64,000 nucleotides of DNA. Source: Chloroflexota bacterium (lineage in GTDB: Bacteria; Chloroflexota; Anaerolineae; Anaerolineales; Villigracilaceae). The stretch lies in the NCBI GenBank assembly GCA_016235445.1, contig JACRLB010000029.1, positions 62,001-126,000 of the forward strand, read 5' to 3'. The notes under the pieces are model-generated. The model saw nothing but the letters and a program-made list of their open reading frames with translations. It had not been told where the DNA came from and made no database searches. Both the position numbers and the translations under genes were made by a program. Numbering within the stretch: the stretch's first letter is position 1; every line of letters begins with the position of its first letter. Below, piece after piece: positions 1 to 64,000 of the stretch.

Positions 1-404
1 AGGAAATTTTGAATCGCCGCCACACGCGCCGGCAGGATGAAGTGGAGTTGAAACCTGTCACCTCTGCGGCGAAGTTGATGAAGATGCGCGCGCTGGTTGA
101 GTCTGTGCATGTGGATTCGGACCTCGAAGAATATATCGCCCGCCTCGTGCATGAAACCCGCAATGACCGCCGCGTGGCAGTGGGCGCGAGTCCGCGCGCT
201 TCGCTGGCTTTCCTGAAAATGGCGCGCGCTCACGCCGCGTTGAACGGGCGTGATTTTATTTTGCCCGACGACATCAAGCGTTTTGCGAATCCCATCCTTT
301 CGCATCGCATCATCCTTTTGCCTGAATATTGGGTGGCGCGGGATATTACGGGTGAAGTGATTGACGATGTGTTTCGGAAAGTCGCTGTGCCGGTGACTTC
401 GTAG
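1..404 (+). CDS. MoxR-type AAA+ ATPase, C-terminal fragment (5' end outside window)
   Basis: The reading frame is already open at the window edge (frame starting at base 3), so the listed TTG start at base 9 is not the real start. What remains is the C-terminal lid of a MoxR ATPase: SPRASLAFLKMARAHAALNGR followed by a PDDIKRFANPILSHRI segment is the usual end of this family. The Walker A and B motifs lie upstream of the window. MoxR ATPases act as chaperone-like remodelling factors and are typically encoded directly before a DUF58 protein, as here. The stop codon lies inside a 28-bp palindrome that is repeated downstream. The family call is secure; the substrate is unknown. Confidence 0.88.
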   Translation, partial: EILNRRHTRRQDEVELKPVTSAAKLMKMRALVESVHVDSDLEEYIARLVHETRNDRRVAVGASPRASLAFLKMARAHAALNGRDFILPDDIKRFANPILSHRIILLPEYWVARDITGEVIDDVFRKVAVPVTS

Positions 405-442
405 CGCAAGTCTATAGACTTGCGCTACACACAAGGAATTGT

Positions 443-553
443 ATGAGTCGGATTGCGCTGATCTACCTGATCGTCCTCCCTGGCGTTGGCATGTTGAACG
501 TAGTAGGACAAGTCTATAGACTTGTCCTACAGGCGTTACAAGGAATTGTATGA
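443..553 (+). CDS. Possible 36-aa leader ORF made by the duplicated DUF58 start
   Basis: The first reiterated DUF58 start reads through the palindrome and yields MSRIALIYLIVLPGVGM followed by palindrome-encoded residues. Its TGA overlaps the next ATG as ATGA, the usual arrangement for translational coupling. It keeps the same AAGGAA ribosome-binding site as the true gene. Whether the peptide is made is unknown; it may be a by-product of the duplication. It is too short for the ORF track. Confidence 0.35.
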   Translation: MSRIALIYLIVLPGVGMLNVVGQVYRLVLQALQGIV

Positions 554-672
554 GTCGGATTGCTCTTTTAGCAGCGCTGATGTACCTGATCGTCCTCCCT
601 GGCGTTGGCATGTTGAACGTAGTAGGACAAGTCTATAGACTTGTCCTACAGGCGTTACAAGGAATTGTATGA
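550..672 (+). CDS. Possible 40-aa leader ORF, second reiterated start
   Basis: The second reiterated start encodes MSRIALLAALMYLIVLPGVG and then the palindrome-derived tail. It ends in a TGA overlapping the ATG at 669, again as ATGA. The two leader ORFs therefore form a chain of overlapping stop/start codons leading into the DUF58 protein. The unit length of 119 bp (3n+2) is what places each stop on the following start. Expression is not shown. Confidence 0.35.
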   Translation: MSRIALLAALMYLIVLPGVGMLNVVGQVYRLVLQALQGIV

Positions 673-2012
673 GTCGGATTGCTCTTTTAGCAGCGCTGAT
701 GGGCGTTACAAGGAATTGTATGAGTCGGATTGCTCTTTTAGCAGCGCTGATGTACCTGATCATCCTCGCTGGCGTTGGCATGTTGAACGGGGCGATGGTG
801 GCGCTGGCCTTGCCTTTGGTTTTGTATTTGCTTGCGGGCCTGTGGCGCGGGCCAGAGGAACTGCGTCTGACTGCCGAGCGAACCGTCAGCGCGGAAAGAA
901 TCGCGCCCGGTGATTCGGTCATCGTTGAATTAAAAGTCACAAATCATGGTGAGGCGTTGGAGCAGGTTCTGCTTCACGATCCACTGCCCGCTTTTCTTAC
1001 AGTTGTTGAAGGTTCGTCGAGTCGTTTGGTCAGCATCCCTGCGAACGAAAGCATTTCATGGTCATACACTTTGCAGGGCAGGCGCGGCAGTCATTACTTT
1101 GGCGAGATCAAAGCGACTGCTGAAGACCATTGGGGATTGATCATCAAACGCGCGGTTCTTCCCACAAGCGGACAGTTGCTCATCCTACCCCCAGTTTCCC
1201 GCGTCCGACACATTGCCATCCAACCCCGCCAGACTCGTGTGTACTCCGGGGTCATCCCCGCTCACCAGGGCGGGACGGGAATCGAATTCTTCGGCTTGCG
1301 CGAATATCAAATGGGCGACTCACCGCATCACATCAACTGGCGCGTATCCGCGAGACAGGACGGCGTGATCTATTCCAACGAATATGAACAGGAGCGCGTC
1401 GCAGACGTTGGCATTGTGCTGGATGGCAGGCGGCGCGTAAATGATTTCAGCGGCGGACGTTCAATCTTTGAAGATTCTGTCCTCGCCGCGGTGGCTGTCT
1501 CTTCTTCATTGCTGTCAGAGGGCAACCGCGTTGGTTTATTCATTTACGGCAAACGCAATAAATGGACATCGCCCGGCTATGGAAAATATCAACGCGAGCG
1601 TATCATGCAAGACCTTGCCCTGGCAGAGACGGGCGAAACCCAGAATTTCAAATCGTTGATCATTCCGCGCAGGCTGTTCCCGCCCAACTCGCAGATCATC
1701 CTCATCAGCCCGCTTGGGGGAGGGGAATTAAACCTGCTTTCACAGTTGCGTACACGCGGGTTTCAACTCATGGTCATCAGCCCCGACCCTGTCTCTTTTG
1801 AAGCCCGCGTCCTTGGCGACAGTCCTTCGGTAAAACTGGCGGCCCGCATTGCCAGGCTTCAACGCGAACTATTACTGCGGGAATTGCGCCATGCAGGCGT
1901 GCAGGCGATCAATTGGGATGTGGCTCTGCCTTTCGAGCAGGCGGTGCGCGCTTCGTTGAGTCGTCCGCCTGCATTTTTGCGCGCCATCCAGCGCGGGCGC
2001 GGAGCGGGGTGA
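669..2012 (+). CDS. DUF58 domain membrane protein with partly duplicated N-terminus
   Basis: DUF58 proteins accompany MoxR ATPases and have a von Willebrand A-like fold. Two N-terminal hydrophobic segments (about residues 18-58) are followed by a beta-rich DUF11-like part (LKVTNHGEALEQVLL), then the DUF58 signature GIEFFGLREYQMGDSPHHIN near residues 203-225 and a VGIVLDG strand of the vWA-like core. Two in-frame starts exist: 669 and 720. The first 17 residues from 669 are an exact 51-bp duplication (MSRIALLAALM twice), so 720 is the ancestral start and gives about 430 aa. Both have the same AAGGAA site. The stop overlaps the start region of the next gene, indicating one operon with moxR. Cellular role unknown. 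Confidence 0.85.
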   Translation: MSRIALLAALMGVTRNCMSRIALLAALMYLIILAGVGMLNGAMVALALPLVLYLLAGLWRGPEELRLTAERTVSAERIAPGDSVIVELKVTNHGEALEQVLLHDPLPAFLTVVEGSSSRLVSIPANESISWSYTLQGRRGSHYFGEIKATAEDHWGLIIKRAVLPTSGQLLILPPVSRVRHIAIQPRQTRVYSGVIPAHQGGTGIEFFGLREYQMGDSPHHINWRVSARQDGVIYSNEYEQERVADVGIVLDGRRRVNDFSGGRSIFEDSVLAAVAVSSSLLSEGNRVGLFIYGKRNKWTSPGYGKYQRERIMQDLALAETGETQNFKSLIIPRRLFPPNSQIILISPLGGGELNLLSQLRTRGFQLMVISPDPVSFEARVLGDSPSVKLAARIARLQRELLLRELRHAGVQAINWDVALPFEQAVRASLSRPPAFLRAIQRGRGAG

Positions 2013-2014
2013 AG

Positions 2015-2509
2015 ATGACGCGTAATTTTATTTATGCTTCGATCCTCGCCTGCGCTGGCACGTTGACCTATGGCCTCGCCGCCAATGATTACATTCCCCC
2101 GTCCATCACCGTTGCGCTTTTGGGCATTGCATGGATTGTCCTTTTCGCGCGAGGCTTGCATCGTTTCAGTGGGTTTGCGTTTGCGGTCTTCATCATCCTT
2201 TCCAGTGTTTCCCTCTGGGCCGATGTATCTCCCGTGCTGGCTTTGGCGGGCGTCATTTTTTCCCTGCTCGCATGGGATTTGACGAGATTTCATCAACGCC
2301 TGCAAATGACAAATAGCCAACAGGACACCCGTAAAATGGAACGCGCACATTTTGCACGCCTGACTCTTTTGATCGGTTTAAGTTTGTTGGGGTACTTTGC
2401 CGTCACCCGCATCCAGGTCACATTGACGTTTGGTTCGGCGGCCCTGCTGGCTCTTTTGGGAATTTGGGGAATCAGCGCACTGGTCTATCGCTTGCGCAGT
2501 CACGAATAA
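2015..2509 (+). CDS. Four-helix membrane protein, paralogue A
   Basis: A 164-aa protein with about four hydrophobic helices (YASILACAGTLTYGL, ITVALLGIAWIVLF, FAFAVFIILSSVSLW, ALAGVIFSLLAWDL) and a final pair after a polar loop (FHQRLQMTNSQQDTRKMERA). The start is ATG 2015, three bases after the DUF58 stop, not the track start at 1913, which would overlap DUF58 by 100 bp. It aligns with the gene at 3267 around AWDL/AWDM, the charged loop and the R-HxAR motif. No function is recognised; position suggests an envelope role with MoxR/DUF58. Confidence 0.75.
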   Translation: MTRNFIYASILACAGTLTYGLAANDYIPPSITVALLGIAWIVLFARGLHRFSGFAFAVFIILSSVSLWADVSPVLALAGVIFSLLAWDLTRFHQRLQMTNSQQDTRKMERAHFARLTLLIGLSLLGYFAVTRIQVTLTFGSAALLALLGIWGISALVYRLRSHE

Positions 2510-2510
2510 T

Positions 2511-2590
2511 CTCCCTCACCCTAGCCCTCTCCCGAAGGGAGAGGGGACTCCCTTCCCCGTCGGGGGAAGGGTTGGGGATGAGGGCGCGTA
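2511..2590. repeat. Hairpin repeat of the CTCTCCCGAAGGGAGAG type
   Basis: Two stacked inverted repeats: CCCTCTCCCGAAGGGAGAGG, then CCTTCCCCGTCGGGGAAGG, within outer CCCTCACCC/GGGATGAGGG arms. The first hairpin recurs inside the cinA coding region near 60.46 kb and in variant form inside both copies of the GGTTGTCAG element. It separates the convergent membrane-protein and DUF309 genes and could also stop transcription, though there is no T-run. Confidence 0.8.
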
Positions 2591-2593
2591 TTC

Positions 2594-3124
2594 TCAATCA
2601 AAATAAATATTCAAATCCGAGCAATCAAAGCGGTTCCCACAATTTGGGCAACTGACTTTGCAGTTCTTTTCGTGCATCTCACTGCCGCAGCGGTCGCAGA
2701 CCCAAATTTTCCTGCTCTCGCCGCCGTCCTCGGCGGCGTTCCACACGATCTGCTTGAAAAGGGATTTATCAAACCTGCCAATATTATCCTTCCCCAGCTT
2801 TTCCACTTCTTTCATCACCAACTCGGCATCCTCGCGGAATTTCCTCACCTGAATTCCCCTGCAAACATCAGGCCAATCTTTCAGCCACTTCAAACTTCTT
2901 CCATAGACTTTGACCGCGCCTTCGTAATTCCCGCGCGTGATATGCAGATACGTCACCGCGATTTGCAAAATCCCCCGATACAACTCCCGCACTTCACCCG
3001 TCTCATCCTTCCACGCTGTTTCCAACTCTTCATGCGCCTCGAAGAATTTTCCCTCGTTAAATAATTTCATCCCTTCAATTGCCTGTGGGTGCAAAGCGCT
3101 CATACATTCACGCAAAGCATTCAT
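2594..3124 (-). CDS. DUF309 protein with C-terminal zinc ribbon
   Basis: Residues 10-115 match the DUF309 helical fold (EGMKLFNEGKFFEAHEELET, LYRGILQIAVTYLHITRGN). The C-terminus has CDRCGS and CPNCGNRFDCSD, a four-cysteine zinc ribbon. The linker between the parts (NAAEDGGES) is encoded by a 21-bp GC-rich palindrome that reappears in intergenic DNA at 29.37 kb, so this linker may be repeat-derived. An in-frame ATG seven codons in (MSALHPQ) is an alternative start; the first ATG has only a weak GAAAG upstream. Function unknown; an N-terminal DUF309 with an added zinc ribbon suggests nucleic-acid or protein binding, which is inference. Confidence 0.8.
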   Translation of the reverse strand: MNALRECMSALHPQAIEGMKLFNEGKFFEAHEELETAWKDETGEVRELYRGILQIAVTYLHITRGNYEGAVKVYGRSLKWLKDWPDVCRGIQVRKFREDAELVMKEVEKLGKDNIGRFDKSLFKQIVWNAAEDGGESRKIWVCDRCGSEMHEKNCKVSCPNCGNRFDCSDLNIYFD

Positions 3125-3127
3125 CTT

Positions 3128-3200
3128 TCAACCTTCAACTTTCATCCTTCATCCTTCATCCTTTATCCTTCATCCTTCATCCTTCATCTTTCAACTTTTC
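3128..3200. repeat. CATCCTT heptamer tract
   Basis: Imperfect tandem (T)CATCCTT/CAACTTT heptamers upstream of the DUF309 gene. Shorter versions occur near 16.12 kb and 44.42 kb, and a reverse-complement type (GAAGGTTGAAG) near 48.71 kb. Such slippage-prone tracts carry no evident gene. Confidence 0.8.
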
Positions 3201-3266
3201 CATTCGGCAGTATATCATGCGGCTTCTTTTCAAATGGTAGAATTTGATGCGACTGCGGAGGTTAAC

Positions 3267-3755
3267 TTGACGGGATTTGCCCTTGTATCCAGCATTATCA
3301 TCAGCACAGGTTCGCTTGCGTGGGGCTATGCCAGCATGGGGCTTGAAACTATCCCGCGTTGGATGATTGCTTTCGGCGCGCTGTGGCTGGTTTCCCTCTG
3401 GCAGGGTTGGAAGTGGTTTTCACCGCTTGGCTTATTTCTCTCTGTATTGTCTGCCATCCTTGGATTGTGGTTCAGTTTCCCCATCGGCTGGATGTTCAGC
3501 GGCGCGATCTTCGCCCTGTTCGCATGGGATATGGCGGAACTCCGCCAAAAATTACACTTTATGACTTCAAGGGATGATGTTAAAGGCGTGGCGCGCCGCC
3601 ACATTGCGCGGGTTAGTTTTCTCACCCTCGGCGGATTATTATTCGCATCCTTTTTGATCCTTTGGTGGCGGCAGTGGACAGATGAGTGGGGGATGTTTTT
3701 ACTGGGCGCAACTTTCATTGGGTCACTGCAAATCATTGCATGGTTTAGAAGGTGA
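3267..3755 (+). CDS. Four-helix membrane protein, paralogue B
   Basis: A 162-aa paralogue of the protein at 2015: both have a short N-terminal helix, AWDM/AWDL, a charged loop and RRHIAR/RAHFAR before the last helix pair. I chose TTG 3267 because GGAGG lies 5 nt upstream and because the start then aligns with paralogue A (MTGFALVSSIIIST against MTRNFIYASILACA). The ATG at 3234 is in frame but has no ribosome-binding site. Hydrophobic segments include MIAFGALWLVSLW and GLFLSVLSAILGLWF. A convergent DUF309 gene lies between the two paralogues. Function unknown. Confidence 0.72.
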   Translation: MTGFALVSSIIISTGSLAWGYASMGLETIPRWMIAFGALWLVSLWQGWKWFSPLGLFLSVLSAILGLWFSFPIGWMFSGAIFALFAWDMAELRQKLHFMTSRDDVKGVARRHIARVSFLTLGGLLFASFLILWWRQWTDEWGMFLLGATFIGSLQIIAWFRR

Positions 3756-3776
3756 CAGCCACTTTCAAAGTAACTG

Positions 3777-4346
3777 TCACCTGTGCTTCCCAAGCCACTC
3801 CTCCGCCTCGCGCGGATGCTTGAAATGAATCAATTCCAAATGCTCATGTTCAGGGAAAGACAGCAAAATCGGCGTTTCGCGTTTGCGCCGCCAATACGTT
3901 TTGAACAGCCAGTGGAACAACGAATCTGGCGACCACAATTTTAAGTGCGTCCAAAACGTTTCGCGGTTGGTTCCCCACAAAAGTTCCCTGGTCACGGCTC
4001 TTTGAATGGTGCGGGTGAGCAAACGCCAGAAGACAACATGGAACGGATAATCCAGCCAGATGACAGCCTGCGCCTTGGGCCAGATCAAATCCCGAACGAC
4101 ATGATAATTCCCCGCCACCACCCAGCCTGATTGATTCTCGCTCATTCCCCGCTCTGAGCTGGTGACTGTTTCGACGCGCTCTCGAAACGCCCCGATATCC
4201 GCCTCCTTCCAGTTTGGCTCCCAATGCAGTGCATCCAATTCAATAAAATCCAAATTGAACTTGTCTGCAATCCCTTTTGCCAAAGTGGATTTGCCCGATG
4301 AAGTTGTGCCAATCACAATGATTCTTTGATAGCGAAATGAGTTCAT
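3777..4346 (-). CDS. P-loop kinase-like protein (adenylate/shikimate kinase fold)
   Basis: A 189-aa P-loop protein. Walker A is GTTSSGKST near residues 13-21, followed by FIELDALHWEPNW and VVAGNYHVVRDLIW, the pattern of the topology-modulation/FlaR-like group of small NMP-kinase-fold proteins. The start is ATG 4346; the longer track ORF adds 68 residues from the promoter region. A TATACT box lies 9 nt before the ATG, so the transcript is nearly leaderless. The segment TSSERGMSENQS lies where relatives have a short loop. Substrate not predictable. Confidence 0.78.
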   Translation of the reverse strand: MNSFRYQRIIVIGTTSSGKSTLAKGIADKFNLDFIELDALHWEPNWKEADIGAFRERVETVTSSERGMSENQSGWVVAGNYHVVRDLIWPKAQAVIWLDYPFHVVFWRLLTRTIQRAVTRELLWGTNRETFWTHLKLWSPDSLFHWLFKTYWRRKRETPILLSFPEHEHLELIHFKHPREAEEWLGKHR

Positions 4347-4353
4347 ATTTCGG

Positions 4354-4412
4354 GGAGTATAATTTGCCAATCGTAAATCGTAAATCAAAAATCGTAAATT
4401 CAAACGAGGTTC
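4354..4412. promoter_or_regulatory. Divergent promoter region with TCGTAAATC repeats
   Basis: AGTATAAT supplies a TATAAT -10 for the aminotransferase on + and a TATACT -10 for the kinase on -. Between this box and the aminotransferase start is a short AATCGTAAATC/AAAATCGTAAAT direct repeat; the same words recur upstream of mltG near 9.88-9.91 kb. No clear -35 boxes. Confidence 0.5.
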
Positions 4413-4413
4413 C

Positions 4414-5766
4414 ATGTTCGATCTCCCCGATGATGAAATTCTCCCGCTCTCGAAAGAACACGTTTTCTGGACGTGGTCTGCCCAGGCCAAAGTCAACCCC
4501 ATTGCCATCAAGCGCGCCAAAGGCGTGTACTTTTGGGATGTGGACGACAAACGCTATCTCGACTTCAACTCCATGACGATGTGTGTGAATATCGGCCACG
4601 GCGACGAGCGCGTCATCAAAGCCATGCAGGAGCAGGCCGCGGAATTACCCTACGCCGCGCCGGGCATGGCCACGAAAATCCGCGCGCTGGCGAGCAAGGT
4701 TGTGGCAGAGGTCACACCCAAAGGCGCGTTGAGCAAGGTGCTCTTCACCCTCGGCGGCGCGGATGCAAACGAGAACGCCATCAAACTAGCGCGCGGGTAC
4801 ACAAAACGCCACAAGATTTTATCCCGCTACCGTTCGTATCACGGCGCATCCGCTGGCGCGATGGCCGCCACAGGCGATCCGCGCCGCGTGGGCTGGGAAC
4901 CGAATTTGATGACGGGCGTAGTTCATTTCCTCGACCCATACCGCTATCGTTCCACCTTTCACCGCACGAATCCGAATATTTCAGAAGAGGATTTTGCGCG
5001 TGATTATTTGAATCATTTGGAAGAGATCATCCTCTACGAGGGACCTGAATCCATCGCCTCTATCTTGCTGGAAACTGTTACGGGGACGAATGGCATTATC
5101 ATCCCGCCGCAGGGCTACATGCAGGGAGTCCGCGCCTTGTGCGACAAATACGGCATCGTGATGATCTGCGACGAAGTCATGAGCGGCTTTGGCCGCACGG
5201 GCAAAATGTTTGCCATCGAACATTGGGACGTTGTGCCAGACATCATCACCATGGCAAAGGGACTCACGTCCGCGTATGCGCCGTTGGGGGCGGTGGCGAT
5301 GAAGCCTGAAATTGCCGCGGCTTTCGATGAACATGCCTTTGAAAGCGGACTGACGTATACCTCGCATCCCATTTCTTTGGCCGCGGCTGTGGCGAACATC
5401 CAAGTTATCAGGGAGGATAAAATCGTCGAGCAAGCGGCAGGCATGGGCGGAGTCTTGAGGCGCATGTTGACGGATCTCGGCGAGTCGCATCCATCCGTTG
5501 GGGAAGTCCGCAATATTGGTTTGTTCGGCATTATCGAACTGGTCAGGGATCGAAAAACGAAAGAGCCGATGACGCCGTGGAACGGGTCATCACCTGAGAT
5601 GGTTGCGCTGAGAAAATACTGTGTGGATAATGGTTTATTTTTGTACACCCACTGGCATACGGTTTTGATCATCCCGCCGCTGATTATCAGCGAGGAGCAA
5701 TTGAAGGAAGGCATGGATATTTTGGACAAGGCGCTGGAGATCACGGACAAGGCTGTGAAAAAATGA
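4414..5766 (+). CDS. Class III pyridoxal-phosphate aminotransferase
   Basis: A 450-aa protein of normal length for omega-aminotransferases. Visible landmarks: GVYFWDVDDKRYLDFNSM near the N-terminus, the cofactor-phosphate loop GGADANENAIKLAR, SYHGASAGAMAATGDPRR, the cofactor-binding aspartate in MICDEVMSGFGRTGK, and the Schiff-base lysine in ITMAKGLTSAYAPLGA. The family transfers an omega-amino group to pyruvate or 2-oxoglutarate; taurine-, beta-alanine- or GABA-type substrates are all possible. It ends at a strong terminator and stands alone, so context does not narrow the substrate. Confidence 0.9.
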   Translation: MFDLPDDEILPLSKEHVFWTWSAQAKVNPIAIKRAKGVYFWDVDDKRYLDFNSMTMCVNIGHGDERVIKAMQEQAAELPYAAPGMATKIRALASKVVAEVTPKGALSKVLFTLGGADANENAIKLARGYTKRHKILSRYRSYHGASAGAMAATGDPRRVGWEPNLMTGVVHFLDPYRYRSTFHRTNPNISEEDFARDYLNHLEEIILYEGPESIASILLETVTGTNGIIIPPQGYMQGVRALCDKYGIVMICDEVMSGFGRTGKMFAIEHWDVVPDIITMAKGLTSAYAPLGAVAMKPEIAAAFDEHAFESGLTYTSHPISLAAAVANIQVIREDKIVEQAAGMGGVLRRMLTDLGESHPSVGEVRNIGLFGIIELVRDRKTKEPMTPWNGSSPEMVALRKYCVDNGLFLYTHWHTVLIIPPLIISEEQLKEGMDILDKALEITDKAVKK

Positions 5767-5798
5767 CGGCGCTGGACTTTATCAAAAATCGGTGAAAT

Positions 5799-5830
5799 AA
5801 AAACTCCTGCTTGAAAAGCAGGAGTTTTTT
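5799..5830. terminator. Bidirectional terminator
   Basis: AAACTCCTGCTT and AAGCAGGAGTTT form a 12-bp stem with a three-base loop, followed by a T-run on + and, for the opposite strand, by the complement of the leading A-run. It serves both the aminotransferase and the convergent Ser/Thr kinase. Confidence 0.92.
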
Positions 5831-5836
5831 GTTTTT

Positions 5837-7861
5837 CTATGGAGTTGGCGCAGGCGGCGGGATGCGATGTTCGCCCGGGAGCAACGGCATTTCCGCCATG
5901 TAGTAGGCGTGTTCGTATGCCGCAATTCCTCCGCCTTCGCCGAGGATGGGTTCGATCAGCTCGTTGCCGTTGGTGTCTATGCCAAAGAGCGTTTGATTTG
6001 AGAGCGTTTGCATTTCGATGACGAGCGGCTCCATGGTACTGCCGAAGGGCATCTCTTGCAACAACAGGGCTTTTTCAAGAATCTGCCTGGACCAGCCGCG
6101 CATGTTTTCGATGCTGATGACAACATGAGCGCTGTGCATTTTTATATTTTCGGTGGCGTCCGCGGCCTCTGCCGCATATTGGACGTGGCTGATGGCGGTG
6201 GGGATGTAGCCTAACCCGTCTTGCGGGCCGTTCTCCAGCAAACCGAATCCATCGCCGGGGTCGTTGATTGTGCCGTTCCCGTTCCAGTCACGGTACTGAG
6301 TGGCGTTGGCGCTACCCACCAGTTGATTGATGATCTCCTCGGTTTTCAAACGGAAGAGTTCTTCGTCATTGTCTTTGAAGGCCTGGTTCAATGCGATGAT
6401 GGAGTTGTCTATTTCGTCGGCGGCGTACCATAATCCCTGGATCAATGCCTCGTCATTTGGAGCGCCGTGAAAGGATACAAGCACATGCCGCGCGTGGATC
6501 AATGCCTGCGGCGGAAATACAGAGGATGCCACAACATCTGTGGACGGTTCGTCCGGGTTTGGGTCATTGTCCGATTCGATTGTAATTTCCACCTGGTCGA
6601 AGGATGCGAAGATGTTCTCCTGGCCTGGGTGGGTAAAAGATAATTGTCCCTCGGAGGCGTCATCCATTGAAATTTTGCCGACGTTGCGCCGTACCTCTCC
6701 CCCCTCTGCCAGATACCACACCTCATAATGGGCGCCCGCTTTTGGTTCGGGCAGGCCGGAGAGCGTGACAGTGACCTTGTCCATCACGGCGTTGAAGTCT
6801 AAAAAGGAAGCGCGCCCCACTGTCTGGTTATCATCCAGCGAAGCGATTGGGGCTGGCCGAAATATGAAAAAGACAATTCCCAGAATTGCCAGAACGCCGG
6901 CCCCGAGCCAAACGAACTTAAGAGACGGCCTGGCTTTTACCTCAGGCTTGGGCAGTTCGGATTGTTTCAATGAATTTGCGGTATCGATGGAGATCGTCTG
7001 CCCATTGAATACGGCCATGAATTCATCCGCCATCTCTTTGGCTGAATCGTATCGAAGGTTTGAATCTTTGGACAAGGCGCGGTTGATAACGGCTTGCAGG
7101 TCTTTTGAAATCCCCTGGATGGGCGGGGGCGGCTCGTTCAGGTGCTTCATCAAAATACCGAAGGATGATTCTGCATCAAATGGGACGGCGCCGGCGAGCA
7201 TTTCATAAAGCACCACGCCAAGCGAGTAGATGTCGGTCTTGCGATCCACCCTGTCGCCGCGCGCCTGTTCGGGGCTCATGTAGGCGGGCGTGCCGGAGAC
7301 GGTACCTGTCGAGGTTTGGATGGATGAATCGAGCAGGCGCACCAGCCCAAAGTCGGTAAGAACGGGTTCTACATCTTCGGGCAAAGGCTCATCCACGTTC
7401 ACATATCCAGTGACAGAACGCAGGAGAATATTTGCAGGTTTGATATCGCGATGAATGATATTTTGTTTGTGGGCATAATCAATGGCAGAGGCAAGCGCAG
7501 AAAGGATATGGGAAATCATATCCATCGAAAGCTTTTCCCCTTTTTTGTGCAGTGTCTTGAGGTAGCTTCCGAGGGTGGCGCCATCCACCAGTTCCATGAT
7601 GAGGCAGGGCTGGCCTTCCACGAGGTCGTAATCATACATTTGAATGATATTGGGATGACGCAGGCTTGCCACAACACGCGCCTCGCGCTCGAAGCGCATC
7701 CGTGTTTCAGGGTCCCCATCCACGTGGTCGCGCATGATCTTAACCGCCACCTTGCGGTTGAGCGAGGTGTGCTCGCCGAAATATACTTCGGCCATGCCCC
7801 CGCGCGCGATCATTTCGCCAATTTGAACTTTGTTGAGGGTTTTACCTGTCCATGCGGGCAT
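5837..7861 (-). CDS. Membrane Ser/Thr protein kinase with RskA-like and calcium-motif ectodomain
   Basis: Residues 10-285 are a PknB-type kinase: glycine loop [12 protein letters not shown], lysine 41, HRDIKPAN (137-144), DFG at 170-172 and [15 protein letters not shown] single helix (315-334) leads to an exported part of about 340 aa. Its first section ([20 protein letters not shown]) resembles the anti-sigma-K factor C-terminal domain. Later [14 protein letters not shown] and [10 protein letters not shown] look like EF-hand or dockerin calcium loops. There are no PASTA repeats, so the sensor differs from standard PknB. The ATG lies 6 nt from a TATAAT box, implying a leaderless transcript. 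Likely role: sensing outside the cell and phosphorylating inside; ligand and targets unknown. Confidence 0.9.
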
Positions 7862-7866
7862 TCGCA

Positions 7867-7888
7867 GATTATACCCGATAGTATAATC
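7867..7888. promoter_or_regulatory. Symmetric divergent -10 promoter (kinase / pncC)
   Basis: GATTATAC and GTATAATC flank a 6-bp spacer, giving perfect mirror-image TATAAT boxes. The minus box sits 6 nt before the kinase ATG, so that mRNA would start at its first codon. The plus box leaves a leader of about 20 nt with GAGGAG before pncC. Confidence 0.6.
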
Positions 7889-7912
7889 CAGCGAATTGTG
7901 AGGAGATATTTA

Positions 7913-8398
7913 ATGCCTGTTGAACTTGAAAACGTATTACATGAACATTTGCAAGCCGGTAATTTAAAACTGTCTGCCGCTGAATCTTGCACGGGCGGGC
8001 TGGTTTCACACCGCATCACGAACGTGGCGGGTTCCTCCGCTTATTTCCCTGGCGGCATCGTCGCTTATTCTTATGAAGCCAAAGCCAGTTTGCTGGGCGT
8101 TTCGTGGGATACGCTGAATTCACACGGCGCGGTCAGCGAAGAGACCGTGCTGGAGATGGCGCGCGGCGCGCGAAAATTGTTCGCCGCCGATATTGCGGTC
8201 TCTGTCAGCGGCATTGCAGGCCCTGGCGGCGGCACGCCGGAAAAACCTGTCGGCGCCACCTGGCTGGGTCTTTCCACATCCACGGGAGAATGGGCGCGGC
8301 ATTTCCTTTGGTATGGCAACCGCGAGCAGAACAAACTTCATTCATCCGAAGCCGCCTTGCAATTTGTCCTTGATTATCTCGAAGGAAAATTGAAATGA
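7913..8398 (+). CDS. pncC: Nicotinamide-nucleotide amidase (stand-alone CinA C-terminal domain)
   Basis: A 161-aa CinA C-terminal domain with the hallmark [20 protein letters not shown], the [18 protein letters not shown] signature and a [12 protein letters not shown] segment. The family deamidates nicotinamide mononucleotide to nicotinate mononucleotide in NAD salvage. The start is ATG 7913 with GAGGAG 7 nt upstream; the track start at 7451 lies inside the divergent kinase. A second CinA-type gene near 60 kb has lost these catalytic motifs, so this copy probably supplies the amidase activity. Confidence 0.93.
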
Positions 8399-8565
8399 AA
8401 ACCTTGCTGATGCAGATGGGCGACTCGGCTGAAGCAAAGGATTACTGCGCCTCTTCCCCCGCTCTAAGCTGGTTGCCAGTTAATTTGCCTCATCCCAGGC
8501 AGACTCCACATCTCTGCCGACCGCGACATCTTCGTGGCGCGGCGTATGTTGGGTTGGCAATCTGA
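8395..8565 (+). CDS. Small ORF overlapping the pncC stop, possibly a decayed gene
   Basis: The ATG overlaps the pncC stop as ATGA and the ORF runs 56 codons ([20 protein letters not shown]...). Proline, arginine and cysteine content rises towards the end, and another frame reads [17 protein letters not shown], so this could be a frameshifted remnant. A hairpin element begins 7 bp after its stop. Not recognised; expression unproven. Confidence 0.3.
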
Positions 8566-8571
8566 TTTTAC

Positions 8572-8626
8572 TTACTCACCTTATGCGATATTCCGTAGGG
8601 TTGCCCCTACTGCGTAAGGTGAATTA
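8572..8626. repeat. Short hairpin element with CACCTTAYGC ends
   Basis: TTACTCACCTTATGCG and its near-inverse TGCGTAAGGTGAATTA close a 55-bp unit with an inner GTAGG/CCTAC stem. The ends match the 200-bp element near 29.4 kb (ACTCACCTTACGC). Confidence 0.7.
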
Positions 8627-8627
8627 C

Positions 8628-8764
8628 TTACTCATGTTACGCGCTCATGCTTCGACTGCGAGCGGGAACGAACACCCGCTCTCCGCTCAGCGCGAACTTC
8701 GTCCTCCCGAAGTCGAAGGACAGGGCGCGGAATATTCCTGTTCTGCGTAACATCAGTTACTTAC
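8628..8764. repeat. Hairpin element with CATGTTACGC ends, abutting mltG stop
   Basis: TTACTCATGTTACGC at the left is mirrored by GCGTAACATCAGTTA at the right. The interior holds CCGCTCAGCG and CGAAGTCGAAGGAC, words of the CTTCGACTTCGCTCAGG family also found near 18 kb and inside metG. The right end covers the mltG stop codon, so the gene may owe its last codon to the element. Confidence 0.65.
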
Positions 8765-9879
8765 GGGCAGGCGTTGGCGATCTGCTCATCCAGCGTCACC
8801 GCGTAGACGTGATAGCCCGACCCGTCACATGCGGCGCGGAAGTAATAATAGGGGGATGGTTCGGGAAATGCAACCGCTCGTAATGCTTCGATGCTCGGGT
8901 TGGAGATGGGCGCGGGGGGCAGGGCGGCCAACAGGTAGGTGTTGAATGACGAACTGACATTCAAGTCGTCCAGCGAGAGCGGATTTTTCCACCAGGTATT
9001 CGTTTCAAATTGATAGCCGAGGGCGTATTGGACAGTTGGGTCGGCATCCAGCTTCATGCCGATGGCGAGGCGGTTGAGGTAGACCGAAGCGATCTGCGGG
9101 GCTTCTTCGATATGCACGGCTTCACGTTCGACAATGGATGCGAGAGTGACAGCCTGAATGACGGCCAGGTTTTGATTGGCGTAGGCGGTTTGCATGTCGG
9201 CAGTGAGATGGGCGGCAAAGTTGCGGGCTATCGCCTCGAGCAGTTGTTCCACGGTGGTTTCGCGCGGAAGGGTGTAGCTGTCGGGGTAGAAGAATCCTTC
9301 CATTGTGGAGGGAAATGCAAAAGCCAGGACTTGGGGCGGAGTGTTTCCAGCGGCGATAAATGCTTGGGGTGTGATGCCCAGGCCCGAGGTGGGGAGTGAG
9401 GCGGCGATCTCTTCCATCCGCCAGCCCGGCAGGATCACGAGAGTGGCGTCGGTGGGTGAGAGTTTTTGCAAGGCGCGCGCGATGTCGATGATGGATTGGG
9501 CGGGGCTGAGGGTGAAGCCGCCTGATTGGATGGTGAGGTCGATGCCTGTGTAGACGGCGTAATCGTAAAAGACTTGCGCGCTGGAAATGAAACCGAGGGC
9601 TTCGAGCCTGTTGGCAATGGAGTTGACGGATTCGCCCTGCTCCACTTGAAATGGTTGTTCCGTGCCGCTTGCATTGAACGGTGTTGTGAGTTCATTGCCA
9701 TACGACAACAGGCGCGTGGAATATTCGATGCGGTCTGAAATGGAAAGGTGACTCGCGGGCGGGCCGAATAATACTGAGGCGCGCGCAGGGAGGTAATAGA
9801 TGAATGCGAAAACAAAGCCAAGAACGATGATGACAAAAAAGGCGAGGATGAAGTGGAGTTGATAGCGGCGGAAGTTCAT
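8761..9879 (-). CDS. mltG: Endolytic murein transglycosylase
   Basis: A 372-aa MltG/YceG protein that cuts nascent glycan strands at the membrane. One N-terminal helix (FILAFFVIIVLGFVFAFIYY) is followed by a LysM-like part (FQVEQGESVNSIANRLEALG) and the catalytic domain: LASIVEREAVHIEEAPQIAS with the catalytic glutamate, YLNRLAIGMKLDADPTVQY, and LPPAPISNPSIEAL. The gene precedes ruvX on the opposite strand sense of transcription (ruvX is upstream), a common bacterial neighbourhood for mltG. Assignment is firm. Confidence 0.93.
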   Translation of the reverse strand: MNFRRYQLHFILAFFVIIVLGFVFAFIYYLPARASVLFGPPASHLSISDRIEYSTRLLSYGNELTTPFNASGTEQPFQVEQGESVNSIANRLEALGFISSAQVFYDYAVYTGIDLTIQSGGFTLSPAQSIIDIARALQKLSPTDATLVILPGWRMEEIAASLPTSGLGITPQAFIAAGNTPPQVLAFAFPSTMEGFFYPDSYTLPRETTVEQLLEAIARNFAAHLTADMQTAYANQNLAVIQAVTLASIVEREAVHIEEAPQIASVYLNRLAIGMKLDADPTVQYALGYQFETNTWWKNPLSLDDLNVSSSFNTYLLAALPPAPISNPSIEALRAVAFPEPSPYYYFRAACDGSGYHVYAVTLDEQIANACP

Positions 9880-9959
9880 TTTGGATTTACGATTTTTGAT
9901 TTACGATTGATGACTGACGACTGAGTGTTTTCTAGCTGTGTTGAGCCATGATTTACGTT

Positions 9960-10376
9960 TCACGAATCACGTTTGGCTTCAAGATACGATTGCAAAATAA
10001 CCACTGCCGCAAACTCGTCCTGATGACCTGCGCGTTTTTTGCGGGAGACTCCGAGTTCGATGCGGGCGGCGCGGGCGATTTGGGTGCTGAATGATTCGTC
10101 CCACATTTCGATGGGGATGGTCGTTTGATTTTTGAGTTCATCGGCAAAGCGTCCAGCGCGGCGGCCTGCGGGGTTTGGGTTGCCATCTTCGTCGAATGAC
10201 TGGCCGATGACAATTAAACGGACATCGTTTTGCGCGGCAACATCCGCAACCTGCGCCGCGTCGATGAGACGCGAAACATGCTGAATGACTTTCAAGGGGC
10301 TGGCGATGGTGGCGGTCGGGTCGCTGAGCGCGAGGCCGATGCGTTTTTCGCCGTGGTCTATGGCAAGGATTCTCAT
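9960..10376 (-). CDS. ruvX: Putative pre-16S rRNA nuclease (YqgF family)
   Basis: A 138-aa RNase H-fold protein of the YqgF/RuvX family, implicated in 16S rRNA 5' processing. It has MRILAIDHGEKRIGLALSDP with the first catalytic aspartate, IGQSFDEDGN, WDESFSTQIA and a final DEFAAVVILQSYLE. I start at the ATG at 10376, not the track start at 10454, because MRILAIDHG is the standard N-terminus and the extra residues come from repeat DNA. Transcribed towards mltG. Confidence 0.92.
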   Translation of the reverse strand: MRILAIDHGEKRIGLALSDPTATIASPLKVIQHVSRLIDAAQVADVAAQNDVRLIVIGQSFDEDGNPNPAGRRAGRFADELKNQTTIPIEMWDESFSTQIARAARIELGVSRKKRAGHQDEFAAVVILQSYLEAKRDS

Positions 10377-10413
10377 GAGTTCTCCAAGTAAACAGGTAAA
10401 CAAGTACACACGA

Positions 10414-10569
10414 GTGTTCATGCAATGGTTGTCAGCATCCCCCTTTTCCCTCACCCCAATTATGAAGACTTTTCACCGTGTCGACTCCCCCCTCTCCCGA
10501 TGGGAGAGGGCAGGGTGAGGGGTTCACTGCGCAGCATTCAATCTGCCTCCCCTGACAACCATTGCAAGT
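10414..10569. mobile_element. MITE-like element, GGTTGTCAG family, copy 1
   Basis: Ends TGCAATGGTTGTCAG and CTGACAACCATTGCA are exact inverse copies. Flanks ACACACGA (10406-10413 and 10570-10577) are identical 8-bp direct repeats; because the right end resembles the flank, the border could shift by 4 bp. The interior has TATGAAGACTTTTCACCGTG and a CCCTCTCCCGATGGGAGAGG hairpin. There is no ORF of note. A second copy lies at 31.58 kb. Confidence 0.75.
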
Positions 10570-10616
10570 ACACACGAAAGTAACACACCAGGAAACATGT
10601 CGGCCTGTATACCTGT

Positions 10617-12131
10617 TTACCTCACCTCCACCGAAATATTGAACGGAATTAACGGCAGCCACTTCCACCACGCGGGGCGGATGGTGATTTGCGGTTTTTC
10701 GCGCAAGGCGAATGTATGTATCAGTGCTGATTCAGCGCGGGCTGGGTCAAGCCCGCGGATGCTGGAAAAAACTTTAACTTCGTCAATCTCGCGGAGTGTG
10801 ACTTGCGTGGCTTTCAATTCAAAGTGTGTAACGCCAGAAGAATCAGTGACGGGGTCTGCCAGCGGCTTGAATTCCAATTCGCCGAAGGGGGAATAACCCT
10901 GCGGGATGGCCGCATTCAAGGTGGAGGCAGTCAATTGATTTAAGTCTTCGTGCAAAATGTAATTCGCGGAAAATTCAACCCGCATTTTCAAAACAAGCGG
11001 TGTGCCTGCTTCTCCCTCAGGCGGGGAAAATTCCTCGATCAAAGTTTCAGCGGTTTCAAATGTACCCAGCAATAAAATGTCATTCGCGCCAATCTGTGCG
11101 CGCATTTGCGTTTCGGCAGAGCGGCGCAAATTTTCCAGCGTCACGTCACGCAGTTCGGCGCGGTCTTCTTCCGATGCGCCAATCGTTTTTGTGTCTGTGC
11201 CGCCTGAAATTGATTCGGGGTTTGTCACAGCCACGGAAAGCCCAAGCAATCCTTCCACGATCAAAATCGAATCTGGTTCGGCGTTCGCTTGCGAGCCTGC
11301 TTCCAACGCTTCGATTTTTACTTCCACAATTTCATCCACGCCCGCGGGCAGGCGCACATCGTTCAAGGTGACAAAGCGAATCAGGTCCGCCGTGGAAATG
11401 ACCGTGCCTGCTGGAACCTCCACTTCATCCTGTCCTAAATTTATAAAACGCGCAATGCCTTTGGCTTTTGATTGCGGCAATGCCATCTCGCTGGTCACGG
11501 CCTGAGACTGTTCCGCATCCACGACGACGGATAAAGCCCGTGCGGGGATGTCGCCAGTCAATGAGACGGATTCAAATAACGGGCTTGCGCTCACTGGAAT
11601 GATGATGGATTGAGTCTGCGATTCGGGATGCAAGGTCAACGCCGCTTGCGGGACGAAGGCGCCTGCCACTGCCAAAACGGCCATTACCCCCGCTGTGAAA
11701 GCAACCACCCGCCCGAGAAGAGATGTGCGCCAGGCGGGTTCTTTTGGATAGACAGAGTCGCGCATCTCGCGCAAGTGGCGGCGGGGCGGCCTGGGCGTGC
11801 GCTGTGTCCTCGGAGCAGAATCAGGCCAAAGGTCCTTTTGAGCCGCGGATGTGGAATGGAAAACTGGGATGTCAAGCGACTCCGCATCCCGTCTCACATT
11901 TGCGCGGCGGGTGACCAATCCCAATTTCGCGCCGAGCGAATCTGCGTGGCGTTGCAGGACTTTCAAATCCAGCAAGCGCAGGGTGACCTGCTCATACTTC
12001 GGCCACACGAGCAAGATGCGCGGCGTCTTTGCCCACGATAATTTATCGCGGACGGAGATCAGGTCGTCGTGGGATTCGAGGGTGATGATTTTGGTTTTCA
12101 AGGTAATGTGGGCATGTAAACAGGTAGACAA
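10617..12131 (-). CDS. Baseplate J/gp47-like membrane protein
   Basis: About 500 aa. The N-terminal 120 residues are a DUF-like soluble domain (SHDDLISVRDKLSWAKTPRI...LLVWPKYEQ). A basic linker (RTQRTPRPPRRH) and one helix (LGRVVAFTAGVMAVLAVAGAF) follow, then a large beta-rich region with the baseplate-J signature ARFINLGQDEVEVPAGTVIS, LPAGVDEIVEVKIEALEAGS and NILLVEG-like ILIVEGLLG. No other phage-tail gene is nearby, so this is not evidence for a tail or contractile machine. The start is unclear: TTG 12131 lies in a repeated GTAAACAGGTA motif; TTG 12101 is an alternative. Role unknown, envelope-located. Confidence 0.75.
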   Translation of the reverse strand: MSTCLHAHITLKTKIITLESHDDLISVRDKLSWAKTPRILLVWPKYEQVTLRLLDLKVLQRHADSLGAKLGLVTRRANVRRDAESLDIPVFHSTSAAQKDLWPDSAPRTQRTPRPPRRHLREMRDSVYPKEPAWRTSLLGRVVAFTAGVMAVLAVAGAFVPQAALTLHPESQTQSIIIPVSASPLFESVSLTGDIPARALSVVVDAEQSQAVTSEMALPQSKAKGIARFINLGQDEVEVPAGTVISTADLIRFVTLNDVRLPAGVDEIVEVKIEALEAGSQANAEPDSILIVEGLLGLSVAVTNPESISGGTDTKTIGASEEDRAELRDVTLENLRRSAETQMRAQIGANDILLLGTFETAETLIEEFSPPEGEAGTPLVLKMRVEFSANYILHEDLNQLTASTLNAAIPQGYSPFGELEFKPLADPVTDSSGVTHFELKATQVTLREIDEVKVFSSIRGLDPARAESALIHTFALREKPQITIRPAWWKWLPLIPFNISVEVR

Positions 12132-12140
12132 GTAAACAGG

Positions 12141-13292
12141 TTAGTTGTGCAATTTTCTTGCTTTCTCCACCAGGGTTGGTAAGGCTTTCAAAAACGAATC
12201 CACGTGCTCAACAGTGGAATCCATGCCAAGTGTGATTCGCAGGGAGCCCAACGCCCAATCGCGGGAATAACCTAATGAAGTAATTACTTCGCTTGGTTCG
12301 GGGTTGCCCGTTTTGCAGGCCGAACCCGAAGAACAGGCGAAGCCAGCGGAATCAAGCATTTGCAAAAGCAGGTTGCCATCCACATCTTTGAAGACGAAGG
12401 AGGCGTGGTTGGGCAAACGGTTTTCAGGATGACCCGTCAATTTGGAATCGGGAATCGTTTCAAGGACATTTCCGATGATGTGATCGCGCAACGGCCTGAC
12501 GTGTGCCGTGCGCGATTCGCGTTCTTCCGCCGCGAGATGCAACGCTTCTGCAAAGCCGACGATGTACGGCACGTTCTGCGTCCCTGCCCGCAGACCAAAC
12601 TCCTGCCCGCCGCCCGTCATGTGCGGAAGGAGCATCGTCCCCTTGCGGACGTACAACGCCCCCACCCCTTTCGGCCCGTAAAATTTATGCCCACCGAGCG
12701 ACATCAAATCCACGCCGAGTTTTTCTACGTTCACATCCAAATATGCCGCGGCTTGCACGGCATCTGTATGAAAGAGAATGTTATTTGCCTTTGCAATCGC
12801 CGCCAAGTCAGCAATTGGGTTGATCGTGCCGATCTCATTATTGGCATACATCACCGAAGCAAGCGCGGTGTTGTTGCAGACTGCTTTATTCAACGAATCG
12901 ATTGTCACCCCGCCATGCTCATCCAAGCCCAGCCATTCGAGTAAAAAGCCATATTCTTTTTCAAGTTGTTGCGCGGTCTTGCTCACCGCGTGATGCTCGT
13001 TTTTGGAAGTCAAAATCCACTTTTCGCCAGAGACATTTCGGCGCGCCATCGCCGCTCCGCGCAGGGCGAGATTATCCGATTCAGAGCCGCAGGAGGTGAA
13101 GATGATTTCATCCGCGCGGCAGTGAAGGACTGCGGCGACTTTTTCACGCGCTGAGTCTACGGCGGTTTCGGCTTTTTGTCCCAGCCGATGGACGGAGGAT
13201 GGATTGCCATAATTCTCGCGGAAGTACGGAAGCATCGCATCCAAAACGCGCGCGTCAACAGGTGTGGTGGCGGCATAATCAAGGTAAATCAT
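12141..13292 (-). CDS. Cysteine desulfurase (NifS/IscS family)
   Basis: 383 aa. It removes sulfur from cysteine for Fe-S cluster, thiouridine or cofactor synthesis. The N-terminus MIYLDYAATTPV, NEHH at 98-101, the PLP lysine 203 in SLGGHKFYGPKG, RAGTQN and the mobile loop with catalytic cysteine 326 (CSSGSACKTG) are all present. No iscU, mnmA or other partner is adjacent, so the sulfur acceptor cannot be named. The ATG lies 7 nt from a TATAAT box inside a 42-bp palindrome, implying a leaderless transcript. Confidence 0.93.
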   Translation of the reverse strand: MIYLDYAATTPVDARVLDAMLPYFRENYGNPSSVHRLGQKAETAVDSAREKVAAVLHCRADEIIFTSCGSESDNLALRGAAMARRNVSGEKWILTSKNEHHAVSKTAQQLEKEYGFLLEWLGLDEHGGVTIDSLNKAVCNNTALASVMYANNEIGTINPIADLAAIAKANNILFHTDAVQAAAYLDVNVEKLGVDLMSLGGHKFYGPKGVGALYVRKGTMLLPHMTGGGQEFGLRAGTQNVPYIVGFAEALHLAAEERESRTAHVRPLRDHIIGNVLETIPDSKLTGHPENRLPNHASFVFKDVDGNLLLQMLDSAGFACSSGSACKTGNPEPSEVITSLGYSRDWALGSLRITLGMDSTVEHVDSFLKALPTLVEKARKLHN

Positions 13293-13328
13293 GGATGGGA
13301 TTATACCTGTATAATCCCGTCCATGATT
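13287..13328. promoter_or_regulatory. 42-bp near-perfect palindromic divergent promoter
   Basis: AATCATGGATGGGATTATAC is followed by CT and its inverse with a single mismatch. Each half contains a TATAAT box and an ATG 7 nt away. On - this is the cysteine desulfurase start; on + it is an ATG opening a 30-aa ORF (MIRMNARLFLNLKV..., ending at 13415) before the HhH gene. Both transcripts would be leaderless. Confidence 0.6.
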
Positions 13329-13431
13329 CGCATGAATGCGCGCCTCTTTCTTAATCTGAAAGTTGTTTCAGTTTCATCAGCAGATTCTCGTCCCCGGCCT
13401 TTTGTTGTACAATGACAGCATAGGAGATACC

Positions 13432-14442
13432 ATGAGCGACTTCCTCACCTTCCTCAACACCGCAGACTTCGATACATTGACCAAGACACAGGGCATCACC
13501 CCTTCGCTTGCAGAAAGCCTGATCGCCGCGCGCCCGTTCAACTCCACGGGCGAATGCTTGAAAGTGAAAGGCATGGGCAAAACCCTGCTGGCGCGCTTGC
13601 AGTCCTTTGCCGAGGCGCAGGAGAATGAATCAGAAAACAGAGCCATGATCCCCGTCAAGGAGGAGGCGCCGCCCGCTTTTATGGAGAAGAGTCAGCCTGC
13701 ACAGGAAAATGCAAAAAAGGAAGATTCTTTTTTGTCGCGTCTGGGGCGGGCGTTTCTTAATTTCCTGCGCGCTTTAATTAGATTGATCCTTCTTGTTGCG
13801 CTCATCGGCGGTATTGGCGCGTTGTTGTATTATGGCCTTCCATACATTCAGAGAACATTCATCGCGCCTGTGGAACAAAACGCCGCGCAAATCGGCAGGC
13901 TTGAGTTTGAGATTTCCGTCTTGCAAACGCAGTTGAATGAAATGAATGTTCGCGTGGAAGCCTTGGAAACATCGGTGGAAGCGCACACGCTTTCGATTCA
14001 AAAATTGGAAGGGATACAGGCCGAGATCGAAACCCAATTGCAAACGAACAACGACAAGGTTTTGCTGGAGCTGAAACATGAAGTGATGATGACCCGCGCG
14101 TTGGACACGCTGGCGCGTGCGCGGCTGTATCTGGCGCAAAGTAATTTTGGCCTCGCAAAAATTGACGTGCAATCGGCGCGTGATCTGTTGGCTGAATTGC
14201 AGGTGGAAACAAATGATGATTTGCTTTTGCAGGTCATCTCACGCCTCGACCTTGCGCTGGGCAACCTGCCTGATTTCCCCGTGGTGGCATCAGGTGATTT
14301 GGAGATCGCCTGGCAGATTTTGATGTCTGGGAATGCGCCTGTGATTCCGACGGCAACTTTCACGCCCACACCCGCCGCGTTGGAGACATTCACGCCAATT
14401 CCATTGCCGCCGCCAACGATTGAATCAACCGCGACCCCGTAA
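13432..14442 (+). CDS. HhH and coiled-coil single-pass membrane protein
   Basis: 336 aa. Residues 1-65 form a helix-hairpin-helix-like unit (TQGITPSLAESLIAARPFNS, KGMGKTLLARL). A linker and one helix (LIRLILLVALIGGIGALLYY) follow, then a coiled coil (LEFEISVLQTQLNEMNVRVE...LEGIQAEIETQLQ), an all-helical segment, and a threonine/proline-rich tail (TFTPTPAALETFTPIPLPPP). The start is ATG 13432 with GGAG upstream. The HhH is similar to those of ComEA-type proteins but is probably cytoplasmic here. No known family as a whole; a DNA- or envelope-organising role is speculation. Confidence 0.78.
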   Translation: MSDFLTFLNTADFDTLTKTQGITPSLAESLIAARPFNSTGECLKVKGMGKTLLARLQSFAEAQENESENRAMIPVKEEAPPAFMEKSQPAQENAKKEDSFLSRLGRAFLNFLRALIRLILLVALIGGIGALLYYGLPYIQRTFIAPVEQNAAQIGRLEFEISVLQTQLNEMNVRVEALETSVEAHTLSIQKLEGIQAEIETQLQTNNDKVLLELKHEVMMTRALDTLARARLYLAQSNFGLAKIDVQSARDLLAELQVETNDDLLLQVISRLDLALGNLPDFPVVASGDLEIAWQILMSGNAPVIPTATFTPTPAALETFTPIPLPPPTIESTATP

Positions 14443-14448
14443 AAGTTT

Positions 14449-14480
14449 GAACTCCGAGAACATCTTCGGAGTTCTTTTTT
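14449..14480 (+). terminator. Rho-independent terminator
   Basis: GAACTCCGA and TCGGAGTTC form a stem followed by TTTTTT, directly after the HhH gene. A TATAAT at 14488-14493 just beyond it is the likely -10 for the phosphohexomutase gene. Confidence 0.9.
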
Positions 14481-14525
14481 CGGATGATATAATTTCAAAA
14501 GTTATCACTTCTTAGGAGAAAACTC

Positions 14526-15956
14526 ATGGCACAAAAATTAAAATTCGGCACGGACGGCTGGCGCGGGGTCATCGCAGAGGATTACACCTTCGACAACGTC
14601 CGCCGCGCCGCGCAGGGATTTGCATCTTACATGCTTGCGCAAGACAAAAAAGGGCAGTGGGTTGTGGTCGGTCACGATATGCGTTTTGGCAGTGAGCACT
14701 TCGCCGCGGCAGTTGCAGAAGTGCTGGCTGGCAATGGAATGAAAGTCTATTTGACAGACGGCGCAACGCCAACCCCCGTGATTGCCTACGCCGTCGTGGA
14801 CAAGAAAGCCGCGGGCGCGGTGAACATCACCGCCAGCCACAACCCGCCGACAGACAACGGATTCAAAGTCCGCAATGAGACGGGCGGGGCGATTGACCCC
14901 GAAGGCTTGAAACAGATCGAGGCTTCCATTCCTGATGATGTGAAGGATGTGAAACGTGTTGCGTATTCAGTTGGGGTGACTGAGGGGAATATTGTTAAAT
15001 TTGACGCGGCGACTCCGTACATTGAACACCTGACCCGTGATGGATTAATTGACCTGGGACCCATCAAAGACGCAGGCTTGACCGTGATGGTGGATGTCAT
15101 GTGGGGCAACGGCGCAGGCTGGTTCCCACGTCTGCTTGCGGGCGGCAAGACTCGTGTGATCGAAATTCACAACCACCGCAATCCATCCTTCCCTGAGATG
15201 AAACGTCCCGAACCGATTCAGCCGAATATTGACGTGGGTTTGAAAGCCACCGTGGACAACAAAGCCGATGTACTGCTCATCACCGACGGCGACGCAGACC
15301 GCTGTGGTATTGGCGATGAGAACGGCGAGTTCATCAATCAATTGCGTGTCTTTGGTTTGCTGGCATATTACATGCTCGAAGTCCGCGGCGAACGCGGTGA
15401 CATTGTGAAGACCCTCTCCACCACGGGCATGTTGAACAAGCTCGGCGAGATGTACGGCGTCCCCGTCCACGAGACGGGGGTGGGATTCAAATACGTTGCC
15501 CCGAAGATGACCGAGACCAACGCCCTCATCGGCGGCGAGGAAAGCGGCGGCTATGCCTTCCGTGGAAATGTCCCCGAGCGCGATGGAATTTTGGCTGGCC
15601 TGTACATGCTCGATTTCATGGTGAAGACTGGCAAGAAACCCACAGAATTATTGAAAGACTTGTTCGCCAAAGTGGGCGGTGAATATTTCTACGACCGTGT
15701 GGACAGTCCCTTTAGCGGCGACCCCGATGCCCGCAAAAAGATCATCATGGACAACAATCCCAAGACCCTCGGAGGCCTAAAAGTAACCGAGCTTATCACC
15801 GTGGACGGTTTCCAGTTCAAAATGGAAGACGGCGGCTGGATGTTGATCCGCTTCTCTGGGACGGAACCTATTCTGCGAGTCTATTGCGAGACGCGGCATG
15901 GCGATAAAGTGAAGGCGATTTTGGAAGATGGGTTGAGAGTGGCGGGGATTAAGTAA
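14526..15956 (+). CDS. Phosphoglucomutase/phosphomannomutase
   Basis: 476 aa, alpha-D-phosphohexomutase superfamily, interconverting hexose 1- and 6-phosphates for sugar nucleotide and glycogen metabolism. The N-terminus is [20 protein letters not shown], the phosphoserine loop TASHNPP has serine 104, the metal loop DGDADRCG is near 254-261, the sugar loop is [10 protein letters not shown], and the phosphate-binding loop RFSGTEP is near 441. AGGAG precedes the ATG. Glucose or mannose preference cannot be read from sequence. Confidence 0.93.
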
Positions 15957-16151
15957 CGAGGTACGAGTGACAAGTTACGAGTTGCAAGTTACGAGTCAAA
16001 AGGTGATAGCCATTAAAGCGGTGTCTCCTTTTTTTAACGCAGAGCCGCTAAGACGCAAAGATACAAGTAGAATGTAAACAAAAAAAACAAGCAGCCACAA
16101 ACAACGGAACACGCAACTTTCATCCTTCATCCTTGTCCCCATTCTTTTTAT
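15957..16151. other. Repeat-rich spacer
   Basis: Holds (A)AGTTACGAGT repeats, a fragment of the widespread AACGCAGAGCCGCTAAGACGC spacer repeat, and a CATCCTT tract. No ORF or RNA recognised. Confidence 0.6.
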
Positions 16152-16973
16152 ATGCAACTCACCGACACCCACTGCCACCTTGACTATAATAAATTTGACG
16201 ATGACCGCGACGCAGTGATTTTGCGCGCGAATGATTCAGGGGTGATTCGCCTGCTCGTGCCGGGACTCCACCACAGGTCCAGCAAAGAGGCGGTATTGTT
16301 GGCAGAGTCAAACGCCAGCGTGTATGCGGCAGTTGGGTTCCATCCAACTGATTTGGAGGAATTCTCCGAAAGCACATTTCAGGAAGTGAAGGAACTCGCA
16401 AAGCATCCGAAGGTGGTTGCAATTGGGGAGATTGGCATTGATTATTATTGGGTCAAGGAAAACGACAAGCGCGCGATTCAACGCGATGTTCTGAAACAAC
16501 AACTGGCGTTTGCAAAAGAAATGGACAAGCCCGTCATCATCCACATGCGCGAGGAAAACGATGCGTGGATTGGCGATGCGTCTATTGATTTGCTGAAGAT
16601 TTTGGAAGAATGGCAAAACGGTTTGCATGGCACGCTCGCGGAAAAACCAGGCGTATTGCATTCCTTTAATGGAAATCTCGAGACCGCGCAAAAGGCGCTG
16701 GCGTTAAATTTTTATCTCGGAATCACTGGCCCTGTCACTTACAAAAATGCGGATGAAAAACGCAAAATTATCAGACACTTTCCACTTGACAAAATCCTCA
16801 TCGAGACCGATGCTCCATTTCTCGCTCCCGTGCCATTTCGTGGCAAAAGGAACGAACCTGCCTTTGTTCATCATATTGCTGATAAAATAGCAGAAATCCA
16901 TTCCAAAAGCCCTGCGGAGATCGCCGCCATCACAACCGCCAACGCGGCGCGGCTCTTTGCATGGGGAGACTGA
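16152..16973 (+). CDS. tatD: TatD family metal-dependent deoxyribonuclease/hydrolase
   Basis: 273 aa. Metal ligands are visible in order: TDTHCHLDYNKFDDDRD at the N-terminus, GEIGIDYYW, VIIHMRE, a further histidine in GVLHSFNGN, and LIETDAPFLAPVPFRGKRNEP. TatD proteins are TIM-barrel nucleases or D-aminoacyl hydrolases. The stop is followed after one base by the start of the prenyl synthase, so the two are co-transcribed. Confidence 0.92.
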   Translation: MQLTDTHCHLDYNKFDDDRDAVILRANDSGVIRLLVPGLHHRSSKEAVLLAESNASVYAAVGFHPTDLEEFSESTFQEVKELAKHPKVVAIGEIGIDYYWVKENDKRAIQRDVLKQQLAFAKEMDKPVIIHMREENDAWIGDASIDLLKILEEWQNGLHGTLAEKPGVLHSFNGNLETAQKALALNFYLGITGPVTYKNADEKRKIIRHFPLDKILIETDAPFLAPVPFRGKRNEPAFVHHIADKIAEIHSKSPAEIAAITTANAARLFAWGD

Positions 16974-16974
16974 T

Positions 16975-17940
16975 TTGAACGCGGTAACTTTCCTTTCACC
17001 TGTGTTAGAAGAAATCAAACTCGTTGAAGAACGAATGCGCGCCCAGGCCGATGAATCTCATCCCGACCTGCGCGCCGCGCTCGAGCATTTGCTCGCGGCT
17101 GGAGGCAAGCGCATCCGCCCCACCCTCGGCCTGCTCGTTGGCAACATGCTGGGTGCGCCCCTTGAAAAACTCGTCACCCTCGGCGCGGCTGTTGAATTAT
17201 TGCACACCGCAACGCTGGTGCATGACGACCTGATCGACGGCTCCCTGCTTCGCCGCGGCATGGCCACGCTGAATGCGCGCTGGTCGCCGCCCGCCACCGT
17301 GTTGACAGGCGACTATCTTTTTGCGCGAGCCGCAAAACTTGCCGCCGAAACCGATCACCTGCCTTTGATGAAATTATTTTCAGAAACGCTCGCGACCATC
17401 GTCAACGGCGAACTGACGCAAATGTTCACCTCGCGCGGGTTGATCAGCCGCGACAATTATTACAAACGCATTTACGCCAAGACCGCATCCCTGTTTGAAA
17501 TGACTTCGCGCGCCGCGGCCATGGTCAGCCCTGCAAATGAAGAGACGATTGAATCCATGCGCGATTTCGGATATCAGATCGGTGTGGCCTTCCAGATCGT
17601 GGACGACATCCTCGACTTTAATGGCGATCAAAATGCAGTCGGCAAACCGCTCGGTTCGGACCTGTTGAATGGTCTGGTGACCCTGCCAGCCATTTACTAC
17701 GCTGAGGCCAATCCGACGGACGCCGATGTCGCATCCCTGCCCAATGGCGGCTGGACCAACAACGACAACATGACCCGCCTCGTGGATAACATCCGCATGA
17801 GTGATGCCTCCAAGAAAGCCATGCTCGAAGCCGAACAGCACATAGACCGCGCTCTCGCCTGCCTCGATTCGATGGACTCCTGCGTCGAATGCGAAGCCCT
17901 GGAAAACCTTGCCAAATATATTGTAGATAGAAAAGTGTAA
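16975..17940 (+). CDS. Polyprenyl diphosphate synthase
   Basis: 321 aa; builds long-chain isoprenoid diphosphates, most likely the quinone side chain. The first aspartate-rich motif is LVHDDLIDGS and the second FQIVDDILDF; GGKRIRPTL binds substrate and TGDYLFARA lies between. The chosen start is TTG 16975, with GGGGAG 6 nt upstream and directly after the tatD stop; the track ORF begins earlier inside tatD. Product length depends on residues before the first motif and is not predicted. Confidence 0.92.
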   Translation: MNAVTFLSPVLEEIKLVEERMRAQADESHPDLRAALEHLLAAGGKRIRPTLGLLVGNMLGAPLEKLVTLGAAVELLHTATLVHDDLIDGSLLRRGMATLNARWSPPATVLTGDYLFARAAKLAAETDHLPLMKLFSETLATIVNGELTQMFTSRGLISRDNYYKRIYAKTASLFEMTSRAAAMVSPANEETIESMRDFGYQIGVAFQIVDDILDFNGDQNAVGKPLGSDLLNGLVTLPAIYYAEANPTDADVASLPNGGWTNNDNMTRLVDNIRMSDASKKAMLEAEQHIDRALACLDSMDSCVECEALENLAKYIVDRKV

Positions 17941-17950
17941 ACTTATATCC

Positions 17951-18080
17951 GTCCTGAGCGGAGTGACGAGTGCTTTTCGAGGAACGAAGCCGAAGGACAA
18001 GTTAACGTAAAACATCAAATATCCTATATTCGCGTCCTTCGACTTCGCCGCACAAAAAACGCGCGGCTCCGCTCAGGACG
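17951..18080. repeat. Inverted pair of CTGAGCGGAG...GAAGGAC repeats
   Basis: GTCCTGAGCGGAG...GCCGAAGGAC on the left and GTCCTTCGACTTCG...CTCCGCTCAGGAC on the right form two hairpins in inverse orientation. This is the intergenic form of the repeat whose pieces occur inside metG. The second copy lies just before the DUF177 start. Confidence 0.8.
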
Positions 18081-18097
18081 AAGAAAACAACCCTCCC

Positions 18098-18604
18098 ATG
18101 CCCAGCCCTAAAAAACCCTTCCGCTTTAACGTCGGTTTCATCATTCACGCAGAGATCGGCTATAACCACGACTTTCCCTTTGAGTTTGAGAAGGTCAACC
18201 TTGAAGACCTCGAACTGCGCCATTTTGGAGGTATTGCCAATGTCGGCAAGACCCCGCAGGGACTCATCCTGCAAGGTGACTTCTCCGCTGAAACATCGCT
18301 CAAATGCGTGCGCTGTCTGACAGATTTCGACCACGCATTAGACTGGTCTTTCACCGAGTTGTACGCCTTCGATCAACGCTCCGAAACCGAGGAAGGCCTG
18401 CTCATTCCCGATGACGCGCATCTTGATATTGCAGAAATGCTGCGCGAGTATGCCCTGCTCGAAGTTCCCATCAGCCCTGTTTGCAAGCCCAGTTGCAAGG
18501 GGCTTTGTCCTGAATGCGGGCAGAACCTAAACGAGAAGGATTGCGGCCACAGGCCTGAACCATCCGATTCTCCATTTGCAAAACTAAAAGACCTGTTGAA
18601 ATAG
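18098..18604 (+). CDS. DUF177 (YceD family) protein
   Basis: 168 aa. The DUF177 core LKCVRCLTDFDHAL with a CxxC pair is followed by LREYALLEVPISPVCKPSCK and CPECGQNLNEKDC, a cysteine cluster likely to bind metal. In many bacteria the gene is followed by rpmF (ribosomal protein L32) and is linked to 23S rRNA accumulation. Here a terminator comes straight after the stop and no rpmF is present. The start is the ATG that follows the inverted repeat, without a strong ribosome-binding site. Confidence 0.88.
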   Translation: MPSPKKPFRFNVGFIIHAEIGYNHDFPFEFEKVNLEDLELRHFGGIANVGKTPQGLILQGDFSAETSLKCVRCLTDFDHALDWSFTELYAFDQRSETEEGLLIPDDAHLDIAEMLREYALLEVPISPVCKPSCKGLCPECGQNLNEKDCGHRPEPSDSPFAKLKDLLK

Positions 18605-18605
18605 C

Positions 18606-18634
18606 GAATGCTCCCCAGATCGGGGAGCATTTCT
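18606..18634 (+). terminator. Terminator after DUF177 gene
   Basis: AATGCTCCCC and GGGGAGCATT form a 10-bp stem with an AGATC-type loop, followed by TTCT. Confidence 0.8.
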
Positions 18635-18644
18635 ATTATCAGTA

Positions 18645-18724
18645 GTTCACGAAAAGGCTTCGTAGTAGCGACTTTAGTTGCTTTTTACCCGAACGACTAA
18701 AGTCGTTACTGCGTTCTCGTGAAG
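18645..18724. repeat. Hairpin repeat, GACTTTAGTCGTTACT family
   Basis: GTAGTAGCGACTTTAGTTGC pairs with ACGACTAAAGTCGTTACTGC, within outer TTCACGA/TCGTGAA arms. Separates the convergent DUF177 and response-regulator genes. No ORF. Confidence 0.75.
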
Positions 18725-18733
18725 TTCTGATTA

Positions 18734-19948
18734 TTACTTCTTTCTTTCCTGATAACGCTTGTAAACCCGCGTCCAGGTTTCGGATGGGTTTTCAGGTTTG
18801 GCTTTTTTATGTTCTTTCTTGCTCAGGAAGAACGCAAAATCTTCCAGCAATGCCGAAATGGGTTCTTTGGCTTTGTCGAGCACAAGCGGGCGGCCCATGT
18901 TGATTGCTTCCACTATGGCATCCGGCACATGCGGAATGGTGGCCACAAACTCCATGCCCATCGCGGCTTCGATCTTTTCCTTTGCAAGGCTGGAGCGCGG
19001 GATGATGCCATTCAGCAAGGGCTTGATCCTTTCGGCAGGGTAGCCAAGTTTTTTGTAGGCATCCAGTGCGGCGGCGGTGGCGCGGACAGAGGCCATATCG
19101 GGGGCGCTCACCAGCAAAATAATATCGGCGAGGTCCAGGGCGCTGATGGCGGCTTCGCTAAAATCGTGGGGAAGGTCGGCAATGATGTATTGATACTGTT
19201 CCTTGAGCATGGTGATGACGCTGGTAAGCATTTCGCCGCGCAAGGCTTCGCCCTCGTCTGGAAAGGTGGGCGCTGCGATGAAGGCCAGGCCGCTTTCATG
19301 GGTACTGATAATGCTGTTCAATGAATCCGCATCCAATTCACCTTCTTTGTAGCGGGATACATCGGCCCAGGTGCGGCGCAGGTTTTTGTTGAGCATGAGA
19401 GCCACCTGGCCTGCGGTCATGGTAAAGTCCAGGAGGATGGTTCTGCCCCACAAATTGGATAGGGACAAGCCGAGGTTGACAGCCAGTGTGGAGCAACCCG
19501 TTCCGCCGCGCAGGCTGTGGACGGCGATCATCCGCGCAAGCTGTGAGGGGTCCCTTGTAACCGTAACAGGCGGGATCAATTCTGCCCGGCGGACAAGGGC
19601 CGCCACCCGCGCGGCTAATTCGGCAGGCTCAAACGGCTTGCTCAAATAATCGTCCGCGCCCACTTCAAAGGCGCGCAGTTTATCCTGCAAACCAGCCTGT
19701 GCCGTAAGCACAAGAATGGGCGTGGAGATAAACTGGGCGTCGCGGCGCAGTTGGTGGGTCACTTCGTATCCGGTAATATCCGGCATCATGACGTCGGTGA
19801 TGATCAGGTCGGGTTTGGTGGTGCGGGCGCGGGCAATGCCGCTGATGCCGTCTTCTGCAAAAACGATCTGGTAATCCAGCCCGTCGAGGGCTTTGCTGAT
19901 TAGCTGGTAATAGGTGGGTTCATCGTCAATCACGAGAATGCGAGTCAT
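18734..19948 (-). CDS. Response regulator fused to CpaE-like ParA/MinD ATPase
   Basis: 404 aa. Residues 1-125 are a receiver domain (ILVIDDEP, phospho-acceptor in LIITDVMMPD, LTAQ and YLSKPFEPAEL). From about 140 is a ParA/MinD-type domain with IAVHSLRGGTGCSTLAVNLG, DFTMTAGQVALMLN and IIADLPHDFSE. Both Walker A lysines are replaced (RGGTGCST), as in several CpaE proteins, so ATP hydrolysis is doubtful. CpaE-type proteins position Flp/Tad pili at the pole, but no pilus genes are in the window. The gene starts 13 bp after the hybrid kinase stop, so the two form one operon and probably one pathway. Confidence 0.9.
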   Translation of the reverse strand: MTRILVIDDEPTYYQLISKALDGLDYQIVFAEDGISGIARARTTKPDLIITDVMMPDITGYEVTHQLRRDAQFISTPILVLTAQAGLQDKLRAFEVGADDYLSKPFEPAELAARVAALVRRAELIPPVTVTRDPSQLARMIAVHSLRGGTGCSTLAVNLGLSLSNLWGRTILLDFTMTAGQVALMLNKNLRRTWADVSRYKEGELDADSLNSIISTHESGLAFIAAPTFPDEGEALRGEMLTSVITMLKEQYQYIIADLPHDFSEAAISALDLADIILLVSAPDMASVRATAAALDAYKKLGYPAERIKPLLNGIIPRSSLAKEKIEAAMGMEFVATIPHVPDAIVEAINMGRPLVLDKAKEPISALLEDFAFFLSKKEHKKAKPENPSETWTRVYKRYQERKK

Positions 19949-19961
19949 GTCAGGCCTCCGT

Positions 19962-22900
19962 CTATGGGGTATGTTGAAGCAGATATTCCCGAACCCGGCT
20001 GGCTTCGGTATCGAGATATTCGATCAGGGACTGGGTTTCGGCAATGTCTTCATGTTTGCAAAGCTGTTCGAGGTGCGCGGCAAGTTCGGCGAGGAAGGTG
20101 GCGTCAAAATTCAGGGAGACTCCCTTGAGCGTGTGTACGTGGCGGGCGAGTCGGTTGATGTCGCCGTCTGTGTAGGCGGAGTGAATTTCTTCCATGCGGG
20201 CGGGCAGGTGATCTCGAAAATCTTTGCACAACTCGAGCATGAATTCGCGGTCGCCGTCAAAGCGGAGGAGTGCGGCTTCCAGGTTTACGGGAATTTCCGG
20301 GGGAGTGAATGTTTGGGGTTCAGGAGCAGGCCGCTCGGTGGGGTGGGAGGCGGGGTTGTCTTCTTCTCCGAACAAGCCTTCATCGGCATCCATTGAAAAT
20401 TTCTGCTCATCGAAAGATGCGGGTTGAAGTTTGTCATCCTCTTGATCTGGTGTGACTTCCAGCCAGCGATCCAAAACATTGTAAAGGATGCGTGATTCGA
20501 TGGGCTTGGTGACGTAATCGTCCATGCCTGCGTCGATGCATTTCTCACGGTCGCCTTTCATGGCGTGGGCGGTCATGGCAACGATGGGGATATGCTGGTT
20601 GTGGGCGATCTCCCAATCACGGATTTTGCGGGTGGCTTCGAAGCCGTCGAGCTCGGGCATTTGCACGTCCATGAGAACGATGTTGTAGCCGCCTGAGATG
20701 GTTTTTTCAAAAGCCTGCTGGCCGTCATCCACCACATCGACAAAGTAGCCGGCTTTCTGCAAAATGGCGACGGCGAATTTCTGGTTGATGGAGTTGTCTT
20801 CTGCGAGCAGGATGCGCTTGCCGACCGATCGTTTTTCGGAGATCACATGGCGGGTAACAAGGCCGGGGTCGTCTTCGCCATGGCTGCTGAGAATTGCGAG
20901 CAGGGCATCGTACAACATTTGTTGTTTGACCGGCTTTAGCAGGTAGCCTGCACAGCCAAGCGCCTTGAGCCGTACGGCGTCGCCGCGTTTGCCCATGGAG
21001 GTAAGGATGACGACTTTTACATCCTTGACGAGCGGGTCGCTTTTGATGGCGCGGGCGGTCTGTTCGCCGTCCATGCCGGGCATTTGCATATCCAGTAACA
21101 CAACCTGATAGGGGTTTCCTTCGCGGGCGGCGTTGTGGAGCATTTCAAGGCCGCGCGCTCCGCTGGCGGCTGTATCTACAGAACAGCCGAAGCCTTCCAT
21201 CATTTTCGTGAGCACGATTCGATTCGTCTGGTTATCGTCGATGCCGAGGACGCGGGCGGTTCGCAAGTCGGTTGCGCTGAGGGAGATGGCGCTTTCAACG
21301 GGCGGTTCGGCGCTGATTACTTCAAAGGTGATGTCAAACCAAAAATCACTGCCCATGCCCGATTCACTCTTTATGCCGATCTCGCCGTTCATGGCCTCGA
21401 CCAATTGTTTGGAGATGGTCAGGCCGAGTCCCGTGCCGCCGTATTTTCGTGTGGTGGAACCATCTGCCTGTGTAAAACGATCAAAGATGGCCGCCTGTCT
21501 TTCGGGCGGAATGCCAATGCCTGTATCCTGCACGGAAAAATGGATTTTGGCGTGAGAGGTATTATCTTCCACTGCCTCGGCGCGGATGACGATTTCTCCC
21601 TGGTGTGTGAACTTGATGGCGTTGCCGACCAGGTTGGTTAATATTTGGCGCAGTCTGCCTGCATCTCCGTGCAGGACGTGGGCAATATCGGGGTGTACGA
21701 GGCAAACCAGCTCAAGGCCTTTATCCTGTGCGCGCCTGGCGAGTGCATAGCCTACATCTTCCACCAGGTTGCGCAGGTTGAAGTTGATGGCTTCGAGTTC
21801 GAGTTTGCCCGCTTCGATCTTCGAGAAATCCAAAATATCATTGAGAAGGGTGAGCAGAGCCTCGGCGCTCTTGAGCGAGGTTTGCAGGTAATCCTGCTGT
21901 TCGTTGTTCAAGGGAGTGTCGAGGGCAAGCTCCAACATGCCGATCACGCCATTCATCGGCGTGCGGATCTCGTGGCTCATATTGGCGAGGAATTCACTCT
22001 TCGAGCGGTTGGCCTGTTCGGCCTCCTGCTGGGCGCGGACAATTTCTGAAATGTCGTGGTAGATCGCCAGGGTGCCGGTCTTCTCCCCTTCCACGAATAC
22101 GGGCACGCCAAAAATTTCCACATCCACGAGGCTGCCATCCTTGCGGCGGCGTTTGCTCAGCGCATGGACATTATCCTGCGTAACCTGCCGGGTATATTGA
22201 ACGGCTTCTTCACGCGTTTCTGGCGTTGTAATCAGGTCATCCAGGTTGGTCCCCACAATTTCCGCGTTGTTGTAGCCATACAGGTTTTCAAAAGCAGGGT
22301 TGCTGGATACGATCTTCTCATGATTATCCAAAACCACGATGGCCACCGGGCTGTTGCTGACCAGCGATTCAAAAAATTGCTTCTGGCGTAATGTCTCTGT
22401 CTCGATGCGTTTGCGCTCGGTGATATCGCGCGCCACCCAGACAACCCTATCCTCCTGCATGGGCGAGATCGTCCCCGAAAACCAGGTCAGTTGGCCGGCA
22501 ATCGGCAGGGAATATTCCACTTGCAGGATTTTTCGACTCTCCAAAACGGTGTGGATGTTGCCCATCAGCTTTTCCGCTTCCTCCCTGGGGAAGACGTCGC
22601 TCAACGTCTTTCCGATCAGGTCTTCGGGAGGCTTGATCAATAAATCCGAGCGGGTGGGCGCCACGCTGACGTATTTTCCGTTGCGGTCATACACAATGAC
22701 CACATCGCTCATGGCGGCGAAGAGCGCGCGCATTTGAGTTTCGGAAGCGCTAAGCGCCTCCAGGGCCTGCTTGCGCTCTGTAATATTTTCCTTGACCGCG
22801 AGAAAATGAGTGATCTCCCCGTTTTCATTCGTGATCGGCGAGATGGATGCAGATTCCCAATATAGCTCGCCAGTTTTTTTCTTGTTTTGAAGTTCCCCCC

Positions 22901-23687
22901 GCCATTCCCCACCGGACAGGATCGTATCCCACAACCGCTTATACTCCTCCGGAGGTGTATGCCCTGATTTCAGGATGCGCGGATTTTGCCCGATGACTTC
23001 TTCGAGGGCGTAGCCAGTGGTTTGCGAAAATTTTGGGTTGGCGTACTCGATCCGGCCTTGCAGGTCTGAAATCACAATCGTGGATGCGCTTTGCTCCACC
23101 GCGCGGGATAGTTTGCGGAGGCGTTCCTCTGCCTGTTTCCGTTCGGTAATATCGGAGAGAATGATCAGGCTTTGTTCCTCGGCTCCATGCACCTGAACTG
23201 CATGAGTGGAAACATCATACAGGCGTTTCAGCCAGGTGAATTCTGTTGCGCGGTTTTTTTGCGCTTCCAGGAAATCCCCCCCCAGTACATTTGCGAGCGG
23301 CGCGCCGATGATGTTGGAGAACCTTGTGTTGAGGCGGTCTGCCACTACATGGTTACAGCGCAGGATGGTGTTTTCCGCATCCACAACAAATATCAGGTCG
23401 GAAAAAGAGTCGAAAATAACCTCCCATTCCTTTTTAGACTGGTCAATCGCCGCGGAAAGGTTGCGCTGTACGCCGATCATCCCCGCCATCAGGCCGATTA
23501 CGATGGGGGCAAGGTCCACCACATACATGATTGGCGCGGTTCTATGAATGTACTTGAAAGACTCGAATGTAAAAGGCAGGTTTTGTCTATTAAACTCAAG
23601 CCAGATTCCCATGGCAATAAACACAAATCCCCCCAATACGCCAATAAACCCAAATATATATGTTGCCCGGCTTTTATACCAATTCAT
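19962..23687 (-). CDS. Hybrid sensor histidine kinase with four PAS, two receivers and HPt
   Basis: 1241 aa. Two N-terminal helices (IFGFIGVLGGFVFIAMGIW and a second near residue 50) are followed by four PAS domains (start words DSFSDLIFVVDAEN, SASTIVISDLQGR, AAMSDVVIVYDRNG, NSPVAIVVLDNHE), a HisKA dimer with NMSHEIRTPMNGVIG, an HATPase domain (TGIGIPPERQ, GGTGLGLTISKQL), receiver 1 (VVLLDMQMPGMDG), receiver 2 (IVLMDVQMPELDG) and a C-terminal HPt with HTLKGVS. The layout is like BarA/RpfC phosphorelay kinases. The start is ATG 23687, with GGAGG 5 nt upstream. The receiver-CpaE protein next to it is the obvious final acceptor (inference). Confidence 0.93.
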   Translation of the reverse strand: MNWYKSRATYIFGFIGVLGGFVFIAMGIWLEFNRQNLPFTFESFKYIHRTAPIMYVVDLAPIVIGLMAGMIGVQRNLSAAIDQSKKEWEVIFDSFSDLIFVVDAENTILRCNHVVADRLNTRFSNIIGAPLANVLGGDFLEAQKNRATEFTWLKRLYDVSTHAVQVHGAEEQSLIILSDITERKQAEERLRKLSRAVEQSASTIVISDLQGRIEYANPKFSQTTGYALEEVIGQNPRILKSGHTPPEEYKRLWDTILSGGEWRGELQNKKKTGELYWESASISPITNENGEITHFLAVKENITERKQALEALSASETQMRALFAAMSDVVIVYDRNGKYVSVAPTRSDLLIKPPEDLIGKTLSDVFPREEAEKLMGNIHTVLESRKILQVEYSLPIAGQLTWFSGTISPMQEDRVVWVARDITERKRIETETLRQKQFFESLVSNSPVAIVVLDNHEKIVSSNPAFENLYGYNNAEIVGTNLDDLITTPETREEAVQYTRQVTQDNVHALSKRRRKDGSLVDVEIFGVPVFVEGEKTGTLAIYHDISEIVRAQQEAEQANRSKSEFLANMSHEIRTPMNGVIGMLELALDTPLNNEQQDYLQTSLKSAEALLTLLNDILDFSKIEAGKLELEAINFNLRNLVEDVGYALARRAQDKGLELVCLVHPDIAHVLHGDAGRLRQILTNLVGNAIKFTHQGEIVIRAEAVEDNTSHAKIHFSVQDTGIGIPPERQAAIFDRFTQADGSTTRKYGGTGLGLTISKQLVEAMNGEIGIKSESGMGSDFWFDITFEVISAEPPVESAISLSATDLRTARVLGIDDNQTNRIVLTKMMEGFGCSVDTAASGARGLEMLHNAAREGNPYQVVLLDMQMPGMDGEQTARAIKSDPLVKDVKVVILTSMGKRGDAVRLKALGCAGYLLKPVKQQMLYDALLAILSSHGEDDPGLVTRHVISEKRSVGKRILLAEDNSINQKFAVAILQKAGYFVDVVDDGQQAFEKTISGGYNIVLMDVQMPELDGFEATRKIRDWEIAHNQHIPIVAMTAHAMKGDREKCIDAGMDDYVTKPIESRILYNVLDRWLEVTPDQEDDKLQPASFDEQKFSMDADEGLFGEEDNPASHPTERPAPEPQTFTPPEIPVNLEAALLRFDGDREFMLELCKDFRDHLPARMEEIHSAYTDGDINRLARHVHTLKGVSLNFDATFLAELAAHLEQLCKHEDIAETQSLIEYLDTEASRVREYLLQHTP

Positions 23688-24135
23688 TGATACCTCCACG
23701 ACATAAAAGTATGGATTACCAAATTAATTAATTTCAGTATATCATACGGAAAATTGTAAAAATCTTACAATTAAGTAACGTCTCAAAGGCAGGGTTTACC
23801 CGCATTGACAGAATCTAGCCGCCATTCCCAACGGCACGCATGGTCTTTGCAAAGTCCGTTGACGAATTTTGGATTTTGTAGCTCAGGCATAACGCGAATG
23901 GCGCGAAGGGAGCAAATTTTCGCGAAAGCCACACCCTGGCGCGGACATCCACTTGCCATTCACCCAAGGACATAGTAAACTAGCGCTCATGAGTTTCAAA
24001 CACGTTTCCCCAATGGTGCTAACACTTGCACCGCGCGCAAGTGCAGGTGTGACCATGGCCATGCACAGCATAATGCGAATGGAGATGTCTCCCTGTGCCA
24101 AATGGAAAGCACGTTAGGTCTACACACCTGAACGT
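23688..24135. other. Gene-free stretch before metG
   Basis: No convincing ORF. Contains AACACTTGCACCGCGCGCAAG, one of several CACTTGCRCCG...GTGCAGGTG repeats (others near 24.21, 60.95 and 53.6 kb), and small inverted words such as CCATGGCCATG. It ends in a strong + terminator with no annotated gene in front, so a short untranslated transcript could start here. No SRP, 6S, tmRNA or RNase P signature was seen. Confidence 0.5.
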
Positions 24136-24172
24136 AAAAAGGCTGTCCATTTCGCGGACGGCCTTTTTGTTT
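24136..24172 (+). terminator. Orphan terminator
   Basis: AAAAAGGCTGTCC and GGACGGCCTTTTT make a long stem followed by GTTTG; symmetric A- and T-runs would let it work both ways. The nearest + gene upstream is over 5 kb away. Confidence 0.85.
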
Positions 24173-24301
24173 GTAAATGCAAAAACATTTAAACACATAG
24201 GACACAACACTTGCGCCGCACGCCAGTGCAGGTGAGAGCACAAAGGTTTTTCCTTAGTGTTCCTTCGTGCCCTTAGTGGTAAAAGAACTACGGAGGCACG
24301 A

Positions 24302-26155
24302 ATGAACGAGAATATCCTTATCGCCATCGCCTGGCCATACTCAAATGCCGAGATACATGTTGGGAATATCACGGGTTCCCACTTGCCCGGTGACATTGTT
24401 GCGCGCTACCACCGCCTGCAAGGGAACAAAGTCCTCGTGGTGTCAGGCACGGATTCGCATGGCACACCCGTTGTCATCGCCGCGGACAAAGAGGGCAAGC
24501 CCGTCGAGGAAGTCTACAAAAAATATCACAACTCCTTCATCGAAGTCTTCAAAGGCTACGGCATCACCTACGATATGTTCACCACCACGCACAGCGAGAA
24601 TCATTTCAAGGTCTCGCAGGCCATGTTCCTTGCCTTGCAAAAAAACGGATTTCTTTTCAAGCAGTTCAGCAAGCAGTGGTACTCACCCAGCGCGGACAAG
24701 TTCCTGCCTGACCGCTACGTCGAAGGGACTTGTTACATCTGCGGCTTCGAAGGCGCGCGCTCCGATCAATGCGACAACTGCGGCAACGTATTGGAGCCAG
24801 AGAAATTAATTAATCCGCGCGCCAAGACTGGCGACGGCGCACTCGAACTGCGCGACACCGAACATTTTTATCTCGATCTTTCCAAGCTCGAGCCTGATGT
24901 GAAAAACTTTTTAAAGGAACGCGCCCCGCACATGCGCGACACCGTCATCGGCGAGTCACTGCGCAAGATCGAAAGCGAAGGACTCAAAGCCCGCTCGATC
25001 ACACGCGACCTCGATTGGGGCATCCCCGTTCCCGTCGAAGGCTGGACGGAAGCAGGCAAGCGCATTTACGTTTGGTTCGAAGCAGTCATCGGCTACCTCT
25101 CCGCCCCCATTGAGTGGAGTCAACTTCAAGCGTCCTCCCTGAGCGGAGGGGAGAGTAGCGACCCGAAGTCGAAGGGCGATGCGTGGCGCGATTGGTGGAC
25201 GAATCCCAACGCGAAGCAATTCCACTTTATCGGCAAGGACAACATCTTCTTCCACACATCGCAATGGCCTGCTGAATTAATGGGCGCAGGCAGCGCGTTC
25301 ATGGAAATCTTCGCAGGAGAAGAAGTTCCATTGACCCTGCCGTATGATGTGCCCGCCAATCAGTTCATGAACCTCGAAGGAAAAAAGATCAGCGGTTCGG
25401 GCAATTGGGGCGTGTGGGGACTCGACGCGCTGACGCGTTTCGACCCCGATGCCCTGCGTTATTACCTGACCGTCAACATGCCCGAAGCAAAGGACAGCGA
25501 TTGGGATTGGGCTGAGTTCGTGGCGCGCAACAACAACGAACTGGTAGCCACGTGGGGCAACCTTGCAAACCGCGTACTGGCATTTTGTTACAAGAATTGG
25601 GATGGGCAAGTTCCTGATGTGCCCTTCGACACGGCTCAGGGTGCGCTCGCGCTTCGCGACTCCGACCTGAGCCTGCTCGCCACCATCGAAAATGGATTCA
25701 ACACTGTGGGCGCAGAACTCGAAGCCGTGCGTCTGCGCTCTGCATTAAGCGAGACGATGAAACTTGCCACGGTCGTCAATCAATATCTGGATGTCAACGC
25801 GCCGTGGTCTGCCATCAAAGTGGATAAAGCCGAAGCGGGCAAAACAGTCTACACCGCGCTCAAAGCCATTGACTCGCTCAAGGTCATGTTCTCCCCCTTC
25901 CTGCCCTTCACCTGCGAAAAACTGCACAGCTTCTTCAACTACGAAACTCCCCTCTTCGGCGAGCAATACACCGAGACGGTTAAAGACTCGCTCGGCGAGC
26001 ATACGGTATTGCGTTATCGCCCTTCGACTTCGCTCAGGGTGCAATGGAAGCCCAGCGACTTACAGCCCGGGAAGAAGTTGAATCAACCTGCTCCGCTGTT
26101 TAAGAAGTTGGAGGAGAGTGTGATTGAGGAGGAACGAGCGAGATTGGGGAAATAA
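24302..26155 (+). CDS. metG: Methionyl-tRNA synthetase
   Basis: 617 aa, class I, charging tRNA-Met. The HIGH-type motif is HVGN (residues 19-22), a zinc knuckle shows as CYICGFEGARSDQCDNCG, and the second signature is KKISGS in place of KMSKS. The anticodon-binding helical domain follows without the C-terminal tRNA-binding (EMAP) domain. Three segments are encoded by the CTTCGACTTCGCTCAGG repeat: SSLSGGESSDPKSKG, VPFDTAQGA and RPSTSLRVQ. The first two look like extra loops compared with what I recall of the family. The start is ATG 24302 after GGAGG. A second copy of the last 38 codons, stop included, lies downstream, after an inserted gene pair. Confidence 0.93.
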   Translation: MNENILIAIAWPYSNAEIHVGNITGSHLPGDIVARYHRLQGNKVLVVSGTDSHGTPVVIAADKEGKPVEEVYKKYHNSFIEVFKGYGITYDMFTTTHSENHFKVSQAMFLALQKNGFLFKQFSKQWYSPSADKFLPDRYVEGTCYICGFEGARSDQCDNCGNVLEPEKLINPRAKTGDGALELRDTEHFYLDLSKLEPDVKNFLKERAPHMRDTVIGESLRKIESEGLKARSITRDLDWGIPVPVEGWTEAGKRIYVWFEAVIGYLSAPIEWSQLQASSLSGGESSDPKSKGDAWRDWWTNPNAKQFHFIGKDNIFFHTSQWPAELMGAGSAFMEIFAGEEVPLTLPYDVPANQFMNLEGKKISGSGNWGVWGLDALTRFDPDALRYYLTVNMPEAKDSDWDWAEFVARNNNELVATWGNLANRVLAFCYKNWDGQVPDVPFDTAQGALALRDSDLSLLATIENGFNTVGAELEAVRLRSALSETMKLATVVNQYLDVNAPWSAIKVDKAEAGKTVYTALKAIDSLKVMFSPFLPFTCEKLHSFFNYETPLFGEQYTETVKDSLGEHTVLRYRPSTSLRVQWKPSDLQPGKKLNQPAPLFKKLEESVIEEERARLGK

Positions 26156-26164
26156 TTCCCGTGC

Positions 26165-26170
26165 TATAAT
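26165..26170 (+). promoter_or_regulatory. -10 box for the antitoxin-like/protease-like pair
   Basis: TATAAT lies 17 nt before the ATG at 26188, with AGAGGTG between as ribosome-binding site. The best -35 is TTGGGG at 15 bp spacing, in the end of metG. The inserted pair thus carries its own promoter. Confidence 0.5.
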
Positions 26171-26187
26171 CTCTTTAGAGGTGTCCC

Positions 26188-26415
26188 ATGACTCTTGTAA
26201 CTTATGAAGGTGTTGTCCAAAAAGGCAGTATCCTTTTGAATGAAGGGGTACAACTGCCTGAGAATGCGAAGGTATATGTGGTTATCACCGAAGAAGTGAT
26301 CCGCGTGATGATTGATGGAAAGAAACCTATACAAATTCTTTCGCCCCATTTTGCCCGGCGTGAAGATGCGGCCCATTTCGAGTTAACCGTCACCGAGAAA
26401 AAACCCAATGCCTGA
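26188..26415 (+). CDS. Small antitoxin-like beta protein (DUF104/AbrB-like)
   Basis: 75 aa. The N-terminal half (TYEGVVQKGSILLNEGVQLPENAKVYVVI) has the VxxGxIxLxExxxLPExxxVxV pattern of DUF104 antitoxins and AbrB-like strands. The C-terminal half (ILSPHFARREDAAHFELTV) is not recognised. It overlaps the next gene by 8 bp (ATGCCTGA), so the two are translationally coupled. The order and coupling resemble a toxin-antitoxin operon, but the partner is a retropepsin-like protein instead of a known toxin. Located between two copies of the metG tail. Confidence 0.7.
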   Translation: MTLVTYEGVVQKGSILLNEGVQLPENAKVYVVITEEVIRVMIDGKKPIQILSPHFARREDAAHFELTVTEKKPNA

Positions 26416-26788
26416 GTACGACGCTGAAAATTACAATCCACCTGCGCCAGTTGCTTATGTGACTCTTCGGAATCCTGCAACTGGCGCTGTATTATCCAAC
26501 GTCCCCATGTTAATTGACACAGGTTCAGATACCACCTTACTGCCGTCCGATGTTGTCGAAAAACTTGGGGTGAAGGCTGAAGAAGATAATGGCTTTGAAG
26601 TTCAAGTATTTGACGGCGATACTAAATTCTTAAGGGTTGTAAAACTCGATTTGTTGGTTCTTGATAAAACATTTAGGGGGGAGTATTTGCTGATCGACCG
26701 CTCCATTGGGATTTTGGGAAGAAATATTTTAAATAATGTTCGGATTCAGTTTGACGGCCCACGCAGAAAATGGAACGAGCAGAAATAA
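26408..26788 (+). CDS. Retropepsin-like aspartic protease
   Basis: 126 aa. MLIDTGSDTTLLPSDVVEKL contains the DTGS active-site triplet with the flanking hydrophobic residues expected for a retropepsin monomer, and SIGILGRNILNNVRI is the matching alpha-helix/ILG signature near the end. It has about the size of one retroviral protease subunit, so it should act as a homodimer. There is no signal peptide or helix; it is cytoplasmic. Being coupled to a DUF104-like protein suggests that one regulates or is cut by the other (inference). It ends 2 bp before the duplicated metG tail. Confidence 0.82.
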   Translation: MPEYDAENYNPPAPVAYVTLRNPATGAVLSNVPMLIDTGSDTTLLPSDVVEKLGVKAEEDNGFEVQVFDGDTKFLRVVKLDLLVLDKTFRGEYLLIDRSIGILGRNILNNVRIQFDGPRRKWNEQK

Positions 26789-26790
26789 TT

Positions 26791-26904
26791 CAATGGAAAC
26801 CCAGCGACTTACAGCCCGGGAAGAAGTTGAATCAACCTGCTCCGCTGTTTAAGAAGTTGGATGAGAGTGTGATTGAAGAGGAACGGGCAAGGTTAGGAAA
26901 ATAA
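26791..26904 (+). pseudogene. Second copy of the metG 3' end
   Basis: 114 bp match the last 38 codons of metG, stop included. There are eight differences, all at third codon positions; seven are synonymous and one is Glu to Asp. A fragment decaying after a local duplication would not keep that pattern, so the copy came from, or is, a selected metG allele. The copy starts exactly where the repeat-derived RPSTSLRV codons end in the main gene. It has no start codon of its own. Confidence 0.9.
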
Positions 26905-26910
26905 AAATTA

Positions 26911-26944
26911 AAATCGGATGTCGCTGTGACATCCGATTTTTTCT
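26911..26944 (+). terminator. Terminator after the duplicated metG tail
   Basis: AAAATCGGATGTC and GACATCCGATTTT form a 13-bp stem with a five-base loop, followed by TTCTT. It was presumably the original metG terminator. Confidence 0.9.
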
Positions 26945-26990
26945 TAATTGTCCTGTGAAGAATGGCAGAGCAGGTGCGACGCCCTCCCGT

Positions 26991-27022
26991 AAAAAACTTC
27001 CGTGTTTTATAAAACACGGAAG
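26991..27022 (-). terminator. Terminator of the glycosidase-like lipoprotein gene
   Basis: CTTCCGTGTTTTATAAAACACGGAAG is a near-continuous stem; on the minus strand it is followed by TTTTTT. Confidence 0.88.
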
Positions 27023-27030
27023 CCCTCATT

Positions 27031-28185
27031 TTATTCCCCAAATGGCAGATTCAAATATGCATCCCAAATCCCAAGCGACTCTTTCGCGCATCTGTCGCTT
27101 CTTTCCAGCCCCGTGTAAAGCCAAAAGGTGGCAAGCTCACGCGCTTCCCCAGGCGGGATCACTTCCATCAATTTGTTATAGTCAGTGGATGCAAAATTCA
27201 CCACAAATCCAAAATGATTTTCAGCCGCTTTTTCGAGCAAGAACTGAATCCATCGGGTTTGGTCTGCCTGTGTGAAATCATATTTCGCTCCAAAGGCTTC
27301 AAACCCTGCCGAAGACATCCCAGACTCTGTGATCACGATCGGCTTCCCGAAGGAAATGGCAGTGTCGAAAAAATCCTCGGTAATTGCCACCTTGTTGCCA
27401 TAGGGCCAGCCATAAGGATAGGCGCTTAATCCAAGCAGGTCGCTGTATTGGAGCAGTTCTGTAATTTCACGTTTTTGTTCTTCGCGGTCGCCGCCATCCA
27501 AACCGTTCATGTGCGTATTGGTGAATGTCGCAAAGATGGGCAGGTCGGGATAATCACGTTTTAAATTTTCATAAACATATTGATGAAGTTCCTTGTACGC
27601 TGTCCATGTTTCGGGCGCGCCTGCCTGCGCCACGTTGACCTCGATGCCGATTGCAAAATAATCAGGCTGAAAAAAATCAACAGCACGCCGCGCAAAATTC
27701 AAGTAAGCCGTCTTCACGTCAGGATGATTTAACTGATATTCATCCCACGGTTTCGGCAGAGGCTGTCCCGTATCCGTTCCCCAATATTCCGCCATGCTGG
27801 TGCGCGACATATCCAAAGGCGTGATCGCCACATACAACGTATGATTCGCAGGCATCGAATCCTTCGCCCACTGCCACTCACTCATTACCGCTTCGGGATA
27901 CTCGCCATCCGCAAACGCCTCGGGCCAGGGAATGCCGCCGTCATAGTGCATGGCCGTTAAATCCCCATGCGTTTCGAGAAACTCATTCATGTGTTCGATG
28001 CCTTCCAGAGTCGCTTCGGACGGCCAACGCGTAAACCCCATGTGGAATGGACGAACGCCCGCTTCCAACTTAACCGTTGAGCTGGTTGCTGAACAAACGG
28101 GTGTTGCCGCCGCTGGGACATTCTTCCCGCCGCAAGCCAGTGATGTGATCGCAAGAATAAGGATGGAAGTGTAAAAGTTTTTCAT
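27031..28185 (-). CDS. Lipoprotein with glycoside hydrolase-like TIM barrel
   Basis: 384 aa. A lipoprotein signal ends in TSLAC-GG. The mature part reads as a GH53/clan A-like barrel: FHMGFTRWPSEATLEG, then FFQPDYFAIGIEVN with a candidate acid/base glutamate, IFATFTNTHMNG, DLLGLSAYPYGWP and PIVITESGMSS with a candidate nucleophile. It probably acts on polysaccharide at the cell surface; the linkage is unknown. No carbohydrate-binding module or sugar transporter is adjacent. The AGGCAGTCAAC before the ATG is a weak ribosome-binding site. Confidence 0.75.
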   Translation of the reverse strand: MKNFYTSILILAITSLACGGKNVPAAATPVCSATSSTVKLEAGVRPFHMGFTRWPSEATLEGIEHMNEFLETHGDLTAMHYDGGIPWPEAFADGEYPEAVMSEWQWAKDSMPANHTLYVAITPLDMSRTSMAEYWGTDTGQPLPKPWDEYQLNHPDVKTAYLNFARRAVDFFQPDYFAIGIEVNVAQAGAPETWTAYKELHQYVYENLKRDYPDLPIFATFTNTHMNGLDGGDREEQKREITELLQYSDLLGLSAYPYGWPYGNKVAITEDFFDTAISFGKPIVITESGMSSAGFEAFGAKYDFTQADQTRWIQFLLEKAAENHFGFVVNFASTDYNKLMEVIPPGEARELATFWLYTGLERSDRCAKESLGIWDAYLNLPFGE

Positions 28186-28220
28186 TGTGTGAGTTGACTG
28201 CCTGAAATGGAAATTAGGAA

Positions 28221-28259
28221 AATAAAACGACCTGTATGATGTATACAGGTCGTTTTATT
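28221..28259 (-). terminator. Terminator between two minus-strand genes
   Basis: AATAAAACGACCTGTAT and ATACAGGTCGTTTTATT form a 17-bp stem with A- and T-runs at both ends. It follows the membrane protein gene at 28290. Confidence 0.88.
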
Positions 28260-28289
28260 GAAAAGTTGCAGAAAAACTTATTTGCCCGT

Positions 28290-29036
28290 TTATGCTTCTT
28301 GTTTATTGCCCGTGATATCCAACTTAAGCGCGATATAAAATATGGCAGATATCATCAGCAGGAGGCCGTAATTATGTTCCCTTGTTTCGTACACCCCTTG
28401 AGGCACACCCATGGTGGGGTGTAGATAAAAACCTGGAAATCGTTCCATAAAACTAATAAGCGCCTTTTGAAGGATGTAGTTGGCCAGGATCAGAAACCCA
28501 TACTGCCAGGGCAGAATCGGAAATTTTGTTTCGAGGAACTGCCGGATTGGCTTGATCAACCAGCAGGCGGTGGGGATTAAGAAGCCAAACGCCAGCGAAA
28601 AGACCGCCGCGAGTTGATCGAAATCCAATGGCAACAGCGCATCTTCCCCCTGAAAGAATTTCAGGTTATGAAGATTCAATTCCTGCTGAACATTGATACC
28701 CTTGATGAGATCATTCGTTTCAATGTTTAAAATCCGCTGTCCCCAGCTAATCTCTTCAAAGGTTGCCAGCAGAAACAACAGCGCAAACCCCAGAAAGGAT
28801 AGGCGCTTTAACCAAGCGGGATCTTTGAGGCTGAGTTTGACAGGGGATCGATAGAACGCGACGGCAAACATCACAGAAGCGACGAACAGATAAATTGGAG
28901 AAAGGTTTTCGTATATTCTATCCTCCCTGACAAAGGCATCCAAAATTTCTTCCTTCATGAAAATAGGAATGTACGTGGCAATAAGTAATAAAGCAAAGAA
29001 AAAAATAGATTTGTTGATATCAAACTTTGTTTTCAT
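28290..29036 (-). CDS. Polytopic membrane protein, unknown function
   Basis: 248 aa with about six helices (SIFFFALLLIATYIPIFM, SPIYLFVASVMFAVAF, LSFLGFALLFLLATF, LAAVFSLAFGFLIPTACWL, YGFLILANYILQKAL, YGLLLMISAIFYIAL). The most conserved-looking motif is FEEISWGQRI after helix 3. The start is ATG 29036 with AGGAGA about 9 nt upstream; the track adds six residues. Flanked by repeats on one side and a terminator on the other. No family recognised. Confidence 0.72.
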   Translation of the reverse strand: MKTKFDINKSIFFFALLLIATYIPIFMKEEILDAFVREDRIYENLSPIYLFVASVMFAVAFYRSPVKLSLKDPAWLKRLSFLGFALLFLLATFEEISWGQRILNIETNDLIKGINVQQELNLHNLKFFQGEDALLPLDFDQLAAVFSLAFGFLIPTACWLIKPIRQFLETKFPILPWQYGFLILANYILQKALISFMERFPGFYLHPTMGVPQGVYETREHNYGLLLMISAIFYIALKLDITGNKQEA

Positions 29037-29400
29037 ATAACAACTTCTCCTCAACCTAATTTTTTATGTAAATGATGGTGCCTGTCGTCCCGAAGGTTTG
29101 GATGGAAAACAAGCCTGAATTTCAAGAACCCTTCTGTTCACTCAAAACAATGCCTTCGGGCCATTTCGTGCAGGGTCAATTATTTAACCCTACTTGGCCG
29201 TAATTATAGCAAAAGACAAAGGAATTGGTGACATCCAAAATCAAAAGGGTGCGCTAAAAGTTTGTAGATGAGTTGCTCCCTTCGCCTTCCTCAGCGAAAG
29301 ATTTACTCGCACACCTGCCCTCCCGCTCGCTCCGCTTCGGGGACGATGTGGCGGACGGTGCCAGGGAAACGCCGCCGAGGACGGCGGCTTGAGCCTGATG
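29037..29400. other. Gene-free stretch with short repeats
   Basis: Contains CGTCCCGAAGGTTT (also near 32.97 and 34.01 kb), a minus-strand TATAAT near 29.2 kb that may serve the membrane protein gene, and a 21-bp GC-rich palindrome at 29368-29388 identical to the DUF309 linker sequence. No ORF. Confidence 0.6.
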
Positions 29401-29600
29401 ACTAACTCACCTTACGCAGTTCAATCCCGAAGGGATGGCAGGATGATAGAAAATTACGTGAAAGAATTCCAAATCCCGAAGGGATGATATTGATTTTACA
29501 AGCCATGACACCCCTGTGGGGTTGAATTTGGCACATCCCAAAAACTATAATCATTTGACCCCTTCGGGGTCTTCGAGTAAATCGCGTAAGGTGAGTGACT
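29401..29600. mobile_element. 200-bp MITE-like element with ACTCACCTTACGC ends
   Basis: ACTAACTCACCTTACGC at the left mirrors GCGTAAGGTGAGTGACT at the right. Inside are repeated ATCCCGAAGGGAT hairpins and CCCCTTCGGGGTC. A short relative lies at 8572. No target duplication is visible, so movement is unproven. Confidence 0.65.
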
Positions 29601-29760
29601 AAAAAACTTTGAGTGCTCCCAATCAAAATGTGCGCTTAGCCAGCCTTTGGATGAAACAGATATGTACAGGATGTATTCAGCATGACGAAAGAACCCCCGG
29701 GATCTTCACTTGACTGCAATAGTAAAAATCCCGGAGTGGGTGGGTTGAATCTTTTTTTCG

Positions 29761-31545
29761 TTATTGGGCAGGCAGTGGAATGGTCTCGTTAACGGTGACC
29801 TGGCTTGTTCCATCCGCGTTAAAGACCGTAACGGTATGCGTGGCCTGGGTCTCGTTGATGGCTATCCATTCTTCTCTTCGGATCAGCCTGGGGATATTGT
29901 TGGCGATGGTGTAAGTGTCAATGCCCCAATTGGCCGCGCTCTTTCGCCACGAAGAGCGGATCTCAGAATTGCCGGGGAATTCCGGCGACCTGATCTTCCC
30001 ATATTCCTCGTTATAAACGAACAAACGGGCGGCAGGGTCATAGATGTAATATACGTAGGGAATATTGGGGCCAGCGGGCAGGTTTCTTACGATACGGAAA
30101 TCGTCGTTCCCGTCGTAGTTCATATCTCCAACGATAAAGCTGTTCGCATCATTCACAGGGGTGGCTGTTTCAAGCGACGATGGCAGGGTGATATCCTGTG
30201 ACAGGCCGCCCAGCCCAACATCCTCCGGGCGTTGGAAAACCTTGATGGTCGCGATCTTCATATTCCCCGAGGCGTCCATCGAGCCGCACACGTTGAAATG
30301 GGTTGGGTTCGGATTCAATCCAGCAAGCCTAAGACTGCGGGTTAAATCCACACAGGTGCCTGTGGAGCCCGTTGCGGGTGAAGTTGTTCCCGCCGAATTA
30401 AGCGGCACTTTGAGTACGCTCCCAACCGCCAATGTTGAGTTAACCATTTGCAAGACACTTGCGTCTGCGTTGTATATCTGCGCGATGGAGGCCCAGGTTT
30501 CCCCAGCTTTGACCGTGTGCGTTCCAATGCAGGGTTTTCCATAAATTTTCCCCACACTTCCAATATTTGGCACGTTGATAACCATGTCTTTCTGGATCAA
30601 GGCAGGGTTGGATAACTGTGGATTGGCCTGAACTAATTTGGCAGGATCGGCTCCATAACAGCGGGCGATCTGCCACAGCCATTCACCATCAACTACCGTA
30701 TGCGGATATGTTGAGCCAGGCGTTAGATTTGATTGAGTAACGGCTCCTTTCGTGACCGTAGCTGATACTGACTGCGAAGGGCCTGCTCCTCCGCCGGAGG
30801 CAGTAGCACTGGTCGCCACGGATACAGCATTCATGTCAGCCTGGGTAACTGTATAGTTGGCCGAGCAGTTTACAGTTGAGTTTGAAGCGAGGGTGAGAGT
30901 CGCTTCGCCGCAATTAATCGGCGAACCAAATCCAACATCAGTCACTGTAAATTGAGCAGGTCCCAGGGATTGTGATCCGCTGTTTTTGATCACGTAATTG
31001 TACGTCACGATTTGACCGATGCGATCATAAGTGGATGGGTTGGCTGTTTTTGTGAGGGTGAGCGCTTTGGCTGGGACGACGGGGACAGTGGTGGTGACCT
31101 GGTTTGAATTTACGGTGTAGACGTTGGCTGTTGCAATGCTCACAACCGAGCCTTTATCAAGATCGGCTTGTGTGATCGCATAATCGGAAGTGCATTCGAT
31201 TGTCTCTCCCTGATCGAGACGATCATCCAGATTGCCGACTGTGTTGAGAGCGGGGCATGTGAGCGCTGTGCCTGTCACGGTGATGTTGGCGGGAATATTG
31301 GAACTGCCGTTTTGGATGACTTTGATGGAATATTTGAATTTGATAACCTGACCCACTGTGTTATACGGAATTGAGGTGTCCACTTGAACGGTGAGCTCAA
31401 GTTGCACCAATTCAGTCAGAGATGCAGTTGCCTGTACGATCGGCAGGACAGACTGATCAGTTGTTGAGGATGTGGTTAAACTACAGGCGGCCAGAACGGA
31501 TACCATGAATGCAACAAGAATGAGGGAGCGTATCAACTTTGCCAT
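29761..31545 (-). CDS. Lipoprotein with DUF11 repeats and two LysM domains
   Basis: 594 aa. Lipobox VLAAC at residues 17-21. Two DUF11-type beta repeats (roughly 45-155 and 160-270; shared words ITQADLDKGSV and VTQADMNAVSV). Two LysM units follow (HTVVDGEWLWQIARCYGADP, HTVKAGETWASIAQIYNADA), then a domain of about 190 aa with FIVGDMNYDGNDDFRIVRN, an FG-GAP/dockerin-like calcium loop. It is anchored to the membrane and probably holds peptidoglycan. It stands alone between repeats. Confidence 0.85.
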   Translation of the reverse strand: MAKLIRSLILVAFMVSVLAACSLTTSSTTDQSVLPIVQATASLTELVQLELTVQVDTSIPYNTVGQVIKFKYSIKVIQNGSSNIPANITVTGTALTCPALNTVGNLDDRLDQGETIECTSDYAITQADLDKGSVVSIATANVYTVNSNQVTTTVPVVPAKALTLTKTANPSTYDRIGQIVTYNYVIKNSGSQSLGPAQFTVTDVGFGSPINCGEATLTLASNSTVNCSANYTVTQADMNAVSVATSATASGGGAGPSQSVSATVTKGAVTQSNLTPGSTYPHTVVDGEWLWQIARCYGADPAKLVQANPQLSNPALIQKDMVINVPNIGSVGKIYGKPCIGTHTVKAGETWASIAQIYNADASVLQMVNSTLAVGSVLKVPLNSAGTTSPATGSTGTCVDLTRSLRLAGLNPNPTHFNVCGSMDASGNMKIATIKVFQRPEDVGLGGLSQDITLPSSLETATPVNDANSFIVGDMNYDGNDDFRIVRNLPAGPNIPYVYYIYDPAARLFVYNEEYGKIRSPEFPGNSEIRSSWRKSAANWGIDTYTIANNIPRLIRREEWIAINETQATHTVTVFNADGTSQVTVNETIPLPAQ

Positions 31546-31579
31546 TTTATTTCCTTTCCTGTTATCTCAGAAGATAAGT

Positions 31580-31759
31580 GTGTGCATGTAAAGGTTGTCA
31601 GCCTTCCCCTTTTCCCTCACCCCAAGTATGAAGACTTTTCGCCGTGTCGACTCCTCCCTCTCCCTGAGGGACGTGTGCCCGTAAGGGTAGAGGGCAGGGT
31701 GAGGGGTGTTCACAGCCCAGCGAACAATCTACCTCCCCTGACAACCTTTGCTTGCACAC
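31580..31759. mobile_element. MITE-like element, GGTTGTCAG family, copy 2
   Basis: 180 bp. Ends GTGTGCATGTAAAGGTTGTC and its inverse (GACAACCTTTGCTTGCACAC) agree in all but two positions. Perfect 8-bp duplications AGATAAGT flank it (31572-31579, 31760-31767). The interior resembles copy 1 (TATGAAGACTTTTCGCCGTG, AGGGCAGGGTGAGGGG) but is about 20 bp longer. No ORF. Confidence 0.85.
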
Positions 31760-31864
31760 AGATAAGTTCATTGCTGTTAGTGGTTAGGACGAGTATAGCA
31801 TTAATGAAGTGGCAATGTCTATTTTTTGAAAACTGTTTGAGACGACACAAAGAAGGGAGTCAAA

Positions 31865-31893
31865 AAAACGCGCCTGAAAACTCAGGCGCGTTT
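31865..31893 (-). terminator. Terminator of the glycine-rich membrane protein gene
   Basis: AAACGCGCCTGA and TCAGGCGCGTTT pair perfectly; on minus the stem is followed by TTTT. Confidence 0.85.
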
Positions 31894-31921
31894 GGATATT
31901 GTTGCTTGTCTCATAACTTTA

Positions 31922-32018
31922 GTAAATCACAATTTCGCTTTGGAGCGCGGATTTTAGTCCGCTTTGCCCCTGTAAAATTGCGGACCAAAATCTGCATTCC
32001 GCATTATATGTGATTTAC
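31922..32018. repeat. 97-bp hairpin element with GTAAATCACA ends
   Basis: GTAAATCACA is exactly mirrored by TGTGATTTAC. The inner arms GCGGATTTTAGTCCGC and GCGGACCAAAATCTGC fold on each other. It lies between the terminator and the stop of the next minus gene. No target duplication seen. Confidence 0.65.
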
Positions 32019-32043
32019 GGAAATTTCCAAGTCTTTATTGAAA

Positions 32044-32583
32044 TTAATATGTTGGCTTTTGCGGTTTGTAATTTTTTCCGCCGATCCACACTCCAACCAC
32101 AGTTCCCAGAATGCAAAGAAGAAAGGCAAAGAGCGCGACGGTTTCAAAACGGCTGGAAGTGAGCGCATTCAATACCGGGATATGCAGTGTGTTTGCGCTC
32201 ATTCGCAGGGAATTGGGTATAAGCAACCCAATCATTACGCCCAGGATCGCGCCAGTTCCCATCCCTGTATATGCGCCGATGCTTGGGCCTCCACTGGAAC
32301 CTGCTGTTCGGCTGACGACTAAACCAATCAGCAACCCTGCCAGTGCGCCCAGTATGACGCCTGCGGTAAACCCCATGAGGATGCCGGTCAGGTTCATGGT
32401 CAGGGCGCCGGTGGCGGTGCCAAGTAGGGCTCCTGAAATTTCACCGACGATTCCGCCAAATATGGCGCTTTGTTGGTTGAGGTTGATTTCAACCGTTTTA
32501 TTTATCGCGCCCGCATAGGCGGCTTTATTTGTCTGCGGCCAGGCGCGCTGGCTTTTCGATACGGATATGGCGTTTTTAGGCAT
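32044..32583 (-). CDS. Glycine-rich membrane protein, unknown
   Basis: 179 aa. A polar N-terminus is followed by three glycine/alanine-rich helices with small-residue spacing (FGGIVGEISGALLGTATGAL, GILMGFTAGVILGALAGLLI, GAYTGMGTGAILGVMIGLLI) and a last helix (VALFAFLLCILGTVVGVWIGG). The glycine pattern resembles glycine-zipper membrane proteins. AGGAG lies upstream of the ATG. Function unknown. Confidence 0.72.
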   Translation of the reverse strand: MPKNAISVSKSQRAWPQTNKAAYAGAINKTVEINLNQQSAIFGGIVGEISGALLGTATGALTMNLTGILMGFTAGVILGALAGLLIGLVVSRTAGSSGGPSIGAYTGMGTGAILGVMIGLLIPNSLRMSANTLHIPVLNALTSSRFETVALFAFLLCILGTVVGVWIGGKNYKPQKPTY

Positions 32584-33176
32584 GGTTGAATCTCCTTATT
32601 CATAAAGCGGGCTAAATACTTATTAATGAAGTCGCTTCTTGTTGAAAAAGGTTACGGTTCGGAATTAAATTAAATATGAGAAGTGTAGCTCGAAATAAAT
32701 TTGACAAATGAAGGCTGGGGAACCTGCTTTGAATATGTAGTTGTTGACAGAATCCGTTTCCCCATTTCTTTCTCAATGTTATTTTGCCCCAAACTTTACT
32801 AAAAATGGTTCTTTGGAATTAAGTGAGGTTCCTTCGCCACGGAGCGCACAGAGACCTTTGAGAAAAGGCGCTTTAACTCACTTTCTCTGTGGTCTCTGGG
32901 GCTTGCCCCACCAATTCCGTGACATCGTGTACAAAAAGAATGTATCTTCTCAATAATCAGGGGAAACGTCCCGAAGGTTTCTACAAATTTGGACAACCTT
33001 TCGCAAAACCTCACCGCACTGGCGCGCGGCGCAAGTGTCAGGACGGTGCGTAAACACCCGTTTTATTGAGATGATACAAAAGAATGGCAAAAAGGATTTA
33101 AGAAATTAAGAGTAATCCGTATTGCGTGCCCCGTTTTGAAGATTTACCTCTTCGGAACACGCAACACGTACATGTG
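32584..33176. other. Gene-free stretch with decayed repeats
   Basis: No ORF longer than its shadows. It holds a degenerate CTCTGTGGTCTCTG...CAGAGACC inverted pair, another CGTCCCGAAGGTTTC word, a GCGCGGCGCAAGTG word of the CACTTGCACC family, and a GCGTGCCCCG/CGGAACACGC hairpin just after the VOC gene. Confidence 0.55.
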
Positions 33177-33551
33177 CTATTTCGCCGAGACTTCCCAGAC
33201 GTTTCCATCAGGGTCTTTGAAATAAGCGACGGTTTGCCCCCATGCGGTTGCTTTGGGTCCCTCGAAAATCTCCACGCCTTTTGATGCTAGCTCGGCGCAG
33301 GCTGTTTGAAGGTCGTCCACTTGAAATGCCAGAAGGACGCCGCCGCCCTGGGTGATGTGCTCTTTCGGGAACAACATTTTTGCCGCCGCTTCTTTTTCAA
33401 ACAGCATCAAGGGCGTGCCATCCAGTTTGAATTTGACAAAGAAATTTCCGTTGGCGAATTCCACTTCCAGGCCGAGGGCGTCTCTGTAAAAGGCGAGGGA
33501 TTGATCGAGGTCTTGCACCAGCAGGCAACTGGCAGTTAATCTATTAAACAT
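33177..33551 (-). CDS. VOC (glyoxalase/bleomycin-resistance) family protein
   Basis: 124 aa, one vicinal-oxygen-chelate module: LTASCLLVQDLDQSLAFYRD at the N-terminus, GGVLLAFQVDDLQTACAELA in the middle and VAYFKDPDGNVWEVSAK at the end, where aspartate and glutamate would ligate metal. Members range from lyases to binding proteins, so no reaction can be assigned. It lies 3 bp after the next membrane protein gene and is in one operon with it. Confidence 0.88.
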   Translation of the reverse strand: MFNRLTASCLLVQDLDQSLAFYRDALGLEVEFANGNFFVKFKLDGTPLMLFEKEAAAKMLFPKEHITQGGGVLLAFQVDDLQTACAELASKGVEIFEGPKATAWGQTVAYFKDPDGNVWEVSAK

Positions 33552-33554
33552 GAC

Positions 33555-33959
33555 TTATATTTTCTCCAACTCATTCGCCATTTTGTTGAGTTTGACATAG
33601 GCGCTGATTTCAGGGATGACGAAGATGATCAGGAATGAAAGAAAATTGATGATCGCGCCTGTGCCCGGCTCACTGGTCAATGGCAGGATGAACATATCCT
33701 GAAGCTCGCGCAGGCTGTGCATGATGAAGGCGAAGGAATAGAAGCGCGGATTTTGACGCACCAGCGCCAGCAAAGAAATAACCGCCATCAGCGCGTTTCT
33801 GCCTCCAAGAATGTAAAGTACCTGCCTCGAGATGTCGTTCGTGACTGCGCCAGGATAAAACAACTCAGGGTTAATGTAGCAGGCATAGGTTTGGAAGGAC
33901 AGAATGGCAAGGATGACGACTTGCAGGATGTTGATCCAGACGGGGATTTTTGTTTTCAT
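33555..33959 (-). CDS. Four-helix membrane protein, unknown
   Basis: 134 aa with four helices (INILQVVILAILSFQTYACY, VLYILGGRNALMAVISLLAL, FYSFAFIMHSLRELQDMFIL, IINFLSFLIIFVIPEISAYV). Charged and polar residues in HSLRELQDM lie within a helix. The start has GGAGAAATAAA upstream. Transcribed with the downstream VOC protein; function unknown. Confidence 0.75.
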   Translation of the reverse strand: MKTKIPVWINILQVVILAILSFQTYACYINPELFYPGAVTNDISRQVLYILGGRNALMAVISLLALVRQNPRFYSFAFIMHSLRELQDMFILPLTSEPGTGAIINFLSFLIIFVIPEISAYVKLNKMANELEKI

Positions 33960-33980
33960 TTTATTTCTCCTTGGAAACTG

Positions 33981-34100
33981 TTTAATAGACTTTATCGGTA
34001 ATTAGAAAAAACGTCCCGAAGGTTGTTGTCAGGAGTTCAAATTCCTCAAGAAAAACCTTCGGGACGGTGCCTGTGCGTTATTTCCGATAACGTCTAATAA
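33981..34100. repeat. 120-bp hairpin element with TTATCGG ends
   Basis: AATAGACTTTATCGGTAAT is mirrored by ATTTCCGATAACGTCTAAT with few mismatches; inner arms AACGTCCCGAAGGTT and AACCTTCGGGACG are exact. Lies between two minus-strand membrane protein genes. Confidence 0.7.
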
Positions 34101-34240
34101 CTCGTTTTGGCTTCTTGATCTTTGGGTTACAAGTCTTTTGTACACGGACTTTTAAGGCTTTTCCGTGAGAATCCGCGTCATCCGTGTACAGAAAGGGTAG
34201 TTATTAAACAGTCTCTTAATTTGGCGGGATGTGTTCAAGC

Positions 34241-34804
34241 CTATGCTTGTTTCTTGAATCCGTTCTTAAGCGCCATGACGAATCCAATCAAGATCAGCAA
34301 AATGCCTGCGGCGGCAAACATCCATTTGAGCGTGGTGAAAACCATCACCACGGTTGCGAGCGCGGCGGGTTGTGACGGAAAGATGGTGATCAGCGCCACA
34401 ATGCCGACGTTCTCGAGCAAATCAAACAACCATGCGCCAAGCGGCAGTACGTTGAATTTTCGGATGGCGCTGTTGGGCGCAAAGCCGCGCTGGTAGAGCC
34501 AGGAAATTAACAAGCCAAAAAAAAGCAAATGCACAATCGGGTAAATAATATCCACTGTGAGCAGGGAGGTTCGATAAAGCGCGCGCCCAGCCTCTCCATA
34601 TTTTTCGATCATGCCGAAGGTTTGGGCGGGCGTTGCAAAGAACATGAGATCGAGCATTTGAACGCCAGCCTGCCCGTTCGCCATTTTGGTTTGAACAAGC
34701 GGGAAGAGGTAGCCTGAAAAAACGAATCCGTCCAGCACAAAAAGAGCAAAGATGAGCCAGCCTTTTGTCCAGTTGTAAAAACGATCTGATAAGTTGCTTA
34801 ACAT
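34241..34804 (-). CDS. Membrane protein, unknown (four helices)
   Basis: 187 aa. Helices: GWLIFALFVLDGFVFSGYLF, SLLTVDIIYPIVHLLFFGLL, LGAWLFDLLENVGIVALITI and FAAAGILLILIGFVMALKNG. Acidic residues sit in LFDLLENVG. GGAGAAACC precedes the ATG. It is divergent in position from no partner and lies beside an AraC regulator that it may or may not be controlled by. No family recognised. Confidence 0.74.
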   Translation of the reverse strand: MLSNLSDRFYNWTKGWLIFALFVLDGFVFSGYLFPLVQTKMANGQAGVQMLDLMFFATPAQTFGMIEKYGEAGRALYRTSLLTVDIIYPIVHLLFFGLLISWLYQRGFAPNSAIRKFNVLPLGAWLFDLLENVGIVALITIFPSQPAALATVVMVFTTLKWMFAAAGILLILIGFVMALKNGFKKQA

Positions 34805-35019
34805 GGTTTCTCCGTGTGTAAATTTTTTGATGCGAATATTTGAAGCGGCGATATTCTAAGGGTTTTGCCGACCCGCTCACAGGTCAGATTGAGCCGAGTG
34901 ATGGTCAAATTGGATGAAGAAGCGCATCCCACTTAATCTCAAAACGGGTCGGGTCACGAAGGGCTTTTTCCTCGCCTGAAAAACGCACGCGAATAGAATC
35001 CCCTTTGTGCTTAGATTCT

Positions 35020-35928
35020 TTAGATGGGCTGAAAGCGATTGCGAAAAGCGACGGGACTGACGCGCGTGTGTTTCTTGAAGAACTTCACCAAATTGGTGGG
35101 GTCGTTGAATCCCAATCGGTAGGCGATCTCCTTGATGGGCATATTCCCCTGCGCCAGCAATCGTTGAGATTCGAGAATGACCTGCTCTTCGATGAATTCT
35201 TTGGCGGTCTTGTTTAATACCTGGCGGGTTAACCCGTTGAGTTTTTTGGGAGAGGCGGCAAGTTGTTTGGCATAATATTGCACGGCGCGAGACTTCGCCA
35301 TATCCCGCTCGACCAGCCTGCGGAATGCGACGAATTCCTGATAATGCGGCGCAACCCGCTGGCTTACGGTGTTCCCTTGTTGAATGCGCCCAATTTGCAG
35401 GAGCATCAGGCGCAGTAAATGCCGCAGAATTTCATTGGACAGTTCATCGGTCGGTTGCTGGTACTCGCGTTGAATGGCGGCGGCTGGTTCATGTAGTAAA
35501 CGCCGCTGTTCCGCGGATAGTTGAATGCGCGGCGAGAATAACGCGTGTTCAAAAATATTCAGGCTGTGAAGCAGGTTTCGTTCGGTCGCATTCTCGTATA
35601 TGAATTCAGGTGTGAAAACGATAACGACACCTTTGACCGCCCGATTGATCTGATACTGATGGACTTGTCCTGTGGAAACGAGCAGGAGGGTTTTGTGATC
35701 GTACGCATAGTTGGTGAAGTCAATGGAATGGCTTCCAGCGCCATGCGTGAACAGGATGAGATGATAGAAATGAACACGGTGCGGAGACGCCAATACATGA
35801 TTTGGCCCGCTTTTGAAGAGTGATTCAAGAGTCAAAATCTCCACCCCAAATTTTGGAGCTTCGATCTCGGAAAAATGGACTTCGGGAATTGGATTTGATT
35901 CTGACATGATGAGCCGCGCCGATTGCAT
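35020..35928 (-). CDS. AraC family transcriptional regulator
   Basis: 302 aa. The N-terminal cupin-like part (HLILFTHGAGSHSIDFTNYA, STGQVHQYQI) senses a ligand. The C-terminal 100 residues hold two helix-turn-helix units (AKQLAASPKKLNGLTRQVLN and IKEIAYRLGFNDPTNLVKFF followed by KKHTRVSPVAFRNRF). An alternative start, MSESNPIP, lies seven codons in; neither start has a strong ribosome-binding site. No catabolic operon lies next to it, so its targets are unknown. Confidence 0.9.
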   Translation of the reverse strand: MQSARLIMSESNPIPEVHFSEIEAPKFGVEILTLESLFKSGPNHVLASPHRVHFYHLILFTHGAGSHSIDFTNYAYDHKTLLLVSTGQVHQYQINRAVKGVVIVFTPEFIYENATERNLLHSLNIFEHALFSPRIQLSAEQRRLLHEPAAAIQREYQQPTDELSNEILRHLLRLMLLQIGRIQQGNTVSQRVAPHYQEFVAFRRLVERDMAKSRAVQYYAKQLAASPKKLNGLTRQVLNKTAKEFIEEQVILESQRLLAQGNMPIKEIAYRLGFNDPTNLVKFFKKHTRVSPVAFRNRFQPI

Positions 35929-35960
35929 AATTATACGCCCCTGCCAATCATAACTCGCCT

Positions 35961-36110
35961 GAGAGACTGTTTCTTAACTCTTTTTTGGGACACGGACAGC
36001 ACGGACGCTTCGCGTACTGAAGTTCACGGAAGAAACCATAAAAAAGCCGCTCTTTTCCGTGAATTCTGTGTACAAAAAGAAGAGCGATAAGACTTAAGAA
36101 ACGTTCTCTT
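35961..36110. mobile_element. MITE-like element with AGAGA..GTTTCTTAA ends, copy 1
   Basis: AGAGACTGTTTCTTAA at the left is mirrored by TTAAGAAACGTTCTCT. The inside contains CACGGACAGCACGGA and GCCGCTCTTTTCCGTGAATT hairpins. Copy 2 lies at about 39.81-40.09 kb. No target duplication is visible here. Confidence 0.75.
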
Positions 36111-36135
36111 ATTTTTAAGTGGTAAGATTCGCACA

Positions 36136-36984
36136 ATGAAACTTAACCTCGCCCTTGCTCAGATCAACACAAAACTTGGGGACGTTGAAGCGAATCTCGC
36201 CAAGCACCTCGATTACATCAAACAAGCCAAATCCGAAAAATCGGATTTGCTTGTTTTTCCCGAACTTTCTTTAACTGGATATGTCTTGCAGGATTTGGTG
36301 GCCTCGGTTGCTCACAAGCCGACAGAAGATGACCCCATCTTCAAGCATTTGTTCAAAGCGTCTCACGATCTGGACCTGGTAGTTGGCTTCGTGGACGAGG
36401 ACTCCCGTCATCGCTTTTACATTGCCTCCGCCTATCTTTCGGGTGGAAAACTTGTGCATGTTCATCACAAAGTTTACCTGCCAACCTACGGACTCTTCGA
36501 CGAAGGCCGCTTCTTCGCCTGGGGTGACTCTGTCTGTGCCTTCGACACCCGTTTCGGACGTGTTGGCATTCTCATCTGCGAAGACTTCTGGCACGCCTCG
36601 CCTCCGTACCTGCTCTGGCTCGACGGCGCAGACATCATGCTCTTTTCCTCCGCCTCCCCAGGCCGTGGACTGAACGACAAAGAGAAACTCGAATCTGCCC
36701 GCTGGGTGGAACGCGTCAACAAAGCCTATGCCAGCATGTTCACCTGCTTTGTGGCACACGCCAACCGTGTCGGTTACGAAGACGGACTCCACTTTTGGGG
36801 CGGCGCGACGGTCTTCGACCCAAACGGCGAAGAACTTGCGCATGGTCCGTACAATGAGGAGACCATCACTTTCACTGAGCTGGATTTGAATCAACTCCGC
36901 CGCACGCGAGCGCGGTTGCCGCTCTTGCGAGATGAACGAACAAATCTTGTGCAAACCGAATTATCGCGGATTTTGGAAAAGTAG
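36136..36984 (+). CDS. Carbon-nitrogen hydrolase, likely glutaminase part of NAD synthetase
   Basis: 282 aa nitrilase-fold enzyme with a complete Glu-Lys-Cys triad: E43 in FPELSLTGY, K112 in HHKVYLPTYGLFDEGRFF and C148 in LICEDFWH. The N-terminus (LALAQINTKLGDVEANLAKH) is like the glutaminase domain that is usually fused to NAD synthetase. A separate nadE lies 740 bp downstream in the same direction, so I infer a split glutamine-dependent NAD synthetase: this protein would release ammonia for NadE. A HEPN/MNT pair has been inserted between them. Confidence 0.85.
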   Translation: MKLNLALAQINTKLGDVEANLAKHLDYIKQAKSEKSDLLVFPELSLTGYVLQDLVASVAHKPTEDDPIFKHLFKASHDLDLVVGFVDEDSRHRFYIASAYLSGGKLVHVHHKVYLPTYGLFDEGRFFAWGDSVCAFDTRFGRVGILICEDFWHASPPYLLWLDGADIMLFSSASPGRGLNDKEKLESARWVERVNKAYASMFTCFVAHANRVGYEDGLHFWGGATVFDPNGEELAHGPYNEETITFTELDLNQLRRTRARLPLLRDERTNLVQTELSRILEK

Positions 36985-36990
36985 GTAAAT

Positions 36991-37365
36991 ATGACAACTC
37001 CACAAATACAAGCCATTGTTGTCCCGCCGATCAATAAACGTATGCGCATTCCACAAGAAGCAATTGATGATGTGGTTCGGCAAATAGCAGAAAAGTTCAA
37101 GCCAAACAAAATTATTCTATTTGGTTCGTATGCGTACGGAAACCCAACACAGATCAGCGACGTGGATTTGCTGGTGGTGATGGATTCGGCGATTAAAGAA
37201 AATCAGGTATCGGCCGCTATTCGTAAGGCAATTAATTACCACTTTGGGCTTGATATAATTGTGAAAACCCCGAAATCCCTTTCAAGTAGAATTGAAATGG
37301 GGGATTTTTTTCTGAAAGAAATTTTACAGAAGGGTAAGGTTCTTTATGAACATGCTGCTCGCTGA
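36991..37365 (+). CDS. MNT-type nucleotidyltransferase (antitoxin of HEPN/MNT pair)
   Basis: 124 aa. The polymerase-beta-fold signature is ILFGSYAYGNPTQISDVDLL (GS, then DxD ten residues later), with a third acidic residue in GLDIIV. In HEPN/MNT toxin-antitoxin pairs this protein AMPylates the HEPN partner. The gene begins 6 bp after the hydrolase stop and its end overlaps the HEPN gene by 20 bp, so it is embedded in the NAD synthetase operon. Confidence 0.88.
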   Translation: MTTPQIQAIVVPPINKRMRIPQEAIDDVVRQIAEKFKPNKIILFGSYAYGNPTQISDVDLLVVMDSAIKENQVSAAIRKAINYHFGLDIIVKTPKSLSSRIEMGDFFLKEILQKGKVLYEHAAR

Positions 37366-37729
37366 GTGGATATCCAAAGCGGAAGGTGATTATGCTGTTG
37401 CAAGAAGAGAAATGGAAGCAAGCGGTGGAAACTGCGATGCCATCTGTTTTCATTCCCAACAAATGGCTGAGAAGTATTTAAAGGCGTTTTTGTTCAAGAA
37501 TAGGGTGGATTTTCCCAAAGTACATAATTTAGTTGAGTTGCTTGAGCTATGCCTGGTAAATGATTCGTCTCTTGAAACATGTCGGGATTTTTTAGACCGA
37601 TTGGAAGATTATGCTGTTTTATATCGTTACCCTGGGGCGTCTGCAGATCAATCTGATGCAGATATAGCATTTCGTGACGCTGGAAAAATCAGAACGATTA
37701 TGCGCTCGAAACTTGATATTAATGACTAA
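37346..37729 (+). CDS. HEPN domain protein (toxin of HEPN/MNT pair)
   Basis: 127 aa all-helical protein. CFHSQQMAEKYLKAFLFKNR and VHNLVELLELC are typical of HEPN proteins; RVDFPKVH gives an R-x6-H spacing like the HEPN ribonuclease motif (R-x4-6-H), and YAVLYRYPG is the usual end. Its stop overlaps the nadE start by 8 bp, so HEPN and NadE translation are coupled. Toxicity is inferred from family. Confidence 0.88.
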   Translation: MNMLLAEWISKAEGDYAVARREMEASGGNCDAICFHSQQMAEKYLKAFLFKNRVDFPKVHNLVELLELCLVNDSSLETCRDFLDRLEDYAVLYRYPGASADQSDADIAFRDAGKIRTIMRSKLDIND

Positions 37730-38549
37730 CTTAAATCTCTCCATCAACACAGACCTTGCCCGCGATATTCTCACGGGCTTTATAAAATTCGAAATTACGC
37801 GCATTGGAATGTCTCGTGCCATCATCAATCTATCAGGCGGCCTGGACTCGGCCCTCTCCTGCGCGCTGGCAGTGGAAGCTTTGGGGGCAGAGAATGTGAC
37901 GGCCCTGCGATTGCCCTATCGCACATCCTCACCTGATTCGGTGGCACATGCCCAATTGATGATTGACCAGTTCAACGTTAAGAGTGAGACGATCGACATT
38001 AGCGCGATGGTGGATCCGTTGATTCATCGTGATCCAGCGATCACCAACATCCGCAAGGGAAATATCATGGCGCGCGTGCGTATGATCGTTCTCTACGATC
38101 AATCCGAAGTCTTCAAGGCATTGCCCGTTGGCACAGGCAACAAGACGGAAATTTTGCTTGGCTACAGCACGATGTATGGCGACTCTGCCAGCGCGATCAA
38201 CCCCATCGGCGATCTTTATAAAACACAGGTGCGCCAGCTTTCCCGCGCCATGAACATCCCCGCACCGATCATTGACAAAGCTCCGTCTGCCGACCTGTGG
38301 GAAGACCAGACCGATGAAAAAGAACTTGGCTTCACCTACGAGGAAGTGGATAAGCTTCTTTATCTTTTGGTGGACCAGCGTTACAGCCCGCAGGAGGCAG
38401 TGGAAGCGGGCTTTGATGAAGCGTTCGTAAAAACCGTCACCACGCGCATTCGCCGTAATCAGTTCAAACGAATGCAGCCGCCGATTGCAAAGATCAGCAA
38501 TCGCACGGTTGGCTATGACTTTTTGTATTTACGGGATTGGGGAACGTAG
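37722..38549 (+). CDS. nadE: NAD synthetase (ammonia-transferring part)
   Basis: 275 aa. It makes NAD from deamido-NAD, ATP and ammonia. The PP-loop is LSGGLDSALSCALA, then LPYRTSSPDSVAHA, VGTGNKTEILLGY, GDLYKTQVRQLSR and KAPSADLWEDQTDE. The start is ATG 37722 inside the end of the HEPN gene; the track start at 37674 would overlap HEPN further. It lacks an N-terminal glutaminase, supplied in trans by the hydrolase at 36136 (inference). Confidence 0.92.
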   Translation: MTNLNLSINTDLARDILTGFIKFEITRIGMSRAIINLSGGLDSALSCALAVEALGAENVTALRLPYRTSSPDSVAHAQLMIDQFNVKSETIDISAMVDPLIHRDPAITNIRKGNIMARVRMIVLYDQSEVFKALPVGTGNKTEILLGYSTMYGDSASAINPIGDLYKTQVRQLSRAMNIPAPIIDKAPSADLWEDQTDEKELGFTYEEVDKLLYLLVDQRYSPQEAVEAGFDEAFVKTVTTRIRRNQFKRMQPPIAKISNRTVGYDFLYLRDWGT

Positions 38550-38555
38550 CCTGTC

Positions 38556-39803
38556 TTGAAAATTCAAATTCCTCTTGCGCTAAAACATTTTCGCTACCGT
38601 TATTTGTGGATTGGTTTGCTGGTTTCTGTGGCTGGCTCTCAAATGCAAAGCGCGGCGATCCACTGGCACATCCGCGAATTGACCGGGGAGCCTAATCCTC
38701 TTGCCCTGGGTGGAATTGGTCTCGCACGCATCTTGCCAGTAATTATATTTTCCATTGTTGGTGGAACCATCGCGGATAATTACAACCGCCGCACGATCCT
38801 TTTTATCACGCAAACTGCGCTGGCTTTGCAGGCGCTTGTACTTGCTGTATTGACCTTTTTTGGGCAAATCACCATCTGGCAGATTTATGTTTTGACCGCC
38901 ATTCAGGCCTCTGCCATGGCGTTTGACCTGCCTGCGCGGCAGTCGCTTGTGCCGAACCTGGTGCCGCGCGATATTTTGTCCTCCGCCTTCAGCCTGAATA
39001 CCATTGCTTTCAATGTTGGCGCAATTGGCGGCCCGCTTCTGTTCGGCCTGATTCCCGAAGGCATGCAAGGATTGGCGTACCTTCTTAATTCTATTTCTTT
39101 TCTCGCGGTCATCGTGGCGCTCTTTTTTATGGGCGAGGTGCCGCAGAATTTAAATAAAGCCAGCGGCGTGAATCTGAGCGCCATGTGGGAGGGTGTACGC
39201 TTTATTTTCAAACGCCCGCTTATTTCCTCCACCATGTTGATGGATTTTATCGCCACGTTCTTTGCATCTGCAAACACCATGCTCCCGATTGTGGCGCGTG
39301 ATATTTTAAACGTGGGAAAAGCGGGGTTTGCCTGGCTCACTTCTGCGGAGGCATTTGGCTCGGTAATCGCGGGGCTGGTTGTTTCGCAATTCCCGAAGTT
39401 ACGTAAACAAGGCCTGCTATTCTTTGTTTCAGTCTTTGCTTTCGGCCTTGCGACAATTATGTTTGGTTTCAGTAAAACCTTTGGGTTTGCAATGGTTACT
39501 TTATTCTTTGTCGGCGCGGGGGATGCGGTCAGCACGGTCATTCGCAATACGATTCGCCAGCTCCAAACCCCCGATCATATTCGCGGACGAATGACCAGTG
39601 TAAACCAGGTTTTTTTTATGGGCGGCCCGCAATTGGGTGAAGTGGAAGCAGGATTGGTCGCGGCTGTGTTTGGCGTGCCATTTTCGATCATCAGCGGGGG
39701 GATTGGTTGTATTCTCGGCCTGGGGTTTGTCGCTTTCAAATGGCCGCAATTGATCGCATACAACGGCGACGAACCCACGCTCGCAGGCGCCACAGCGGAT
39801 TAG
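38556..39803 (+). CDS. MFS transporter
   Basis: 415 aa with about 12 helices. The MFS loop motif shows as GGTIADNYNRRTILF, and a GARGxG-like DLPARQSLVPNLVPRD segment follows helix 4, the pattern of the enterobactin exporter/MFS_3 group (PFAM-type TMS family). The start is TTG 38556, 6 bp after nadE. The substrate is unknown; position next to NAD genes does not prove a link. Confidence 0.88.
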   Translation: MKIQIPLALKHFRYRYLWIGLLVSVAGSQMQSAAIHWHIRELTGEPNPLALGGIGLARILPVIIFSIVGGTIADNYNRRTILFITQTALALQALVLAVLTFFGQITIWQIYVLTAIQASAMAFDLPARQSLVPNLVPRDILSSAFSLNTIAFNVGAIGGPLLFGLIPEGMQGLAYLLNSISFLAVIVALFFMGEVPQNLNKASGVNLSAMWEGVRFIFKRPLISSTMLMDFIATFFASANTMLPIVARDILNVGKAGFAWLTSAEAFGSVIAGLVVSQFPKLRKQGLLFFVSVFAFGLATIMFGFSKTFGFAMVTLFFVGAGDAVSTVIRNTIRQLQTPDHIRGRMTSVNQVFFMGGPQLGEVEAGLVAAVFGVPFSIISGGIGCILGLGFVAFKWPQLIAYNGDEPTLAGATAD

Positions 39804-39805
39804 TA

Positions 39806-40086
39806 AAGACTGTTCCTTAACTAGCCACCTGACACTTTGTTTTTTTGGACGCAGATGAACGCTGAAAACGCTGATTCAAACCGTTTTGCTCTTGTTTTTC
39901 AAAAAATTTGCGTTCATCTGCGTCCCATTTTTAAAACTGTCAGGTGGGTAGTTTCTTAACTCTTTTTTTGAACACCGACAGCACGGAGTAGACTGAAATT
40001 CACGGAAAAACCCATAATAAAAGCCGCTCTTTTCCGTAACATCCGTGTACAAAAAATAAGGCGATAAGAACTTAAGAAACGCCCTC
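39806..40086. mobile_element. GTTTCTTAA-type element, copy 2, split by a nested element
   Basis: The left end AAGACTGTTCCTTAA and right end CTTAAGAAACGCCCTCT match copy 1 at 35.96 kb, as do the inner GACAGCACGGA and AAGCCGCTCTTTTCCGT words. The 131-bp CCACCTGACA element lies within its left end, so this copy is older than that insertion. Confidence 0.7.
39821..39951. mobile_element. 131-bp MITE, CCACCTGACA family, copy 1 (nested)
   Basis: Ends CTAGCCACCTGACA and TGTCAGGTGGGTAG are inverse copies with one mismatch. An inner pair GGACGCAGATGAACGC/GCGTTCATCTGCGTCC makes the rest a hairpin. Flanks TTCCTTAA and TTTCTTAA (8 bp, one mismatch) are its target duplication in the left arm of the GTTTCTTAA element. 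Confidence 0.88.
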
Positions 40087-40089
40087 TAA

Positions 40090-40968
40090 CTACACCCTCG
40101 CCAAAAAATCCATTTGATGCGCAATGTATACCAGCTCTCCGCGTTCGACCTGAGCGTGGCGTTCCTTCAACCAATTCGCAAATTTATTTGCATCCAATTT
40201 AACATTTCCCTCAAGCGACTCTTCAAAGAAATGCAAAATGAAATGCAGGAAGTACGCCTCGTCCGCTGGATACTTTCCATTTTTAGCATACACCACCCAG
40301 TCCGAAGAACCCGCCGCCAGAACCTCTGCGCCCGCATTCAGCAAATGGCCGAACAAATGCCGCCCCGCACAGCTATCGCCGCCTGTAGGCCGCGCATCCA
40401 TCGTCGCATGATACAGCCGCTCGATCTGCGCATCCAACATCGCATCAATCGTCGGCTCCAAAGAAGTCATACCATCGAAATTAATGGTCAGCCACGCTAA
40501 ATGTTTCGTCAGCGCAAGCAGTCTCGGCATACTTTCAGGCAGGGGCATTAAATCCAAAAATGCGTGCGCAATCAACAGATCAGCAGGCGCGGGATTTTTT
40601 TGGATGAAATCAAAAACGTCTGCGCATTCAAACTGGATATGAAATTCATGAGACCGATCAAATATGCGTAGCTGACCCTCCCCGCCTCTTTCCACGCTCA
40701 TGCCTGATTCCACCGCCCAGCGCAGAATCCACTCCCGGGCAGTTTCGACATTTTCAGCCAGCTCATCCACGAGAACATAATCCACTTTTCGAACAACATC
40801 CCAGCGAAGCAGGCGGATGAGCATGGTTCCGATTCCCATGCCAATCTCGATAATCCGAATCGGCCTGCCAGGCAAATTGGCCTTCAATGCTTCAAAGACG
40901 ATTCGATTAAGGGCGCGGTCATCCACGCTTTGCTTGGAGAGTAGGTAATGTGGGAAGGAATATTCCAT
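40090..40968 (-). CDS. SAM-dependent methyltransferase-like protein
   Basis: 292 aa. IRIIEIGMGIGTMLIRLLRW is the SAM-binding motif I and VDYVLVDELAENVE follows as motif II; ADLLIAHAFLDLMPLPE is like motif IV. The C-terminal 80 residues (HLFGHLLNAGAEVLAAGSSD, FLHFILHFFEESLEGNVKLD) end with an INxx-type helix, as in small-molecule O- or C-methyltransferases. Substrate unknown. The right end of the repeat element lies 4 bp from the stop. Confidence 0.78.
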   Translation of the reverse strand: MEYSFPHYLLSKQSVDDRALNRIVFEALKANLPGRPIRIIEIGMGIGTMLIRLLRWDVVRKVDYVLVDELAENVETAREWILRWAVESGMSVERGGEGQLRIFDRSHEFHIQFECADVFDFIQKNPAPADLLIAHAFLDLMPLPESMPRLLALTKHLAWLTINFDGMTSLEPTIDAMLDAQIERLYHATMDARPTGGDSCAGRHLFGHLLNAGAEVLAAGSSDWVVYAKNGKYPADEAYFLHFILHFFEESLEGNVKLDANKFANWLKERHAQVERGELVYIAHQMDFLARV

Positions 40969-41076
40969 ATTGGTTCGGAGTCCAAAAACTCCCAGCCGAT
41001 CAAAGCTGGACGGCGCGCATCAACAGGCATCCGCATGAGCGCGCGGTGTGAAATTTACAATGCGCAGGATTAAGGT

Positions 41077-41412
41077 TTACGATTTCTGTTTGTCAATCCA
41101 CAAAAGAACAAGCATGATGACTTCCACAACCAAAGCATAATAACCGATGGCTGAATTTGTGCCGAGGGTGAATGTCTTTTCGCCCATGACGCCCCATAAA
41201 GACATGGTCAACGCAGTATAGCCAGTCAACACCCACCAGACAAGTTTTTTACGCTCCTGAAAAAATGGGATGGGCAGGATGTACGCGCCGAGTAAGCCTG
41301 CAAACCCCAGACCGTTAAGCGTGAACATGATATCCGGATACAATGTGACATGCAGAAAAGCGGTGGCGAGACTGCTAATGATGATGCCAATGCGGGTGTT
41401 TGTCAGTTTCAT
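41077..41412 (-). CDS. Small four-helix membrane protein, unknown
   Basis: 111 aa with four helices (IGIIISSLATAFLHVTLYP, LNGLGFAGLLGAYILPIPFF, LVWWVLTGYTALTMSLWGV, AIGYYALVVEVIMLVLLWI). GGAG lies upstream of the ATG. No partner is obvious; function unknown. Confidence 0.7.
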   Translation of the reverse strand: MKLTNTRIGIIISSLATAFLHVTLYPDIMFTLNGLGFAGLLGAYILPIPFFQERKKLVWWVLTGYTALTMSLWGVMGEKTFTLGTNSAIGYYALVVEVIMLVLLWIDKQKS

Positions 41413-41541
41413 GGGAAATCTCCTTTGGTTGATTAAAAGACGATACAGATTGTCCTAATTGTACCAATGCTTTCCCTTCCAGGCTGTGCGTGTGCCGCTG
41501 TTCGCAGGAATCCATCCTGCGGAGCACCTGCCACATGCCAA

Positions 41542-42420
41542 TCACTCTGCTCCCTCATCCTCCGTCGGACTTTCGATCAGAACTTTCATCTCCGCCAGCA
41601 CAGCCTTATGAATGGCGGCTGTATCATTCGTCCCCAAATCTTTTATGTAAATCGGCCTGCCAATCTGAATCGTGATCGTGACGGGCTTTTCACCAAAGAT
41701 AATCATGCCAAGCAATTGCAGGGCCGTGGTCAGCTTTTCTTTTTCCTCCTTTGTCTTTTTTATTTTCAATAACCAATGCCCCGCGTATTTTTTCGCTATT
41801 ACATTGCGAACCAGCACCGGCAATATTGCCGCATTCGGAGCCATGCGGACGAATACCCCCACACTATCCATCCACGCTTTCAGCGCTTCCACTGCCCCAT
41901 CATGCACATCAGGGTCGGGTTCGATGCGGCCAGCGGGGAAGGTCAGCGCTGCGCCGCCAGATTTCAGGTGTGAACTGACCTGGCGCACAAGCGACATTCT
42001 TTTCGAGGCATCATCGTGGACATAAAATAATTGCGCCGTTGTGTTTGGCAGGGCATTTAAAAAGGGACGGTCGAGCGCGATGATGTGCAGCTCTTTGCGG
42101 TTCAATGCCGCAAAGAGCGCCACGGTGTCGGCCATGCCAGGGTGATTGGATAATGCCAGAAACGCCGAATCAGGAATACGGTCCGCGTGGATGATGCGCA
42201 GGTCGTTTACATAGCGGCGGACGAGATTCCATCCGCCTTCCACAATTCCATGCGAGCCGACAACCTCATCATATTCCACAACATGGCTTGCAAAAATTTG
42301 CGCAGGCTTCAGAAAAACCTTTCTCAGCAAACGCGCCAACAGCGGATGGCCCTGCCAGCCAAATGATGAGACGAGGTCATCGAGGTTGATCTGTGTGAGG
42401 GTTTCAAAATTTGAGGTCAT
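41542..42420 (-). CDS. Acyltransferase (PlsC/glycerol-3-phosphate acyltransferase-like)
   Basis: 292 aa. The catalytic box reads LALSNHPGMADTVAL (proline/glycine replaced form of NHxxxxD) and the second box FPAGRIEPD (FPEG-like). A GRPI segment near the end matches a later acyltransferase motif. It probably acylates a glycerol lipid at the inner membrane face. Its ATG overlaps the clpS stop (ATGA), so the two are translated together. Confidence 0.82.
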   Translation of the reverse strand: MTSNFETLTQINLDDLVSSFGWQGHPLLARLLRKVFLKPAQIFASHVVEYDEVVGSHGIVEGGWNLVRRYVNDLRIIHADRIPDSAFLALSNHPGMADTVALFAALNRKELHIIALDRPFLNALPNTTAQLFYVHDDASKRMSLVRQVSSHLKSGGAALTFPAGRIEPDPDVHDGAVEALKAWMDSVGVFVRMAPNAAILPVLVRNVIAKKYAGHWLLKIKKTKEEKEKLTTALQLLGMIIFGEKPVTITIQIGRPIYIKDLGTNDTAAIHKAVLAEMKVLIESPTEDEGAE

Positions 42421-42722
42421 TCGCGTTCCACCGAAAAAAACAAGGGAAAACCCTCCATACCCGCGGCCTGATGGGCGCGTTGGACGCGTTTCTCCGCTTC
42501 CATGCGCGGCAGGGATTGAACATAGGCCGTGCCTTTGATGTGCGCAACGAGCATGATTTCCGCGGCGCGGTCATTCGAGAGAAAGAAGATTTGCTTGAGA
42601 ACTTCCACCACAAAATCCATCGGCGTCACATCGTCGTTGTGGATGAGGATGCGGTAGAGCGGCTCGAGTTCCGTTTCGACGGTTTCGATGATTTCGATTT
42701 CAGGGAAAATGTTGTTGTTCAT
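42417..42722 (-). CDS. clpS: ATP-dependent Clp protease adaptor
   Basis: 101 aa. It hands N-end-rule substrates to ClpA/ClpC. LYRILIHNDDVTPMDFVVEV is the ClpS core, including the N-degron contacts in NDDVTPMDFV; AHIKGTAYVQSLPRMEAEKR follows. The start is ATG 42722; the track adds four residues. No clpA or clpC lies near, and the overlapping acyltransferase is an unusual partner. Confidence 0.92.
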   Translation of the reverse strand: MNNNIFPEIEIIETVETELEPLYRILIHNDDVTPMDFVVEVLKQIFFLSNDRAAEIMLVAHIKGTAYVQSLPRMEAEKRVQRAHQAAGMEGFPLFFSVERE

Positions 42723-42754
42723 TTTTATTAACACGAAGGCAGTCTTTCTTCTTT

Positions 42755-42885
42755 CTAGCCACCTGACACTTTGTTTTTTTGGACGCAGATGAACGCTGAA
42801 AACGCTGATTCAAACCGTTTTGCTTTTGTTTTTCAAAAAATCTGCGTTTATCTGCGTCCCGTTTTTAAAACTGTCAGGTGGGTAG
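42755..42885. mobile_element. 131-bp MITE, CCACCTGACA family, copy 2
   Basis: Same length, ends and interior as copy 1, differing at only a few positions. Perfect 8-bp duplications TCTTCTTT flank it (42747-42754, 42886-42893). The right duplication touches the stop codon of the aldo/keto reductase. Confidence 0.92.
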
Positions 42886-42892
42886 TCTTCTT

Positions 42893-43708
42893 TCATCTAT
42901 TTGTAAGTTGATCAACTTCGCTCTGTGATAATTCGATCTCCGCCGCCTCGAAATTTTCGCGGATGTGCTTCGGGTTGGCAGACATGGGAATGGTGATGAC
43001 TCTCGGCTGGGAGATCACCCACGCCAGCGCAATTTGAAAGATGGTTGCGTTGTGTGCTTTGGCGATGGCTTCAAGTTTTGCGTTCGTCCTTAAATTGCCC
43101 TCGTCGATGGGGGAGTAGGCGGTTAGAAGAATATCGTTTTTCTGGCAATATTCCAGCATCCCGTTTTTGACATACGAACGATCAGACAAACTAAACGGTA
43201 CTTGATTTATGATGATCGGCGTTTCAGAAAGTTGCTCTGATTCTTTCAGCAGTTTCAAATTGAAATTGCTCACGCCAAGATGCTTCACCTTTCCATCGCG
43301 CACCAGCTTGTTCAATGCACGGAACGTATCCGCGAGCTTCATTCCCGCCGCAGGCCAGTGGATGAGATACAAATCCGCATAATCCATTTGCAGGCGGCGC
43401 AGGCTATTTTCACAGGAACGAAGAACCTCGTCATATTGAAGATGAGACGGCGTGACTTTAGTCGTGATGAACAACGCCTCTCTCTTAATCTGTGAACTGT
43501 AGACTGCGTCCCCGAGCAGTTCTTCCGCGTGACCATTCGCGTACATCTCGGCGGTGTCGAAGTGAGTGTAGCCAGTTTCTATTGCAGAGTGGAGAGCGGC
43601 CATCGAAACAGAATCAGTGGTCGGGTTGGGGGAAGAGCCGCCGCCGATTTTCCAGGTGCCGAATCCGATCTTGGGGAGAGTCAAGTTGGGGATGGAATCA
43701 AATTTCAT
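42893..43708 (-). CDS. Aldo/keto reductase
   Basis: 271 aa, NAD(P)H-dependent TIM barrel. The catalytic tetrad is visible: FDTAEMYANG (Asp, Tyr), FITTKVTP (Lys) and LYLIHWP (His). Cofactor contacts lie in GVSNFN and in ITIPMSANPKHIRENFEA near the end. Carbonyl substrate unknown. The stop codon lies against the right target duplication of the 131-bp element. Confidence 0.9.
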   Translation of the reverse strand: MKFDSIPNLTLPKIGFGTWKIGGGSSPNPTTDSVSMAALHSAIETGYTHFDTAEMYANGHAEELLGDAVYSSQIKREALFITTKVTPSHLQYDEVLRSCENSLRRLQMDYADLYLIHWPAAGMKLADTFRALNKLVRDGKVKHLGVSNFNLKLLKESEQLSETPIIINQVPFSLSDRSYVKNGMLEYCQKNDILLTAYSPIDEGNLRTNAKLEAIAKAHNATIFQIALAWVISQPRVITIPMSANPKHIRENFEAAEIELSQSEVDQLTNR

Positions 43709-43734
43709 GATTTGAAATTATACACTTGATAAAT

Positions 43735-43762
43735 AAAAACCCGCCTTTCACAAGACGGGTTT
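43735..43762 (-). terminator. Terminator of the ketoacid oxidoreductase operon
   Basis: AAACCCGCCTT and AAGACGGGTTT pair with a short loop; on minus the stem is followed by TTATTTAT. Confidence 0.85.
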
Positions 43763-43785
43763 GCCGACCACCACTGCCAACTGCC

Positions 43786-44346
43786 TCACGCAGGCACTTT
43801 ATCCCATTCCTTCTGCGCCGACTCAAAACCCCGCTTCAAAGCTTCGTAGTTTTTCGGAAGCAGGTGTTTATGTCTCGCAGGCAAATGACCTTCCAACGCC
43901 TTTTCCACATCCTTCAACGTGACTTCGGGCAGGGCGCTGAGCAGTGCGCCCATTGCCACCATGTTCATCAATTTCTTGTCGCCGATCTCTTCGGCGATTT
44001 CGTTGCAGGGCACAAAAATTGCGTGGATGTCACTGCGCTTTGCCGGGCGATCCACCATGGATTGGTTCACGATCAACGTGCCGCCGGGCGCGAGCGTTTC
44101 TTCGTATTTGTCAAAGGATGGCAAATTCAGGGCAATCGCCAGCGGTGGATTTTTCACCAGCGGCGAGCCGATCTCATGGTCGGCAATGACCACGGTGCAG
44201 TTGGCCGTGCCGCCGCGCATTTCGGGGCCGTAGGATGGAATCCACGTGACGTCTTTGCCAGTGTCCATGGCCGCGTAAGCCAGCACCTGCCCGCCAAACA
44301 AAACGCCCTGCCCGCCAAACCCTGCGATGATGATTTCTTTTTGCAT
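43786..44346 (-). CDS. 2-ketoacid:ferredoxin oxidoreductase, gamma subunit
   Basis: 186 aa. MQKEIIIAGFGGQGVLFGGQ with SYGPEMRGGTANCTVVIADH is the gamma-subunit pattern. It is the last gene of a four-gene operon (delta, alpha, beta, gamma) that decarboxylates a 2-oxoacid to acyl-CoA and reduces ferredoxin. The start is ATG 44346 with AGGAG 5 nt upstream; the track adds 10 residues. Confidence 0.92.
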   Translation of the reverse strand: MQKEIIIAGFGGQGVLFGGQVLAYAAMDTGKDVTWIPSYGPEMRGGTANCTVVIADHEIGSPLVKNPPLAIALNLPSFDKYEETLAPGGTLIVNQSMVDRPAKRSDIHAIFVPCNEIAEEIGDKKLMNMVAMGALLSALPEVTLKDVEKALEGHLPARHKHLLPKNYEALKRGFESAQKEWDKVPA

Positions 44347-44449
44347 AAAAACTCCTTTTAAACACGAAGGACACAAAGGGTACGAAGGAATTTTGAAGGA
44401 TAAAAACTTTCTCTTTCTTCTTTCATCCTTTTGCCTTCATCCTTCATCC

Positions 44450-45217
44450 TTATATTTTGATCTGCTTGATTGCATCACTGATCTTGTAATCGCCCAGCGG
44501 ATATGCAGGGACCATGTGTTCTTCCACGAACTTCAACGAGTTCACTGGGGTGATACCCCAGTTGGTGGGGCAGGTGGAAAGCAGTTCAACCATCGAGAAG
44601 CCCAGTCCGCGCACCTGGGTTTCAAACGCGGTGCGGATGGCTTTCTTTGCGAGGCGAATATTTTTTGGGTCGTGCAGGGAGCGGCGCACGCAATAGCCAA
44701 CGCCTTCCAGCGTGGAAAGCATTTCAGAAACTTTGATCGGATAGCCCTGCGTTTCCACATCGCGGCCATTCGGCGAGGAGGTTGTCTTCATGCCGGGCAA
44801 AGTAGTTGGCGCCATTTGCCCGCCTGTCATGCCGAAGTTGGCGTTGTTGATAAAAATAACGGTAATGTTCTCGCCGCGCGCGGCGGCATGGACAATTTCA
44901 CCCATGCCAATCGAAGCGAGGTCGCCATCGCCCTGGTAGGTGAAGACCACGCGGTCTGGCAGTACACGCTTGATGCCTGTCGCCATCGCGGGCGCGCGTC
45001 CGTGCGGGGCTTCGACGAAATCGGTGTCGAAATAGTTGTAGGCAAACACGGCGCATCCCACCGGCGCAACGCCGATGGTGCGGTCGATGATTTTCATTTC
45101 TTCGAGCACTTCCGCAACCAGCCGATGCGCCACACCATGTGTACAGCCCGGGCAATAATGCGTGGGCATTTCTGTAAATGCTTCGGGTCTTTCGTAAACG
45201 AGATTTGGGGTTGTCAT
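44450..45217 (-). CDS. 2-ketoacid:ferredoxin oxidoreductase, beta subunit (TPP-binding)
   Basis: 255 aa. The thiamine-diphosphate motif is [16 protein letters not shown]...[32 protein letters not shown] at the N-terminus matches the CPGC cluster-binding start of this family, and [14 protein letters not shown] follows. The active site lies between this and the alpha subunit. Confidence 0.94.
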
Positions 45218-45234
45218 AAAATTCCTTTTATTCC

Positions 45235-45272
45235 GTCATTGCGAGACGGCGCTCGTCCGTCGAAGCAATGAC
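45235..45272. repeat. GTCATTGCGAG hairpin repeat
   Basis: GTCATTGC and GCAATGAC close a small hairpin with GACGGCGCTCGTCCGTC inside, located between the beta and alpha genes. The same word is a frequent spacer repeat in many bacteria. It may tune expression of the downstream subunits. Confidence 0.7.
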
Positions 45273-45273
45273 A

Positions 45274-46404
45274 TCAAGCGCGTTGAGTCATCCTTGTCAG
45301 CCAGGATTCTCTTGGGTTTGTATGGACAGTTGTCCCCAAAGGGGATGCTATCGGCGCGGTGTGGATGCGCTGAATCTCATCCAGAATTTCATCGTGAAAG
45401 GGAACCACGCCGCCGGGCCGCCCATAAAACTCCACAGGGACTCGTCCGCGCACCGCCAAGAGGACATCATCCAGCATCTGGCCCATGTTCATCTCTGTGA
45501 CTAAAAACGCTCGCGCCTGACCTGTGAGCTGGCTCAGCGCTTCAAACGGAAACGGGCTGACGGTGATCGGCCTGAAAAGCCCGACCTTGATGCCCAGCGC
45601 GCGCGCCTCGCGGACAGCCGAAAGCGCAACGCGGCCCGCCGTGCCAAAACCGATCACTATGATTTCGGCGTCGTCGAGGAAATATTCCTTGTAACGGACT
45701 TCGTTGTTTTGCACTTCCTGCCAGCGGCGAAGCAAACGCAGGTTGGTTTGTTCTTCGTCGAGGGGATTAAGATAAATGGAGGAAAGTATTCTGCGTTCGC
45801 GGTTCATCGCGCCGTTGGTGGCCCACTCGAAATTTTTGCGGTGAACTTCCTGCATGGCTGGCATTTCAGCAGGCTCCATCATTTGCCCAACCGAACCATC
45901 GAGAATCATCATCGTGATCATGCGGTATTTTTCAGCGAGATCGAAAGACAATGCCATCAGGTCAATCGCTTCCTGCACGGATGCGGGCGCGAGAACAATG
46001 CGCGGATAATCTCCGTGCCCGCCGCCGCGTACTGCCTGGTTGTAATCTGCCTGGGCGGGCGCGATGTTGCCGAGGCCTGGCCCGCCGCGCATCACGTTGA
46101 CCAGCACTGCGGGAATCTCCGTCCCTGCAATGTAGGAGAGACCTTCCATCATCAAGCTCACGCCCGGTGACGAAGAGGACGACATCACGCGCACGCCAGC
46201 ACATGCCGCGCCGTAGACCATGTTGATTGCGCCGAGTTCTGATTCGGCTTGCACGAAAGCGCGCCCAAGTTCGGGCAGGCGGCGTGAAAGATATTCCAGG
46301 ATTTCCGTCTGCGGGGTGATGGGATAGCCAAAGTACGCCTCCAGCCCCGCGCGGACGGCGGCTTCGGCAATGGCTTCGTTGCCTTTCCATAATTCTTTTG
46401 GCAT
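45274..46404 (-). CDS. vorB: 2-ketoacid:ferredoxin oxidoreductase, alpha subunit (VorB type)
   Basis: 376 aa. [20 protein letters not shown] and [20 protein letters not shown] are typical of VorB, the large chain of 3-methyl-2-oxobutanoate:ferredoxin oxidoreductase; 2-oxoglutarate-specific enzymes are close relatives, so substrate is probable, not certain. [20 protein letters not shown] and [20 protein letters not shown] follow. The start is ATG 46404 with GGAG upstream; the track adds 20 residues. Suggests fermentative or reductive use of branched-chain amino acids, fitting the liv genes at 62 kb. Confidence 0.92.
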
Positions 46405-46429
46405 TCGTTTCTCCGTTGGTATTACTTTT

Positions 46430-46535
46430 TCTCTACCGTACATCCAAACCCTAAAGGTCTCCATTCCCTTCGCAAATTCCTGATTGGCAAGAAAGACCTT
46501 TAGGGTTTTTTACGAGGAAAATGTACGGTAGCAAA
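46430..46535. mobile_element. MITE-like element, CTACCGTACAT family, copy 1
   Basis: CTACCGTACAT and ATGTACGGTAG are exact inverse ends; inner AAACCCTAAAGGTCT and AGACCTTTAGGGTTT also pair. Flanks TTACTTTT and TTACGTTT are an imperfect 8-bp duplication (7 of 8). It lies between the ferredoxin-like and alpha subunit genes of one operon. Confidence 0.78.
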
Positions 46536-46615
46536 TTACGTTTCAGAAATGCGAAGAAAGAAGAAAGAGGAAAGAATAAAACGGCTCTTTCCTCTTTCCT
46601 CTTTCTTTATATATT

Positions 46616-46861
46616 TTACGCCGCCACCAGCGCCGCGGCCTTTGTCACTTCCCGATAAACGGTAATTGCCGCATCCGGACAAACCACGGCGCAAATAGCG
46701 CATCCCGTGCAGCCATCCTTGAACGTATGCGCGGGGTGGTATCCCTTGGGGGTGAGGTGCGCCATGTTCAGCTCGATCACTGTCTGTGGACAGGCGCTGA
46801 TGCAAAGCTCGCATCCTTTGCAATACGTATCGCTTACTTCGATCCAACCTTTGACTGCCAT
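46616..46861 (-). CDS. 2-ketoacid:ferredoxin oxidoreductase, delta subunit (2x4Fe-4S)
   Basis: 81 aa ferredoxin with two cluster motifs, CKGCELCISACP and CTGCAICAVVCP. It carries electrons from the thiamine site to soluble ferredoxin. I start at ATG 46861 with AAGGAG 5 nt upstream; the track begins one GTG earlier. It is the first gene of the operon, separated from the alpha gene by a mobile element. Confidence 0.92.
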   Translation of the reverse strand: MAVKGWIEVSDTYCKGCELCISACPQTVIELNMAHLTPKGYHPAHTFKDGCTGCAICAVVCPDAAITVYREVTKAAALVAA

Positions 46862-47046
46862 CACAGCTCCTTATATTGAGAAGTTAGACATTATTAGGCG
46901 ACTTTCGCCGCCATGTCTATTATGTCGTTATCGGAAAACGGGGTGTAGTGCCAAGCGTCACATACAATGGTGTACAAAGGTCATCCCTTTTTTGATGATA
47001 AAATCACGCCGCTCGAGCGAATAAATTTCGAAAATTCAAACATAAT

Positions 47047-47153
47047 TTCGCTGCCGTACATTTCCCTCGCAAAGAAACCCTAAAGGTCTTTTCGGTGTAT
47101 CAGGAATCTGCGAGGAAAAGGAGACCTTTAGGGTTTGCGTGTACGGTAGAGAA
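47047..47153. mobile_element. MITE-like element, CTACCGTACAT family, copy 2
   Basis: 107 bp. TTCGCTGCCGTACA mirrors TGTACGGTAGAGAA with two mismatches; inner arms AACCCTAAAGGTCT and AGACCTTTAGGGTT are exact. Perfect 8-bp duplications AACATAAT (47039-47046, 47154-47161) flank it. It lies between the start of the Vor operon and a divergent small gene. Confidence 0.88.
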
Positions 47154-47176
47154 AACATAATAAGGAGCAGAGAGCT

Positions 47177-47389
47177 ATGGGTTTTATATTTGGGATCTTG
47201 CTGTTGTTGATCGCGTTCTATGAAATGTACAAAGGCGAAATATCGGTTTCTTATGGGACCAATAAGAATGCGTCCCAGCGTCCAAGTTTTCTGGTCACTC
47301 GCGCTGAGAAGCCTGTGTATTTCTGGTTTTTGGTGGGCGGCGAGATTGTGATTGCCATTGTCCTATTGACTGGACTGCTTGGTTTCTAA
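47177..47389 (+). CDS. Small two-helix membrane protein
   Basis: 70 aa: helix 1 MGFIFGILLLLIAFYEMY, a polar loop (KGEISVSYGTNKNASQRPS) and helix 2 FWFLVGGEIVIAIVLLTGLL. AAGGAG precedes the ATG and a terminator follows. Too short for a family call. The 5' leader is largely mobile-element sequence. Confidence 0.68.
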   Translation: MGFIFGILLLLIAFYEMYKGEISVSYGTNKNASQRPSFLVTRAEKPVYFWFLVGGEIVIAIVLLTGLLGF

Positions 47390-47411
47390 AGTAACCGCTG
47401 GAATATGGGTA

Positions 47412-47453
47412 TGAACGAACAGCAATGGACCAGGTTCCATTGCTGTTCGTTTT
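47412..47453 (+). terminator. Terminator of the small membrane protein gene
   Basis: ACGAACAGCAATGGA and TCCATTGCTGTTCGT form a 15-bp stem, followed by TTTTA. Confidence 0.9.
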
Positions 47454-47493
47454 ATGGGTGGTAGAATCTCTTCATCAATCTCTGGAGGATTCC

Positions 47494-48711
47494 ATGACCG
47501 AAGTTGTAATCGTAGACGCCATCCGCACGCCCATTGGGGCATTGGGCGGCATCCTTTCATCCATCCGCCCGGACGATATGGCGGCGCATGTCATTAAAGC
47601 AATTCTTGAACGCAATCCATTTGACCCTGCCCTCATCGAAGAAGTTTTTTTGGGATGTGCGAATCAGGCGGGCGAAGATAACCGTGACGTGGCGCGCATG
47701 GCCGCGCTGTTGGCTGGCCTGCCCCTGCAAACAGGAGGCGTCACTGTGAATCGACTCTGCGCCTCGGGCTTGAACGCCGTCAACATGGCGGCTCGCGCCA
47801 TCAAAGCTGGCGAAGGGGATGTGTACATCGCAGGCGGAGTCGAATCCATGAGCCGCGCACCCTACTCGCTTCCAAAGGCGGAGGCGGGTTTTTCCTTCGG
47901 CAACCTCACCGCGTATGACACAGCCCTCGGCTGGCGGTATCCAAACCCCAAAATGAAAGAAATGTACGGCACCGACTCGATGGGCGAGACCGCCGAGAAC
48001 ATCGCCGCAGAACGCCCGCACATCACCCGCGAAAAGCAGGATGACTTCTCCGTCCGTTCGCATCAACGCGCCATAGCCGCAATTGACTCGGAACGATTCA
48101 AACAGGAAATCGTGCCCGTCACTATCCCTCAGAAAAAGGATGACCCAAAACTCGTAGACACAGACGAACGTCCGCGCCGCGACACGACCATGGAAAGCCT
48201 TGCCAAACTCAAGCCTGCCTTCAAAAAAGAAGGCGGAACCGTCACCGCTGGCAACTCATCTGGATTAAATGACGGCGCGGCGGCGCTTTTGTTGATGAGC
48301 GCAGAAAAAGCCAAAGCCTTGAATCTCAAACCGCTGGCCCGCATTGTCACATCCGCTTCTGCTGGCGTGCCTCCGCGTGTGATGGGCTACGGCCCCATCC
48401 CTGCCACGCGGAAAGCCTTGCAACGTGCTGGCTTGAAAATGCAAGACATTGGCCTGGTTGAGATCAACGAAGCCTTTGCCGTGCAGTCACTTGCCGTGAT
48501 GGAAGATTTGGAACTCGACCCTGAAATCGTCAATGTCAACGGTGGAGCCATCGCCATTGGACATCCCCTCGGCTGTTCGGGCGCGCGTTTGATGACAACC
48601 CTCGTCCACGAGATGAAGAATCGCGGCAATGTCAAATATGGCCTCGCGACTCTCTGCGTGGGCGTTGGGCAGGGCGAAGCGACGATAATCGAGAGTTTGG
48701 TTGAAGGTTGA
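47494..48711 (+). CDS. Acetyl-CoA C-acyltransferase (thiolase)
   Basis: 405 aa thiolase II. The nucleophile is C89 in [27 protein letters not shown] and CVGVGQGEA carry the other catalytic residues. It joins or cleaves acyl-CoAs, either in fatty acid oxidation or acetoacetyl-CoA synthesis; no dehydrogenase or hydratase partner is adjacent. The start is ATG 47494 with GGAGG 7 nt upstream; the track start lies in the terminator. Confidence 0.93.
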
Positions 48712-48785
48712 AGGTCGAAGATTGAAGGTTGAAGCTCTGACTTTAGACTTTTAACTTTTTACCTTCAACCCAATTAGGATATCAA

Positions 48786-49991
48786 ATGAAAAAAATAACT
48801 TCTTTCCTCTTTCTTCTTTTGTTAATCACCGCCTGTTCCGCCCCCGTCACTCAAAACCCGCAAGCACAAAATATTGCAGAGACTGTTGCCACCGAGGCGA
48901 ATCTGGCGGAAGCCATTGCCACCGAAACTCAAACCATCCCGCAACTTGCGCCCCAAAATACACCTTTGCCTGCCGAGATCGGCGCGCCATTAATTGATTC
49001 CCCGGCCATCATCTTTATTGAAATGCTCGATGAAGTTTATGGCTGGGGGATTACGGAAACAGAAATCGTCAGCACCAACGATGGCGGCGTGACGTGGTAC
49101 AACGTCACGCCGCCATCGTTGACCGATGTAGGCCAGTCCGTTTTTACAGATTTTCTTGACGAGTCTCATGCCTGGGTGCAAACTGTAGACCCCAATAATT
49201 ATCCCAATGGCGGCACGCTCTACCGCACCTCCGATGGCGGCCTCACCTGGGAATCGTTTGCCACTCCCTTCAGCGCAGGCGACATTGAATTTGTAGATGC
49301 GAACAACGGCTGGATCATGGCCGACCTCGGCGTGGGCGCAGGCTCCATGGCCGTCTCTGTCTTTCAAACCAAAGATGGCGGCGCAACCTGGGCGCGAACC
49401 TACACCAATGACCCAAACCTCGCAGGCGCAGGGGATTCACTTCCGCTGGGCGGCATCAAAGTGATGCTTGTCCCGCTCGATATGAAAACCGCCTGGGTGG
49501 GCGGCGTGGTCTATTCCTCAGGCTCCACCTATTTATTCCGCACCGATGACGGCGGCGGCGGCTGGTCTCAAACCACTATGGTTCTTCCCGCAGAAGCCCA
49601 ATCCAGCGAGCTGACGATCGAGCAGGTGAAATTCGTTTCGCCAACCCAGGGGTTCCTCGCAATCCGCAGGACATCCGCAACCCTCGAAACCATTCTTTAC
49701 GCAACGAATGACGGCGGCGAAACATGGAACCCTGCGCCCGCAAAACTGCCGGGCCTGGGCAAACTCGAAATCCCGTCAGCGCAGGAAATGATCTTTTATT
49801 CCAGCAACCAATTCCACGTTACGAAGGATGCGGCGAAGACCTTCGAAATCATAGTCCCAGATATCGCATTCGGCGAATCCCTCAAGGATATGAGCTTCGT
49901 CAATTCATCCACTGGCTGGCTGACGACCACCAGCCGCGCGCTTTATAAAACCACGGATGGAGGACATACCTGGTTCCCGATCATCCCGTAG
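48786..49991 (+). CDS. BNR/Asp-box beta-propeller lipoprotein
   Basis: 401 aa. Lipobox LITAC. The exported part has repeated Asp-boxes (SNDGGVTWYN-like, SDGGLTWESF, KDGGATWARTY, DDGGGGWSQTT, NDGGETWNPAP, TDGGHTWFPI), each about 45-60 residues apart: a YCF48/sialidase-type propeller. YCF48 relatives assist photosystem assembly, but the fold is general, so here it is a surface-anchored propeller of unknown partner. Confidence 0.85.
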   Translation: MKKITSFLFLLLLITACSAPVTQNPQAQNIAETVATEANLAEAIATETQTIPQLAPQNTPLPAEIGAPLIDSPAIIFIEMLDEVYGWGITETEIVSTNDGGVTWYNVTPPSLTDVGQSVFTDFLDESHAWVQTVDPNNYPNGGTLYRTSDGGLTWESFATPFSAGDIEFVDANNGWIMADLGVGAGSMAVSVFQTKDGGATWARTYTNDPNLAGAGDSLPLGGIKVMLVPLDMKTAWVGGVVYSSGSTYLFRTDDGGGGWSQTTMVLPAEAQSSELTIEQVKFVSPTQGFLAIRRTSATLETILYATNDGGETWNPAPAKLPGLGKLEIPSAQEMIFYSSNQFHVTKDAAKTFEIIVPDIAFGESLKDMSFVNSSTGWLTTTSRALYKTTDGGHTWFPIIP

Positions 49992-50063
49992 ACGCTTCGC
50001 CTCCCCCAACCCGACGCCTGATTCTGTTTCGATTTACATTTAATTTATCAAGGAGAATATCAC

Positions 50064-50471
50064 ATGCCGCACCTCGTTCGAGATTGGATGTCCAGCCCTG
50101 TTGTTGTAGTTGACCCGGATTCAAGCGTCTCGTATGCCATGACGTTGATGCGCCGCCGCAATATCCACAGCGTGGTTGTGGATGTGAGCGAGCAAAACCC
50201 ATCCTACGGCATTATCACCACCACCGATGTGCGCGACAAGATCGTGGCGGCAAACCGTAACCCCGCCGAAACCACCGTGCGCGAGATTATGTCCGGGCCG
50301 ATTGTTACCGGCCGCGCCGAATGGACGTTGATGGAATGCTCGCAGGTGATGCAGAAAAGAAAAATCCACCACCTGCCGATTGCAGATGAAGGCGGCTCGT
50401 TGATCGGCCTGATCTCTGCGACGGATATTTTTATGTCGGTTGAAGAACAGGGTTGGGAAGAGGAAAAATAG
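50064..50471 (+). CDS. CBS-pair regulatory protein
   Basis: 135 aa made only of two CBS motifs (VRDWMSSPVVVVDPDSSVSY and VREIMSGPIVTGRAEWTLME), which together bind an adenosine nucleotide such as AMP or ATP. GLISATDIFMSVEE ends the second. No effector domain is fused, so it would act by contacting another protein. GGAGAA precedes the ATG; it may share a transcript with the RNase H gene 29 bp downstream. Confidence 0.9.
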   Translation: MPHLVRDWMSSPVVVVDPDSSVSYAMTLMRRRNIHSVVVDVSEQNPSYGIITTTDVRDKIVAANRNPAETTVREIMSGPIVTGRAEWTLMECSQVMQKRKIHHLPIADEGGSLIGLISATDIFMSVEEQGWEEEK

Positions 50472-50500
50472 CAAACCATCAATTGATGTAAAATTGAAAT

Positions 50501-51124
50501 ATGCCAAAGCAGAAATATTACGTGGTATGGAAAGGCCGCAAGACGGGCATCTTCACCACCTGGGTAGAGTGTGAAAAACAGGTGAAGGGCTTTGTTGGCG
50601 CGCAGTTCAAGGCTTTCGAGAGCGAAGCCGAAGCCGATGCCGCCTACCTTGCCCATTACGATGATTACAAAGGCAAACCCTCCACCAGCGGAAAGTGGAA
50701 ACTGGCGAGCATTCAACCCCTGCTCCCATCCCTCTGTGTGGATGCGGCTTGCAGTGGTTCGCCCGGCAAACTGGAATACCGCGGCGTGAACGCCAAAACA
50801 GGCGAAGAGATTTTTCGCGCAGGCCCCTACGGCGACGGCACAAATAACGTGGGGGAATTTCTGGCAATTGTCCACGCGCTTACGTGGCAGGCAAAACATA
50901 ATATGCACATCCCCATTTATTCTGATTCAGAGAATGCCATCTTGTGGGTGAATACAGGCCAGTGCAAAACAAAGCTCAAACGCACCGCAAAGAACGCCGT
51001 GTTATTTGCGCTTATCCAAAGCGCCGAGAACTGGCTGGCAGAGAACGAACTGCCCGAAGACAAGCTCATAAAATGGAATACCGGCCTCTGGGGCGAAAAC
51101 CCCGCAGATTTTGGGCGCAAGTGA
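50501..51124 (+). CDS. rnhA: Ribonuclease H with N-terminal viroplasmin/HBD domain
   Basis: 207 aa. Residues 1-55 (YYVVWKGRKTGIFTTWVECE...VKGFVGAQFKAFESEAEA) are the hybrid-binding domain of eukaryote-type RNase H1. The catalytic domain carries D in CVDAACSG, E in NNVGEFLAIVHAL, D in YSDSENA and D in NPADFGRK. It removes RNA from RNA-DNA hybrids. The stop is 7 bp before the M50 peptidase start. Confidence 0.9.
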   Translation: MPKQKYYVVWKGRKTGIFTTWVECEKQVKGFVGAQFKAFESEAEADAAYLAHYDDYKGKPSTSGKWKLASIQPLLPSLCVDAACSGSPGKLEYRGVNAKTGEEIFRAGPYGDGTNNVGEFLAIVHALTWQAKHNMHIPIYSDSENAILWVNTGQCKTKLKRTAKNAVLFALIQSAENWLAENELPEDKLIKWNTGLWGENPADFGRK

Positions 51125-51131
51125 AAATTTG

Positions 51132-52805
51132 ATGCCGAAAATTTTTAGCTGGTCCTGGTCGCTGGGGCGTTTGCGGGGTGTGGATATTCGCTTTCATTTT
51201 TCCGTCCTGTTCAGTATCCCAATCGCCTATTATCTCTTCAAACCAGCGGATTTTCGCGGAGCGGTTGAAGCCTTGCTATGGGTGGGCGGGTTTCTGCTTT
51301 TTATTTTCCTGCACGAACTCGGGCACACCTTTGCCGCCCAGCTTGCAGGCGTGGAAGTGAAAAGCGTTTTCGTCTGGCTGTTGGGCGGGTTGACCCACCT
51401 TGCCTACAAACCAGAAAAGCCCGCCCATAATTTGTTCATTGCCGCGGCAGGGCCGCTTGTGAACATGGTTCTCGCCTTCTTATGTGTTGCGGCATATATC
51501 CTGCTCTACATTTTTTTCCTGCCTTATTCCGATAATGTCGAACTCTTCCTTTGGGTGCAGACCTTCGCCAATTTATTTTTCTCACTCGCCTTGTTGAATG
51601 TGATCCTGATCGGCTTCAACCTTCTGCCTGTCTATCCGCTGGACGGGGGCAACATCCTTCACGCCGTTATGGAAATGCTCTTCGGAAAACCCAGCGCAGA
51701 TTGGATCACGCTCGTGGTCAGCATCCCCTTTCTTTTTATTTTGATCATCTTTGGAATTGTCACACGCGATTATATTCTGCTTGGCTTTTGCGTCATCATG
51801 GCGCTGGCGGTCAGTTCGTTGAACCGCTCCCTGTTGCGCAGAATCAACCTGGGTGTGAATTATCTTTTCAGGCGCGCGGGATATTATTACATGCTCGGTG
51901 ATTACGAACGCGCCGCCCAGCATTACACCCACGACATCGAAAAACACCCTGCGCATCTCATCGATCATTATCTTGCGCGCGCAAGCTGTTATCTGTTAAT
52001 GGGTCAAAAGGAACGCGCGCTGGCGGATATAGACCGCGCTTTGAAGATGGCGCCAAACCATGCCTTCGCAATGGAGTTGCGCGGCGAGGTATACGCGTTG
52101 GAAAAAAATTACGATGCCGCCCTGGAGTTGTTCTCCCGCGCCCAAAACATCAACCCCCATTGGGCGGTCCCTTATTTCGACCGCGCTTCGATCCTGCTCG
52201 ACCGCAGTGAGTTTCAACCCGCGCTCGAAGAATTGAACAAAGCCATTTCCCTGCAGGGACGGATGCCGCTTTTTTATCTGGTTCGCTCGCTCGCGCATTT
52301 CAGGCTTGGCAATCTCGAGTCCGCGCGCAAAGACCAGAATCTGGCGGTGCAGTTCTCGCCAGCCGATGCGCTGGTGATGGCCGATATCAACCTCATGCTG
52401 TACGAAAACAACCTGGATTGGGCAGAGGATTTTTACACCCGCATCCTTTCGAAAAATCCACGCGATGTACTTGCGCTTCATGGCCGCGCGGACGCCTGCC
52501 GCATGAACAATGAGCATCTACCAGCTATTGACAGCTACACCCGCGCCATTGAGATCGATCCGCGCGAAGTCCGATTGTATCTGGGGCGCGGTAAATCCTA
52601 TTTGGCTTTGAATGAATCTGAAAAAGCAAAAACCGATTTTGAGAAAGCCAAATCACTGACAGATAAATTACACCAGAAAAGACAGGCGGAAGAATTAATA
52701 AAGACCCTAAAGGTTTTCCCGTCTGACTCGAGTCTTGACATGCAAGACTCTCTCTCTAAATATGACGATAGTTTGCATGAGAAACCTTTAGGGTCTGATG
52801 ATTAA
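51132..52805 (+). CDS. M50 (site-2 protease-like) membrane peptidase fused to TPR repeats
   Basis: 557 aa. Residues 1-230 are a six-helix M50 domain with FLHELGHTFAAQ (H61, E62, H65) and the third ligand in LLPVYPLDGGNIL. From about 250 there are at least six TPR units (YMLGDYERAAQHYTHDI, YLLMGQKERALADIDRAL, ADACRMNNEHLPAIDSYTRA). The last 32 residues (LKVFPSDSSLDMQDSLSK...) are encoded by a CCCTAAAGGT hairpin repeat. The start is ATG 51132, not the track start inside the RNase H end. It cleaves within membranes; the TPRs may bring in substrates. Confidence 0.88.
   Translation: MPKIFSWSWSLGRLRGVDIRFHFSVLFSIPIAYYLFKPADFRGAVEALLWVGGFLLFIFLHELGHTFAAQLAGVEVKSVFVWLLGGLTHLAYKPEKPAHNLFIAAAGPLVNMVLAFLCVAAYILLYIFFLPYSDNVELFLWVQTFANLFFSLALLNVILIGFNLLPVYPLDGGNILHAVMEMLFGKPSADWITLVVSIPFLFILIIFGIVTRDYILLGFCVIMALAVSSLNRSLLRRINLGVNYLFRRAGYYYMLGDYERAAQHYTHDIEKHPAHLIDHYLARASCYLLMGQKERALADIDRALKMAPNHAFAMELRGEVYALEKNYDAALELFSRAQNINPHWAVPYFDRASILLDRSEFQPALEELNKAISLQGRMPLFYLVRSLAHFRLGNLESARKDQNLAVQFSPADALVMADINLMLYENNLDWAEDFYTRILSKNPRDVLALHGRADACRMNNEHLPAIDSYTRAIEIDPREVRLYLGRGKSYLALNESEKAKTDFEKAKSLTDKLHQKRQAEELIKTLKVFPSDSSLDMQDSLSKYDDSLHEKPLGSDD
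52702..52796 (+). repeat. CCCTAAAGGT hairpin forming the M50-TPR C-terminus
   Basis: AGACCCTAAAGGTTT and AAACCTTTAGGGTCT are exact 15-bp inverse arms, with the CCCTAAAGGT core of the CTACCGTACAT elements. The outer CTACCGTACAT ends are missing. The whole unit is translated in frame as the protein's last residues. Confidence 0.8.
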
Positions 52806-52814
52806 GGAGAACTC

Positions 52815-53381
52815 ATGAAAACCGCATTACTGGTAATCGACGTTCAAAAAGACTATTTCCCCGGCGGCAAAATGGAATTGGTCAACCCGCTCGAGGCTGG
52901 GAAGAAAGCCTACATGCTCCTTCAATGCTTCCGCGAGCATGGCGGGCGTCACATCCACATTCAGCATATTGCGCTGAAACCCGATGCGCCCTTTTTTGTG
53001 AAAGGCACACCTGGCTCGGACATTCACGACTCTGCCGCGCATTTTGAAGGCGAGCCGATTGTGTACAAGCATTATCCCAACTCGTTCCGCGGGACGAATT
53101 TGCTGGAGATGCTGAAGGAGTGGGGAGTGGAACGAGTCGTCATCACTGGCATGATGACCCACATGTGCGTGGACGCCACCGCCCGCGCCGCCGCAGACTT
53201 CGGCTTTCAAGTGTGGGTCGCGGAAGATGCCTGCGCCACACGTGATTTGAAATATGGCGAAACCACGATTCCCGCGGACCACGTCCACAAGGCGTTTTTG
53301 ACGGCGTTGAAATCCTACGGGCAGGTGATGCTCTCGGAGCAGGTCATTGCGCAATTGGCGGCAGAGCAAACCCCGCGTTGA
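52815..53381 (+). CDS. Isochorismatase-like cysteine hydrolase
   Basis: 188 aa. The catalytic triad is D9 (LLVIDVQKDYF), K84 region (YKHYPNSFRGTNLLE) and the cysteine in ITGMMTHMCVDATARAA with the preceding cis-peptide. Relatives include nicotinamidases and N-carbamoyl hydrolases; FVKGTPGSDIHD gives no clear substrate. AAGGAG precedes the ATG, 9 bp after the M50 stop. Confidence 0.9.
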   Translation: MKTALLVIDVQKDYFPGGKMELVNPLEAGKKAYMLLQCFREHGGRHIHIQHIALKPDAPFFVKGTPGSDIHDSAAHFEGEPIVYKHYPNSFRGTNLLEMLKEWGVERVVITGMMTHMCVDATARAAADFGFQVWVAEDACATRDLKYGETTIPADHVHKAFLTALKSYGQVMLSEQVIAQLAAEQTPR

Positions 53382-53447
53382 GCGGGCGTGGCCGGGCTGT
53401 GGGGTCATTTTCTCAAGCAGGCGTTTGCCCTTTTCCAATGCATCATG

Positions 53448-53492
53448 AAAAATTCTGGAATCCATTCGCACGCGAATGGATTCCAGAATTTT
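53448..53492. terminator. Terminator, 20-bp stem
   Basis: AAAATTCTGGAATCCATTCG and its exact inverse flank a four-base loop. A- and T-runs at the ends make it bidirectional, serving the hydrolase and possibly arsM. Confidence 0.85.
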
Positions 53493-53499
53493 ACGTTAC

Positions 53500-53668
53500 T
53501 TTGACAATGTCACATTAAGACTGAAACCAAAGTACAAAACCACGAAGTGTCACGAACGAAACCTTCGTTTTTAGCCTTTTGCTCTCCTTTGTGCCCCTTT
53601 GCCTGCACCGTGCAGCAGGCACGCGTGTGGACTTTGTGGTAAAGGTTTTGAAATGTGACATTGTCAAA
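53500..53668. mobile_element. 169-bp MITE-like element with TTTGACAATGTCACATT ends
   Basis: The 17-bp ends are exact inverse copies. Inside are CACGAAG and TTTGTGGTAAAGG words of the ACCACGAAG spacer repeat and GCCTGCACCGTGCAGCAGGC. No target duplication is clear (5 of 8). It ends 4 bp before the arsM stop. No ORF. Confidence 0.72.
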
Positions 53669-53672
53669 TTAC

Positions 53673-54485
53673 TTACGCAGGCTTGTAGGCTGTGATCTTT
53701 GCACTGTAGACTGCTTTGTAGATTGAATCACGCGGGTAGTCTTTCACGTCCAGTTTCATTTCGTCCAGCGCGCTGTCCACGGTTTGCTTGTCGAAGTAAA
53801 CGGGTTTGATGGAAATGTCTGTAAAGCCAACAGACTCCATCATGCCGATGTACTCCTTCGCTTCGACGGATCCAGCCACGCATCCCGCCCACGCGCTCAG
53901 GCTTTTTCGAACAGGCTCAGGCAGTTCACCGTCTGTCACGATGTCAGACACGGCGAGTTTGCCGCCAGGCGCAAGCGTTCGGAAGGCCTCGTTGAAAACC
54001 TTTTCCTTGTCCGGCGAGAGGTTGATGACGCAATTCGAGATGATGACATCCACAGTGTTGCTGTCTACGGGGAGGTCTTCGAGATAACCCTGCCTGAATT
54101 CGACGTTCGCCGCATTGACCCGCTTTGCGTTGGCTTGGGCGCGTTCGATCATTTCGGGGGTCATGTCCACGCCGATCACGCGTCCTTCTGGACCTACTTT
54201 CTGGGCGGCCAACAAACAGTCGAGTCCTGCGCCTGAGCCAAGATCAAGTACGATTTGTCCTGGTTTCAATGAGGCGAGTGTGATTGGGTCGCCACAGCCG
54301 TAGCTGGTGCTGGCTACATCGCTTGGGACGGTGGTGAGCAGGTCAACAGGGTAGAGACTGTTTTCGGGACTGCAACAACTGTCGCCACAGCAGGAAGCGG
54401 ATTTTTTAATCCGCTCGGCGTAATGCTCGCGAACCGTCTCATGGATGGGGGATGCCCCGAGAAGCGGGGTGGGGGATTGGGTCAT
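53673..54485 (-). CDS. arsM: Arsenite S-adenosylmethionine methyltransferase
   Basis: 270 aa. SAM motif VLDLGSGAGLDCLLAA with VIGVDMTPEMIERA. Cysteines expected to hold arsenite: CCGDSCCS near the N-terminus, YGCGDP, ISNCVINLSPD and SAWAGCVAGS. It methylates As(III) to volatile or exportable forms. Arsenical operators lie upstream of it and of arsR; AAAGGAG precedes the ATG. Confidence 0.93.
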   Translation of the reverse strand: MTQSPTPLLGASPIHETVREHYAERIKKSASCCGDSCCSPENSLYPVDLLTTVPSDVASTSYGCGDPITLASLKPGQIVLDLGSGAGLDCLLAAQKVGPEGRVIGVDMTPEMIERAQANAKRVNAANVEFRQGYLEDLPVDSNTVDVIISNCVINLSPDKEKVFNEAFRTLAPGGKLAVSDIVTDGELPEPVRKSLSAWAGCVAGSVEAKEYIGMMESVGFTDISIKPVYFDKQTVDSALDEMKLDVKDYPRDSIYKAVYSAKITAYKPA

Positions 54486-54506
54486 TTTTGGTCTCCTTTG
54501 TTTTAT

Positions 54507-54522
54507 ATAGATGATTGTCTAT
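54507..54522 (-). promoter_or_regulatory. ArsR operator before arsM
   Basis: ATAGATGATTGTCTAT: same ATAGA-N6-TCTAT arms as the arsR operator, overlapping the likely TATAAA -10 of arsM. No good -35 is visible. Confidence 0.72.
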
Positions 54523-54532
54523 GTATGTTGCT

Positions 54533-54571
54533 AAAAAAACGGGATGCATCTCGGCGCCGAGACTCATCCCG
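54533..54571 (-). terminator. arsR terminator
   Basis: CGGGATG and CATCCCG enclose a CTCGGCGCCGAG stem; the minus-strand product is followed by TTTTTTT. arsM therefore needs its own promoter. Confidence 0.85.
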
Positions 54572-54572
54572 A

Positions 54573-54884
54573 TTAAGCCTTGAGGGTTTGGATTAATTTT
54601 TCGGTGGTGATGCTTTCGGGCGCGAACTTGATCATCAACTGCCCACAGCAGATGGCGACGTTTTCCTGATTTAGTGAATAAAAAGTTTGCTTGCCTTCTT
54701 CGCGGACGGTGACGAGATCCGCATCGCGCAAAATGGCAAGGTGATGCGAGACGGTGGGCTGGGAGACATCCAGTTTCTCGACGATCTCATTGACCGAGAG
54801 TGAAGCGCAACAGCAGATTTTCATGATCTTCTGGCGCGTTTCGTCTGAGATGGCTTTGGCAAAGAGGACAGGGTTGAATTTCAT
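54573..54884 (-). CDS. arsR: ArsR family arsenic-responsive repressor
   Basis: 103 aa winged helix. MKICCCASLSVNEIVEKLDV is the position of the metal box (usually ELCVCDL); here three adjacent cysteines stand in. The recognition helix is SQPTVSHHLAILRDADLV. A second pair, ICCGQL, near the end could add a binding site. It should repress arsR and arsM until arsenite binds. The start lies 15 nt after the predicted transcription start. Confidence 0.93.
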   Translation of the reverse strand: MKFNPVLFAKAISDETRQKIMKICCCASLSVNEIVEKLDVSQPTVSHHLAILRDADLVTVREEGKQTFYSLNQENVAICCGQLMIKFAPESITTEKLIQTLKA

Positions 54885-54905
54885 CTGGGTGGTTTTCTAT
54901 GGGAT

Positions 54906-54933
54906 ATTATATAGATAAACGTCTATTTGTCAA
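54906..54933 (-). promoter_or_regulatory. arsR promoter with operator inside the spacer
   Basis: On minus: TTGACA, 16 bp, TATAAT, both at consensus. The 16-bp palindrome ATAGATAAACGTCTAT (54911-54926) fills the spacer, so ArsR binding would directly exclude polymerase. Confidence 0.82.
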
Positions 54934-55021
54934 TGGGTTTCGCCGAGTCGAAAATATACGAGAATGTTCACAAAACGCGAAAAGAATCTACTGCTCTTTT
55001 AAAGTTCACGCAGATTGGCGG

Positions 55022-55197
55022 ATAAAATATTTTGGCTCATGTGTAGACTCTGTGCGAAAGGCAAAACGCGAAATACGCAAATCAGGCAAATCACGCGAAT
55101 TTTTCGCGCAATTCGTTGAATTCGCGGCATTCGCATTAAGAATTTTAATACGATGCCAATCGCTTGCACACTCCTTACACATGAGCCAATATTTTAT
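55022..55197. mobile_element. 176-bp MITE-like element with GGCTCATGTGTA arms
   Basis: ATAAAATATTTTGGCTCATG at the left mirrors CATGAGCCAATATTTTAT apart from two extra T. Inside: CGCGAATTTTTCGCGCAATTC words. It fills the gap between arsR and the membrane protein at 55209. No target duplication seen. Confidence 0.7.
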
Positions 55198-55208
55198 GCC
55201 CCCGTCTT

Positions 55209-56213
55209 TTATTTCTGCGCTTTCACAAAGTATGCGCCAGTTACCATCCCCAGCCCAAGCAGGGCGAGCAATAATCCCTGCCATAAAATGGGAGCGAGCA
55301 ACGCCTTCAACATGGCAGAGGCCAGGTCACTGCCGTAATCGAGAAAAATAACGGGCAGGTAGGTGGGCATTCGGTTAACGAGCGCCCGTTGGAGAATGGC
55401 TCCAAATAAGGGTGCGCCGAGCAGGCCCATCACAAGCGCAAGCAGGCCAGTGATAAAAAATGGAACTCCCCACCAGCCCAGCCAATTCTTAAGCGACCTG
55501 ACCACAAGGAGCGTCAACCCCAGCAAAAAAGCGAGCGGCAAAATTGGGCTGAGCCGCATGAAGAACCTGGCGGATTTTAATCTTTGGCGCGGGTCATTTT
55601 GCGGCGGCGCGCTCATGATGATGACATCGTCTTGAATCGCCGCCCCTGCAACCTGCAATTGACTTTGTATGATCGGCGCCAGCGCGGGGCGCAGGTCGGC
55701 GGGCGGGTTGCAAAATTCGATCTCTCCGCCTGAAAGCATTCCCAGGGTCATTTGGGCGATCTGGTTCAGTGAGCAATCAGGCTGTGTGCCCAATATGGTG
55801 AAAACAGCCTGTACGCCTGCATCGCCTGCCATGCCCGCCTTCAACGGAGCCAGGTTCACCTGCGCCGAATCCGTTTGCATATTGAGGTAGGCAAAGGTTG
55901 AATTCAACGCTTCGTTTCCAATCGTTTCCAGCATCTCCGGCGGGAGCAGGGCCCGGAAGAAAGCCTCCCATGCGTCCGCGCTCATGCTTTGCATGATGAG
56001 CGGGAACTCGCTTTGGTCTGTATTCGAGGACCTGATTGCCTCTGCCATTAACGCGGGAATTTTTGTATAAAAATCATCCTGGGCAAATGCTTTCTGGTAG
56101 GTCTCCGCGGTGAAGGCCTTTCGGTCTATATTAAAAAGCAGGAGCGCGATCACGGCAGTGAACACAAATAGAATCGCGCAAAGTACGGCAAGCGTTTTCT
56201 TTAGCGTTTCCAT
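55209..56213 (-). CDS. Membrane protein, five helices, unknown
   Basis: 334 aa. Helix 1 (AVLCAILFVFTAVIALLLF) anchors an exported part of about 180 aa rich in methionine and alanine (FPLIMQSMSADAWEAFFRAL, LNMQTDSAQVNLAP, a PDCS/EFCNPP cysteine pair). Four C-terminal helices follow (FLLGLTLLVVRSL, GVPFFITGLLALVMGLLG, LKALLAPILWQGLLLALLGLG). The start is 4 bp after the amidohydrolase stop; one operon. No family recognised. Confidence 0.75.
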   Translation of the reverse strand: METLKKTLAVLCAILFVFTAVIALLLFNIDRKAFTAETYQKAFAQDDFYTKIPALMAEAIRSSNTDQSEFPLIMQSMSADAWEAFFRALLPPEMLETIGNEALNSTFAYLNMQTDSAQVNLAPLKAGMAGDAGVQAVFTILGTQPDCSLNQIAQMTLGMLSGGEIEFCNPPADLRPALAPIIQSQLQVAGAAIQDDVIIMSAPPQNDPRQRLKSARFFMRLSPILPLAFLLGLTLLVVRSLKNWLGWWGVPFFITGLLALVMGLLGAPLFGAILQRALVNRMPTYLPVIFLDYGSDLASAMLKALLAPILWQGLLLALLGLGMVTGAYFVKAQK

Positions 56214-56217
56214 GTCA

Positions 56218-58197
56218 TTATGCCTGTGTCAGTATTTCGATCAAATCCTGCGTTACGGCTTCGGCATCTCCCACGCCGAGCAGGTTCAATAACTCGCTCG
56301 CCAGCTCCGCTTTGCGGTCTGCGTCCTTGCGGCTCCACGTGCGGCTCTTGATCTCGAGGAAGTGTCCCATCTGCGGTTTCTTCACTTCATCGAGGTTGAT
56401 GAAGAACTCCGTGTTCTTATAACGGATGTGCCAGCGCAGGCGATTCTTTTCCACTGAAATTTCCTGTTTCGGTTTAAAGTATTCGCGATAGAAACGCGAG
56501 GTGTGCAGGGCGGGCGCAAGGAAGCGACTGCGTGAAAGCAAAACGTCGTGTCCGATCTCGCCCTCTCTTTGCTGGCCAAGCAGGGTCAAACGCGAGCGCA
56601 CATTTTCCACGTCACCTTTTGCGTTGATGAGATTATCTTCGCGAAAGCGCAAACGTCCCTGCGCTGGATCGTCGAACAGGAAATAATCATCGTATTGATG
56701 ATAACGTTTGTGCGCGGTGATTTCGATCTCCGCTCGCTTCATTTTCTGGACTAGTAAATCTGGTTCCGTTACCCTGACCTTTACCTGCACCTCGAACGAC
56801 TCCTGTTCCATCGAGCCGCCCAGCGCAATTAATTTTGAAAGGATGGACTGTTCGCGTTCGATCAGGAAGGCATCGATCTTTTGCGCCAGTTCGCGCGCCT
56901 GTTCCAACAAATCCTTTTCGTTCAATGTGAGCAGTTCGTGATTCAGCATCAACCATTTCCCATTCACCATCACATCCGTCACATCCGTGGATTTGGAAGC
57001 GAATACCAATTGAGCGTAGGCATTCTGCGGGTCGCGTCTGAAGCGGGGCGAGTTGTGGACGGGGGCGGTGTCGACAAGGATCAGGTCGGCGCGTTTGCCT
57101 GCTTCGAGCGAGCCTGTCAAATGTCCGATGTGAAGCGCCTGCGCTCCCATACGGGTAGCCATTAGGAGAGCGGTTACAGCGGGGACAACTGTCGGGTCGT
57201 TGGAGGATGCCTTCGCGACGAAAGAGGCGAGGCGCACTTCCTCGAACATATCAAGATCGTTATTCGAGGCGGGGCCATCCGTCCCGATGCCCACGTTGAG
57301 TCCGTTCTCGAGCATTTTTTGCACGGGAGCAAAACCGGAAGCGAGTTTTAGATTCGATGATGGGTTATGTGAGATGCCCGCATTGACATGTTGAAGCGTT
57401 TTGATTTCGCCAACGTCAATATGAACGCAATGCGCGGCAATGACTTTTGCCTCGAGCACGCCCTGTTTTTTGATGTATGGCACAACGGGCATGCCCTGTT
57501 CGTTGCGCATGGTTTCCACTTCGAATGCAGTTTCTGAAATATGGATGTGCAGGGGCACGTCGAATTCCTTTGCGATGTCGGCACAGGTGCGCAGGATTTC
57601 AGGCGTGGTGGAGTAGGGCGCGTGCGGCGCAATGGCAGGGACGATGAGGGGGTGGCCTTTCCATTTCTTGATGAACTCGCGGGCGTAGGCAATCGAGTCT
57701 TCAAACGCGGGTGCATCGGGAGCGGGGTACTTCATCACAGATTGTCCGCAGACTGCGCGCATGCCTGCATCTGCTGTGGCCTGGGCGATGTCATCTTCAA
57801 AGAAATACATGTCGTTGAAGGTGGTCACGCCACTGCGAATTTGCTCGGCGCAGGCGAGGGATGTGCCCAGCCGAACGAACTCAGGCGAAACGAATTCACG
57901 TTCCACGGGCAGCATGTAACCCATCAGCCAGACATCGAGCCGCAGGTCATCGGCGAGGCCGCGCAGGAGAGTCATCGGCACGTGCGTGTGCGCGTTGACC
58001 AGGCCTGGCATCAACACCTTGCCGCCGCAATCGATGATTTCATCGGCTGTATATTCTTTTGTGATCTCGGCTTCGAGTCCCACTGCAAGGATCGAATCCC
58101 CTTGGACCGCAACTGCGCCAGGGTCGTATTGGTTTAATTTGCCATCCATGGTGAGGACGATGGCGTTGGTGAAGAGTGTGTCTGCTTTTTGTGTCAT
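56218..58197 (-). CDS. Amidohydrolase (deaminase) fused to a CYTH domain
   Basis: 659 aa. Residues 1-450 match MtaD/SsnA-type deaminases of methylthioadenosine or S-adenosylhomocysteine: NAHTHVPMTLLRGLADDL, HIHISETAFEVE, AAHCVHID and GTDGPASNNDLD give the metal ligands. The last 190 residues are a CYTH (triphosphate tunnel) domain: SFEVQVKVRV replaces the ExExK start (second Glu is Gln), then QGRLRFRED, RLRWHIRYKNTEFFI and GHFLEIKSRTWS. CYTH enzymes use triphosphorylated substrates or make cAMP. The fusion is unusual, and the missing Glu may mean binding without catalysis. Confidence 0.88.
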   Translation of the reverse strand: MTQKADTLFTNAIVLTMDGKLNQYDPGAVAVQGDSILAVGLEAEITKEYTADEIIDCGGKVLMPGLVNAHTHVPMTLLRGLADDLRLDVWLMGYMLPVEREFVSPEFVRLGTSLACAEQIRSGVTTFNDMYFFEDDIAQATADAGMRAVCGQSVMKYPAPDAPAFEDSIAYAREFIKKWKGHPLIVPAIAPHAPYSTTPEILRTCADIAKEFDVPLHIHISETAFEVETMRNEQGMPVVPYIKKQGVLEAKVIAAHCVHIDVGEIKTLQHVNAGISHNPSSNLKLASGFAPVQKMLENGLNVGIGTDGPASNNDLDMFEEVRLASFVAKASSNDPTVVPAVTALLMATRMGAQALHIGHLTGSLEAGKRADLILVDTAPVHNSPRFRRDPQNAYAQLVFASKSTDVTDVMVNGKWLMLNHELLTLNEKDLLEQARELAQKIDAFLIEREQSILSKLIALGGSMEQESFEVQVKVRVTEPDLLVQKMKRAEIEITAHKRYHQYDDYFLFDDPAQGRLRFREDNLINAKGDVENVRSRLTLLGQQREGEIGHDVLLSRSRFLAPALHTSRFYREYFKPKQEISVEKNRLRWHIRYKNTEFFINLDEVKKPQMGHFLEIKSRTWSRKDADRKAELASELLNLLGVGDAEAVTQDLIEILTQA

Positions 58198-58256
58198 TCA
58201 GTTTCCTGTGTAAGTTAGCATAAGGGCGGCATGTCTGCCGCCCTTGAAGGGTATCA

Positions 58257-58478
58257 TTATGGTATTGCTAGCGCAGGCTCAATTTCAAAAATCACCCGCC
58301 CGGAGGTTTTTGCAAGGAAACGGCGGGCGTCTAGTATTTCCAGCCCAACCAGGCTTCCATCTGCGGCGTAATCGGCAATGATTTCTTCAGTGAGTTGGCG
58401 GTTTTCCACCAGACCAGTTTCAATGGACTGGAATTCAAGATACAGGGTATCCACTTCTGGATCGTAAGTTATCTTCAT
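58257..58478 (-). CDS. DUF2283 protein (antitoxin-like)
   Basis: 73 aa. MKITYDPEVDTLYLEFQS, VADYAADGSLVGLEILDA-like IADYAADGSLVGLEILDARR and a final FEIEP are the DUF2283 pattern. These proteins are often paired with a DUF4258 toxin, found here directly upstream with a frameshift. The ATG overlaps the upstream stop (ATGA). Confidence 0.82.
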   Translation of the reverse strand: MKITYDPEVDTLYLEFQSIETGLVENRQLTEEIIADYAADGSLVGLEILDARRFLAKTSGRVIFEIEPALAIP

Positions 58479-58752
58479 TTTATGTTCTCCTGATTACCGT
58501 AATAAACAATTACGGTAATTACTACAATTTGTTCCGCCTCTTCTACAAATATGACCTGGACTGTTTTGAAAGCATAGACTTGTTGATTGACTGGCGAAGG
58601 TTTATTGAAAGGGAAGGCTTTTCGGCATTGTCTTTTGGTTTCAAGCGCAGGTTTCATTCAGATGTTTGAATCGTTTCGACAACTTCCTGTTCGATGGCGC
58701 CGCGCATGGACATCCTCTTACGCGCATGGTTGGAGAAACGAATTGTCTTCAT
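58475..58752 (-). pseudogene. Frameshifted DUF4258 (RelE-fold-like) gene
   Basis: The frame from ATG 58752 encodes MKTIRFSNHARKRMSMRGAI...VVETIQTSE and then stops; the continuation in another frame reads KPALETKRQCRKAFPFN...VQVIFVEEAEQIVVITVIVY. Together these are a complete DUF4258 protein (start KxxxFSxHARxRM, end VVVTVxVYY). One missing base near 58656 (GAATGAAACC in place of GAATGGAAACC) separates them. The second half also has an ATG at 58657. Toxin function is probably lost, while the antitoxin-like partner is intact. Confidence 0.78.
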
Positions 58753-58778
58753 TGTTGCGGTCGATTATAGCATGTCCG

Positions 58779-59768
58779 TTAGTATTCCCAATTCAGCAAA
58801 ACTTCAAGTGCTTTTACATTTTGTGTGAAGTCGGTTTTTTTATGCGTGGAGAGTTCCATATCCACGGAAACGGCTCCTACTTCAACGGCGTAATCTGCCA
58901 GCGTGCCAGTGAAGACACAGCCTGTGTCGATGGGGGGAAAGGGATAGCCCGTCACTTTGGCGAGCGCTTTTGCAAATGTGATCGAATTTTTTTCCCAGGG
59001 TTCGCCGCCGGGGAATACGCCCAGCGCGGCGCTGTGATAACTGATGAGAGTTTCCACATTATGCGATTGTAGAAAGTACATCACGGCGCGAGTCTCTGGC
59101 TCAGAGCCTGGGCCTGTGCCGCCGGTGGTGGGGCCGTACGCCCAACAGCCGTCGCGGTCCCAGTCTGCGGCCCAGTTGGTGGGGAAGTTGCGGTTTAAGT
59201 CCACGCCGTGGTCGTTGACGCGCCCGTCGATGCCGTGGTCGCGGGCATCGCCGTCGGGGTTGAGATTGCGCAGGATGTACAAGGTCACATCGCTGGGGAC
59301 AATCTCGGGGTGGTTGAAAATATATTGGATCAATTCATCGGCCAGCGCAATCGTATTCCATTCATAGCCGCCGTGAATGCCCGCCACGATCATGCGTTCT
59401 TTTTCGCCACTGCCAAAGGTGTACACCTGAATCGGGCGGCCTGAGACGGAGTACCCGATGGTGGCGACGCGGGCATTTCCATACGTGCCTGCGTTCTTGA
59501 TCACAAACGGCGTTGGCGTATCCACAACGATCATTGTCGAGCGTGGATTGGGCGTAACCGTCGGCAGAAAAAGCGACAACGGATTCGGTGTGAATGTGGC
59601 AGGCAGGGTGGCTGTGTAAACTGGTTCCTGTCCCTGCGGGGCGGCGCGGACGGGTTGCAATGCCCAGTATGCCACCAGCACAAGCGCGATTGCGCCGAGG
59701 CCGATGATGTTCAATGCCCATGCAATTGTGACCCAGTGCGATTCTTTGCGTCGTTTTGGCGCGGGCAT
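58779..59768 (-). CDS. M14 zinc carboxypeptidase, membrane-anchored
   Basis: 329 aa. One N-terminal helix (LNIIGLGAIALVLVAYWAL) and a proline/threonine linker lead to an M14 domain: HGGYEWNT (zinc ligands H132, E136), RNLNPDGDARDHG, VDLNRNFPTNW, a third ligand in LISYHSAALG and catalytic Glu in VSVDMELSTHKKTDF. It resembles gamma-glutamyl or murein peptide carboxypeptidases; it should work outside the cell. The ATG overlaps the cinA stop (TAATG). Confidence 0.9.
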   Translation of the reverse strand: MPAPKRRKESHWVTIAWALNIIGLGAIALVLVAYWALQPVRAAPQGQEPVYTATLPATFTPNPLSLFLPTVTPNPRSTMIVVDTPTPFVIKNAGTYGNARVATIGYSVSGRPIQVYTFGSGEKERMIVAGIHGGYEWNTIALADELIQYIFNHPEIVPSDVTLYILRNLNPDGDARDHGIDGRVNDHGVDLNRNFPTNWAADWDRDGCWAYGPTTGGTGPGSEPETRAVMYFLQSHNVETLISYHSAALGVFPGGEPWEKNSITFAKALAKVTGYPFPPIDTGCVFTGTLADYAVEVGAVSVDMELSTHKKTDFTQNVKALEVLLNWEY

Positions 59769-60922
59769 TATTTCATTTCCTCCAGCGTGGTGCGGAGCCA
59801 GTTCAAAGCCAGGTTCATACTCCAGCGCGGCAGACTGCGCGGCGGGCCGCCGTAGGTGATGCGGTGAGTCTTTTCGCCTTTGGGCGTGATCATTGCCATC
59901 TCTGCGGCGCGCTCTTCAGGGAAGATTGTCACGCCGAGGGCAATGTCTGCTTTTGAGTCTGCCTGGGCGGAGCGTAATGCCTGCATGAGTGAATCAGTTG
60001 TCAGATTAGGGAGAGAGGCGGTGTGCGGCACTTTGCGGGTCAACAGCCCATCGAGTCCGCTTTCTATGGCGGTCAGGGTCAGGCCGCGGGCGGCGACCAT
60101 ATCCAGCACAACTTTTTCAAGTGTATCTTCATCCGTGCCGAAGACGATGCCGCCAAGCCGCCCGCGCACATCGGCTTCAACCTTCGCAATCATTTCATTG
60201 GCTTCGGATTCGCTTTTGGCTTTCGCGGCGATGCGAATATCGACAATGCCGGTATGCGCGGCGAGGCCGACAGTTGGATTGCTGAGCGTTTCAAGGTCTG
60301 CGATCTTTTCATCAATCATGCCTTCGCCGAGACCCGAGCAATGCAGTACGCGGACTTTGATGATCTCATCGAGCTTGAATCTTTTTTGCAAATACGGGAT
60401 GACCGACTCGTGCAGGACGTGTTCCATTTCCTGCGGAACGCCAGGTAGGGAGATGACCGCCCTCACCCCTAGCCCCTCTCCCGAAGGGAGAGGGGAACGT
60501 TCCACAATAAAACACGGCGCGGTGCCGACAGGGTTTTTCAGACCGAGCGCGCCCTTGGGAACATAGGCCTGCCGCTTTTGATTCTCGGAAGGCTTGCGGC
60601 CATAGCGCGCGATGGTTTCAACGACCTGCTCCCAAAGGTCTTCACGAAATTCTGTTTCAACCCCAACGGCTTTTGCAACCGCTTCACGCGTGGGATCATC
60701 GATGGTGGGGCCAAGCCCGCCCGTGGTGATGACGATATCGGCCTGCTCCATCGAATCGCGAATTGCATCGGCGATGCGATCGACGTTATCGCCGATGGTG
60801 ATCGTGCGATATAAATCCACGCCCATACTGCGCAGGGTGCGCGCGATGTAGCGCGTGTTGGTGTCTACAATTTCACCAAGTAAAATTTCCGTTCCAATTG
60901 TGATAATCTCTGCGGATGTCAT
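59768..60922 (-). CDS. cinA: CinA-like protein, molybdopterin-binding domain with decayed amidase domain
   Basis: 384 aa. Residues 1-170 are the MoCF-type domain (AEIITIGTEILLGEIVDTNT, VITTGGLGPTIDDPTREAVA, ISLPGVPQEME). The C-terminal domain aligns in position with PncC but has ESGLDGLLTR where [12 protein letters not shown] should be, and no GxAGPGG, so the amidase is inactive. Within the first domain RSPLPSGEGLGVRA is encoded by a hairpin repeat that occurs between genes elsewhere. The start is MTSAEI at 60922, not 60952. The separate pncC at 7.9 kb could complement it. Confidence 0.88.
   Translation of the reverse strand: MTSAEIITIGTEILLGEIVDTNTRYIARTLRSMGVDLYRTITIGDNVDRIADAIRDSMEQADIVITTGGLGPTIDDPTREAVAKAVGVETEFREDLWEQVVETIARYGRKPSENQKRQAYVPKGALGLKNPVGTAPCFIVERSPLPSGEGLGVRAVISLPGVPQEMEHVLHESVIPYLQKRFKLDEIIKVRVLHCSGLGEGMIDEKIADLETLSNPTVGLAAHTGIVDIRIAAKAKSESEANEMIAKVEADVRGRLGGIVFGTDEDTLEKVVLDMVAARGLTLTAIESGLDGLLTRKVPHTASLPNLTTDSLMQALRSAQADSKADIALGVTIFPEERAAEMAMITPKGEKTHRITYGGPPRSLPRWSMNLALNWLRTTLEEMK
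60460..60499 (-). repeat. Intragenic CTCTCCCGAAGGGAGAG hairpin in cinA
   Basis: CCTCACCCCTAGCCCCTCTC and CCGAAGGGAGAGGGG are nearly identical to the intergenic repeat at 2.52 kb. It is inserted in frame and adds about 13 residues. Confidence 0.85.
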
Positions 60923-61063
60923 TTTTCTCTTTTTTAAACACAACACTTGCACCGCGCTGTCGCGAAGCGTGCAGTGCAGGTGAGGACACGACGCACACGA
61001 AGGGGAAAAGAATCGCGACTTTGAACTTCCTTTGTGACCTTTGTGCCCTTCGTGTTTAATTCT
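60923..61063. repeat. Spacer of CACTTGCACC and ACACGAAGG repeats
   Basis: AAACACAACACTTGCACCGC...GTGCAGTGCAGGTGAGGACA and an ACGAAGGG...CCCTTCGTGTTTAA inverted pair fill the gap between the flavoprotein stop and cinA start. No ORF. Confidence 0.65.
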
Positions 61064-62224
61064 TTAAACTACATTGTACTCTTGAATTAATCTTCCCTCT
61101 TCAAAGCGTTTCAAGTCCAGCGCCGAAACATCCACACTGGAAAATTTTCCATCCAAAATAAATTCGCTCATCAATTTTCCAGAGATCGGCCCGTGCATGA
61201 AACCATGCCCTGAAAACCCCGTGCAAAGCGTGAAGCCGTTTATCTCCGTGCCGCCGTAGATCGGGTGCGCATCGGGCGTCACTTCGTACAGCCCCGCCCA
61301 ATGCGATGCGCGGCTGGCTTTTTCCACGAGCGGCATTCTTTCGATGGCCGCTTCCAAATTCACCAGCTCAAAATCTTCGTCCACAGTTTGGTCGAAGCCA
61401 GGCGTTTCATGCTGGTTGCTCATGCCGATCAACAAGCCTTCGCCTTCGCGATGAAAATATAAAGACTTCGCAAAATCGATCACGAACGGAAAATCCTCGG
61501 GCACTTCTTTCAGCGGATTTGTCGTGAACATCTGCCTGCGCAGGGGGAGGACTGGGATTTCGATGCCCGCCATTTTGCTGATCTGATTTGACCACGGCCC
61601 TGCGACATTAAGTACCGCGCGCGTCTTGATTCCGCCGACGCTTGTTCGCACCTCTTCCACATTCCCTCCGCTGATAGTGATTCCAATCACCTCCGCGCCG
61701 CTGACGGTTTTGACCCCCATCTTTTGCGCCGCGCTGATGTATCCCATCACCACACTGTTCGGGTCAACCGTGCCGTCCTTTTGGTTGAACGTGCCTGCGA
61801 TGGCGTCATCGAATTTCATCAGCGGCAATCGCGCGCGAACTTCATCCCCGCTCAAGAACTGAGTTGGCACACCGAGTTTATTTTGCATTTCTGCATTGTG
61901 CTTGAACCTGGCGGCTTCTTTTTCATTTGTCGCCACGAGCAAATATCCGCACTGCCTGTAGTTGACGTCCTGCCCGATCTCCTCCTTGAAGCGTTCGATC
62001 ATCGGCAAACTTTCAATGGACAACTTGACATTGATCTCTGTCGAGAATTGATAGCGTACCCCGCCCGCGCATCTGCCCGTTGCGCCTGTGCCGAAGAAAT
62101 CCTCTTTTTCAAGCAGGACGATATTTTGCCCAGCGATGCCGCGTTTTGCAAGATGATACGCCGCGCTGGCCCCCATCACGCCGCCCCCGATAATGACAAT
62201 GTCTGCTGTATTTGGTATGTTCAT
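61064..62224 (-). CDS. FAD-dependent amine oxidoreductase (sarcosine oxidase/DadA-like)
   Basis: 386 aa. The dinucleotide fold ADIVIIGGGVMGASAAYHLA, GATGRCAGGVRYQFSTEINV, and the closing GFTLCTGFSGHGFMHGPISG are those of the glycine/sarcosine/D-amino acid oxidase group. It would oxidise an N-methyl or D-amino acid. No partner subunit is adjacent. A hairpin separates it from the liv genes, so it is a different unit on the same strand. Confidence 0.9.
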   Translation of the reverse strand: MNIPNTADIVIIGGGVMGASAAYHLAKRGIAGQNIVLLEKEDFFGTGATGRCAGGVRYQFSTEINVKLSIESLPMIERFKEEIGQDVNYRQCGYLLVATNEKEAARFKHNAEMQNKLGVPTQFLSGDEVRARLPLMKFDDAIAGTFNQKDGTVDPNSVVMGYISAAQKMGVKTVSGAEVIGITISGGNVEEVRTSVGGIKTRAVLNVAGPWSNQISKMAGIEIPVLPLRRQMFTTNPLKEVPEDFPFVIDFAKSLYFHREGEGLLIGMSNQHETPGFDQTVDEDFELVNLEAAIERMPLVEKASRASHWAGLYEVTPDAHPIYGGTEINGFTLCTGFSGHGFMHGPISGKLMSEFILDGKFSSVDVSALDLKRFEEGRLIQEYNVV

Positions 62225-62237
62225 GTTATTTTACAAA

Positions 62238-62274
62238 GAGACCCGCTTTCAGCTTTTGGCAGAAAACGGGTCTC
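62238..62274 (-). terminator. Hairpin after livF
   Basis: GAGACCCG and CGGGTCTC form the stem; the minus-strand tail CTTTGTAAAAT is only weakly T-rich, so it may be a leaky terminator. Confidence 0.65.
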
Positions 62275-62299
62275 ACTTGTCTGTTTGGTTGAAAAGGCG

Positions 62300-63016
62300 C
62301 TAATCGATACCGAGATATGATTTTTGAACCATCTCATTTTTCTTGAGCTTGGCGGCGTCATCGGTGAGGACGATACTGCCAGTCTGGAGCACGTACCCGC
62401 GGTGGGCAATGGAGAGCGCCATGAGGGCATTTTGTTCCACGAGCAAAATCGTGGTGCCCTGCTCGTTCAACTTTTTGATGGTGTCGAAGATCACATCCAC
62501 CAGCACAGGTGCGAGGCCCATGGAGGGTTCGTCGAGCATGAGGATGCGCGGGTTCTGCATGAGTCCGCGCCCGATGGCGAGCATTTGCTGTTCGCCGCCC
62601 GAGAGCGTCCCGCCAAATTGGGAGATGCGTTCCTTCAAACGCGGGAACAGTTCAAAGGTCAGATCGAGGCGGTCTTTGATGATTTTCTGGTCATTGACAG
62701 TGAACGCACCCATCTCCAGATTTTCCTGCACGGTCAATTTGGGGAAGATGCCGCGCCCCTCAGGGACGTGCCCTACACCCTGGCTGACGACGATGTGCGG
62801 TTCGGTGTGGGTGATGTCTTTTCCGTCAAGGTGAACCTTTCCCTCGCGGGCGTGGATGAGGCCTGAAATGGTGCGCAGGGTTGTGCTTTTTCCAGCGCCG
62901 TTGGAGCCAATCAGGGTTACGATCTCGCCTTCTTCCACGTGAAGGGAGATTCCCTGTAAGGCGTGGATATGCCCGTAATAGGAATGGACGTTTGTGAGTT
63001 CAAGTAATTTTCCCAT
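62300..63016 (-). CDS. livF: Branched-chain amino acid ABC transporter ATPase
   Basis: 238 aa. Walker A GSNGAGKST, LSGGEQQMLAIGRGL, Walker B RILMLDEPSMGLAP and VEQNA give an active ABC ATPase; the HIHALQGISLHVEEGEIVTL start and SYLGID end are LivF-like. The start is ATG 63016 with GGAG 8 nt upstream. It lies 10 bp from livG. Confidence 0.93.
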   Translation of the reverse strand: MGKLLELTNVHSYYGHIHALQGISLHVEEGEIVTLIGSNGAGKSTTLRTISGLIHAREGKVHLDGKDITHTEPHIVVSQGVGHVPEGRGIFPKLTVQENLEMGAFTVNDQKIIKDRLDLTFELFPRLKERISQFGGTLSGGEQQMLAIGRGLMQNPRILMLDEPSMGLAPVLVDVIFDTIKKLNEQGTTILLVEQNALMALSIAHRGYVLQTGSIVLTDDAAKLKKNEMVQKSYLGID

Positions 63017-63026
63017 GCGGATTCTC

Positions 63027-63806
63027 CTAGTCCTTCGATGAGGCGGCTTCACGGCCAAGGTAGGCTTCGATCACGCGCTGGTTCTTGCGGATTTCCTGGG
63101 GTGAGCCCTCGGCAATTTTTTCGCCGTAGTCCATTACGGTGATGTGTTCTGAAATGCCCATGACCACGCGCATGTCATGTTCGATGAGCAGGATGGTGAT
63201 TCCCTTTTCATCACGAATGCGGCGGAACAATTTGATTGCGTCTTCGGTCTCGTTCGGGTTCATCCCTGCCGTGGGTTCATCGAGCAGTAACAAGGTCGGG
63301 TTGGCGGCGAGGGCGCGCGCAATTTCGATGCGGCGTTGTCCGCCGTAGGGCAGGTTGCGGGCCAGTTCATTCCCAACATTTTTCAAGCCGACATATTCCA
63401 TCAGGTCGCTTGCTTTTTGTTCCGCCTCTTTTTCCTCGGCATGGAATTTTTTCGAGCGGAAGAGTGCATCGAGGGCGTTTTGCTTTAATCGGATGTGCAT
63501 TCCAACAAGAATGTTCTCGATTACCGTCATGCTTCCGAATAAACGGATATTTTGGAATGTGCGGGATATGCCGCGCGCCGAGACCTGGTCTGGCCGCAGG
63601 CCGATGAGCGAATGATCTTTGAACATGATCTCGCCCTCCTCCGGCCTGTAGATTCCGGTGAGGCTGTTGAAGAAGGTTGTCTTCCCCGCGCCATTGGGGC
63701 CGATAATGCTGACAATGTGCCCTTCATCCACGGAGAAGGTCATCTTGTTGACGGCAACAAGGCCGCCGAAGCGTTTTATAACATTGGTTGTTTGCAGGAG
63801 GCTCAT
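63027..63806 (-). CDS. livG: Branched-chain amino acid ABC transporter ATPase
   Basis: 259 aa. Walker A GPNGAGKTT, GISRTFQNIRLFGSMTVIEN (LivG-specific loop), LPYGGQRRIEIARAL, Walker B LLLDEPTAGMNP. It pairs with LivF to drive uptake of branched-chain or related amino acids. Branched-chain acids could feed the Vor-type oxidoreductase (inference). Confidence 0.94.
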   Translation of the reverse strand: MSLLQTTNVIKRFGGLVAVNKMTFSVDEGHIVSIIGPNGAGKTTFFNSLTGIYRPEEGEIMFKDHSLIGLRPDQVSARGISRTFQNIRLFGSMTVIENILVGMHIRLKQNALDALFRSKKFHAEEKEAEQKASDLMEYVGLKNVGNELARNLPYGGQRRIEIARALAANPTLLLLDEPTAGMNPNETEDAIKLFRRIRDEKGITILLIEHDMRVVMGISEHITVMDYGEKIAEGSPQEIRKNQRVIEAYLGREAASSKD

Positions 63807-63819
63807 AAGTCACTTCCAC

Positions 63820-64000
63820 CTATTCTTTGTCTTCGACGAGTTCGCGTTTACGGCGCTCGGCGGGGATGAGGCCTGACGGGCGGAATATCATCATTACAAC
63901 CAGGATGATGCCGAAAACGAGTTTTTGATATTTGGCTGGGTCCAACTGGTTGGAAAGGTCCTTCCAGGCAAAATTTATGATCGGGATGACAGCGTCGCTT
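63820..64000 (-). CDS. livM: Branched-chain amino acid ABC permease, C-terminal fragment
   Basis: The last 59 codons read LDPAKYQKLVFGIILVVMMI then FRPSGLIPAERRKRELVEDK, the usual end of LivM with its final helix and basic tail. The gene continues past the window edge. The stop is 14 bp before livG, so it is part of the same operon. Confidence 0.85.
   Translation of the reverse strand, partial: SDAVIPIINFAWKDLSNQLDPAKYQKLVFGIILVVMMIFRPSGLIPAERRKRELVEDKE

Follow-up and report, generated by a model that had tools for sequence, protein, structure and literature searches.

The window analysed here, a 64,000-nucleotide stretch of DNA from a Chloroflexota bacterium, opens within a MoxR-type AAA ATPase gene. 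Immediately downstream is a DUF58 gene whose beginning is present in four copies, all within positions 431-790. These start copies (ACAAGGAATTGTATGAGTCGGATTGC) have their first bases at 431, 538, 657 and 708 and their ATG codons at 443, 550, 669 and 720, so that successive starts are spaced 107, 119 and 51 bp apart. Three palindromes accompany them, and the region as a whole is laid out as follows, with the basis of each assignment in parentheses.

3-404, plus strand: MoxR-type AAA ATPase gene, 3′ part, open at the window edge (Pfam AAA_lid_2, E 1.3e-23; open reading frame)
402-404, plus strand: moxR stop codon TAG, inside palindrome 1 (open reading frame)
401-428, no strand: palindrome 1, arms GTAGCG/CGCTAC, providing the moxR stop codon (sequence)
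431-502, plus strand: DUF58-start copy 1, with a 12-bp internal deletion in its coding part relative to the other copies (sequence)
443-553, plus strand: putative leader ORF 1, 36 aa, its stop on the next ATG as ATGA (open reading frame; without Pfam match)
503-530, no strand: palindrome 2, arms GTAGGA/TCCTAC (sequence)
538-621, plus strand: DUF58-start copy 2, within the 119-bp tandem unit (sequence)
550-672, plus strand: putative leader ORF 2, 40 aa, its stop on the next ATG as ATGA (open reading frame)
622-649, no strand: palindrome 3, the same as palindrome 2 (sequence)
651-701, plus strand: DUF58-start copy 3, an in-frame 51-bp unit that gives DUF58 17 more residues (open reading frame; repeat comparison)
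720-2012, plus strand: DUF58 gene from its ancestral start, 430 aa, or 447 aa from 669 (Pfam DUF58, E 4.5e-12; orthologues)

Two units account for the repetition. The first is a 119-bp tandem unit, in which positions 455-573 recur at 574-692 with 99% identity, and the second is the 51-bp unit at 651-701, of which there is an exact second copy at 702-752. An earlier, sequence-only reading of this DNA had described the array, and its coordinates, spacings and ATGA overlaps all proved correct on re-check, as did its placement of the moxR stop within the first palindrome. It had also described a single perfect 28-bp palindrome reused between the starts. All three palindromes are indeed perfect over 28 bp, and palindromes 2 and 3 (GTAGGACAAGTCTATAGACTTGTCCTAC each) are identical, but palindrome 1 (GTAGCGCAAGTCTATAGACTTGCGCTAC) differs from them in two base pairs; likewise, palindromes separate starts 1-3, but none lies between starts 3 and 4. 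The palindrome core occurs in three exact copies in the window, as compared with 0.13 matches expected when two mismatches are allowed. Elsewhere in the window there are no further direct repeats of at least 25 bp with copies up to 400 bp apart. A search of the genome with the DUF58-start sequence matched only the palindromes, and a source of the extra starts elsewhere in the genome was therefore rejected. A known structured RNA at the array was also rejected, as Rfam 15 at the gathering score returned 0 matches in positions 1-2500.

Smaller repeats of other kinds are found further along the window. Positions 3141-3188 hold a short tandem repeat with the 7-base unit ATCCTTC, with direct repeats spaced 21 and 28 apart, and positions 53449-53492 hold a 44-bp hairpin with a perfect 21-bp stem and a 2-base loop (AAAATTCTGGAATCCATTCG...), which is perhaps a terminator.

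Reading frames and starts in the array

The chain of overlapping ORFs follows from the wording of the start and the length of the units. Each start reads ATGAGT, and 107 and 119 are both 2 mod 3, so that the TGA of the next start falls in frame with the preceding ORF. On each strand of the palindrome one frame is open, and the leader ORFs continue across the palindrome. At 51 bp, the last interval is 0 mod 3, and its sole effect is to add 17 residues to the protein; the reading frame opened at 669 continues into that of DUF58, which bears out the N-terminal extension claimed by the sequence-only reading. Judged from these lengths and letters, the leader-ORF chain is a by-product of duplication.

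All four starts are preceded by an identical Shine-Dalgarno sequence, AAGGA, within a common upstream string (AAGGAATTGT-ATG). Orthologous DUF58 proteins begin at the equivalent of 720, which identifies 720 as the ancestral start and 669 as an added one. DUF58 is probably still made from 720, from 669 or from both, since the Shine-Dalgarno sequence is intact at each.

The junction in related genomes

The sequence-only reading had proposed that unit number be compared across homologous loci, and in the closest relative (G067, locus L186), whose DUF58 is 93% identical, the junction contains one palindrome and one DUF58 start, the palindrome being preceded by a 12-bp repeat of its own left edge. 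In G003 (L025) there is a decayed palindrome with one DUF58 start, in G042 a different dyad occupies the junction, and in G010 (L026) and G031 the palindrome is absent. Unit number at the junction thus differs between species, each represented by one genome, and among the relatives examined the four-start amplification is specific to this genome. Because the closest relative has a single palindrome and a single start, the amplification is recent.

The same relative offers a view of the state before duplication. Palindromes 2 and 3 share the arm variant of its palindrome, and so palindrome 1 is probably the altered one. The sequence that precedes the palindrome in this relative is GCG|TAGTAGGACAAG, whereas the unit junction in the present genome reads TTGAACG|TAGTAGGACAAG, a difference that is consistent with a join at about 2 bp of microhomology.

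These comparisons bear on the possibility that the array is a selected regulatory device, in which leader ORFs and hairpins would meter ribosomes passing from moxR to DUF58 by termination-reinitiation at ATGA, with unit number tuning the MoxR:DUF58 ratio. Translational coupling of close ORFs is established (PMC12548453), the array has both ATGA overlaps and a Shine-Dalgarno sequence ahead of each start, and RNA folding predicted for positions 395-800 is strong (z -5.7). However, such a fold score is expected from perfect palindromes alone, and the overlaps are already explained by ATGAGT together with units of 2 mod 3. Moreover, the array is absent from all relatives examined, and the 99% identity of its units indicates an event too recent to show selection. 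We therefore regard a selected device as quite improbable, and a regulatory reading is not needed to explain the array. The proposals of the sequence-only reading that the array could shift DUF58 expression against MoxR, and that copy number could vary between cells, are conjectural.

Comparable junctions elsewhere also vary between species. In the orthologues of G000 C46:68580 (L203-L210) and of C13:140444 (L212-L218), and at L187:1430-1490, the interval from a stop codon to the following Shine-Dalgarno sequence contains hairpins that are unrelated from species to species, and in other species contains none. Examples are a CGTCCCGAAGGTT dyad in G067, CAGGTCACG...CGTGACCTG in G010 and G031, and GACCTGACAGGTTT...AAACCTGTCAGGTC in G005. 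Such junctions have the look of common landing places, or of sites that favour some hairpin.

A dispersed palindrome family and its likeness to known repeats

The palindromes of the array are members of a dispersed family with the 28-bp consensus GTARnnCAAGTCTnnAGACTTGnnYTAC. With up to three mismatches, 16 copies are found at 13 sites in this genome, as compared with 0 for a reversed control pattern. Of 57 genomes sampled from the genus, 12 have the strict pattern. In the GTDB collection it is found in 84 stretches, nearly all from Anaerolineales or other Chloroflexota (taxon by record title). The family set assembled from these searches comprises 95 distinct copies, the constant core of which is partly imposed by the search pattern. 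The outer arms vary among the copies (GTAGAA, GTAGGA, GTAAAA, GTAACG, GTAGCG, GTAGAG and others), and the outer six pairs are fully paired in 86 of the 95. Consistent with this pairing, the arm covariation score on 26 distinct sequences is 0.258, whereas shuffled sets give 0.100 and in 500 shuffles the observed score is never reached. Position 4 is A or G in both arms of all 95 copies, with positions 5 and 6 varying more widely, and the result is a TAA or TAG at nearly every palindrome end. The constant purine may reflect selection for stop codons or for a recognition motif.

The placement of the family is likewise nonrandom. Gene ends within 30 bp number 80 per 95 palindrome sites, as opposed to 0.17 per control position, and 57% of palindrome sites lie inside an open frame of at least 150 aa, as opposed to 91% of controls. 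At 43 of 190 site-strands the TAA or TAG of the palindrome itself ends an open frame of at least 80 codons. When copies are grouped by their flanks, many are seen to reside at the same junction in different species, with arms that are different yet paired. At L165:5440, a CRISPR-like array whose repeats are 36 bp long ends directly at a copy. A search of one literature collection found no report of palindromic repeats in Anaerolineae, and the palindrome's own letters matched no bacterial-repeat paper among the matches listed. In cyanobacteria, very small dispersed repeats with no transposase of their own were reportedly described by Elhai et al. in 2008.

The closest parallels are found among the REP sequences. 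GTAG REPs are short palindromes located between genes, their stems carry alternative complementary residues, and their clusters are repeated in tandem along with variable lengths of flanking DNA (PMC3733652). In Stenotrophomonas maltophilia, 24-bp SMAGs are duplicated together with 26 bp of flank (region I), and sizes differ between isolates (PMC2613905). The present family resembles this superfamily, SMAGs included, in palindrome size (20-40 bp; here 28 bp), in its mostly intergenic placement beside gene ends, in having subfamilies with alternative complementary stem residues, in the substitution of one type of palindrome for another at a given position, and in tandem clusters that take in flanking DNA, here the 119-bp palindrome plus gene start and a second site on contig C3, described below. 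Unlike in GTAG REPs, however, the GTAG or GTAA of nearly all 95 copies pairs with CTAC or TTAC, leaving no unpaired tag and no polarity. GTAA is also common in the present family, the copy number is low (about 16, as opposed to tens to thousands), and there is no palindrome-flanked RAYT gene among the Y1 matches listed. Since both the unpaired GTAG tag and a neighbouring RAYT are missing, we call the family REP-like and do not file it as a REP member. The REPINs of Pseudomonas fluorescens SBW25 also occur in tandem clusters in which element and flanks are repeated together (PMC3116915), but REPINs are pairs of REPs in opposite orientation that are tied to RAYT, whereas here the palindromes are single and symmetrical and the flank is a gene start.

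This kinship raises the possibility of transposition, under which the extra palindromes would be new insertions of a mobile element, mobilised together with the gene start by a Y1 (RAYT-like) transposase. The family is dispersed, Y1 transposase genes are present in 55 of 57 genomes, and relatives have empty junctions at other sites (C46 in G016, G042 and G010, for example). Yet Y1 genes are found equally in genomes that lack the palindrome, the nearest of those listed lies 8.6 kb from a copy, in G040, and many palindrome sites are shared by descent. In addition, insertion would leave unexplained why the repeat keeps perfect tandem register with the gene start. We consider transposition in general to be quite unlikely, and a RAYT-driven form was rejected, given that Y1 genes are everywhere and none adjoins a palindrome among the matches listed.

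Local duplication and its probable course

More pertinent to the array is the recurrence of duplication beside palindromes. At C3:27126-27286 of this genome (L009:1500-1660), two palindromes flank a shortened copy of a fragment of the upstream histidine-kinase gene, standing before a uvrC-like gene. The fragment is 92% identical to the adjacent parent gene, which is its sole match in the genome, and a paralogous source was rejected on that ground; a related locus (L121) contains one palindrome. At C46, the palindrome of this genome is accompanied by a 13-bp repeat of its right half, and in G067 the palindrome stands alone. Across the family, half-copies of the palindrome occur within 45 bp at 12 of 95 sites and within 150 bp at 14 of 95, as compared with 40 of at most 3000 control draws. 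Direct repeats of at least 14 bp near palindromes show no enrichment (7 of 95 sites, as compared with 152 of 2000 control positions), and so a general excess of local duplications by palindromes was rejected for repeats of this length; half-copies alone are in excess. Local re-duplication of the palindrome itself is thus well supported, and capture of gene fragments has been found at only two sites, both in this genome. Together with the single palindrome and single start of the closest relative, the second palindrome-fragment-palindrome site and the half-copies uphold the palindrome-linked amplification that the sequence-only reading had put forward. Head-to-tail arrays of the left half are also seen beside a full palindrome at L117:3590-3680 and L132:6170-6250, in 15-bp units and in 22-bp units with some flank.

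Although the genome is a draft of 55 contigs, false expansion during metagenome or draft assembly is very unlikely, as the copies differ by the 12-bp deletion, by substitutions and in their palindrome arms, the junction is internal to a 187-kb contig, and a similar event is found at C3.

The likely explanation is that a REP-like dispersed palindrome between moxR and DUF58 was recently duplicated in tandem, locally, and took the neighbouring start of DUF58 with it. We see in the locus a further case of repeat behaviour already known from bacteria, not a new regulatory device. The palindrome would seed local tandem duplication via slippage or template switching, presumably because replication forks stall or slip at its hairpin. 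The unit of 119 bp could have arisen when the in-gene TTGAACG was joined to CG|TAGTAGGACAAG, the left edge of the palindrome, at the microhomology suggested by the relative's sequence, and this unit would then have been repeated one further time. Next, slippage by 51 bp would have doubled the last DUF58 start, and palindrome 1 would later have altered both of its arms in concert, probably through hairpin-templated correction. This order of events is uncertain, since neither palindrome 1 nor the sequence on its right matches what is found at the other two palindromes.

From reconstructed RNA-gene stems, concerted changes in the two arms have been attributed to template switching (PMC8794818). 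Maintenance of hairpins by this means would account for two-sided arm changes at one orthologous site, although that work deals with RNA-gene stems and not with dispersed palindromes. The concerted arm changes seen here fit template switching, and selection for the hairpin would look alike. A more sweeping proposal is that these polarity-free Anaerolineales palindromes, which carry TAA or TAG at either end and lack a transposase of their own, are kept at operon junctions by hairpin-templated template switching and repeatedly copy the start or end of a neighbouring gene into new short ORFs, thereby generating leader ORFs and N-terminal extensions. As a general account, this must be considered rather unlikely.

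What the locus adds to otherwise ordinary repeat biology is a case in which sister species show the states before and after a REP-like palindrome copied a gene start, with overlapping short ORFs and an N-terminal extension as the outcome. Such ORF chains may pass for regulatory leader peptides or mislead the annotation of starts. The family itself, whose ends are paired and whose arms change in concert at orthologous sites, lends itself well to testing whether hairpins are maintained by template switching.
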